A stretch of 34,298 nt of DNA from Candidatus Hestiella sp. (GTDB lineage: Archaea; Thermoproteota; Thermoprotei_A; Sulfolobales; Acidilobaceae). The notes under the pieces are model-generated. The model saw nothing but the letters and a program-made list of their open reading frames with translations. It did not search any database and was not told the origin of the DNA. A program made the position numbers and the translations under genes. Below, piece after piece: positions 1-34,298 of this stretch. The stretch covers positions 1-34,298 of the forward strand of contig WALX01000085.1 of assembly GCA_015522625.1 (NCBI GenBank). The letters are read 5' to 3'. Every line of letters begins with the position of its first letter. Positions within the stretch are counted from its first letter, which is position 1.

Positions 1-1357
1 CGATTATATTCATGAACCTCGTCTTGGCCCAACTTGGGGTCCATTGTATTTTTTCACCTTCGTCTATTAGCTTATCCTTGATTTTAGAGACTGCAACAAA
101 CCATTGATCTGTTGCCTTTAACAAAAGAGGAGTTTTACACCTCCAGCAAACAGGGTATCTATGTTTGATCTTTCCATAGTGGAAGAGGGCATTTCTCTTT
201 TTCAGATCCTTTATGATTTCTTCGTTTGCATCACTTCTAAAGTAGAGGTTTGCATATTTTCCAGCCTCTTCACTCATGTATCCTTGGTCGTCAACAAGGC
301 TTAGCAAGGGTGCCCCTATCTTCATTCCAATGACAGAATCTATTTCACCGTGGCCAGGGGCTGAATGAACAAGTCCAGTACCTTCATTGCTAGAAACAGC
401 TTCTGGTGCCATGACAACTTTATGATACCTTTTTATTTTTTCTTGCGCAGGGACTAGCCCTTCTAAGGGGTGAACGTATTCTATATTTTCTAGGTCCCTT
501 CCCTCCATTTCGCTTACTATAGTATATTCCTTAATACCAGCCTCTTTCATAATGTCTTCCAACCTCTCCTTTGATAATATTATTTCCTCTTCCCCAACTC
601 TGGCAACAACGTATTTTATGCTCGGGTTTGCCATTACGAACGCGTTCGCTGGTAACGTCCAAGGGGTTGTTGTCCAAATCAGCAAGTATCTGTTTTTTTC
701 ATTCTTTATTCTAAACTTGACGTAGATAGAAGGGTCCTCAAGCTCTCTATACTCGGAGACCTCATAATCAGCTAAGGTCGTTTCACACCTTGGGCACCAA
801 TGCAGAACCTTTTTACCTTTGTATAGCAACCCCTTCTCGTGTGCCTTCTTAATTAAGTACCAGCCAGACTCTATGTAGTCGTCTTTATAGGTTATGTATG
901 GGTGTTTCCAATCCATAAATACCCCCATCTCCTTGAAATCATCTATCATGCTCTCTATGTTCTTGTTGGTGAACTCCAAGCATTCATTAACGAAGTTGCT
1001 AACACCTATCACACTTTCTATATCCCTCTTGTTTTTTGTGCCAAGTTTTTTCTCTATCATGACCTCTATTGGGAGTCCATGAGTGTCAAAGCCAGGTTTG
1101 TCCCAAACGTTGTAGCCCCTCATCCTGTAGTACCTTAGGATTGCATCTTTCAGTACCTTGTTCCATAGAGTTCCCACATGTATGGTATTTGCATTGGCAT
1201 ATGGAGGTCCATCAAGGAAGTAAAATTTTTTATTTGATTTGTTGCTTTTTTCCTTAACCATTTCATATATTTTGTTGTTTTCCCAAAACTCCTTTGTCCA
1301 TTCTTCTATTGCCTTCTGATCATGTTTTTCTTTTGATATAACGTTATCGACTCTCAT
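1..1357 (-). CDS. ileS: Isoleucyl-tRNA synthetase, N-terminal part (gene runs off the left edge)
   Basis: Charges tRNA-Ile with isoleucine in the cytoplasm; class I aminoacyl-tRNA synthetase. About 452 N-terminal residues are present of roughly 1000-1050 usual for the family. Visible signatures are the HIGH-type motif HVGT (in [12 protein letters not shown]), the editing-domain threonine-rich motif [23 protein letters not shown], and the segment [12 protein letters not shown] near the left edge. The KMSKS region lies outside the window. The ATG at 1357 is preceded by GGGTG at good Shine-Dalgarno spacing; an in-frame GTG nine bases upstream is less likely because it overlaps that site. It is the last visible gene of a minus-strand run with the 83-residue gene 11 bases upstream, so the run groups tRNA charging with tRNA modification. 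The reading frame is open in every part I translated. Confidence 0.95.
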
Positions 1358-1368
1358 CCAAGGCACCC

Positions 1369-1620
1369 TTATTGAGATGTGTCTATGTAGTCTACCCTGA
1401 CGTACTTTGAATTTATTATGGATGAGACTAGTTCCTTAATTTCATTGCTTAGGCCCTTTTTGTCTAAATATAGCTCTAATGCCCGGAATTCCGGAACCAG
1501 CTTTGAACTTATTACACTAACCTTTGAGCCGTATTTTTCCTCAAGCGAGCTTATGACTAGTTCATTTACTTTATCGTCATATACAGTGTAATAGATCCGA
1601 TACAATCTTCTGTGAAGCAA
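1369..1620 (-). CDS. Small hypothetical protein, 83 aa, in the ileS operon
   Basis: I do not recognise this protein. It starts with TTG at 1620 behind a strong GGAGGG Shine-Dalgarno site (nine-base spacing) and ends 11 bases before the ileS start, so it is very likely translated and co-transcribed with ileS. It is basic at the N-terminus, with alternating predicted strands and helices ([10 protein letters not shown], then a long helix around [14 protein letters not shown]). There are no membrane segments, cysteine motifs or signal peptide. The position between a radical-SAM TRAM protein and ileS suggests a link to RNA metabolism, but that is only inference from context. Confidence 0.7.
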
Positions 1621-1668
1621 TTCTAATGCCCTCCTTTAGACGCTAGTATTCCTTTGGAATAAATTAAC

Positions 1669-2736
1669 TTAACGTTTCTTTTGTTGTAAGGGCCTTGCCA
1701 TGAATATATTGTCTTTGTCCCTAATGATCTTTACGCGTAGCCTTTCTCCAATATGAAGCTGCCTATTTGATACTATAGTTATCGTTCTGCTGCACCCTTT
1801 ATCAACGGCCAAGTACTCGCCCTTTAACCACCCTTCCTTTAAGACGCAGGCAACTATCTCATCCCCAGTATTGAAAGGTTTTTCAATTTCGGGTGCTTTT
1901 CTAAACCCTAGCTCTTTAGGGGCAATAACAAGCCTGTAGTCCTCTTCTTTCTCAACCCTTCTTAGGAATTCGTAAAACTTTTTCCAGGACCAAACCTTTG
2001 CCACTCTTGGCTTCCTCCCGAAACGATGAACCTCATATTTCTGTATCAGAACCCCTGTAGGAAGACCGCTCTTTTCGCCTAATTTGTGGTGTGCTGCCCA
2101 CCTTATTATTGCCCTTATATCGTTTTCATTAAACCCAGGTATGAGGACTGGCGTCAAAATCACGTCTATGCTTGTTTGCTTTACAACCTTTTCCACAACG
2201 TCCAGCACCCTCTCAACATCATACCATAGTGAACCTGTCAGAACCTTTGCCTTCCATTTTTCAATAGTATCTATGCTTAAGTTTATCCTGTTTAGTCCTG
2301 CGTTTTCAAGCCTCTCCGCAAGCTTTAGTGATAGCGATCCACCGTGGGTCTCTATGGATATAGTTTTTATCTCCTCTACCTTCCTCAGGAGCTCGATTAG
2401 CTTTATTATTCTAGGGTGGGCTAGCGGTTCCCCTACACCATCTATTAGCGCTTCAATACCCCTTCCCTTTATCCTAGAGATTTCTTTTACCCATCTATAC
2501 AACCATTCTTCGTTAACTATATATTCAGCCCTCCTAAATTTTGATGCAGGCCCAGCATCGACGCTGCAAAAAATACAGTTGTGGAAGCAAAGTGATGTAG
2601 GCCTTATTTGAATCACGTTAGACCCCCTATCAATTACGCCAAATGCTATGTGACCTACTAATGGCAGTGGATTATTGATATAGTACACTTTCCTACCATA
2701 TATATTGCTGTATTCTACAACAGAGCCGAGGCACAT
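1669..2736 (-). CDS. Radical SAM protein with C-terminal TRAM domain (COG2100-like)
   Basis: Predicted Fe-S oxidoreductase of the archaeal radical-SAM family that carries a TRAM RNA-binding domain. The CxxxCxxC motif for the SAM-binding 4Fe-4S cluster is CFHNCIFC near residues 50-57, followed by DGVGEPLAHP (the GGE-like SAM-contact region) and the strand ETHGG. The last 60 or so residues (GEYLAVDKGC to ARPL) have the TRAM beta-barrel pattern also seen in MiaB-type tRNA methylthiotransferases. The substrate is unknown; the RNA-binding domain and the adjoining tRNA thiolase make an RNA-modification role plausible. The start overlaps the end of the thiolase gene: the stop TAG is followed within a few bases by TTG-ATG. 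I chose the ATG at 2736; a TTG one codon upstream is possible. Confidence 0.85.
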   Translation of the reverse strand: MCLGSVVEYSNIYGRKVYYINNPLPLVGHIAFGVIDRGSNVIQIRPTSLCFHNCIFCSVDAGPASKFRRAEYIVNEEWLYRWVKEISRIKGRGIEALIDGVGEPLAHPRIIKLIELLRKVEEIKTISIETHGGSLSLKLAERLENAGLNRINLSIDTIEKWKAKVLTGSLWYDVERVLDVVEKVVKQTSIDVILTPVLIPGFNENDIRAIIRWAAHHKLGEKSGLPTGVLIQKYEVHRFGRKPRVAKVWSWKKFYEFLRRVEKEEDYRLVIAPKELGFRKAPEIEKPFNTGDEIVACVLKEGWLKGEYLAVDKGCSRTITIVSNRQLHIGERLRVKIIRDKDNIFMARPLQQKKR

Positions 2737-2740
2737 CAAA

Positions 2741-3739
2741 CTATACCACTATGCCCCTCTTTCTTATTCTTATATTTAAATATCTTGGATTTTCAATTCC
2801 TATATTGCTGAGCAGCTCGCACAGCTTGCAGTACTTCCTGCCAATGGCTGTTGGCTCACCACATTTAATGCACCTGCCAAGCCTCGGCTTTTCTTGTGTG
2901 CGTATATTTTCAACGACATCATCGATTGATCCAATAAACTTTAGTAGCGCTCCTGGATTTTCCTTCTCAAATCTATATAGCTCCCTCCTGATTTTTGCCC
3001 TCAGAGTAGGTGCAAGTTCAAGGTATGGGCATTCGGTTTCCTGTATATGAAAACCTTTTAAAAAAGAATATGTAGCCGTTTCCCATTCATATATTTTTCT
3101 TAAGGGTTTGATTCTTTGGACGAGCATGTCATCATCAATAATCTTTGTGCTTGGGTGTTGTTTTATCAGGCTTGCAAGGTCTCCCTTCAATATGTTTATT
3201 AAAGCAGTCTGACTTTCATCGTCAAGATTATGGGCAGTTGCAAGCTTGTTTGCACCCACTTCCCTTGCATAGTAATTCATTATTCTCCTCCTTATTAATC
3301 CACAGTACGTGCATGGCGTTAATCCAGTCCTTTTTTCAATAGATTTTTTTACTATCTCATCAACGCTGTATCCCGTATAGTCTTTTACGCTTGTTACTAT
3401 TACGTCTATGCCCATGTTCTTTACGGTCTTTGCTAGTATTTTTGCATCTTCTTCCTTATTATATCCATGTATTCCTTCTATTATGTTAAGGGCAACTAGC
3501 TTGTTTGATTTGAAGTTTCTACTCAAGACATCTAGGAGCACGTATCCATCTTTGCCGCCACTTAGCGCCATTAATATGGTATCACCGCTTGAAATCATGT
3601 TCCACTTCTTTATTTCATTCATTACCCTTTTGTTGACATCTTCTATGAAGCACTCCCTGCATAGCATTCTGTTTGTGTGTGGTTGAAATACTTCAGCCCT
3701 CCTCACCTTGCAGTTGCCGCATAACTTCCCTTTTAGCAA
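2741..3739 (-). CDS. tRNA 2-thiolation protein, TtuA/Ncs6 (Ctu1) family
   Basis: ATP-dependent thiolase that activates and sulfurates a tRNA uridine (s2U34 in Ncs6, s2T54 in TtuA). Domains in order: N-terminal zinc finger (C7, C10, C27, C30), adenylating PP-loop SGGKDG at 60-65, the catalytic and Fe-S cysteine set C143-x-x-C146 plus C237 (TECPY), and a C-terminal zinc finger (C290, C293, C304, C307). The length of 332 aa fits the family. The TTG at 3739 is preceded by GGTGGG at suitable spacing. It heads the minus-strand run thiolase, radical-SAM protein, 83-aa gene, ileS. A TATA-like GTTTAAAG lies near 3781-3788 on the minus strand. Which of the two positions it modifies cannot be decided from sequence alone. 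Confidence 0.9.
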   Translation of the reverse strand: MLKGKLCGNCKVRRAEVFQPHTNRMLCRECFIEDVNKRVMNEIKKWNMISSGDTILMALSGGKDGYVLLDVLSRNFKSNKLVALNIIEGIHGYNKEEDAKILAKTVKNMGIDVIVTSVKDYTGYSVDEIVKKSIEKRTGLTPCTYCGLIRRRIMNYYAREVGANKLATAHNLDDESQTALINILKGDLASLIKQHPSTKIIDDDMLVQRIKPLRKIYEWETATYSFLKGFHIQETECPYLELAPTLRAKIRRELYRFEKENPGALLKFIGSIDDVVENIRTQEKPRLGRCIKCGEPTAIGRKYCKLCELLSNIGIENPRYLNIRIRKRGIVV

Positions 3740-3784
3740 CGCTGCCCACCTAGTTGCTTTTTGAGAATTGCATTGTATTACCTT

Positions 3785-3810
3785 TAAACTATAGTATTAA
3801 ACTATAGTAT
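3785..3810. repeat. 13-bp perfect tandem duplication
   Basis: The unit TAAACTATAGTAT occurs twice head to tail (3785-3797 and 3798-3810). It covers the stop codon of the macro-domain gene and the AT-rich promoter zone of the downstream thiolase gene. It does not alter either protein. Probably replication slippage. Confidence 0.9.
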
Positions 3811-4332
3811 GAATTCAGCTTTTCTCTCAAGTTGATAGTAGAATTCATCTTCGTATGCCACTATAACAATTTTATCATAATGGTCTTTTTCTTCCAAAAA
3901 CCTCTTTACTTCTTCTATCATTGCTGTAGAGGCAATGTCATACTTCAGGCCTCCGACACCCGTACCCATACCAGGGAATGCTATACTTTTTATGCCATGC
4001 TTTTCCCCTTCTCTTAGTGCTGCCCTCACAGAGAGCCTTACATTTCTTTCATTTGTCCTTTCGGCAGGGTACTTCATTGTGGGTGAATGTATTACATATC
4101 GCTGTTTCAGTCTACCTCCACTAGTTACGACTGCTTCGCCTATTTCTATTGGTGCACGTTTGATTGCCTCCTCTTCAATAATCGAGCCCCCCTTTCTTTT
4201 TATTAAGCCTGCAACACCGCCTCCCATTATGAGGTAAGAGTTTGCAGGGTTTACTATCGCTTCTACATCTTCCTGTAATAAATCCCCCTTTCTTATGATT
4301 AGGTTTGCATTCCCAATTTTATATATGTGCAA
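3802..4332 (-). CDS. Macro-domain ADP-ribose-binding protein
   Basis: Stand-alone macro domain, 176 aa. Family members bind ADP-ribose, hydrolyse ADP-ribose-1''-phosphate or O-acetyl-ADP-ribose, or remove ADP-ribose from proteins or nucleic acids. Diagnostic motifs are IVNPANSYLIMGGGVAGLI (adenosine and distal-ribose loop), RYVIHSPTM, and AFPGMGTGVGGL (diphosphate-binding loop). The final strand IVIVAYEDEFYY is also typical. The ATG at 4332 lies 28 bases downstream of a TTTT/AAAA-rich stretch without a clear Shine-Dalgarno site, consistent with a leaderless transcript. In archaea it could serve tRNA-splicing by-product turnover or ADP-ribose signalling; the sequence does not choose between these. 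Confidence 0.9.
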   Translation of the reverse strand: MHIYKIGNANLIIRKGDLLQEDVEAIVNPANSYLIMGGGVAGLIKRKGGSIIEEEAIKRAPIEIGEAVVTSGGRLKQRYVIHSPTMKYPAERTNERNVRLSVRAALREGEKHGIKSIAFPGMGTGVGGLKYDIASTAMIEEVKRFLEEKDHYDKIVIVAYEDEFYYQLERKAEFIL

Positions 4333-4376
4333 ATTGGCCTCCCTAGTTTCTTTTTCTTCAAAAAATTAAAATATTA

Positions 4377-4718
4377 TTATGTATCTTCCATATAGGACAA
4401 CTTTTCTTGTGGATTGCTTTTTACATCATTTAGGTTTTCGATTACATCATATAGGTTGTTGTATTTTGATATGGAATAATAGAGTATGTGCCCTCTGGAT
4501 ATTTCATATGAAGCCTTGTCTAAGGAATCGTCCTTCACTATAATGGCTTGAGCTCCTAGCTGAATTATGGCATTCATCGTCGATTCCTTATCTTTGTTAA
4601 AACCAGGATTTTCATATTGTTCGACTACCTTCCTTTCCTCATCTATTATTCCAAGTATTTCCCCCTCATCTAAGGGTTTCAATACCTGTTTTTCATCATA
4701 TACTAGAGCTATTCTCAT
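4377..4718 (-). CDS. NifX/NifB-type dinitrogenase-cofactor-like domain protein
   Basis: A 113-aa protein beginning MRIALVYDEKQVL. The layout (N-terminal MRIA strand, GEILGIIDEE, the ENPG turn, LGAQAIIVKDD, and GHILYYS near the end) resembles the small NifX/NifB-type metal-cluster-binding fold, but it is divergent and carries no cysteine, so cofactor binding is doubtful. The open frame extends 22 codons further upstream, but a TATA box (TATTTATA on the minus strand, 4751-4758) sits about 32 bases before the ATG at 4718. That implies transcription starts just before this codon, so I prefer the shorter protein. It is transcribed divergently from the ABC transporter operon. Function unknown. Confidence 0.6.
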   Translation of the reverse strand: MRIALVYDEKQVLKPLDEGEILGIIDEERKVVEQYENPGFNKDKESTMNAIIQLGAQAIIVKDDSLDKASYEISRGHILYYSISKYNNLYDVIENLNDVKSNPQEKLSYMEDT

Positions 4719-4750
4719 GCTTTTTCCCAAATAATTAATAACATAAAGGG

Positions 4751-4758
4751 TATAAATA
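4751..4758 (-). promoter_or_regulatory. TATA box for the NifX-like gene
   Basis: TATTTATA read on the minus strand, about 32 bases before the ATG at 4718. Transcription would begin roughly seven bases before the start codon. Confidence 0.5.
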
Positions 4759-4830
4759 CCCACTTGAATTCCCTCAAGAAACATTGATCTTTTTATAGTG
4801 AGGTTAAGTATTTATTCTAGTAGCCTTTGC

Positions 4831-4838
4831 TTTTATAT
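4831..4838 (+). promoter_or_regulatory. TATA box for the ABC transporter operon
   Basis: TTTTATAT about 26 bases before the expected transcription start near 4861. This supports the downstream GTG at 4872 rather than the TTG at 4827 as the translation start. Confidence 0.5.
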
Positions 4839-4871
4839 GAAAAAATAATTAAGGGTGGAAAAGTTGGAAGA

Positions 4872-5618
4872 GTGCTAGAAGCGGTAGATGTAGGGTTTAC
4901 CTATGGTAAGCGGGAAATATTTGAAAAGATAAGCATGTCTGTAGGGAATGGTCGTATAGTTGCGATTGTAGGGCCTTCTGGCGTTGGAAAGTCTACCCTT
5001 CTGAGGGTTCTTGGCGGTTTCTTAAGGCCTGACGAAGGCAAGGTATTGCTGATGGGCAAGAAGGTGGTGAGGCCTACACCTAAAATTATGTTAATTCATC
5101 AATCAATAGTTACCTTTCCTTGGATGACGGCTTTAGAAAATGTTATGCTAGGGCTGAAGTATAGGAAGCTGCCAAAAGAATTATGCAAAACCATTGCTAG
5201 GCAAATGCTCGAGATGGTTGGTCTTGAGGGATTTGAAGACTTCTATCCAAAGGAGTTGAGTGGCGGTATGAGGCAAAGGATTGCAATAGCAAGGGCCCTT
5301 GCAGCTGATCCTTTAGTATTGTTAATGGACGAGCCGTTTGCGCACCTAGACGAGTTGACAGCAGAGGCCCTAAGAAGGGAATTATATAAAATATTGTTCA
5401 ATGTGAATTCAACCCTTAAGGGAGTAATCTTGGTATCGCACAACTTGAGTGAGGTGGTGGAGCTCTCTGACGTTGTTTATGTTCTAAACGGAAGACCGGC
5501 AACTATCGTAGCTAAGATAGAAATAGAGATGGAGAGGCCCAGAAATCCAAGGGATCAGAAGTTCTATTATTACATAGATGTTCTAAACGATACCTTGCTC
5601 TATAAAGGTGAAGGCTAA
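4872..5618 (+). CDS. ABC transporter ATP-binding protein, nitrate/sulfonate/taurine type
   Basis: ATPase that powers import of a small anion (SsuB/TauB/NrtD-like family). In the 248-aa protein starting at GTG 4872: Walker A GPSGVGKS at 34-41, Q-loop in LIHQS, signature LSGGMRQ at 129-135, Walker B LLMDEP at 150-155, D-loop AHLDE, and the switch histidine in ILVSHNLSEV. HQ in place of the usual QQ before the Q-loop is not unusual. The frame is open from TTG 4827, but the TATA box at 4831-4838 would lie inside that longer version, so GTG 4872 is preferred. The stop codon overlaps the permease start by one base (TAATG), indicating translational coupling. Confidence 0.9.
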   Translation: MLEAVDVGFTYGKREIFEKISMSVGNGRIVAIVGPSGVGKSTLLRVLGGFLRPDEGKVLLMGKKVVRPTPKIMLIHQSIVTFPWMTALENVMLGLKYRKLPKELCKTIARQMLEMVGLEGFEDFYPKELSGGMRQRIAIARALAADPLVLLMDEPFAHLDELTAEALRRELYKILFNVNSTLKGVILVSHNLSEVVELSDVVYVLNGRPATIVAKIEIEMERPRNPRDQKFYYYIDVLNDTLLYKGEG

Positions 5619-7255
5619 TGGATCTCATACTTACAATAATACTCGCATCACTGGTGTCAACAGCCAGGGTCTTTGTCGTCATAGGGCTATCAATATTAAC
5701 AGGCTGGGGCTTTGGCTACATTTCAATTAAAAGTAAGGTTTTCGAGAACGTATACGTGGCATTAAATGAGGTTTTCGAATCCGTACCAGTTATAGCTTTT
5801 TTCCCCGTAGTATTAATACTATTTGTTAACAGGATTGGAGGCTTTGTAGGAGTAGAGCTCGCATCAGACTTTCTTGTTTTTACTGCCGTCGTGTGGAATA
5901 TATGGATAGGTATTTACCAGGCATTCAAGACTGTTCCTATATCCATGATAGAAGAAATAGAGAATTTAAGGTATGGCTTTCTTAATAAACTTAAATATCT
6001 TTACATCCCATTTTCTATGCCTAGAATAGCTGCAAACCTAATACCTTCGTTCTCAGATGCTTTCTTTTACATAATGGTGAGTGAAGTATTTACCATAGGA
6101 TCCACCTCGTATTCCACCTTTGGTATAGGATCCCTTATAGTAAAGCTAGTAAGGCTTGGTATGTGGAACTATGTTTCATACGCGCTTTTAATTCTAGGCG
6201 TTATAATAGGGGGAAGCGTGTACTTGCTTAGAGAGTTTTCTACATATGCAATAGCTAGGTACTCGCTTGAAAGCGACATACCAATTCCCAGAACAAAGCA
6301 AATACAAAGGTATGTGGCTAAGTTTTATAGTCCAATAATAAAGCCCACAAAGAGGATTAGATACTATTTTGCATCGAAATACACGCCTGTTAGAGGAAGG
6401 AAGGAGAGAGGGGACTATGATTACTATTCAAAAAAAGAAATTGAACAAAGAATTTTAAAGGTATTAGGTTCAATAATCGCCTTTCTAATCCTGGGCATCA
6501 TAATATACTCCTCATTTTCGTTGCTTACATCAATAACCTATGCTGAGTGGAAATATATATTTAGCAACACCCTAGAAATAGTCTATGCCTTAGCTTACGA
6601 CTATGCAAGGGTAGCAGTAATTGCGGTGTTATCGTTTTTAGTTGCCTTATTTGCTTCCTATAGTATAGTTAATCATAAAAAGGTCGAGGCCTTAGTAATA
6701 TCCCTTATACAAATGCTGGCCGCATACCCAGCGCCTGCATATTTTCCTATATTGTTTGCCGTGACCTATGGCATAGTTTACAGGTTCTCAGGCACATTGA
6801 CAACAGAATTCTTTGTTATATTACTTGGGTTCTTAAGTACCTTTTATTATATATTTTATAACATTTGGGTTGGCATAAAAGCCATTCCCAAAGAAATATG
6901 GGAGTTGATGGATAACTTGGGAATGAACTACTTCCAAAGGATTAGGTATGTGGTATTGCCAGGAACCCTACCATATATAATCACAGGATTAACTTCAACC
7001 ATTAATAGCGCATGGGGGGGCTTGATGATAGCAGAGTACTGGCCAAATATAGTAGAGGGAAAAAGTCTAGAGGTAAGTCATGGTTTGATGAAACTTCTAG
7101 ATCTGTGGACCTATCAAGGCAACTTGATGTTGGCATCTTGGGCTTCTTTTATTTTTAGCCTTTTCGTAATAGTTTTTTCGGTAGTTTTTACGAGAAACAT
7201 GATGAATTTATCAAAAGAAAAATATGTTATCGAAGAGGGAATATATGCAGCGTAA
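5618..7255 (+). CDS. Anion ABC transporter, fused double permease (COG4986-like)
   Basis: 545-aa membrane protein with two BPD-type permease domains in one chain, each of about six helices, joined by a basic cytoplasmic linker around residues 225-285 (IPRTKQIQRY to YDYYSKKEIEQ). Each half carries an EAA-like coupling loop that docks on the ATPase: EEIENLRYGFLNKLKYLYIP in the first half and EIWELMDNLGMNYFQRIRYV in the second. This matches the duplicated permease of nitrate/sulfonate/bicarbonate-type importers found in archaea and some bacteria. The substrate is unknown. No periplasmic binding protein is encoded in the window, so it must lie elsewhere or the system must use another capture protein. 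It is coupled to the upstream ATPase gene by the TAATG overlap. Confidence 0.85.
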   Translation: MDLILTIILASLVSTARVFVVIGLSILTGWGFGYISIKSKVFENVYVALNEVFESVPVIAFFPVVLILFVNRIGGFVGVELASDFLVFTAVVWNIWIGIYQAFKTVPISMIEEIENLRYGFLNKLKYLYIPFSMPRIAANLIPSFSDAFFYIMVSEVFTIGSTSYSTFGIGSLIVKLVRLGMWNYVSYALLILGVIIGGSVYLLREFSTYAIARYSLESDIPIPRTKQIQRYVAKFYSPIIKPTKRIRYYFASKYTPVRGRKERGDYDYYSKKEIEQRILKVLGSIIAFLILGIIIYSSFSLLTSITYAEWKYIFSNTLEIVYALAYDYARVAVIAVLSFLVALFASYSIVNHKKVEALVISLIQMLAAYPAPAYFPILFAVTYGIVYRFSGTLTTEFFVILLGFLSTFYYIFYNIWVGIKAIPKEIWELMDNLGMNYFQRIRYVVLPGTLPYIITGLTSTINSAWGGLMIAEYWPNIVEGKSLEVSHGLMKLLDLWTYQGNLMLASWASFIFSLFVIVFSVVFTRNMMNLSKEKYVIEEGIYAA

Positions 7256-7309
7256 AAAGCACTACAGCATGGTGGTGTCAATATAGAATACATAAATAGT
7301 TTCCTGAGT

Positions 7310-7831
7310 TTAGCTAGATATCAATGATTTTATCTTCTCTATGCTTTCCTTTAGCCTCTTATTCTCCTCTTTAATTCTTGAGATTTCTTTTTCCAGCTCG
7401 CTCATTCTTTCCTTACACAGTATTGTGCATTGCTCTTCCGGATAGTACTTCGTTATCCTGATGTTGCTGAACTGAAGCCTTTTTCCAGCTTCATCATAAA
7501 ATACATCAACGACTATCTTTATAATATCTAGCTTGTCCATCTTTCTTTTGTTTACTATTTCCTCGTAAAGTTCTTTGTTTAAGACAGACACGTCCCTTAT
7601 TATGATATCCTTGGGAACCCACTTCCTGAGGGAGACTATAGCAACTCTTCTGATCTTGTCCGCAAACCTAGCGGCAATTATGAGGCCAGTACTTAGTTCA
7701 AATTTGTTGTAACCAAGGAAAGTAGACCTACTTGCCAAAACAGAATATTCCTCTGCCCTTTCAAAGTCTTTGTTTATTTGCTCCTCGCTTTCACTGATTG
7801 AAATTCTTTCATAAGGCACGTCCATCACCAT
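7310..7831 (-). CDS. ThermoDBP-like single-stranded DNA-binding protein (DUF2258-type) with C-terminal coiled coil
   Basis: 173 aa. The central block from FELSTGLIIAARFADKIRRV through LNKELYEEIV to LDIIKIVVDVFYD matches my recollection of the ThermoDBP family, a DNA-binding protein that replaces or supplements OB-fold SSB in some crenarchaea. The last 40 residues (MSELEKEISRIKEENKRL and onward) form a clear heptad coiled coil, as in ThermoDBP-related proteins, where a leucine zipper drives multimerisation. Two ATGs are possible (7831 and 7825). An AT-rich TATA-like stretch TATTAATT lies about 25 bases upstream. Assignment by pattern, not by search; basic residues in the helix (RRVAIVSLRKW) fit nucleic-acid binding. 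Confidence 0.6.
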   Translation of the reverse strand: MVMDVPYERISISESEEQINKDFERAEEYSVLASRSTFLGYNKFELSTGLIIAARFADKIRRVAIVSLRKWVPKDIIIRDVSVLNKELYEEIVNKRKMDKLDIIKIVVDVFYDEAGKRLQFSNIRITKYYPEEQCTILCKERMSELEKEISRIKEENKRLKESIEKIKSLISS

Positions 7832-7861
7832 TTTTATTTTAGCAAATAGAATTAATATTTT

Positions 7862-8971
7862 TTAGCACAAAAAGTATATTTTAACCTTTCTGCCACCTTT
7901 TAGTTCATAATCCCTGCACACACTACCATAGTCCGACATAGCTTCAAGATATTTGTAGATTCCCTTTAATGAATACGCGTTGAGATCTTGCCATATTTCA
8001 TACGCAGTTCTTTTTCTTCCATCAGAAAGGAGCTTAGTGATTTCCTCCTCTATCTTACCTTTTTTTGCCTTAATTGTATACCTTTTTCTCGCACCTGTAA
8101 CGATTGCAATGCCATCCCCATTCACCTTTGCCATGGCATATCCCGTTGCGGCAAGCGGCTTGGCACTAATGCCTTTTTTAGCCAGGTCTATCATAGATTC
8201 TAATACCTCTTGGAAAGAAACACTGCAAACTTTTATCTTATACCTTGCAAACTTTATTATCTTAGGACCCTGTACTTTCCTTAGCTTCACAGCAACGATT
8301 TCATATTCTCGAAAGTCTTCCATTGCATTTTTGATTTCATAAAACCCCTTGCTTATGGAATAGACAAGCAGCCCGGATTCTGCCGGTATGTATATCTTAT
8401 CTTCCTTGGGCATTTTTTCATATAATTCAAAGGATATAGTCTTTAGGCCCTCGATTGTAAAGGGGTCTTCGTATGATATTGGGAAGCCTTTTGAGTTTTC
8501 GTTGTTGAATTCTATCCTAGCACCAATCTTAGAGAGTGTTAACAGGTCTTCCGGGCTAATATTCTCCGGGTCTATATTAACTAAGGTACGTTTCCCAAAA
8601 CTCCTAGCATAATAGGCCAAAGAAATGGTAAAATCTTCAACGTAACTAGTCTTAATATCATTATATTCTATGTTAGATAAAATAACCGAGGAGGCCCTAT
8701 CAGCGTAACTTCCAGTAGGGTTCCGTGTTTCTAGCTTTGTCTTAACTTCATTAATTTTCCTGAGTGGAGTCAGTCCCTCTCCTAACGTGATTATGTTTCT
8801 AAAAGGAAGCATCTCTTTATATCTCCAGATGGTTGGATTCTTTGAATCCACCTTCCAGGCGTTTCTAAAATAGACAACCTGCATTTGCCCTCCGCACTTT
8901 GGACACTTGGCTATGTATCTTGGGGTTTCATAACCACACTTTATGCATTTAAAGTAGTAGACTTTACTCAT
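7862..8971 (-). CDS. Threonine-synthase-like pseudoenzyme with zinc ribbon and C-terminal winged helix
   Basis: 369 aa. The N-terminus has a zinc ribbon (C9, C12, C23, C26) as in archaeal threonine synthases, then LGEGLTPL, the hallmark threonine-synthase substrate-loop motif. The segment that normally reads NPTGSFKDRG is NPTGSYADRA, so the lysine that forms the Schiff base with PLP is alanine 90. The phosphate-binding SGNTS-type loop is also gone (YVEDFTISLAYYAR). The C-terminal 70 residues (EEEITKLLSDGRKRTAYEIW to the end) look like an added winged helix. It therefore cannot be a normal PLP enzyme; a ligand-sensing regulator is a reasonable guess. Start ATG 8971 with GGGCGG upstream. The next gene downstream on the same strand is the ThermoDBP-like protein. 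Confidence 0.75.
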   Translation of the reverse strand: MSKVYYFKCIKCGYETPRYIAKCPKCGGQMQVVYFRNAWKVDSKNPTIWRYKEMLPFRNIITLGEGLTPLRKINEVKTKLETRNPTGSYADRASSVILSNIEYNDIKTSYVEDFTISLAYYARSFGKRTLVNIDPENISPEDLLTLSKIGARIEFNNENSKGFPISYEDPFTIEGLKTISFELYEKMPKEDKIYIPAESGLLVYSISKGFYEIKNAMEDFREYEIVAVKLRKVQGPKIIKFARYKIKVCSVSFQEVLESMIDLAKKGISAKPLAATGYAMAKVNGDGIAIVTGARKRYTIKAKKGKIEEEITKLLSDGRKRTAYEIWQDLNAYSLKGIYKYLEAMSDYGSVCRDYELKGGRKVKIYFLC

Positions 8972-9055
8972 AATTTTCCGCCCTTTCTCTTGTTTTGTAT
9001 AAAATTGAAGTAATTTATTATTTGCCTTGACTTAGTGATCTGCCCTTTAGCGAAG

Positions 9056-9070
9056 CGAAAAATTAATAAT
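9056..9070 (+). promoter_or_regulatory. Promoter of the tRNA-Asp gene
   Basis: CGAAAAATTAATAAT, a BRE-like CGAAA followed by an AT-rich TATA element, about 35 bases before the mature 5' end. A start near 9089 would give a short 5' leader removed by RNase P. Confidence 0.5.
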
Positions 9071-9100
9071 CCATCTTGATGTAGAAGATTATGGGTATAA

Positions 9101-9193
9101 GCCGCGGTCGTATAGTCTGGCCTAGTATGCGGGCCTGTCAAGAGAAAATCTCACAGACAGCCCGTGACCCGGGTTCAAATCCCGGCCGCGGCG
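9101..9193 (+). tRNA. tRNA-Asp (anticodon GTC) with 18-nt intron
   Basis: A complete cloverleaf can be folded by hand. The acceptor stem GCCGCGG (9101-9107) pairs with CCGCGGC (9186-9192), with discriminator G at 9193. The T arm is CCGGG-TTCAAAT-CCCGG. The anticodon stem is CGGGC (9130-9134) with GCCCG (9160-9164). The loop after splicing is C-U-GUC-A-A, with anticodon GTC at 9137-9139. An intron of 18 nt (9141-9158) sits at the canonical 37/38 position. CCA is not encoded. The G-C-rich stems contrast with the AT-rich surroundings, as expected for a thermophile. Confidence 0.96.
9141..9158 (+). other. tRNA-Asp intron with strict bulge-helix-bulge
   Basis: The intron is AGAGAAAAUCUCACAGAC. 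It forms its own hairpin GAGA/UCUC. The 4-bp central helix is CUGU (9135-9138) with ACAG (9153-9156). The 3-nt bulges are CA|A on the 5' side and AC|A on the 3' side, the strict hBHBh' geometry cut by the archaeal splicing endonuclease. Confidence 0.92.
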
Positions 9194-9263
9194 CTAATGA
9201 GGATTTAGCTATGCGTTATTTTCTACAATTTCATAATATGGCCTATTTTAAAGGTCATATCTA

Positions 9264-10313
9264 TTAAAGTTCTATCAATAGGGATTCGTATTCTTCCTTG
9301 CTTAGTTTTATGAGAGAAGACATTATAACAGACCTAAGGTTATGCATTTCTATTTTTAATAACGTCAAGGTGGCTGCAATAAGCGCTGGTGTAAACGGAT
9401 AATACTTGTATGTAGCTTCTGAATTCTTCTTAGATACCATAATAGAGCTCACCCTGATCGAGTCTATTATTTCTTCCAGGCTTTTGCCTTCAACAGAAAT
9501 ATATTTGAAGAAATTTTTTATAGACGAGGCCAATGCCATCGTATCCCCTGATTCTCTCTCATATATTGTAAAGAGTTCATTCCAGCTTATGTTGCACACG
9601 TTTACATTGCCTAAAATGAGCTCTAGGATCTTGGCTGGTATCTTTAACATAGAAGATTGTATTAAACCTAAAGCCATCCTACCTTCTATCATGGGGCAAA
9701 TTATTTTTTTTGTATAGTCCTTGTCAATACTAGATAATTTTTTCATTGCGCTAGAGTAGAGTTGGGGGATTGCCATTAAGGAATACCAAGGAAACACGTT
9801 TGGGTTTTTGGTTTCATTGTATATGGACGATGCATCGTTAACTATATTATAAATCCTTTTGTATCTTAACGAAACTTCAAGGAACATCTGCAATCCAGCC
9901 AAGGAATCAGGTTCTGCTAATATTTTATCAAGGTAAGAGTGATCCCAAAGTAATGATGCCAAATTATCCTTGTCTACCTGCCTTCCTTCGACTAAATTTT
10001 TTGCAACTAAAAGTGCGTCGTTAATTTCATCTTCTATGGCAAAGGATTGGGTCAATTCCAGCGCGTCTTTAGGAACGTATTTAGAAATGCTATCAACAAG
10101 CTTGTAAAACTCCCTTATAAGTCCTTTTTCGATATCTTCTGCGCTTTTTGCTTCAGTAAGGGACTTGTATTTCGTATCCCTGAGCGCAACATAGATGTCG
10201 CTTAGCGAAGGAGAGATTTCTTTAAGCCTCTTTGTTGGGATTAGGGATGATTTAAGATATCTTAGCTTTGGAATTATTTGGGCATATGATGATGGATCTC
10301 CCAAAGGATTCAC
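9264..10313 (-). CDS. atpC: A-type ATP synthase subunit C (AC39/d-like)
   Basis: 349 aa, the usual size of the V/A-ATPase AC39 family, which links the rotor ring to the central stalk. N-terminal YAQIIPKLRYLKSSLIP followed by SLSDIYVALRDTKYKSL matches the family's first repeat (Y-x-x-x-x-x-R-L-x-x-x-L, then L-x-x-T-x-Y). The C-terminus PFTPALIAATLTLLKIEMHN continuing LRSVI matches the last repeat (LLAYLL-K-x-E-x-x-NLR). The protein is almost all helical with no membrane segment. It starts with GTG at 10313, overlapping the stop of the upstream gene by four bases (GTGA). No other ATP synthase subunit except the H-like one is in the window, so the operon appears split. Confidence 0.75.
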   Translation of the reverse strand: MNPLGDPSSYAQIIPKLRYLKSSLIPTKRLKEISPSLSDIYVALRDTKYKSLTEAKSAEDIEKGLIREFYKLVDSISKYVPKDALELTQSFAIEDEINDALLVAKNLVEGRQVDKDNLASLLWDHSYLDKILAEPDSLAGLQMFLEVSLRYKRIYNIVNDASSIYNETKNPNVFPWYSLMAIPQLYSSAMKKLSSIDKDYTKKIICPMIEGRMALGLIQSSMLKIPAKILELILGNVNVCNISWNELFTIYERESGDTMALASSIKNFFKYISVEGKSLEEIIDSIRVSSIMVSKKNSEATYKYYPFTPALIAATLTLLKIEMHNLRSVIMSSLIKLSKEEYESLLIEL

Positions 10314-10657
10314 CTTTGAAGCAATTCTTTAATCTTATCTGTTACTTGCTCAACGGCCTTGATATGGTTTTCTTTGCTAAGAGCTTCTATTTGAAGTAGC
10401 TCCTCTTCTTCCTTCTTTTTATATTTTTCTCTAAGTTCCTTGAGGACTTCTTTATATGATTTTTCTAGCTCCTTTATTGCACTTTTTAAGAACGTTTCTT
10501 TTTCTTTCATGATGCCTCTTCCCAGCTCATCGCTAAGGCTTATGAGTTTACTAGATCCATTTCTAGCTTCTTCGTTTAGGGCGTTTAGGGAATCTTCGAA
10601 CCAATTAACCACATCTACCATTTTTTCTATATTTGACTTTGCCATAGGGCATCCCAT
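10310..10657 (-). CDS. Probable A-type ATP synthase subunit H/G-like coiled-coil protein
   Basis: 115 aa, nearly all charged coiled coil (KSAIKELEKSYKEVLKELRE to the C-terminal KIKELLQR). Size, composition and the tight overlap with the subunit C gene fit the peripheral-stalk H subunit that pairs with subunit E, but coiled coils carry little family-specific signal and this call rests largely on the neighbour. The ATG at 10657 follows GAAGGAAAG; a second in-frame ATG at 10645 (MAKSNIEK) is also possible. A TATA-like ATAAATATTTAA lies about 45 bases before the first ATG. It is divergent from the cupin gene. Confidence 0.5.
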   Translation of the reverse strand: MGCPMAKSNIEKMVDVVNWFEDSLNALNEEARNGSSKLISLSDELGRGIMKEKETFLKSAIKELEKSYKEVLKELREKYKKKEEEELLQIEALSKENHIKAVEQVTDKIKELLQR

Positions 10658-10739
10658 TAAAATTCTTTCCTTCGGGCGGATAGAAACTATTAAAGGTTAA
10701 ATATTTATATGCTACCTCCTTGCTATGAGCCTTAAGAAC

Positions 10740-10747
10740 TTTTAAAG
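10740..10747 (+). promoter_or_regulatory. TATA box for the cupin gene
   Basis: TTTTAAAG about 30 bases before the transcription start expected near 10770, a few bases before the ATG at 10777. The transcript should be essentially leaderless. Confidence 0.5.
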
Positions 10748-10776
10748 TATTTTATCTTTTTCAGCTAAAACAATAC

Positions 10777-11172
10777 ATGGGCGAAAGTATGGAAAGCATA
10801 AAACCAATTGTGAAGAATTATTTGGGGGTCAAGGAAGAAAAATTATCCGAAGACTTCGGAACTGGGGCATATATTAGGTGGTTGCTAAGAGATAGTGATG
10901 GGGCTAAGACCTTTTTCATGAGGTATTTTAGGATTGAAAAAGGTGGCCATATTAATCATCATTTCCATCCATGGGAACATGAGATTTTTGTTTTGGAAGG
11001 AGAGGGTAGGGTAAGGATAGGGTCAAAGGTGTATAAGGTCTCTAAGGGGAACTTTATTTTCATTCCTCCCAACGTTGACCATGAGTATTGGGCTGATACC
11101 GAAATGAGGTTTCTTTGCATGATTCCATCGAAGCCCACAGCAGAGAAATTAGATAAGCCAATAAACATCTAA
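10777..11172 (+). CDS. Cupin-domain protein
   Basis: 131-aa single-domain cupin. The first metal-binding motif is HHFHPWEHEIFVLEGEG (two His and one Glu), and the second is GNFIFIPPNVDHEY (third His). With these four ligands it should bind a divalent metal. Substrate unknown: such small cupins include sugar isomerases, dioxygenases and sensors. The ATG at 10777 is placed for a leaderless transcript. The uracil-DNA glycosylase gene begins 11 bases after its stop, so the two are probably co-transcribed. Confidence 0.85.
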   Translation: MGESMESIKPIVKNYLGVKEEKLSEDFGTGAYIRWLLRDSDGAKTFFMRYFRIEKGGHINHHFHPWEHEIFVLEGEGRVRIGSKVYKVSKGNFIFIPPNVDHEYWADTEMRFLCMIPSKPTAEKLDKPINI

Positions 11173-11183
11173 AGTGTTTACAA

Positions 11184-11813
11184 ATGTCGGATACCAAGGC
11201 TGATAAGATTAGTGAGTTAAGAGAAAGAATTAAGCGATGTAGGAAGTGTCCTTTATATATGCATAGAAAAAACCCAGTTTTTGGCGAAGGAAGCATAAAT
11301 TCGAGGATAATGTTTATAGGAGAGGCCCCTGGCAGAAATGAGGATATGATTGGAAGGCCGTTTGTTGGATCTGCGGGAAAACTATTAGATGACATCCTTT
11401 CAGAGGTAGGGCTGGCGAGGGAGGATATCTACATAACAAATACAGTTAAGTGTAGGCCTCCAAACAATAGGACACCTTATAAAGAAGAAATAGAAGCGTG
11501 TTTGCCTTATCTTTTAGAAGAAATTTCTATATTATCACCTAAGATAATAGTAACCTTGGGGAGGGTTTCTGGAGAAGCTATTCGCTCAACATTGGGCTTA
11601 AGGTGGCGTGGTATAACTAATGAAAGGAGGGTGGTAAAAGAGATCGAATACGACAGTAAGAAGATAAAACTTTTATCGACTTATCATCCTGCAGCAGCCC
11701 TTTATAAACCGGAGTTGAAGGAGGAATTGAGAAAGGATTTAGGGAGGGTTAAAAAGATCCTTGAAGAGGAAGGAAAGGAAAGGAGAAGGACACTTTACGA
11801 CTTTTTTACCTAG
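11184..11813 (+). CDS. Family 4 uracil-DNA glycosylase with Fe-S cluster
   Basis: Removes uracil from DNA after cytosine deamination, a frequent lesion at high temperature. 209 aa. The four cluster cysteines are C19, C22, C90 and C106. Motif 1 is GEAPG at 46-50 with downstream GRPFVGSAG. NTVKCRPPNNR is the typical segment after motif 1, and HPAA with H168 is the leucine/intercalation-region motif. The C-terminus is a basic helix. The ATG at 11184 follows the cupin stop by 11 bases without a clear Shine-Dalgarno site. No frameshift or truncation seen. Confidence 0.92.
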   Translation: MSDTKADKISELRERIKRCRKCPLYMHRKNPVFGEGSINSRIMFIGEAPGRNEDMIGRPFVGSAGKLLDDILSEVGLAREDIYITNTVKCRPPNNRTPYKEEIEACLPYLLEEISILSPKIIVTLGRVSGEAIRSTLGLRWRGITNERRVVKEIEYDSKKIKLLSTYHPAAALYKPELKEELRKDLGRVKKILEEEGKERRRTLYDFFT

Positions 11814-11970
11814 CCTTTTATTACACAATTCATCTCATGCTAATTGACCCTCTCAGCTCTAAAGGGTAAGATTTTCTGTTGTAATAGCATCCCTGCGTAG
11901 CACTATGCTTTGCCTTGGCTATTATGGTTTCATTGGTCTTAACTGTTATTTGACTATGATAATTCTATAT

Positions 11971-13884
11971 TTAGCTTCCTGCCTTTCTATATCCTCTTAT
12001 AACGAAGGTGAGGGCTATTAGTATCCCTAAAGAGATGCCTATTATAAGGTACAGTATTTCAAATGCAATGCTGAAAGGATTTGATGATATGTATACATAA
12101 TTGCTTGTATTGCCACCATTTAAGGCCAATACCCCCATGTACCATATCAAGGAATCTATAACTGCTATTTCCATTATGTTTAGCGCACTTGCTGGGTCTT
12201 TTTTAATTATTTGCTTTGCATAACTCATATACGATCCATCTATTGAGCTTTCCAACCCTCTAGAGGCTAGCTGGGAGCTAATCAAGTTGAACTCATTCTG
12301 TAGCTCCTTTGTATAGCTGTTTGTTATTACTGGGTATGAGGTACCTATAACTACGAAGATAATATTGAGTGAGTTTTGCAGAGCATCTTCATATATACCA
12401 ATGGCAGCCGTATAATATCCTTTCTTTAGCAAGGAATTTGCATATGTTAAAAGAAAGTCCAGGTTGTCTTTCATGGCGTTTAGCTGGTTTGCTTCTTCTA
12501 CATTCCCTATTGAGACGAATTGTTTTATGTAATATTCGATTAGAGAATCCGCGTAGTTTATGGCAGTCTCTGTGAAAGCGGATGAAGATAGGGCGGTTGT
12601 CTTTATTAATGAAGGTGTTATGTAGGGTGGCATAGAGGCCGATGATAGGGCTGCGTCAGCCCAAGACAAGGCGCTGTCGAGCCTAGCGTTAATATAGGCT
12701 AAGTTTTGGGCTGCTAGGCTTAAAGAAATACCTGAAGTACCCTTTACTAATGATTCTAGGTACTTGGCATTGTATATGGTGTCTGCTATTCTGCTGAAGG
12801 CTACAGACAAAAGTTCCTGTCCATAAAGCGTGTCTACGTTAGAATAATTAATGAGTTTCGACTCTAGGTCTTCTGCTTTATTAATTATTTTGTTTGCAGT
12901 TTTAATTATAAATGCTGTCGGAAAGGTAGTGCCATTTTTCGAAATTCTATACAACCATATAGTATAGTTTACGGTGAGTGCGTCATAGTAGGAAGTGAAG
13001 GCATAGCTAGCTGATGCATAGGGAGTCTCATTTAGGTCTTTATAAGACAGATAGATATCGTTTTTTGTGTTGTTTATTAGTTCATATACGTTTGCCTTCA
13101 ATAGGGTTTGGTTCGGCAGGTAAGCTATGGTTCGGTTAATTATGTTTAATATCCCTTTGGTCCTGTTTATAAAAAACAGGCTGGCCTTCCTCATATTCAT
13201 ATTGAAATAAGTATTGTTCCCTATGCTTATGTTTATCATATACGGAGTTGAATTGTAGATCTTTTCTATACCAGCTATTATTCCAGGTATCGGAGCATAT
13301 TTTTTGCAAAATCCAGCACCACTAGATATCAAGTTTCCTATAGGGAAGGCAATTGTTAGGTTGTTTTTTGATGCAGCCATGCACTTCTCTTGTAGCCCTC
13401 CAATAGGTCCAGAGAGTCCGGAGGGACTTACAGCCCCAGTTATTGTAAATTTGTGCAATGCAGTAGTATTAAGGCCATTTGCTAGTCCATAGGTCGCTAG
13501 CATCACACCAAAGCTACCACTCGGCCCGGATATAGTTCCTGATGCATTGATAGATATTTTGAGGTTATAATCGTGGTAGTTGAGCCCAGAATATAGCATA
13601 GCTACAATGAAGGCCATCTTCATGCTATAAATTGTAGAGGGCTGAACAGTGCCATTACTTGTTACGGTTACCTCTCCACTACCTGGGTAGGAAAGGATTA
13701 TGGTTGTATTAATTACTGCTCCTTTGTTAGTCCCAATAACCGCCGGTAAGTATACCCACGTTGACCTGCTCCAGCCACTTTGTGAGGCCTTTGCAACTGG
13801 AGATGCAAGTGGAGATAAAAGGAATAGCGAGACAAGCAACATTACGATGATCCCTAGCATCTTTCCTTCTTTTTTCAGATTCAA
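11971..13884 (-). CDS. Membrane-anchored extracellular Lon-like (S16/COG1750-type) serine protease
   Basis: 637 aa from the TTG at 13884. A signal peptide (MLGIIVMLLVSLFLLSPLAS) is followed by a Lon-type proteolytic domain: GPSGS with candidate nucleophile S122, and GPIGGLQEKCMAAS with the dyad lysine K167, matching Lon's GPSAG and GGLKEK. The next 400 residues are Ser/Thr/Asn-rich, helical and carry many N-glycosylation sequons. A C-terminal helix (ILYLIIGISLGILIALTFVI) with basic tail anchors it in the membrane, domain outside. There is no AAA+ domain, so it acts ATP-independently on the cell surface. The frame opens at TTG 13902, but the shared TATA box at 13904-13911 favours a leaderless start at 13884. 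Confidence 0.8.
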   Translation of the reverse strand: MNLKKEGKMLGIIVMLLVSLFLLSPLASPVAKASQSGWSRSTWVYLPAVIGTNKGAVINTTIILSYPGSGEVTVTSNGTVQPSTIYSMKMAFIVAMLYSGLNYHDYNLKISINASGTISGPSGSFGVMLATYGLANGLNTTALHKFTITGAVSPSGLSGPIGGLQEKCMAASKNNLTIAFPIGNLISSGAGFCKKYAPIPGIIAGIEKIYNSTPYMINISIGNNTYFNMNMRKASLFFINRTKGILNIINRTIAYLPNQTLLKANVYELINNTKNDIYLSYKDLNETPYASASYAFTSYYDALTVNYTIWLYRISKNGTTFPTAFIIKTANKIINKAEDLESKLINYSNVDTLYGQELLSVAFSRIADTIYNAKYLESLVKGTSGISLSLAAQNLAYINARLDSALSWADAALSSASMPPYITPSLIKTTALSSSAFTETAINYADSLIEYYIKQFVSIGNVEEANQLNAMKDNLDFLLTYANSLLKKGYYTAAIGIYEDALQNSLNIIFVVIGTSYPVITNSYTKELQNEFNLISSQLASRGLESSIDGSYMSYAKQIIKKDPASALNIMEIAVIDSLIWYMGVLALNGGNTSNYVYISSNPFSIAFEILYLIIGISLGILIALTFVIRGYRKAGS

Positions 13885-13892
13885 TTTTAAGC

Positions 13893-13919
13893 CCCCACAC
13901 AATCTATATTTTTGTGGGG
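13893..13919. promoter_or_regulatory. Symmetric bidirectional promoter/operator
   Basis: Inverted repeat CCCCACA-N13-TGTGGGG (arms 13893-13899 and 13913-13919) framing one TATA element, CTATATTT (AAATATAG on the other strand). Its centre is about 25 bases from the minus-strand start codon (13884) and the plus-strand start codon (13933), so both transcripts should be leaderless. The G/C arms flank TATA where BRE contacts or a repressor would lie. Confidence 0.6.
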
Positions 13920-13932
13920 AGTTTTAGCTTAA

Positions 13933-14451
13933 ATGGTGGTAGCATTGGGAGGGAAGAAGCAAAATAAGGTTAAGGAAGCTGGATCAGATGCTAAGGCATC
14001 GGCCGTTAAGGAACTTAAGATAGTTGCTACGCAAGTTATTACAAAGGAGAAGGTGTTGCAAACACCAAGGCTTATATCTCTTCTTTATTTAATTAAAAGG
14101 TTTGATACTATTCATGAGAGAACCCTCCAGTTTATAATGAACTATCTGCAAGAGAAGGGGGCAGAATTGGGGTACAAATTTACAAAGCTTGGAAATGATC
14201 CCTATAGTCCGTCTTTAAAAAACGATATAGTTGCATTATTGTATACAGGCCTAGCCGAGGCCGAGCCTAGGTATAGAAAGATAAGGGTTACGAGTGATGG
14301 TAGGGAGGCACTAGAAAGCATCTCTGTGCCCAGCTCTTTCAGAGAATTGCTTGAAACAAATTTCAACGAAATAAAAAGTAAGGCTTCGATGATAGATGCT
14401 GAGATAGACTTTGGGATTAGAAAATCTAATAAGTTGCTCAAAAAGCGGTAA
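13933..14451 (+). CDS. Predicted winged-helix protein, function unknown
   Basis: 172 aa. A lysine-rich, probably disordered N-terminus of about 35 residues is followed by helices (LISLLYLIKRF) and a segment GNDPYSPSLKNDIVALLYTG that recalls the YGPYS-x-x-L-x-x-D-L-x-x-L-x-x-x-G signature of YwgA/SocA-type winged-helix proteins. TSDGREALE after a basic strand is the wing-like end. No enzyme motif. The ATG at 13933 sits about 25 bases from the shared TATA box with no Shine-Dalgarno, so the mRNA is probably leaderless. It is divergent from the secreted protease and followed by an HTH regulator; either could control the shared promoter, but that is inference. Confidence 0.6.
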   Translation: MVVALGGKKQNKVKEAGSDAKASAVKELKIVATQVITKEKVLQTPRLISLLYLIKRFDTIHERTLQFIMNYLQEKGAELGYKFTKLGNDPYSPSLKNDIVALLYTGLAEAEPRYRKIRVTSDGREALESISVPSSFRELLETNFNEIKSKASMIDAEIDFGIRKSNKLLKKR

Positions 14452-14513
14452 TTTTTAAGGATTTAACCCCATAATATTATCTTAACCTCTTATTATTTCT
14501 AGAGGCTAAAATA

Positions 14514-14903
14514 GTGCCGGTGTTTATTTGGATGACAAAATACGTCCACCTGTTGGGCAAAGGTGCAAGAAGAAAAATAATAGAAATACTTGCGAATTCC
14601 AGAGGCGTAAGGTTGTTGGCTGCAGAGTTAAGCATCACACCAGCAGCTGTAAGCAAGTATCTATCAGGGGCAACTCATCCTTCAGACATAGTTTTAGAGA
14701 AGGCTATAGAGATAGCTAATGAAGATGAGATAGTGGCAATAACGAAAATAATAGAAGATGAGTTCTTGGAAGGTTTAAGTAGTTTTATAGAGTGGGGTTA
14801 TAGAAGGAACACCATTGATTTAAGGTTTTATAAAAAGCTGAATAGCTTGGTGGCAAGGGTGGGTTTGGTCACCTTAAGCCAAAGGGACATGGCAACCACC
14901 TAA
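14514..14903 (+). CDS. HTH-domain transcriptional regulator (XRE-like)
   Basis: 129 aa. The helix-turn-helix is LLAAELSITPAAVSKYLSG, with the recognition helix SITPAAVSKYL typical of Cro/XRE-type proteins; ATHPSDIVLEKAIEIA completes the fold. The C-terminal half is helical with no recognisable ligand domain. Start: GTG 14514 is the longest; ATG 14532 (MTKYVHLLG) has GGTG nine bases upstream and is an equally good choice. It lies 62 bases after the winged-helix gene on the same strand and may be co-transcribed with it. Target unknown. Confidence 0.75.
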   Translation: MPVFIWMTKYVHLLGKGARRKIIEILANSRGVRLLAAELSITPAAVSKYLSGATHPSDIVLEKAIEIANEDEIVAITKIIEDEFLEGLSSFIEWGYRRNTIDLRFYKKLNSLVARVGLVTLSQRDMATT

Positions 14904-15114
14904 TTTTGCATTTGCTATGTGATCTTCTTGTCCATAGAAGGTGTTTTATGGGATCCTGGGATTGGGTTCCCTTTTAATCCGTATTAAATTAAAAACCTAC
15001 AGCTATTTACAAATAGTTTCTATAAGAAAAGCTTTTAAAAGAAATCACTTACATAAGTTAGTTGTATTCAATATAAAGAAGTGGCCTGTGATAGCTGCCT
15101 AATAGGTGGGGTTC

Positions 15115-16287
15115 ATGCTTAGTGCCGTTTATTTATCGTTGCTAGAGATATCACTCTTAATATTGTCTGCTGCGCTAGCTAGAAGCTTCACGATAAAATA
15201 CAACCTTCCGCAGGTTATGGGAGAGCTTGCCATTGGCATGATTCTCTCACCTTACCTCATGGGGGGCATGATCAATTCCTTTATAGGAATAAAACTATTC
15301 ACAATAAATAATGACCTGTTGCTCTTCTCGGAGTTCGCAGTAGTCTTGCTAATTTTTTCGACAGGCCTTGAGTCAGGCTTATCTGCTTTAAGATCCTCAG
15401 GGATTTACGGGCTGTTAGGTGCCCTTTTTGGTGCAATACTACCTTTCATTATTGGGGGCTTGATATTATCATATTATGTTAAGACAAGCGTTGCATTTCT
15501 AATGGGAGCAGCGTTAGGTGCTACCAGCCTGGCCATAGCATCGTCGCTAATTAGGGAATCTAGCATTAAGGGGAAAGGTGTGGACTTTATGATATCAGCC
15601 GGAGCGTTTGATGACGTTATATCTTTGATCATATTGTCTATAGTAACGGAGATGTCAGGTACGCAAGTAATATACATAGGCCATCTTATTGAAAGAATAG
15701 CGTATTATGTTATATCTTGGCTAATAATATTTGTAGTCTCTGTAATAATAATACCTAGGATCTTTAATAGGATTGATGAAAAGTATTCCTTTGAACTTTC
15801 CTTGGTTTTCATATTCGGTTTGACTGTGATAATGACAACACTAGGCTTTTCACCAATAATAGCTGCATACATTGCAGGTGTGGCAATGGCAGAGAGTAAT
15901 AAGGTTGATGTACTAAGAAAATATACCGATGGTTTATTGGAGCTCTTCGGATCAATATTTTTCGTCACAATAGGCGTCGAAACAAACCTTGCTACTTTAT
16001 CCTCCTTTGGTCTTTATCTGACTGGGTTGTTGACTGGTATAGCGATTTTGTTTAAGATAATAGGAATATATCCCTTTGCTTATTTGTTCACGAAAAGATT
16101 TAGATCATCGCTTTCAATATCCCTTGGAATGATTCCAAGGGGGGAACTAGGTTTGATCATAGCGTCAGTAGGCTTTTCCTATGGTATATTAAATACTGTA
16201 GAGTTCTCTTCCGTCGTTTTAATGAGTCTCTTGACGTCGATAGTTGGTGCTATGTTGTTCAAGAAGTACTATCATTATCTTATATGA
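15115..16287 (+). CDS. Na+/H+ or K+/H+ antiporter, CPA2 family
   Basis: 390 aa with about 12-13 membrane helices. Family hallmarks are NLPQVMGELAIGMILSP at the first helices, VVLLIFSTGLE, GAALGATSLAIASSLI (crossing helix), SAGAFDDVISLIILS with the paired aspartates of electrogenic exchangers, FFVTIGVETN, and SLGMIPRGELGLIIA. No C-terminal RCK/TrkA domain is attached. The frame opens at GTG 15106, but ATG 15115 has GGTGGGG just upstream at ideal spacing, so I use it. Candidate TATA elements are AGCTTTTAAAAG (15028-15039) and CAATATAAAG near 15070. It exports Na+ or K+ in exchange for protons, or the reverse, for pH and ion balance. Confidence 0.88.
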   Translation: MLSAVYLSLLEISLLILSAALARSFTIKYNLPQVMGELAIGMILSPYLMGGMINSFIGIKLFTINNDLLLFSEFAVVLLIFSTGLESGLSALRSSGIYGLLGALFGAILPFIIGGLILSYYVKTSVAFLMGAALGATSLAIASSLIRESSIKGKGVDFMISAGAFDDVISLIILSIVTEMSGTQVIYIGHLIERIAYYVISWLIIFVVSVIIIPRIFNRIDEKYSFELSLVFIFGLTVIMTTLGFSPIIAAYIAGVAMAESNKVDVLRKYTDGLLELFGSIFFVTIGVETNLATLSSFGLYLTGLLTGIAILFKIIGIYPFAYLFTKRFRSSLSISLGMIPRGELGLIIASVGFSYGILNTVEFSSVVLMSLLTSIVGAMLFKKYYHYLI

Positions 16288-16900
16288 ACCATTTCTCGCC
16301 TACGCCCTTTCTAGGTCACCGTAGCTTAGTTCATCATTATTTCTCCTAACCCCCTCCCCGCCCACCTAGGAGCGGATATCGGGATATATCCCTATGAAGC
16401 GAGTCGAGTATATTATATTAAGACTATTTGCTAGGTAAAGATTTTAAGCTAGTTTAGCTATTATAATTGCTGAAGGTAATAGCTTAACCTCTTCTCCCAT
16501 TCCAATGGCGGCATAGTAATCATCAGGAGCGGGAGAATATACTTAATCCCCCGTAAGACCGTCCAAGTGGTGGCGGTCAATATAGCCCTCGATGAACCAT
16601 CGAACCAGATGAGATTGTTGAGGGGGAAGTTCGTGCCTAAAGCAATTCAAACAAAGTAACTAAAGCAACCAAGTTAATGGGCACGGACAACTACACCCAT
16701 ACTGCATCAGCATAGCTTCATAGCCCTAAAGGTAAGAATTCTACAGAGACCTTAAAAGACCTACAAATCAGTAATTATGTCACATCCTAAGGTCAAGTAC
16801 CCTGCTATATAGGTTTTTGATTAGAAACGGCTAAGTTTCACCTATATGGTATAAGCATTTTTTAATTCATTTTATTACAGTCTTGGCCCGGTGAGGCAGG
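16288..16900. other. Gene-free, apparently decayed region
   Basis: 613 bases with no convincing intact gene. Composition is patchy, with C-rich stretches near 16348-16365 unlike the neighbours. One reading frame around 16510-16665 is open and reads like worn protein (segments GGIVIIRSGRIYLIPRK and VVAVNIALDEPSNQM, then a stop), possibly the remnant of a transposase. I cannot name the family. A perfect 12-base palindrome GGGATATATCCC lies near 16380 and a nested hairpin at 16807-16847. Confidence 0.4.
16807..16847 (+). repeat. Nested hairpin upstream of the 121-aa gene
   Basis: ATATAGGT (16807-16814) pairs with ACCTATAT (16840-16847), and inside it GAAAC (16824-16828) pairs with GTTTC (16835-16839). 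It could be an operator or the end structure of a lost insertion element. Confidence 0.4.
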
Positions 16901-17266
16901 ATGAGTGAAATTAAGGAAGATGCATACCTAATTAGGACACTTACTTTAAACGACATAGCAAGGTTAGCATCAACAATGGCTTCTCATATGATAGTTATGC
17001 CAGTTTACAGGTTTAGTCTTAATGGAAAAACCATATACTTTGTACAAACAACCTACAAGGACTACTACAAGTACTATGGTATTCCCATAATTTATTATTG
17101 TGAAACAGAAGACGCGATAGCTAATGAAAAGGCAAGATATATATTGATAAAAACGGATGAAATGGGGGAGAAGCTTGAAGTTTCAGATAGGATAAAACCC
17201 GGGTATATAGTTATTCCTATAATTAATCTTCAGGAAAAACCTTCTTTTTTTGGTAACCATATTTAA
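16901..17266 (+). CDS. Hypothetical protein, 121 aa
   Basis: Not recognised. The ATG at 16901 has a strong GGTGAGG Shine-Dalgarno five bases upstream and a T-rich TATA-like stretch TTTTTTAATT near 16858-16867. The protein is compact and mixed alpha/beta, rich in tyrosine in the middle (TTYKDYYKYYGIPIIYYCE), with hydrophobic strands RYILIKT and GYIVIPIINL. One cysteine, no membrane helix, no signal peptide. It stands alone, between the decayed region and a T-tract (TCTTTTTTG at 17269) that may end its transcript. Confidence 0.65.
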   Translation: MSEIKEDAYLIRTLTLNDIARLASTMASHMIVMPVYRFSLNGKTIYFVQTTYKDYYKYYGIPIIYYCETEDAIANEKARYILIKTDEMGEKLEVSDRIKPGYIVIPIINLQEKPSFFGNHI

Positions 17267-17268
17267 AA

Positions 17269-17277
17269 TCTTTTTTG
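17269..17277 (+). terminator. T-rich terminator after the 121-aa gene
   Basis: Run of six T's just after the stop codon, the usual intrinsic stop signal in crenarchaea; a second T-tract follows near 17350-17361. Confidence 0.4.
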
Positions 17278-17396
17278 TAACCTTTGAAGGTAGAATGCTT
17301 CGGCAAGATTATTTCTTTGGAGATGCTATGGGAAAGGCCTGTAAAGTCAATTTTTGTTTTTTAGCCTTGCAGCTCTTATAGGTTTTCTAAAATGAA

Positions 17397-17490
17397 GCAG
17401 AATACATTTTGATATTCAAAGGGAAAGTTTAATAGATTAATGTTAAGGTAATATATTAATGGATTATGAGAGCAATGCTCCAAGTCACAA
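17397..17490 (+). repeat. Structured repeat element, truncated copy A
   Basis: The first 58 bases (17397-17454) are identical to 29008-29065 and include the TATA-like TTTAATAG at 17428-17435. The 5' helix domain then follows in diverged form: inner hairpin GAGC-AAU-GCUC (17470-17480) and outer pairs GAUU/AGUC (17462-17465 with 17483-17486). Homology stops near 17490, so the rest of the element is missing. The copy abuts the 3' end of the minus-strand winged-helix gene. Confidence 0.75.
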
Positions 17491-17500
17491 CAGGTAATAT

Positions 17501-17800
17501 CTATGCTGGTGTCTTCAGATTGCTATCATTTATATCTCCTAGAACTATTGATTCGAATAGGTCTTTTAGCGGTTCTTTTTCCTTTATTTTTTCAAGCACT
17601 TTTTTTCCAATGATTGTCGTTTGGTATATTTTATAGCTACCTCTTGAATATAAGGCCTCTAAAAGCCCAAACTCATTTAGGCATTGGATCGTTGCTAGCA
17701 CTTTATATCTAGGTATGTCGAGCTTTTGAGCTACATCTCCGGGCGATAGGGGACCGTAGCTGTTAAATGCTTCTAAAATTTTCTCTATTACGCTTGGCAA
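17501..17800 (-). CDS. Winged-helix DNA-binding protein, 99 aa
   Basis: Small ArsR/MarR-like winged helix. The helix-turn-helix is YGPLSPGDVAQKLDIPRYKVLATIQCL, in which LSPGDVAQKLDIP is helix 2 and the turn and YKVLATIQCL is the recognition helix. The wing is GLLEALYSRGSYKIYQTT, followed by a short dimerisation helix and an acidic tail. Start TTG 17800 has GGTG seven bases upstream. It is divergent from the GH15-like gene with about 80 bases between starts, so it could regulate that gene; this is inference. Its 3' end abuts truncated copy A of the structured repeat. Confidence 0.75.
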   Translation of the reverse strand: MPSVIEKILEAFNSYGPLSPGDVAQKLDIPRYKVLATIQCLNEFGLLEALYSRGSYKIYQTTIIGKKVLEKIKEKEPLKDLFESIVLGDINDSNLKTPA

Positions 17801-17883
17801 TACAATTCACCAATTCAAGCTATTATGATGTTAAAAAATATAAGCTGTAAAACTCTATAATATTTTATTATGAGGATGGAATA

Positions 17884-19761
17884 GTGAACAAGAACACCAA
17901 AGCAATAGCTGTAGTCTTACTGATCCTAATGCTGCCTATGATAATACCGGTAGGCCATTCATATGCCTATTCGAGATCATTTTCCTACTATCCATCATAT
18001 TTGATGCTAGGTAATTGGGTTAATACAAGCATGTTAATTATAACAGGCGTTCCAATACCTAATGCATCTCTAAATAGGCTAAAGAACCACAATGCCACAA
18101 TAACTAACATATACCTTGGTGGGTACGGTATTATACCACTTAATATAACCTTTTTTCTTGGACATGCCTTGTCAACAAAGCTCACATTAAACAATACTAT
18201 CATTATAAAAGGAAGGAATGGAAAAATTACCATAGCGTCACCGCCTCATTTGCCTTCTTTTATAGTCATCTTAAAACCGGCAAGATACATAGGGGTATGC
18301 ATAACTATACCAAGAAGCTATAGCATTACATCATATAGTAATCGTGCAACGTTGCTATATAATAAATATATTACAATTTCTATTTATTACAATGGAAGTA
18401 AAAGGGTTATTCATTTGACAAATGAAACCTTGATAAAGCTAGAATATAAGACAAATGGTTACTTGGAGTTCGGTATCAATACTACAAAATATTACCCACC
18501 AAAATACATGGTAGCATATAATGAGAGGGAAGTTAACAGTTGGTTATATAGGTCCAAGATGCTTAAGACAAGTATCAATAGAGACCTGGCCTATGAATAC
18601 TTTCTCAGCCTTCTATTCTTAAAAGACCAACAAAATCCATACCTCGGCATCTTTGCGTCTTCTCCCTCCCCAAAGTGTTTATATTCTTCAATAGTAGCTT
18701 CTTCGTTTACTTCCTTAGCCCTTCAAGACTCCGGCCATTACATGTCAGCTGGTAAATTCTGGCAGTGGATGGTTGATAATGCTAAACAGAATTCTACCTG
18801 GTATGAGGAGTACAATTTTTATACTGGTCACCCCTTATCTAAAAGCTTTCCATCACTTATTGCTATTGGACTTTTCCAGTTGGGTATATATGACTATTTC
18901 CAAATAACACATAACATAACGTTTTTATCATCTGTATTGCCGGTCTTGAACGAAACGTTAAACTTTGAGTTTTCTCAAATAAGAAATAACAGGTATTCCA
19001 TGCTGCCTATGGGAATGGGTATTTGGGAGAATAAGACTGCATACCACTTTTCCTCAGAGGCTATAGACGATTTGGGTATTTATTATATATCCAAGATATA
19101 CCAATACCTGGGAATAAACACTACAGCCTTGAAAAACTACGAGAGGGTTTTAAACCAGAGTATCATAAAGTATTTCTGGAATGGTGATTTCTTTTATCCC
19201 TCTATAACATTTAATTCAACATCAATAGGTGGAGAAAAAGCCGTTCCAATTCCTCCATACTACGACTCTTTAACCATCCTACCTATAGCTCTCGGATACC
19301 TCCAGCCAGAATCATCCTATGCCTCTGGTGATGTGATAGCAGAGGTCTCAAGGCTAGCAGTTTCGGGTGGAATAGCTAGATATGTGAACGACTTCTATCA
19401 TTACAATGTTACTTTGCACGACAGCTCTACTTTTAATCCACCATGGGTTGTAACCACTATGTTTCTATCATATTATTATGATAAGCTGGGTAGTTATAGT
19501 AAATCCCTGGCGTTGCTTAATTGGGTCTTTAAGCACTCGCAAAGCGGTTTAATCCCGCAGGCAGTAGATCCGAAACATGGAAATCCGCTGCCTACAACTT
19601 CCCCATCAAGTTGGTCCACGGCAATGTTTGTATTATCCCTCTTGGGTATTCATAATACTGGCAAGCCGAGCAAAAACAGCATCGTGGCATGGGTAATTAT
19701 AATAATGCTGCTGGTAGTATTATCTTATGTTATGGAGAGGAGGAGTGTCTTAAAAAGGTAG
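17884..19761 (+). CDS. Secreted, membrane-anchored GH15-like glycosidase (glucoamylase family)
   Basis: 625 aa. An N-terminal signal peptide (AIAVVLLILMLPMIIPVG), a beta-rich N-terminal domain to about residue 220, then an (alpha/alpha)6-barrel-like domain. Within it, MGMGIWENKTAYHFSSEAID around E382 matches the GH15 general-acid region (W-E-x-R-x-G-x-H-x-x-T), and GLIPQAVDPKHGNPLPTTSP with SWSTAMF matches the C-terminal block of archaeal glucoamylases. A final helix (IVAWVIIIMLLVVLSYVM) with RRSVLKR tail anchors it outside the cell. Many N-x-S/T sequons suggest glycosylation. Likely splits maltodextrins, starch or a related alpha-glucan. GTG start at 17884 after GAGG. The N-terminal half is divergent, so substrate is uncertain. 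Confidence 0.65.
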   Translation: MNKNTKAIAVVLLILMLPMIIPVGHSYAYSRSFSYYPSYLMLGNWVNTSMLIITGVPIPNASLNRLKNHNATITNIYLGGYGIIPLNITFFLGHALSTKLTLNNTIIIKGRNGKITIASPPHLPSFIVILKPARYIGVCITIPRSYSITSYSNRATLLYNKYITISIYYNGSKRVIHLTNETLIKLEYKTNGYLEFGINTTKYYPPKYMVAYNEREVNSWLYRSKMLKTSINRDLAYEYFLSLLFLKDQQNPYLGIFASSPSPKCLYSSIVASSFTSLALQDSGHYMSAGKFWQWMVDNAKQNSTWYEEYNFYTGHPLSKSFPSLIAIGLFQLGIYDYFQITHNITFLSSVLPVLNETLNFEFSQIRNNRYSMLPMGMGIWENKTAYHFSSEAIDDLGIYYISKIYQYLGINTTALKNYERVLNQSIIKYFWNGDFFYPSITFNSTSIGGEKAVPIPPYYDSLTILPIALGYLQPESSYASGDVIAEVSRLAVSGGIARYVNDFYHYNVTLHDSSTFNPPWVVTTMFLSYYYDKLGSYSKSLALLNWVFKHSQSGLIPQAVDPKHGNPLPTTSPSSWSTAMFVLSLLGIHNTGKPSKNSIVAWVIIIMLLVVLSYVMERRSVLKR

Positions 19762-19827
19762 ACATGTTAACTTTTTGCAGGTCTTGTAAATGTTATTTGG
19801 GCGATTTTGTACTGATAATTAAAAAGC

Positions 19828-19898
19828 TTTCTGCTTAATTCATGATGCTAGGCAAAGGTGGTCAAGAAATCTAATGCATTTAACTTTCTAAGCAGAAA
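19828..19898 (+). promoter_or_regulatory. Closed-stem leader before gcvPA, riboswitch-like
   Basis: A perfect 10-bp stem, TTTCTGCTTA (19828-19837) with TAAGCAGAAA (19889-19898), encloses 51 bases and ends six bases before the gcvPA ATG. Inside, ATG/CAT and TAG/CTA pairs (19842-19850 with 19871-19879) can form a second helix capped by a purine-rich loop containing GGCAAAGGTGGTCAAGAAA. No Shine-Dalgarno is visible outside the stem. Confidence 0.4.
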
Positions 19899-19904
19899 TT
19901 TAAA

Positions 19905-21305
19905 ATGGCGATAGACATGGGGCATGCCTGGATACCAAACAGCAAAGAAGAGATAAAGAGAGAAATGCTTGATTTCATCGGCGTGAAAGGCGTTTTGGAT
20001 CTTTATAATGATGTACCAGAAGAAATATTAATTTCGGAAGATAAGTGGAATTCCCTTAATATTGGGATGAAACGTCCACTTGATGAAATTGAAGTATCAG
20101 AGGTAGTTGAAGATGCCCTCAACAAAAACATTGTTTTTCAGCCTAGAAAGCAATTCATAGGCGGGGGTGCATGGCCTCACTATATTCCAGCTTCGGTTAG
20201 ATACCTTGCGGAGAGAGGGGAGTTTCTTACTGCATACACTCCATACCAAGCAGAAATCAACCAAGGGCTCATGCAGACGCTATTTGAGTACCAAAGTATG
20301 ATGGCAGATCTGCTTGATATGGACGTTGTAAATTCAAGCATGTATGATATGGCAAGCTCCTTAGGAGAGGCCATATTGATGGCAGCAAGGATAAAGAAGA
20401 AAGGTAAGGTGCTAGTTCCTGAGGTCACTAACCCTTTTCACCTTTCTGTTGCGGGAAGCTATTCAGCCCCCCATGGAATTCAGTTAAAGAAGTATAAAAT
20501 TGACAAAAGGACTGGATACCTAGATATCGAGGATGTTAAAAATAAAATGGATAATGATATCATAGCTGTTTACCTAGAATATCCTTATCAATTTACTGGA
20601 ATAGTTGATATAAATGCAAAGGCTTTAGGTGAAATAGCACACGAAAAACAAGCCCTGTTTATTGTAGGAGTAAACCCTGTCAGTTTAATGCTTTATAAAC
20701 CACCAGGGGAATTAGACGCTGATATCGCGATAGGTGAGGGGCAACCTCTAGGGCTAGGCCTGAACTTCGGTGGTCCATACCTCGGCATCTTTGCAACTAA
20801 ATGGAAGAATGAGCTGGTGAGGCAAATGCCTGGGAGGATAATTGGTTTGACAGAGGATAGCAAATCTTCAGACGCTTATGCAATGATATTGCAAACAAGG
20901 GAACAGCACATAAGGAGGTCAAAGGCTACAAGCAATATAACTACAAACTCAAGCCTAAATGCTATGATAGCAGCTTTCTACATCGCATTGCTAGGCAGAA
21001 AAGGCCTAAGGGATGTAGCGGAAGCTATTTGGTATAGGAGCCATTATGCATCTCGCGAGCTCAAGAAGATAGGGCTGGGTTCACCTTTGTTTACTGGCGA
21101 ATTCTTCGGTGATTTTGTTGTTGATTTCAAGAAAGATTTTAAAGAGATAAGAAAAGGCATGTTGAAGCAGGGTATCCTTCTAGGCATACCTCTAGCCGAT
21201 TATGTAGAATGGGCAACGGATTCCTGGGGTCTTCTCAGCTTTACAGAGGTTCATCATAAGGGGGATATAGATTTTGTCCTTAATAAAATTCGAGAATTTA
21301 TGTGA
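19905..21305 (+). CDS. gcvPA: Glycine dehydrogenase (decarboxylating) subunit 1
   Basis: N-terminal half of the split P-protein of the glycine cleavage system, which decarboxylates glycine and passes the aminomethyl group to lipoyl-H protein. 466 aa, normal length. Family segments include HAWIPNSKEEIKREML at the start, FIGGGAWPHYIPASVRYL, TAYTPYQAEINQGLMQTLFE, GQPLGLGLNFGGPYLGIFA and LQTREQHIRRSKATSNI. It has the aminotransferase fold but the PLP lysine is on subunit 2. ATG 19905 lies just after the closed-stem leader. gcvPB follows after 13 bases containing GGTGG. GcvT, GcvH and dihydrolipoamide dehydrogenase genes are not in the window. Confidence 0.95.
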   Translation: MAIDMGHAWIPNSKEEIKREMLDFIGVKGVLDLYNDVPEEILISEDKWNSLNIGMKRPLDEIEVSEVVEDALNKNIVFQPRKQFIGGGAWPHYIPASVRYLAERGEFLTAYTPYQAEINQGLMQTLFEYQSMMADLLDMDVVNSSMYDMASSLGEAILMAARIKKKGKVLVPEVTNPFHLSVAGSYSAPHGIQLKKYKIDKRTGYLDIEDVKNKMDNDIIAVYLEYPYQFTGIVDINAKALGEIAHEKQALFIVGVNPVSLMLYKPPGELDADIAIGEGQPLGLGLNFGGPYLGIFATKWKNELVRQMPGRIIGLTEDSKSSDAYAMILQTREQHIRRSKATSNITTNSSLNAMIAAFYIALLGRKGLRDVAEAIWYRSHYASRELKKIGLGSPLFTGEFFGDFVVDFKKDFKEIRKGMLKQGILLGIPLADYVEWATDSWGLLSFTEVHHKGDIDFVLNKIREFM

Positions 21306-21318
21306 AAGGTGGTAGGCA

Positions 21319-22875
21319 ATGTTTAGGCAGGCGAAATGGGATGAACCAAACATATATGAGTTGAGTAACGGCAGGGAGGGTGTCAGGTTTAGTCATATTA
21401 ATGATACATTTAGGGATATAATGGGAGAGATATCTATTGATGCTAACATGAAAAGAGAAAAAGATCCCCAGTTACCTGAAGTTAGCGAAGTTGAAGTAAT
21501 TAGGCATTATACAAGGCTTTCTGAGATGAGCTATGGTGTTGATAACGGACCTGTACCATTAGGAAGTTGTACCATGAAGTACAATCCTAGGGTTGCGTTA
21601 AAGTATTCAAGCGATGATAGGTTGGCCTTCATTCATCCATTGCAACCTGAAGAGTCCATTCAAGGCTTACTAAAGGCATTATATGATCTCCAAACCTGGT
21701 TGGCAGAAATAACCGGGATGGATTATTGCACCTTACATCCGGCTGCAGGCGCCCAGGGAGAGCTTACTGGTATATTAACAATAAGGAAGTACCACGAGAT
21801 AAAGGATCAGATAGGCGTTAAAGATGAAATACTTATACCTGATTCTGCACATGGAACGAATCCGGCTAGTGCTATTATGGGTGGCTTTAAGGCAATAGAG
21901 ATACCAACGGCTGATGACGGTAACATAGACTTCGATGCATTTCTAGCAGCACTAAGTGAAAGAACGGCAGGATTTATGATAACAAACCCAAATACGTTGG
22001 GCCTCTTTGAGGAAAGGATACTCGATATAGAGGAAAATGTGCATGAAAAGGATGGGTTGCTGTATTATGATGGTGCGAATTTAAACGGCATACTGGGAAA
22101 GGTCAGGCCTGGTGACATGGGCTTTGATATTGCTCATCTGAACCTGCACAAAACGTTTTCATCGCCTCATGGTGGAGGTGGACCAGGCTCAGGACCTATT
22201 TGTGTAAAGAACAGGAAAGTGGTCGATGGTATAACATTAAAGGATTTAATTCCGGGACCAATGATCTATTATGATGAGACGGAAGGCATATATAAAATAA
22301 AATGGCCAGGAAGGTATAGTCCGGGGTTGCTGAAGGCATTCTTTGGTAATGTGCAACAACTGTTGTGGACTTATGTTTATATCCTTTCCTTGGGGCCTCA
22401 GGGCCTCAAAGAAACCGGTGAGGTTTCTGTTATAAACACAAATTATTTCGTAAAGCTAATGGAAAAGTACAGGGGATATAGTATCCCTTATGGAAGGAGG
22501 TTTAGAAAGCATGAGGTCGTACTAAGTTCTGAACCTCTTCATGAAGAAACGGGAGTTACCGCTGAAGATGTAAGCAAGGGTCTTCTTGACGTGGGCTTTC
22601 ATGCTCCAACCATTTACTTTCCATTAATAGTAAAGGAGGCATTGATGACTGAGTTTACAGAAGGTGAGACCAAAGAAAACATAGAAAGGTATGCCAAAAG
22701 GCTTGGGGAAATAGAAGACATTGCGAGAAAGGATCCTGAAGAACCGAAAAAATGGCCAAAAAATACATCAGTCGGAAGAGTCAACATGGTAAAGGCAAAC
22801 CATCCAAAAACCCTCATCCCTACTTGGAGAATAAAGATCCTGAGGGAGAAGGGTCTAATAAAAACCTTGCGCTAG
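21319..22875 (+). CDS. gcvPB: Glycine dehydrogenase (decarboxylating) subunit 2
   Basis: PLP-binding half of the split P-protein; forms an alpha2-beta2 complex with subunit 1. 518 aa. The PLP lysine is K278 in HLNLHKTFSSPHGGGGPGSG, and nearby motifs are LGSCTMKYNPR, HPAAGAQGELTGI, DSAHGTNPASA and YDGANLNGI. The C-terminal block VGRVNMVKANHPK continuing TLIPTW is typical of archaeal forms. ATG 21319 with GGTGG Shine-Dalgarno. It is convergent with gap, 25 bases between the two stop codons. Confidence 0.95.
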   Translation: MFRQAKWDEPNIYELSNGREGVRFSHINDTFRDIMGEISIDANMKREKDPQLPEVSEVEVIRHYTRLSEMSYGVDNGPVPLGSCTMKYNPRVALKYSSDDRLAFIHPLQPEESIQGLLKALYDLQTWLAEITGMDYCTLHPAAGAQGELTGILTIRKYHEIKDQIGVKDEILIPDSAHGTNPASAIMGGFKAIEIPTADDGNIDFDAFLAALSERTAGFMITNPNTLGLFEERILDIEENVHEKDGLLYYDGANLNGILGKVRPGDMGFDIAHLNLHKTFSSPHGGGGPGSGPICVKNRKVVDGITLKDLIPGPMIYYDETEGIYKIKWPGRYSPGLLKAFFGNVQQLLWTYVYILSLGPQGLKETGEVSVINTNYFVKLMEKYRGYSIPYGRRFRKHEVVLSSEPLHEETGVTAEDVSKGLLDVGFHAPTIYFPLIVKEALMTEFTEGETKENIERYAKRLGEIEDIARKDPEEPKKWPKNTSVGRVNMVKANHPKTLIPTWRIKILREKGLIKTLR

Positions 22876-22900
22876 CTTTCATAACGTTGCATTACCTTAC

Positions 22901-23932
22901 CTAATACAATCTTTTTGTCAGTCCTAAGGTTCTGTCCGTTTCTTTTATAGATTCTAGTTTTTGGGCAAGTTTTAGTGAAGCCCTTATAGCATCTATGTTT
23001 TCTGGTATTACTATAGATTCTTGATGTACTGCTTGGAAAAACTGCAGCTCATTTTTTTCTATAGTGATCGAGTCTTCGAAGATAACAAGTTCATTAATGT
23101 CCCCTTTTTCTCTGCCAAGCCTTGCGGCATCCATTAATTGCGCTGTGCTTTCTATTTTTGTGCTTTTACTATCGACCATGATTATCCTTGGATAAGCATT
23201 CAGTATCTCAATAATTTCGTTCTTCTTAATATTATGCTTGAACCTTATAGTGACGTGATGAACGTGCATCAAGGTAGTGGGGACGACAACTGCAGCTGTT
23301 GATATGTTTACCCAAGGTAGAACAGTCTTCACATCATGCGCGTGGTGGCTTGGTATTGTAGGTGGGTTTATTGTTATAGCATTTATCGGCCCTTTTTTGA
23401 TTTCAGGTGGGTCCGCCCCTCTCCTGATTAAAACTGCGTCCACTTTTTTGATCTCTGCCAGGTCTTTTAGGGCACAGATGCTCCTTAGCAGGCCAGTGGT
23501 GTTACAGGATACGACCCTTAAGGTCTTTTTCCCCATGCTTTCATCATAGTTACATAGTGCGTTAAAAGAACCCTCTGCTACACTGGCCCTTTCCCCACCT
23601 TGGTAAATTACATTTATATCAAGCTCTGAATAAAGGGGCCTATACGTTTCTCCAATACCACCAGGGGTCGCATCTATGATTATGTCAGATTCCTTGATCA
23701 AGTCTACTAGCGTCCCTCGAACCTCTATTCCTGCCTTTTGAAATGCTTCAGCCTCCTTCTCCGAAACAGCGTATATTTTGAAGCCTTTTTCTACTGCATA
23801 ATATGCGTTATAGTCTGGTCTCTTCTTTATTATCCCTGAAACACTCATGTCGTTTTGTTTGTTGATTGCCATAGCTATCCTTTTTCCTATAGTTCCAAAG
23901 CCGTTTATACCAACCTTAACCTTCTTTGACAT
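22901..23932 (-). CDS. gap: Glyceraldehyde-3-phosphate dehydrogenase, archaeal class II
   Basis: Phosphorylating GAPDH that works with PGK in gluconeogenesis and lower glycolysis. 343 aa from ATG 23932. Rossmann motif VGINGFGTIGKRIA at 7-20, catalytic C143 in VVSCNTTG, GGERAS, and HHAHDVKTVLPW in the catalytic domain. The ATG has GGTGGAG just upstream and lies 17 bases inside the end of pgk, so the two are translationally coupled. A TTG five codons upstream is also in frame but would bury the Shine-Dalgarno. Confidence 0.95.
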   Translation of the reverse strand: MSKKVKVGINGFGTIGKRIAMAINKQNDMSVSGIIKKRPDYNAYYAVEKGFKIYAVSEKEAEAFQKAGIEVRGTLVDLIKESDIIIDATPGGIGETYRPLYSELDINVIYQGGERASVAEGSFNALCNYDESMGKKTLRVVSCNTTGLLRSICALKDLAEIKKVDAVLIRRGADPPEIKKGPINAITINPPTIPSHHAHDVKTVLPWVNISTAAVVVPTTLMHVHHVTIRFKHNIKKNEIIEILNAYPRIIMVDSKSTKIESTAQLMDAARLGREKGDINELVIFEDSITIEKNELQFFQAVHQESIVIPENIDAIRASLKLAQKLESIKETDRTLGLTKRLY

Positions 23933-25169
23933 GATCTCCACCCTCAAAGAATTTTCTATAAGAATAGGCTAGAGCCTCTATTCCAGGCATGGGTTCCCCT
24001 GAGAGAAAATACACAACAGCGCCACCTCCGGTACTTATGTAGCTTACCTTCTTTCTTAATTCTGGGGGAAGGTCTTCTAGTATTGAAAGAAAATGACCCC
24101 CACCAAATATGATGAATGCATTTGACTTTAGAGAAGCTTCTGCAAGCTCTATTGTTCCTTTTTTAAATCTTTTGTCTTCGATGACCCCAGCTGGGCCTCT
24201 TAGTACGATAGTTTTTGAGTTCTTAAGTATCTCGCTGTATGCCTCTAGCGTTTCTTCCCCTATATCCTTCGGCGAGCCCATGATTTTGTCTATCCTTTGC
24301 ATTGACACATTTCCATCATTTAGTTCGGAGACAACATCTAAAGGTGCCATTACCTTGTTGCTTTTTGCTATCATTTTTGCATTATCTAGTAGGTGACCGA
24401 ACTTTTCTTGTAGTAATGCTTTTGCAGTGCCTACTTCATAGCCCCTTGCGTTAAGCACCAACAACGACACCAAACCTCCTGTTAATATATAGTCTGCAGA
24501 ATCCGTTTTTATGAGGTGATTTATTATTTTTACAGCATCGTCAAGCTTGGTACCACCTATGAAATACGTTATAGGGCGATGGCCGTTAAAGGCTCTCGAT
24601 AACGCTGAGACCTCATTTTGCATTACCCTTCCAGCTATGCTAGGCATTATATACGGAAAGCCTGCGATGCTTGGCTGGCTTCTATGAGATGTTGCAAATG
24701 CGTCTCCTACATAGTAATTAAAAAACTTACGAAGTTCGCTAACGAACTTTGTCCTAGAAAGGGCTTCCATTGGTTGCTCAACGTTTTCCTCGGGTAAGAA
24801 TCTGGTGTTATTCAGCATCAATATTTCGCCATTTTCGAGGGTTGCTATCCTTCTCTTCGCATCTTTGCCAATGATGTCTTTTACAAACTCTACGTTAACT
24901 CCAAGCAGGCTTGACAAAATTTCTGAGTGTTGCTCTAGGGAAATAAAGTCGTTCTTACCAGGTCTTCCCTGATGGCTCATTATCACAAGCTTTGTGTTTA
25001 ATTCAGCTAGTTCTTTTATTGTTTTTACATGGGCTTTAAACCTGCTTATGTCTAAGATCTTTCCATCCTTTATCGGGGAATTTACATCGATTCTCAATAA
25101 GATACTTTTACCTGTGAGGTCAATGTCATCCAAAGTGGCTATCTTCATATTTCTAAACAAGAGCACCAT
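23916..25169 (-). CDS. pgk: Phosphoglycerate kinase
   Basis: Transfers phosphate between 1,3-bisphosphoglycerate and ADP. 417 aa, archaeal type. N-terminal LLRIDVNSPIKDGKI and SRFKAHVKTIKEL, MSHQGRP (substrate-arginine loop), NNTRFLPEEN, YVGDAFATSHRSQPSIAGFP, FIGGTKLDDAVK (nucleotide-binding) and STGGGAVVYFLSG at the C-terminus are all present. Two starts are possible: ATG 25169 (MVLLFRNMKIA), with GGTGAT at ideal spacing, and ATG 25148 (MKIATLDDI). The leader contains a 31-bp tandem duplication that copies the Shine-Dalgarno and start codon. gap overlaps its 3' end. Confidence 0.95.
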   Translation of the reverse strand: MVLLFRNMKIATLDDIDLTGKSILLRIDVNSPIKDGKILDISRFKAHVKTIKELAELNTKLVIMSHQGRPGKNDFISLEQHSEILSSLLGVNVEFVKDIIGKDAKRRIATLENGEILMLNNTRFLPEENVEQPMEALSRTKFVSELRKFFNYYVGDAFATSHRSQPSIAGFPYIMPSIAGRVMQNEVSALSRAFNGHRPITYFIGGTKLDDAVKIINHLIKTDSADYILTGGLVSLLVLNARGYEVGTAKALLQEKFGHLLDNAKMIAKSNKVMAPLDVVSELNDGNVSMQRIDKIMGSPKDIGEETLEAYSEILKNSKTIVLRGPAGVIEDKRFKKGTIELAEASLKSNAFIIFGGGHFLSILEDLPPELRKKVSYISTGGGAVVYFLSGEPMPGIEALAYSYRKFFEGGDHVKEG

Positions 25170-25211
25170 GCCAAATCACCTTTCTAAACAAGAGCACCAT
25201 GCCAAATCACC
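25150..25211. repeat. 31-bp perfect tandem duplication over the pgk start
   Basis: Units 25150-25180 and 25181-25211 are identical. On the minus strand each reads GGTGATTTGGCATGG followed by TGCTCTTGTTTAGAAA, so each carries a full Shine-Dalgarno and ATG. Only the inner ATG (25169) is in frame with pgk; the outer one (25200) opens a short frame. Confidence 0.95.
25153..25200 (-). CDS. Upstream short ORF in the pgk leader
   Basis: Created by the 31-bp duplication. ATG 25200 with the GGTGAT Shine-Dalgarno gives MVLLFRKVIWHGALV and then TAG, so it overlaps the true pgk start in another frame and stops 14 bases inside pgk. A TATA-like TATTTAATA on the minus strand near 25228-25236 would start the mRNA just before this unit. 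Ribosomes may initiate here first; the peptide itself is probably without function. Confidence 0.45.
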   Translation of the reverse strand: MVLLFRKVIWHGALV

Positions 25212-25313
25212 GTATTAATTTTTTGAAATATTAAATATCCGAAACTTAAGTAAAAAGATAGGTTAAAAAGCTTTTGTGTTTCTAAGGTTTGATTTTATGT
25301 GCTTATCAATAAT

Positions 25314-25964
25314 TCAAACATAATTTAAAACTGTTATCTTTGTGTCCTTTGGCAGGAATTCTTTCTTTATGATAAGAACATTATCTTCTCTAACTTCTAC
25401 GTCAAACTTAGAATTTTTGATAAATCCATCTATCGAATCATATGGCAGGTTGGATCCCTTTATCCAATAATGCATTGGCAGGGCTATTTTTGGTTTCAGC
25501 TCCTCTATGAAAGTATAAGCTTCTTCGTAGCCTATTGTTGTTACCCCACCTATTGGTATCATTAATATGTCTACGGGTTTAAGCCTGCTGAAAGTGGCTT
25601 CATATCTCTGACCGATATCTGATAGGTTTACTATGTTTATTCCCTCTAGGAGTAATTTGAACCCAGATACCTTACCAAAGAAAGCTCCATTAAAACCATC
25701 ATGATAGAAGTCATAGAATTCGAGAAACGCATTTTCTAGTCTAAGTTTTTGGCCTCCTTTCCCTCGCAATATTCTTTTAGTATTTTTGTCAAAAGCCATC
25801 ATGTAGGCATTGTGGTCATAGTGATCATGTGTGATTATTATATAATCAGCCGAGGTTGTGCATGGTCTTAGGTTAAGGCTTCCTCCGTCATGGGGGTCAA
25901 TCGCTATTTTAATTGAAGAGCTTTCTAATATGAAATAGGAGTTTCCGCAATAAGTTATTTTCAT
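25314..25964 (-). CDS. MBL-fold metal-dependent hydrolase (UlaG-like)
   Basis: 216 aa. The metallo-beta-lactamase metal motif is THDHYDHN (H-x-H-x-D-H) after the short first strands MKITYCGNSYFIL and IAIDPHD. Downstream ligands are LSDIG (Asp) and PMHYW (His), so the dinuclear site looks complete. It resembles the UlaG/COG2220 branch of small stand-alone hydrolases, which includes phosphodiesterases and lactonases; the substrate is not predictable. It lies 17 bases after the KH-domain gene and is probably the last gene of that cluster before pgk. Confidence 0.88.
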   Translation of the reverse strand: MKITYCGNSYFILESSSIKIAIDPHDGGSLNLRPCTTSADYIIITHDHYDHNAYMMAFDKNTKRILRGKGGQKLRLENAFLEFYDFYHDGFNGAFFGKVSGFKLLLEGINIVNLSDIGQRYEATFSRLKPVDILMIPIGGVTTIGYEEAYTFIEELKPKIALPMHYWIKGSNLPYDSIDGFIKNSKFDVEVREDNVLIIKKEFLPKDTKITVLNYV

Positions 25965-25981
25965 AGTGGCGTTGCCCCTGT

Positions 25982-26590
25982 TTATCTAAGGTACCTTTTC
26001 TGCCATATATTTCCTATTTCTCGCCTCTTAATTTCTCTCATCATTTCCTCAAGTTTCCTATACACAGTGCCATGCATCTTACCCTCTATTAGCATGTCAA
26101 TACCGTACTGTGCTATTATTGACCTATCATAGTCTCCGATGATACCTATTGCATGATTACCTATATGTATCCTTGTACCCGTTATTTCTTCTAGCGTTCT
26201 TTTGGCCCTTCCCCCTTCTCCAATAATTCTCCCCAATATCCTTCTTACATGGTTCTTAGAGTTCCCAAGCCTTGATTTTATGTCTATTGTTATTAGTATG
26301 TTTTCGGATCTTAGCAATTCCATTGCCTCCTCCTCAGTAAAGCCTATGCTGAGGGCAGCAATTAGATCCTTCACCTTCATCAGGTCCGCAGGAGAAGCAC
26401 TTTCGCTCACAGGCTTTATGATGGCTATAGAATTTTCGTCGTCAAGGGTTATTGAAACACCATAGTCCTTCTTTATCAATTCTTTTAGTTTCTCTAGTTC
26501 ACTAGCTATTCTCTGGTAGTTTTCAACAGGAATTTGCGCATATAGCTTAACCCACTTTTCTACTTTTCCTGCATTTTCATCTTTATGCAA
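25982..26590 (-). CDS. KH-domain RNA-binding protein, Pno1/Dim2-like
   Basis: 202 aa with two KH-like domains. The first begins with KLYAQIPVENYQRIASELEKL, and the second contains GRIIGEGGRAKRTLEEITGTRIHIG, with the GxxG loop IIGEGG. The layout matches archaeal Dim2/Pno1 homologues, which bind the 3' end of 16S rRNA during small-subunit maturation and act with RIO kinases and Nob1. Start TTG 26590 with GGGGAT upstream; it overlaps the end of the RIO1 gene by 31 bases in another frame, indicating tight coupling in a ribosome-biogenesis operon. Confidence 0.88.
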   Translation of the reverse strand: MHKDENAGKVEKWVKLYAQIPVENYQRIASELEKLKELIKKDYGVSITLDDENSIAIIKPVSESASPADLMKVKDLIAALSIGFTEEEAMELLRSENILITIDIKSRLGNSKNHVRRILGRIIGEGGRAKRTLEEITGTRIHIGNHAIGIIGDYDRSIIAQYGIDMLIEGKMHGTVYRKLEEMMREIKRREIGNIWQKRYLR

Positions 26591-27348
26591 TGTGTAACAT
26601 CCCCTTCTAGGCGGTTGTATTCCCCTATGTCAATAAGTTTTGAGAAGAATTTATAGACATTTTTTATGTCCCTCTCTAAAAAATCCAAGGACTTTGGATG
26701 GTCTATTTCTACTGATTGGGATACATCAATAATATATACCTTGTTCTTCCAATACACCAAATTAAACTCGCTAAGGTCAGCATGCACCATCTTTGAGTTG
26801 CACACCATTTTAATTAGGTTTTCTTTCACCTGCCTGTAGGCCTCGAGGAGTTCTTCCTTGATGAGCCTCTTATATATTTCGCTTAAAAGTGGGGCCCTAT
26901 ACCCTCTTTCCCCTAAGAATTCCATAACAAGTACATTTCCAGAGAGGCCTATTGGTCTGGGAACGCTAACATCAAAGTTTTTTAATCTAACAAGGTTGTT
27001 GAATTCTTTCTTTGCCCAAAAGTATATTAGGGATCTAAACTTGTTTGGAAGTCTCTTAAACCTTGGGTCTCCCAATATATATTCCTTTATTCCTTTCCTA
27101 AATTCAGCAGAAGAAGTTAGATAGATTTTTATTGCAATATCGTTGTTATTCCAGTCCCTGCCCCAGTAAACCTTGGACTCTTTCCCACCGCTGATGGAAC
27201 CCTTTATATCTTTTATTACCTTTCTGTTTACTAGTTTATAGATGTGATAGTTAGTAAAGGAATCCATAACCTCGTCCACAGTTTTTACAACGTCCTTATC
27301 CTTTATAATTTTCTTCTCTTTTTTCTTTTTTTCGAAGTAACTTATCAC
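26560..27348 (-). CDS. rio1: RIO1-type serine/threonine protein kinase
   Basis: 262 aa. RIO-specific nucleotide loop SGGKESKVYWG in place of a glycine-rich P-loop, lysine in IAIKIYLTSSAEFRKG, the hinge VLVMEFLGERG, catalytic loop MVHADLSEFNLVYW, and metal-binding IIDVSQSVEIDHP. These identify RIO1 rather than RIO2, which has an N-terminal winged helix. It functions in late 40S/30S maturation and pairs naturally with the KH protein. It starts with GTG 27348, overlapping the aIF1A stop by four bases (GTGA). Confidence 0.92.
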   Translation of the reverse strand: MISYFEKKKKEKKIIKDKDVVKTVDEVMDSFTNYHIYKLVNRKVIKDIKGSISGGKESKVYWGRDWNNNDIAIKIYLTSSAEFRKGIKEYILGDPRFKRLPNKFRSLIYFWAKKEFNNLVRLKNFDVSVPRPIGLSGNVLVMEFLGERGYRAPLLSEIYKRLIKEELLEAYRQVKENLIKMVCNSKMVHADLSEFNLVYWKNKVYIIDVSQSVEIDHPKSLDFLERDIKNVYKFFSKLIDIGEYNRLEGDVTHCIKMKMQEK

Positions 27349-27680
27349 TCACCTTCCTCTCCTAATAAATCCTCGGGGATCAATCCTTTTTGCATCAATA
27401 CCTTAATTTCATCATGCCTGTATTTGTGCACAACTTCACCTTTCATATCTGATGTTCCCCATGGAAGGAACAATATTATGTCGCCTTCATAAAGCCAAAC
27501 CCTCCTTCTCATCCTACCGGGGATCCAAGCCTTGTATTGCTGTCTATCCGAGCACAAGACTTCAACAAAACCAGCACCTATAATTCTTTGAACGGTACAT
27601 ATTATGGTTCCTTCTTCTTCATCAGGAAGGACTAGGCTTTTTTTCCCGGGTTTGCTATTTCGACCTTTTTGTTTAACCAA
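27345..27680 (-). CDS. Translation initiation factor aIF1A
   Basis: 111 aa OB-fold factor that binds the ribosomal A site and stabilises initiator tRNA. Basic N-terminal tail (MVKQKGRNSKPGKK), then VQRIIGAGFVEVLCSD, WIPGRMRRRVWLYEGD (conserved RNA-binding face) and an acidic C-terminal tail. Start TTG 27680 with GGAGG ten bases upstream; the next upstream gene on the strand, NMD3, ends 50 bases away. That 50-base gap contains GGTTAATATAACC, an inverted repeat that includes a TATA-like core, so aIF1A may have its own promoter. Confidence 0.92.
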   Translation of the reverse strand: MVKQKGRNSKPGKKSLVLPDEEEGTIICTVQRIIGAGFVEVLCSDRQQYKAWIPGRMRRRVWLYEGDIILFLPWGTSDMKGEVVHKYRHDEIKVLMQKGLIPEDLLGEEGE

Positions 27681-27730
27681 TTTTGTCTTTCCTCCATCAT
27701 TCTATTGTTTATTAGGTTATATTAACCTTT

Positions 27731-28828
27731 CTAAGTCTTCTTAACGCCCGTATTTTTACTTTCCTCCAAAATGGTTATTGTGTCATTAAATACATAAGCT
27801 AGGTATTTCTTTCCCTCCTTTATTACTGGTACGAAAGAATCAACGGATTCTGCCGGGAATTCAAAGTAATTTCCATTAGATTCCGAGAAAAGCATTTTTC
27901 CTTTATCTTTCAATAGCAACATGACTTCCTTCTTACTAGCGTCATAGATGTGAAAGCTGGATCTCCATAGGTTCTCTGTTTTGATGAATAATTTTTTATT
28001 CGTATATAGATTCTTGGCAGTAATACCGTCCTTGCCTTTGGATAGGAGCACGTGTGGTTCTTTATTGTATATAAACAGGTCTTTTTGTGATAGGTTTAAC
28101 ACCCTTATAGAAATATAAAGCCTACCTTTCCTCTTCCCATCCTTGGTCAATCCCATTAGTTTATATGTCTCAACTACCTTTGCTAGATATTTTCCCTTAA
28201 ACCTTGATGCTATGTTTCTCGCGATGTCTTGGTTCCTTATGTATAGGTCTACTCCTTTCCCTTTCACCTCTTCTATTTTCACTATTTCACCTTGCAATTC
28301 ACTTACTATGTTCTGTAGTTCATAATTAACTTCGCGATGGAAACCTTCCGGTTTTTGGGGATAGCCTCTTATCTGTACTATTGCATTGTATCCTCTTTGT
28401 GATTTTATGGCTGAACATGAGGGGCATACTTGTTTGATCATTTTTAGGGTGAGGGTTCTGCTGTCTACTAATTCTATCTTATCATATATAGAAGCTAAAT
28501 CTACCCTGAGTACCATAGTATTGGAATTAAGGTAGTTCAGTGATTTTATTGATTTAATAAAGACATCGGTTATTGGAGGGTTTGTCCTAATTTTCTGCAT
28601 TATAGTAGACTTTGCAAAGCTAATTATGTTGTCTTCCACATTATTCGAAGGGTTAACCCATTGGCCTCTTTGCTTATAGGATCCACAGATAGGACAATAA
28701 GTGAATTCGATGTTACTCGGAATTTTGGCTAGGCCTATATGTTTAATAAAGCAATCCTTACACATATTCCCTATAAATTTTACCTCTTTGTTCGACCTTC
28801 CACACACCGGACATATCTTTTCTTGCAT
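27731..28828 (-). CDS. NMD3 family protein
   Basis: 365 aa from ATG 28828. The N-terminus holds the NMD3 zinc-binding pairs CPVCG, CKDC, CPICG and CPSC. Downstream segments (VLRVDLASIYDKIE, RGYPQKPEGFHREVNYELQN) fit the archaeal NMD3 core. In eukaryotes NMD3 exports the 60S subunit; the archaeal form lacks the nuclear-transport tail and probably acts in large-subunit maturation or as an eIF5A-like A/E-site factor. The open frame extends 22 codons upstream of 28828, but GTTAAAAAG about 25-30 bases before this ATG suggests a leaderless start here. It is the first gene of the aIF1A/RIO1/KH cluster. Confidence 0.85.
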   Translation of the reverse strand: MQEKICPVCGRSNKEVKFIGNMCKDCFIKHIGLAKIPSNIEFTYCPICGSYKQRGQWVNPSNNVEDNIISFAKSTIMQKIRTNPPITDVFIKSIKSLNYLNSNTMVLRVDLASIYDKIELVDSRTLTLKMIKQVCPSCSAIKSQRGYNAIVQIRGYPQKPEGFHREVNYELQNIVSELQGEIVKIEEVKGKGVDLYIRNQDIARNIASRFKGKYLAKVVETYKLMGLTKDGKRKGRLYISIRVLNLSQKDLFIYNKEPHVLLSKGKDGITAKNLYTNKKLFIKTENLWRSSFHIYDASKKEVMLLLKDKGKMLFSESNGNYFEFPAESVDSFVPVIKEGKKYLAYVFNDTITILEESKNTGVKKT

Positions 28829-29007
28829 TTTTCTGAACCCTGCCTTATTCCTTTTTAACTGGTACGTACATGTTTTGAAATACCTAACCTCCACCTTTTT
28901 TTGTTTTAGCAGAACGTAAAATAGCCATTAGTTGACCGCTGGTCTGCGTTTATATTATGCTCGCCGCACAGTTTCTATTTAAAGCTGGGAGCAAAGTTGC
29001 TAAAGGG

Positions 29008-29253
29008 GCAGAATACATTTTGATATTCAAAGGGAAAGTTTAATAGATTAATGTTAAGGTAATATGGTAGATGGGGGCTATGAGAGCAACGCTCTAAGTC
29101 CCATGAATAGGCTCTTAGATGAGAGCCTTGTTTTATTAGCCTTAAATGTTACTTATAATTCCATAGGGATTAGCAAATCCCTATGGACGAGGTGGAATTC
29201 CCTAGGCATGGCCATGAACTTATATAATTGGAATGAATACCTAGGGAGAAACG
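29008..29253 (+). ncRNA. Structured repeat element, full copy B
   Basis: 29008-29065 is identical to copy A and holds TATA-like TTTAATAG (29039-29046), about 25 bases before the first helix. Helices: ATGGGGGCT (29071-29079) with AGTCCCAT (29097-29104), one bulge; AGAGC-AAC-GCTCT (29083-29095); AGGCTCT with AGAGCCT (29109-29128); a perfect 10-bp hairpin CCATAGGGAT/ATCCCTATGG (29161-29186); and TCCCTAGG (29199-29206) with CCTAGGGA (29240-29247). A second TATA box, TTATATAA, is at 29220-29227. The element ends exactly at the GTG start of the next gene. It could be an independent RNA, a structured mRNA leader or a mobile cassette. A 90-codon open frame runs across it, but its 3' half overlaps the real gene, and copy C breaks the same frame with stops. 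Confidence 0.6.
29220..29227 (+). promoter_or_regulatory. TATA box in copy B for the downstream gene
   Basis: TTATATAA, conserved in copy C. It predicts transcription from about 29250, making the mRNA of the dehydrogenase-like gene (GTG 29254) leaderless. Confidence 0.5.
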
Positions 29254-30120
29254 GTGGTCAAGATAAAGGTAGCAGTATTAGGTACGGAGGGCATTGGGGG
29301 TCTGTTCGCCAAAAAATTTTCCGAGGAAGGTTTTAACATTTATCTGTGGGACAAGAGTCTTGAGAATGCAAAGGGCCTTGCAGGTAAGATAGGTGCTGAT
29401 GCCTTTCAGAATCCTTGGGCTGCTATTGAGAGGGCAGATGCTGCAATCTCTATTTTACCAGATGAAGATACATTTCTAGAAATTGTTTCCCAAATGAGGA
29501 GATCTGACGGTTTGTTGTTTATAAACTCGACAACAATCTCTCCGAAGATAAGTAAGGCTTCTTCTAAGCGCTTAAAAGATCTTGGCATCTGCTATGTAGA
29601 AGCGCAGGTACTTGGGGATGCAAGGGATATAAATGATAGAAGTGCTATCTTTCTGGTTGCAGGAGAAAATAACTGCGTCAGGTATTCTAAGCTGGTTTTG
29701 AGCAATATTGGTAGTATAGTTGAAGTTGGAGAAGAGGCCTATAAAGCAATGATTGCAAAGCTGGCCATAGGTTCTGTCTATCTATCTTCTATATCAGCTT
29801 TGAGCGAAGCGATAAACCTTGCAAAGGTTTATGGGATAGAAGAGGATGTCATAAAGAAAATATGCGACAAAACGCCCCTCTCAAGCCTATTAGGACACTA
29901 TTTTGGCAGGATAACCTCTGTAGAACAAGAGGCTTATTTAGAGATGGACTCAGCTTCTAACATACTTGAATACGCCAGCAGGGCTGCGTTCGATGTAGGG
30001 TTTATATTACCAACCATTAGGGCCGCTGGTCAATTATTCAAGGAAGCAGAAATTCATGGCTATGGCAAAAAGGATTTTTTAAGAATTCGCGATTATATTA
30101 ATCCTAAAGAGAAGAGTTGA
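29254..30120 (+). CDS. 3-hydroxyisobutyrate-dehydrogenase-like NAD-binding protein
   Basis: 288 aa of the beta-hydroxyacid dehydrogenase family. The N-terminal Rossmann motif VAVLGTEGIGGLFAKKF has the G-x-x-G-x-G spacing, followed by ISILPDEDT and the C-terminal helical domain with AMIAKLAIGSVYLSSISALSEA, in which K is the family's catalytic lysine. The substrate loop that usually reads APVSGG is AQVLGDARD, so it is not a typical 3-hydroxyisobutyrate enzyme; glyoxylate, succinic semialdehyde or imine reductases are other options. The GTG at 29254 lies directly at the end of repeat copy B. SD-like GGGAG is five bases upstream. Confidence 0.8.
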   Translation: MVKIKVAVLGTEGIGGLFAKKFSEEGFNIYLWDKSLENAKGLAGKIGADAFQNPWAAIERADAAISILPDEDTFLEIVSQMRRSDGLLFINSTTISPKISKASSKRLKDLGICYVEAQVLGDARDINDRSAIFLVAGENNCVRYSKLVLSNIGSIVEVGEEAYKAMIAKLAIGSVYLSSISALSEAINLAKVYGIEEDVIKKICDKTPLSSLLGHYFGRITSVEQEAYLEMDSASNILEYASRAAFDVGFILPTIRAAGQLFKEAEIHGYGKKDFLRIRDYINPKEKS

Positions 30121-30240
30121 TTGTACCTCATCGCTTTGGCCCCTCTTCACTACTTCAGTAGCGGCCTTTTCTAATCATAGGTACTAAATATTATAATCCT
30201 AAATATATAATAATTAACCTTTCGTTTTGGAGAAGCATTA

Positions 30241-30282
30241 ATGAGTCGCACGGAGAGGCAAAAAGGTACTAAGAGGTTATAA
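30241..30282 (+). CDS. Candidate tiny basic protein, 13 aa
   Basis: ATG AGT CGC encodes MSRTERQKGTKRL then TAA. It has GGAG eight bases upstream of the ATG and an AT-rich TATA region (AAATATATAATAAT near 30203-30216) about 25-30 bases before the ATG, so transcription and translation signals are both in place. The short length means it may be chance. It ends six bases before the 3' end of the convergent Nramp gene. Confidence 0.25.
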   Translation: MSRTERQKGTKRL

Positions 30283-30287
30283 TAGGG

Positions 30288-31493
30288 TCATGGAAGCGAA
30301 GAGACCAATCCTAGGAGACCACCGAATATAACTAATGTAGAAATTATCCAATATATTTTGAGTCTAACACCAGTTATCTCCTTGCCCTTCATTATAATAG
30401 GATCCGAGGCCGTCTTTCCTAAAAAGTAAAGTAAAGGTATCAGGATGACGATGTATATTACCATAAGCTCTATCATTAGGTAAATTAAGTTTCTAATGAT
30501 AAGCACCATAAATATTGCTGGTAGCGATTCCATAGAATAAATTATAAGGTAGGCCTTATGGGATCTAACGTTAAGGGCTTCTAATGTACCCCAGGCGGAC
30601 GCCATAGAAATGATTATTAGTGCTAGAAACCCTGAGGCTATAAAGCCTATGGCCATGATATAGTTTAGGTTAGGGCTTATGCTTGTAAATATTTTGTGTA
30701 GCAGGTTTGCATTTATGATGAGTTCTGGTCTATTAGCGACTGGCGGATCGATTTTTCTCATATTGTAGCCAAAAATGACTGTTATGATCATCAATACTTC
30801 AGAAACTACGGCACCTATTAGGGTTTCTAGGTTTTCATGCTTTTTTATGTTGCCTTCAGCTGTTTTTCTTGCATCTGCGCCTGAGTGGAAAAACAGCATC
30901 CATGGCATTATTACAGCCCCTATGGATGCTGCCATTAAGTAAAGGTAATTGGGGTTAGTATAAGGTTGTATTGGATTAAGTCCAAGTTTAAATAAGCTAT
31001 AAAAGTTTACTGGAAAGGAAAAAGAAAGGACTATTATTGTGGCTACTAATACGAAGCTGACTGGTAGGAGGAACTTTTCCGTAGCCTCATACTTCTTGCT
31101 AGTTACGATGGCTATGTGTAATACATAAAACAATGGTAGGCCTATGATGAGCGGAAACCCAAGTAGTTGTAAACCAATTGCTATCCCAGCATATTCTATG
31201 ACATATTCCAGGAAGTCTGTAATTGCCATAGGCATAGAAGCAAGTACTGCCTTCTTACCCCCGTACTTTATTCTAATAGCTTCGCCTAATCCCTTTCCTG
31301 AAATCGTTCCAAGGTTACCAGCTAGGTATTGAATAAAGAAAAGGGGTATTGTTAGAATGAGCATGATAAATATCATGTGATAACCCCAAGATATACCCGA
31401 TTGCATGCCCTCGACTATTGAGGCGATATCTACATTTGCTATCATTACCAGCCATGCAGGTCCAAAGGCTTTTAGTACTTTTTTGTAGTTCAT
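30288..31493 (-). CDS. Divergent Nramp-family divalent metal transporter
   Basis: 401 aa, about 11 membrane helices. The N-terminus GPAWLVMIANVDIASIVEGM aligns with Nramp TM1, where the canonical DPGN metal motif is replaced by DIAS: the aspartate is kept and the asparagine lost. TM6 keeps the metal-binding methionine, but MPH is now MPW (AVIMPWMLFFHSGADAR). It is thus an Nramp relative with an altered ion site, perhaps with changed metal choice (Mn, Fe or Mg). Start ATG 31493 after GGAG. A three-half-site DtxR/MntR-like operator precedes it and overlaps the TATA-like CTAAAAAC, which argues for metal-controlled repression and import function. Confidence 0.82.
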   Translation of the reverse strand: MNYKKVLKAFGPAWLVMIANVDIASIVEGMQSGISWGYHMIFIMLILTIPLFFIQYLAGNLGTISGKGLGEAIRIKYGGKKAVLASMPMAITDFLEYVIEYAGIAIGLQLLGFPLIIGLPLFYVLHIAIVTSKKYEATEKFLLPVSFVLVATIIVLSFSFPVNFYSLFKLGLNPIQPYTNPNYLYLMAASIGAVIMPWMLFFHSGADARKTAEGNIKKHENLETLIGAVVSEVLMIITVIFGYNMRKIDPPVANRPELIINANLLHKIFTSISPNLNYIMAIGFIASGFLALIIISMASAWGTLEALNVRSHKAYLIIYSMESLPAIFMVLIIRNLIYLMIELMVIYIVILIPLLYFLGKTASDPIIMKGKEITGVRLKIYWIISTLVIFGGLLGLVSSLP

Positions 31494-31532
31494 CTTTCTC
31501 TCCTTTTCCTAACCCCCTATTCTATCCTGCTC

Positions 31533-31559
31533 ACCTAAAGGTTTTTAGGTTTACCTAAA
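31533..31559. promoter_or_regulatory. DtxR/MntR-like operator with three half sites
   Basis: Half sites ACCTAAA (31533-31539), TTTAGGT (31544-31550) and ACCTAAA (31553-31559). The last two form the perfect palindrome TTTAGGTTTACCTAAA, close to the DtxR-family core TTAGG-N-CCTAA. It lies between the Nramp gene (minus) and tmk (plus) and covers the Nramp TATA-like element. Confidence 0.65.
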
Positions 31560-31587
31560 CTTCTTCGAAAGTTAACCCCCTCAACCC

Positions 31588-31599
31588 TTTTTTTAAAAA
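31588..31599 (+). promoter_or_regulatory. TATA element for tmk
   Basis: TTTTTTTAAAAA stretch about 26 bases before the expected transcription start near 31620, in front of the GGAG site and TTG start at 31630. Confidence 0.4.
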
Positions 31600-31629
31600 A
31601 TGCTCTAAAAACTTGCTTTGGAGATCGAA

Positions 31630-32268
31630 TTGAGAGGGATATTTATAGCTTTTGAGGGCATTGACGGTAGCGGTATAACCACGCACAGCAGGCTGGTTAC
31701 TGAGAAGCTAAAAAGAGCGGGGATGAAAGCTGTCTACACGAAGGAGCCGACAGACAGCGATATAGGCAAGTTAATAAAGTCTATGATATATAAAGAAAGG
31801 GTAGATACCAGGCTCCTAGCGTTGCTCTTCGCAACGGACAGGCTGTACCATGTGCTATATGGCGATGGGAGGAATGAGGGCATATTAAAGCTACTGGAGA
31901 AGGGCTTCATTGTCATTTGCGATAGGTATAAATACAGTAGCTTCGCATATCAAGGAATATATCAGCCAGAAGAGTGGATTCGTCAAATAAATTGGTTTGC
32001 TCCAAACGCTGATATTGTAGTGTATTTAGAGGTACCTATAGAGGTGGTCATGGAAAGGATTGGGAAGAGGGAAAAGCGGAGCGTTTTTGAGGAAAAGGCG
32101 TTTTTAAAAGAGGTAAAAAAGAGGTTCAGATACGTGCTGAAGAGGGCGGAAAAGGAAGGGACAAGGGCCGTGATAGTAAATGAACTTGAAAGTAACAAAA
32201 GAAATATAGAAAGGGACAAAAACGTTAAGGATGGCAATGACGAGGTATTAGAAAAGATGATAAGATGA
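31630..32268 (+). CDS. Thymidylate kinase-like protein with altered Walker A
   Basis: 212 aa from TTG 31630, preceded by GGAG six bases upstream; the longer version from TTG 31618 would hide that site. FIAFEGIDGSGITTHSRL is the P-loop region; the invariant Walker A lysine is isoleucine (codon ATA at 31675). Other dTMP kinase signatures are present: TKEPTDSDIG (substrate-binding), LFATDRLYHV and CDRYKYSSFAYQG (DRY motif). The C-terminal 40 residues are charged and may be an extension. It phosphorylates dTMP to dTDP if active; loss of the lysine makes that uncertain. It is divergent from the Nramp gene. Confidence 0.75.
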   Translation: MRGIFIAFEGIDGSGITTHSRLVTEKLKRAGMKAVYTKEPTDSDIGKLIKSMIYKERVDTRLLALLFATDRLYHVLYGDGRNEGILKLLEKGFIVICDRYKYSSFAYQGIYQPEEWIRQINWFAPNADIVVYLEVPIEVVMERIGKREKRSVFEEKAFLKEVKKRFRYVLKRAEKEGTRAVIVNELESNKRNIERDKNVKDGNDEVLEKMIR

Positions 32269-32286
32269 TTTGTATGCAATGCGATA

Positions 32287-32297
32287 AGATTATATAT
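32287..32297 (+). promoter_or_regulatory. TATA box for the small membrane protein operon
   Basis: GATTATATATC, with GGGAG then TTG 32344 downstream; transcription expected from about 32320. Confidence 0.5.
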
Positions 32298-32343
32298 CTC
32301 TGGCTCTAATAACCTAAAATGTAAAGCAAGAGAGGGAGATGGT

Positions 32344-32640
32344 TTGAATAAGGATAAATCGACTGGTGCTTTATTGCTTGCGGCCTCGATAGTTATAATT
32401 GTTGTGTATCTGCTTTTGCTTTGGTATCCGCCATGGGCCTCCGTAGCATCCCTGTTTTTACTAAAATTAACAGGTAGTGTGGCCATAGTAGCTGTGTTTG
32501 CAGTGATAGGATGGATAGGTTATACTTTGGCAACAACGCCCCCACCAAAGCCCATTGAGGAGATTGAAAAAGAACTTGAAAAGGAATTAAAAGAGATAGA
32601 GCAAAGCGAAAATGAAAACAGTGGTATGCAACAAAAATAA
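32344..32640 (+). CDS. Small membrane protein with two helices
   Basis: 98 aa. Two predicted membrane helices (LLLAASIVIIVVYLLLLWY and SVAIVAVFAVIGWIGYTLA) joined by a short loop, a proline-rich segment TPPPKP, and a cytoplasmic acidic coiled coil (IEEIEKELEKELKEIEQ). TTG start at 32344 after GGGAG. Its end is 18 bases before the DsbA-like gene, so they are probably one operon. Not recognised as a named family; a membrane partner for the neighbouring redox protein is a possible role. Confidence 0.65.
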   Translation: MNKDKSTGALLLAASIVIIVVYLLLLWYPPWASVASLFLLKLTGSVAIVAVFAVIGWIGYTLATTPPPKPIEEIEKELEKELKEIEQSENENSGMQQK

Positions 32641-32658
32641 TTTTTTGGGCGTAATGGA

Positions 32659-33426
32659 ATGAATAAATGGTACGCTGTTACCATAGTAGTTGTTGTGTTG
32701 GCAATTGCTGTATCGGCAGGAATAATGCAATATGGGCACAAGAAAGGAGGTGTTTATTCAGCAACTTCCGTAAAGCCCTCCATTCCCCCTAATACAACAG
32801 AAGAAAAAATAACTTTTGCAACGCTCCTGTCTTATAAGAACTCTTATTTAATGCCAGGCATTGGGAACGATAGCTCGAAGTACTATATAATAATAGCCTA
32901 CGATCCAGAATGCCCTTATTGCGCGGTAGAGTTAAACAGCACGCTCCCTTACTTCTACTCTATAGCTGAAAAAGGTTATGCTAGGGTGGAGTTTGTGGGC
33001 ATACCTGTCCATCCATATTCGTTAGAGATGATTGCCATTTTAGACCTTATCTATCAAAAATACGGTTTTCAGAAGTACTACCTAGTATTAGATAAGTCTT
33101 ACGCACAGTACGTTAGCAGCATCTATACATATTTTAAAAATGAAAGTCTAGGATTATGGGCTACCCCTCCAAAGCCTCCAACCCCCTCTACGCTCTATAG
33201 TATCATGAAGAAGTATAACCTTACAATAAATACAAGCGAAATTAATTCTACAGTAAAAGGCCTGTATCCAATAATTGCTACTTCATATCAGCTTGGGATA
33301 CAGGCAGTACCAACTTTAATTGTGTATAATGCATATACAAGCTCAACGGTACTTGAAATCGTCGGTATGAAGAAAGAAAGTGTTATAGAATCTGAAATAA
33401 ATTCTATAATTAATGGAGTAAAATAA
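32659..33426 (+). CDS. DsbA-like thiol-disulfide oxidoreductase, membrane-anchored
   Basis: 255 aa. An N-terminal membrane anchor (TIVVVVLAIAVSAGIM) exports a thioredoxin fold: YYIIIAYDPECPYCAVE, with the CPYC active site (C85, C88), and IQAVPTLIVYNAY, with the cis-proline loop AVPT. The helical insert between them matches DsbA/DsbG-type proteins. Several N-x-S/T sequons indicate an outward-facing protein. It would form or isomerise disulfides in secreted proteins. ATG 32659. The next gene begins one base after its stop. Confidence 0.82.
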   Translation: MNKWYAVTIVVVVLAIAVSAGIMQYGHKKGGVYSATSVKPSIPPNTTEEKITFATLLSYKNSYLMPGIGNDSSKYYIIIAYDPECPYCAVELNSTLPYFYSIAEKGYARVEFVGIPVHPYSLEMIAILDLIYQKYGFQKYYLVLDKSYAQYVSSIYTYFKNESLGLWATPPKPPTPSTLYSIMKKYNLTINTSEINSTVKGLYPIIATSYQLGIQAVPTLIVYNAYTSSTVLEIVGMKKESVIESEINSIINGVK

Positions 33427-33427
33427 G

Positions 33428-33880
33428 ATGAAGGTATATAGGTTTAAGTTTCCATTAGATGACATATACGTTTCTATCATAGAGAAATTTGGTATAGATA
33501 ATACTATGTTATCGCAGATATCTAAGCTCAACCAGCCAAGGAGCCTTATATTTAGTGTTAATAAAGGTGAGGATCCTTGTTTGTTAGCCTTTATCTATTT
33601 CTATGTTATGGAAGATTATGACCTTGAAGAAGCAAGGTTAAGCAATGCTTCTCTCAGGGCATTATTATATTTGACAGGATCAAGGCAGGTATCAGAAGCG
33701 TTAGAAAAGGCAAAACATTTTGATTCTATAGGAATAGTTTCTAATGGAGTCGAACATTTTTATAAAGCTCTTAGTTCACTGGGGCTCTATGAAAGCACAT
33801 TCAAAGAAGAGGTCATTGATTGCGATATGGATAAAATTGCCAGAGTAACACGCTTCAGATTGTTTAAAACGCATATCTAA
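33428..33880 (+). CDS. Cgi121-like KEOPS subunit (tentative)
   Basis: 150 aa. The middle segment NASLRALLYLTGSRQVSEAL, followed by EKAKHFDSIGIVS, resembles the Cgi121 signature EILLYLSG-x-RQI-x-x-A. In the KEOPS complex Cgi121 binds tRNA and helps make t6A37. The rest is weakly conserved by eye. ATG 33428 is one base after the stop of the DsbA-like gene, so the two are translationally coupled. Other KEOPS subunits are not in the window. Confidence 0.5.
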   Translation: MKVYRFKFPLDDIYVSIIEKFGIDNTMLSQISKLNQPRSLIFSVNKGEDPCLLAFIYFYVMEDYDLEEARLSNASLRALLYLTGSRQVSEALEKAKHFDSIGIVSNGVEHFYKALSSLGLYESTFKEEVIDCDMDKIARVTRFRLFKTHI

Positions 33881-33914
33881 TGTATTATTAACGGTTGCAC
33901 TTTCAAAAGGTGTT

Positions 33915-34020
33915 GGTTTAAGTAACTTTATTTCCAATCCATTGTGAGTTCCCTCAAGATGCGTTGCACTTCTACTCACGTTTTACTGCATTGAGGCTAT
34001 GGAAACCTCGGGGCAGAAAC
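33915..34020 (+). repeat. Possible decayed fourth copy (D) of the structured element
   Basis: Parts align loosely with the 3' half of copies B and C: TTTAAGTAACTTTATTTCC against the segment before the third hairpin, GTGAGTTCCCTCAAGATGCG against GTGGAACTCCCTAAGGTGTG, and ACCTCGGGGCAGAAAC against ACCTAGGTAGAAAC. No promoter or complete helix set remains. Immediately upstream of copy C. Confidence 0.3.
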
Positions 34021-34030
34021 ATTTTTAATT

Positions 34031-34262
34031 ATTAAAGAAAATTTATATAGGCTGTTGACAGTCAAGGCAATTATTTGAGTGGCTATGGGAGCAATGCTTC
34101 AAGCCCCTCAAAAAATAACGGAGATGTGATACCTTTTCATTGGCCTCAAATGCTATTTATAACCTCATAGGGTTAATAAATCTCTTTGAGCGAGGTGGAA
34201 CTCCCTAAGGTGTGGCCATGAGCTTATATAAGATGATTGGAACGAATACCTAGGTAGAAACG
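34031..34262 (+). ncRNA. Structured repeat element, full copy C
   Basis: TATA-like TTTATATA (34042-34049) lies about 28 bases before the first helix. Same helices as copy B with compensatory changes: GAGTGGCT (34077-34084) with AGCCCCTC (34102-34109); GGAGC-AAT-GCTTC (34088-34100); CTCATAGGG (34064+100) region 34164-34172 with CTCTTTGAG (34182-34190); CCTAAGGT (34204-34211) with ACCTAGG (34248-34254). The second hairpin of copy B is not clearly kept. TTATATAA is at 34224-34231. As in copy B, the element ends directly at a GTG start codon. Confidence 0.6.
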
Positions 34263-34298
34263 GTGAACAAAATATCCATTACACCTATGGGACGCTTC
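34263..34298 (+). CDS. Start of a gene running off the right edge
   Basis: GTG 34263 begins MNKISITPMGRF, open to the window edge. Its placement relative to copy C (end of element, TATA 39 bases upstream) is the same as that of the dehydrogenase-like gene relative to copy B, which is the main reason to call it. Too short to identify. Confidence 0.4.
   Translation, partial: MNKISITPMGRF

Follow-up and report, generated by a model that had tools for sequence, protein, structure and literature searches.

Miniature protein-less IS607 derivatives that probably carry a TnpB guide RNA in an archaeal genome

What is the repeat that occurs three times on the plus strand of the 34,298-nt stretch of Candidatus Hestiella sp. 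DNA analysed here (the window)? An earlier note had described three copies, A, B and C, of a structured RNA-like element with covarying helices. The repeat is real: copies A and B share an identical stretch of 58 nt (17397 versus 29008), and our covariance model, R1, finds copies B and C, placing them at the scaffold positions in Table 1. The true boundaries of B and C were set by the GG at their left and right ends together with three empty sites. For copy B, which is bounded by GG...GG and scores 186.9 bits with R1, they rest on two comparisons: with an empty site in sister genome G002, and with mobile copies of identical sequence (L120-L122). The TATA-like box that had been placed 25-30 nt ahead of the first helix is present in both. 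BRE- and TATA-like motifs were found upstream of solo copies in 26 of 69 stretches, against 3.0 after shuffling (maximum 9), these stretches being related and hence not independent.

Table 1. Positions of the repeat copies, their parts and the adjoining host gene in the window.
Feature	Position	Strand	Parts or basis
Copy A, truncated	17397..17489	+	Left end, promoter, partial H1; without right end
Copy B, complete mini-IS607	29007..29254	+	Left end, promoter, omegaRNA, right end
BRE/TATA-like promoter GAAAGTTTAATAG, copy B left end	29034..29046	+	Sequence; motif enriched before solo copies
OmegaRNA scaffold, copy B	29070..29254	+	Double stem-loop H1, H2, H3, terminal stem H4, 3' AAACGG
H2 apical-loop region, copy B	29128..29141	+	Pseudoknot partner of 3'-terminal AACGG
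H3 hairpin, copy B	29161-29186	+	
Terminal stem H4, copy B	29198-29206 pairs with 29240-29248	+	
Predicted guide, copy B	29255..29274	+	Predicted from IS607 reRNA architecture (PMC10711439, PMC11061315) and the empty site
Host gene, 6-phosphogluconate/3-hydroxyisobutyrate dehydrogenase family	29254..30120	+	PF03446, 2.7e-14
Copy C, complete mini-IS607	34012..34263	+	R1 match, 178.3 bits
BRE/TATA-like promoter GAAAATTTATATAGG, copy C	34037..34051	+	Sequence
OmegaRNA scaffold, copy C	34073..34263	+	Covariance model, pairing analysis
Predicted guide, copy C	34264..34283	+	As for copy B

The search of the genome and its relatives that the note had proposed returned 29 matches in the own genome (E ≤ 0.1); 36 of 60 relatives also had matches, with up to 39 per genome, either alone or beside an intact tnpB. 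Most copies lack tnpB. About 25 further copies in the genome, as well as the parent transposon described below, one stem-loop and a pseudoknot, had been missed in the note.

RNAalifold recovered almost no structure from the first MAFFT alignment, and the structure was then projected from the fold of the copy on contig C117. In a plain MAFFT alignment of 14 copies from the own genome, double changes occurred in 19 of the 45 pairs, versus 10.1 in shuffled alignments; none of 500 shuffles reached 19 pairs, and slid pairings gave 6-12. Double changes were seen in 38 of the 45 pairs among 69 copies from relatives, none of which entered model building and whose alignment was fitted to the structure; these copies held 465 cells with double changes against 139.6 (shuffled) and 54-106 (slid). 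The compensatory changes described earlier are borne out by pairing far above chance in both types of control. Pairing-preserving changes, whose absence among genome-wide copies the note had named as evidence against an RNA, are present there. The third hairpin drawn for copy B (AGGCTC..GAGCCT) is just one of two alternative foldings.

A pseudoknot, CCGUU/AACGG, connects the apical loop with the 3'-terminal AACGG. Its cells are paired in 94.3% of cases in the own-genome copies and 95.1% in relatives, and double changes convert it to UCAUU/AAUGA in C20a and UUGUU/AAUAG in C59. Copies B (four of five pairs possible), C and C123 each have one mismatch, and the copies in the window may therefore have passed their prime. 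The conserved multi-stem scaffold, with its pseudoknot to the guide-proximal end, corresponds to that of an omegaRNA. In solo copies, compensatory changes preserve H1, H3, H4 and the pseudoknot despite a broken tnpB frame. The substitutions show selection on RNA pairing, including that of the guide-proximal pseudoknot. Covariation and promoter motif thus support the earlier proposal of a non-coding RNA selected for pairing and transcribed from its own promoter.

The note had also seen no match to known archaeal RNAs, and the Rfam comparison agrees: the covariance models gave no relevant match at gathering and none at E ≤ 1 in four sources, and RAGATH-18 RNA likewise matched neither at gathering nor at E ≤ 1. 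A match to sR14 (E 0.2) was below the gathering score and was rejected. Covariation, an own promoter and no Rfam match would all suit an unrelated host RNA (of a riboswitch or ncRNA family) that duplication has multiplied, in line with the note's proposal. This explanation is in the main refuted because the parent element was found, and homology to the tnpB 3' end and to IS607 right ends, empty sites at GG and mobility make it highly improbable. The element is neither an independent host RNA nor a leader of some unknown class; it is the guide-RNA and right-end part of an IS607 transposon.

The full-length parent, located on contig C117 of the same genome, is 1,989 bp long and encodes a serine TnpA and a TnpB. 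Its TnpA (226 aa) scores 232.7 bits with NF033518 (transpos_IS607, cut-off 110) and matches PF00239 and PF12728; a serine recombinase with an HTH thus lies upstream of tnpB, as in IS607. Its TnpB passes PF07282, has RuvC residues D191 and E278 that are invariant in six relatives, and retains a third D. With NF040570 it reaches 78.3 bits, under the cut-off of 100, and its zinc ribbon is partly degenerate; this TnpB is divergent and may be weak. A profile search with it weakly matched Cas12f and IS605 OrfB/TnpB chains, while a single-sequence PDB search gave no match.

The C117 RNA overlaps the final tnpB codons and ends at the right end of the element. The position of an omegaRNA, at the right end and at or overlapping the tnpB 3' end, is found both here and in the full-length elements of relatives, where many top model matches lie directly behind tnpB genes encoding proteins 56-73% identical to that of C117. 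Copy B aligns in frame with the TnpB C-terminus (45% identity over 58 aa) and its frame is open, whereas most other copies have at least one stop in the tnpB frame and nonetheless retain the pairs. The note had regarded alignment to a transposase frame as fatal to its RNA; such an alignment exists in part, but it does not refute an RNA function, given that the omegaRNA overlaps the tnpB end. The repeated element is an IS607 right end (TnpB omegaRNA, or reRNA) fused by internal deletion to the left end and promoter. Since the window copies hold neither a TnpA nor an intact TnpB within their ~250 nt, they are non-autonomous derivatives of IS607 and not autonomous members of the family.

Hairpins near both ends, and the occurrence of TnpB in IS605 elements too, could point to an element of the IS200/IS605 type, in which a Y1 transposase would recognise the hairpins as single-stranded DNA. 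We give this very little credence, as the genome search found no Y1 (HUH) transposase (PF01797), the parent TnpA is a serine enzyme and insertion is at GG, as in IS607. Membership of IS200/IS605 was therefore dropped.

Empty sites for three copies (B, C108 and C123) were identified in sister genome G002, with insertion at a GG behind GGGG or GAGGG. Copies B, C108, C123 and L120-L122 have GG at both junctions and no longer target duplication, as is typical of IS607, and the left flank consensus across 24 junctions is G(G/A)GG. A fixed AAACGG followed by divergent flanks, with a TAM before the empty site, matches the guide and TAM arrangement of an omegaRNA. The insertion-site motif agrees with known IS607 TAMs, namely GGG for ISXfa1 (PMC10711439) and GAGGG for some IS607 TnpBs (PMC11061315). 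The parent and these junctions show origin from IS607 and insertion at GG dinucleotides. Three ~240-nt copies in genome G041 (L120-L122), without tnpB, are identical in sequence and have different flanks, a comparison which shows recent movement of TnpB-less copies. The element is short, protein-less, multicopy, mobile and derived from an autonomous element, and is thus a MITE in the broad sense. Strict MITEs have terminal inverted repeats; by reading, the left end GGCAGAATACA does not match the reverse complement of the right end CCGTTTCTCCC, as expected for IS607.

We consider it probable (roughly 0.8) that the element is a miniature protein-less IS607 derivative whose omegaRNA is loaded by TnpB, and which is moved by TnpA, both acting in trans. 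Three parts are retained: the left end with an archaeal promoter, the omegaRNA scaffold and the right end. TnpA made elsewhere would move the element as a circle via the GG crossover, and the left-end promoter would drive an RNA that reads across the scaffold and continues into the right flank, whose first ~16-20 nt would serve as the guide. TnpB made elsewhere would load this RNA and cut the matching empty site behind its GGG-type motif, after which repair would restore the element. The filled site would escape, as AAACGG, and not GGGG or GAGGG, stands before its guide-matching DNA. We infer that the RNA is expressed and active with TnpB in trans; the dozens of stripped-down copies dispersed across the genomes of these thermophilic archaea suggest that it is the guide RNA that is kept and spread.

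Alternatively, the solo copies may be leftovers of internal deletions in IS607 elements, with inherited, decaying pairing, in which the RNA has no role without an adjacent tnpB and TnpA alone acts on the ends. Many copies are truncated (A; C92, without H1; C20a, without most of H3), some older insertions are shared with the sister species (L105/L177, L102/L171), and the terminal stem could partly persist as a TnpA site. However, sequence-identical TnpB-less copies with a complete scaffold moved recently, compensatory changes preserve the pairing where the tnpB frame is broken, and the left-end promoter is retained, so we regard such dead remnants as unlikely.

Host genes flank several copies. 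Three end exactly at start codons, those of guaA (C108; PF00117/PF00958), V-ATPase subunit I (C123; PF01496) and the dehydrogenase behind copy B, and several others lie 13-80 nt ahead of dcd, TetR and other genes. The dehydrogenase GTG borrows the final G of copy B, orthologues share this start position, and the predicted guide in the right flank is formed by the opening codons of the gene. Only three cases are clear, and we rejected a start-codon position as a rule for all copies; the GTG at copy C opens no ORF of at least 50 aa within the sequence available. In many right ends CTTATATAA occurs ~26 nt from the terminus, and the insertion ahead of one TetR gene differs little between two species. 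These features would fit host co-option, with copies acting as promoters or leaders, or as guide RNAs for a TnpB-like regulator. Yet the right-end TATA is not a general feature (C117, C136 and C1 lack it), most copies occupy different places in different genomes, and GG before start codons, together with tolerance, explains the sites. We thus find co-option improbable. A long shot is that the solo omegaRNAs at the three start codons are mRNA leaders whose guide is their own gene's first codons, so that TnpB in trans processes these mRNAs or holds the loci under RNA-guided control. If true, transposon debris would form a dispersed RNA-guided regulon.

Protein-less derivatives that keep both ends are familiar from PATEs and other IS200/IS605 mini-elements of haloarchaea and bacteria, whose transposase class differs from that of IS607 derivatives. 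The preferred reading, a mini-IS607 with an omegaRNA, has its closest counterparts in the IS607 reRNAs of ISXfa1 (PMC10711439) and ISFba1 (RAGATH-18 RNA, PMC11061315), which likewise lie at the right end of the element, have a multi-stem scaffold of ~150-190 nt with a pseudoknot between apical loop and guide-proximal 3' end, and share the GG crossover and a GGG or GAGGG motif before the empty site. In contrast to these, the present element is archaeal, has no Rfam match at E ≤ 1, overlaps the coding end of tnpB and mostly occurs without tnpB. Archaeal IS200/IS605 omegaRNAs/sotRNAs (PMC12558985) are also TnpB guide RNAs at the tnpB end, but belong to elements with a Y1 transposase, and that paper does not include IS607. 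The 14 IS607-related MITEs of Staphylothermus marinus, ~260 nt long, were tied to IS607 because they resemble the sequence ahead of the transposase (PMC2678158). By description they resemble our copies in size, related crenarchaeal lineage, gene disruption and recent mobility; in 2009 they were described solely as inverted-repeat MITEs, with guide RNA and tnpB right end unrecognised (PMC2678158). We found no description of omegaRNA-bearing MITEs in the literature searched.

The covariance model describes a family of archaeal IS607 omegaRNAs that is absent from Rfam. Repeats of the MITE type had been taken for inert DNA in these archaea. If the part retained is a TnpB guide RNA with its promoter, selection is predicted to keep TnpB-dependent retention, beyond TnpA-dependent movement. 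Dozens of natural guides in a genome, combined with the empty sites known from sister species, would allow direct tests of omegaRNA action in trans and of omegaRNA parasitism.

The three plus-strand copies claimed by the earlier note are real, and copies A and B share an identical stretch of 58 nt. Searched as DNA against the assembly from which the window comes (1.34 Mb in 136 contigs; 93% complete), copy B gave 24 matches, about 15 of which are separate, diverged copies of the element, and a covariance model of its RNA found 29 matches in this genome at E <= 0.1. Among 60 relatives, 36 also matched the model, and the richest of them carried 39, 38, 36 and 30 matches. Many matches are solo copies, without a neighbouring tnpB. 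Among named relatives, Candidatus Hestiella acidicharens, a member of the Acidilobaceae, has the nearest TnpB (387 aa aligned at 96% identity). Two high-copy lineages with 38-39 matches (relatives' genomes G049, loci L138-L157, and G008, loci L158-L167) have distinctive left ends (TTTTGG/AAATTTTC; GAGG/AAATGCTTATAAGC) and thus represent several independent mini-element families. Both flanks of copy C, at the window's 3' end, recur at the end of contig C135 around an element interior about 75% identical; this reflects a single locus that varies between strains or has undergone gene conversion, or else the assembly broke at the repeat.

Positions of element copies, insertion sites and neighbouring features (own genome unless stated; a slash marks the junction)
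Feature	Location	Coordinates or junction	Remark
Copy A	window, plus strand	17397-17489	truncated
Copy B	window, plus strand	29007-29254	
Copy C	window, plus strand	34012-34263	
Region with copy C flanks	window	34010-34298	
Its counterpart	C135	5190-5608	
Full IS607 element	C117		1,989 bp; encodes TnpA and TnpB
Second omegaRNA copy	C117	4038-4194	inverted, abutting right end of full-length IS607
Zinc-ribbon match	C22	8268-8375	
Element 3' end	C22	8376-8407	
TnpB zinc-ribbon gene, other type	C125	13427-13618	
Solo copy L105	C121	4826-5012	before TetR gene
Solo copy L177	sister species G002, C66	10096-10281	before TetR gene
Empty site, dehydrogenase	G002	AAAGGGG/GTGGTTAAG	
Empty site, V-ATPase subunit I	G002	AACGGGG/TTTGAAATTG	
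Empty site, guaA	G002	AAGAGGG/TTGTCTTACG	
31-nt tandem duplication	window	25145-25206	start of phosphoglycerate kinase gene
tRNA, 93 nt	window	9101-9193	length enough for an intron

What the earlier note took for a stand-alone RNA of unfamiliar class is replaced here by a non-autonomous IS607 element carrying the omegaRNA (reRNA) of the RNA-guided nuclease TnpB, a reading about as certain as sequence allows. In the full element on C117, TnpA (226 aa) matches NF033518 (transpos_IS607, 232.7 bits) and PF00239, while TnpB (437 aa) matches PF07282 above the cut-off, retains the RuvC residues D191, E278 and the third D, and is weakly related to Cas12f and TnpB structures in a profile search. The structured region spans the right end together with the last ~60 codons of this tnpB. 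In the mini-copies, or protein-less derivatives, the part to the left is the IS607 left end including its promoter, and on C22 a zinc-ribbon match directly joins the element 3' end. The window copies are therefore internal-deletion derivatives of an IS607 element. A decayed tnpB adjoins the copy on C123, and several matches to the TnpB zinc ribbon occur in this genome. Zinc-ribbon genes of other types on C125, C14, C81 and other contigs are orphan TnpBs, as no Y1 transposase was found in this genome.

At the three sites that are empty in the sister species, the element of the window's genome lies between GG and GG, which is the signature of IS607. In 24 junctions whose left end is recognisable, the four bases directly 5' of the element are G(G/A)GG, although a few left ends may be mis-called. 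The TAMs described for IS607 are GGG (PMC10711439) and AGGAG or GAGGG (PMC11061315). Three TnpB-less copies in relative G041 (~240 nt, complete scaffold) are identical from GGG to AAACGG within unrelated flanks, showing that a protein-less element bearing the RNA has recently been transposed in trans. Solo copies L105 and L177 occupy the same place in two species, nearly unchanged, and L102/L171 is a second insertion common to both; these are old insertions with the scaffold retained.

Copy B still has an open tnpB frame, which over 58 aa shares 45% identity with the C-terminus of the C117 TnpB; that frame contains at least one stop in most other copies. Pairing is preserved despite these stops, so it is the RNA and not the protein that is retained. 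In 14 own-genome copies, aligned without fitting to the structure, 83.2% of cells are paired (45 pairs, five helices), and double changes occur in 19 of the 45 pairs, compared with 10.1 after shuffling (0 of 500 reach 19) and 6-12 with pairings slid by 1-3 columns. For 69 relatives' copies, none used to build the model and all aligned by fitting to the structure, 92.1% of cells are paired and 38 pairs show double changes, with 465 double-change cells versus 139.6 shuffled and 54-106 slid.

Searching the unpaired columns revealed an extra stem-loop, H2, and a pseudoknot, neither of which was included in the model. Five of six H2 pairs have double changes in relatives. The pseudoknot joins the H2 apical loop (consensus CCGUU) to the 3'-terminal AACGG, is paired in 94.3% of cells in own-genome copies and 95.1% in relatives, and shows compensatory changes in the copies on C20a (UCAUU/AAUGA) and C59 (UUGUU/AAUAG). 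The IS607 TnpB reRNA of ISXfa1 depends on a pseudoknot of the same kind for its activity (PMC10711439), and in ISFba1 one forms between an apical loop and the 3' flanking motif beside the guide (PMC11061315).

In 26 of 69 solo copies the left end carries a BRE/TATA-like motif 5' of the RNA, compared with 3.0 in shuffles (maximum 9). The same left-end promoter precedes tnpA in C117, so deletion would put it directly ahead of the omegaRNA, as we predict for the mini-copies. Three copies stop precisely at a start codon: copy B at that of the NAD-binding dehydrogenase gene, the C108 copy at that of guaA and the C123 copy at that of the gene for V-ATPase subunit I. Since the empty sites have a native TATA ~22-40 nt before the start, the inserted element separates gene from promoter; several right ends carry CTTATATAA ~26 nt before the element end, by which a leaderless promoter could be restored. 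Regulation of host genes by inserted copies is a minority reading. GG often occurs immediately ahead of start codons, in ribosome-binding motifs, so insertion there may be tolerance only.

No Rfam family matches the element's RNA, at gathering threshold or at E <= 1. In Staphylothermus marinus, 260-nt IS607-related MITEs were noted in 2009, with no guide RNA recognised in them (PMC2678158), and the literature searched, with key subscription papers outside its coverage, contained no report of IS607 mini-elements with an omegaRNA. Bacterial IS607 reRNAs were characterised in 2023-2024 (PMC10711439, PMC11061315). In the literature searched, the omegaRNAs known to date from archaea belong to IS200/IS605 (PMC12558985). 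The present element is IS607, and the omegaRNA of its mini-copies probably acts in trans.
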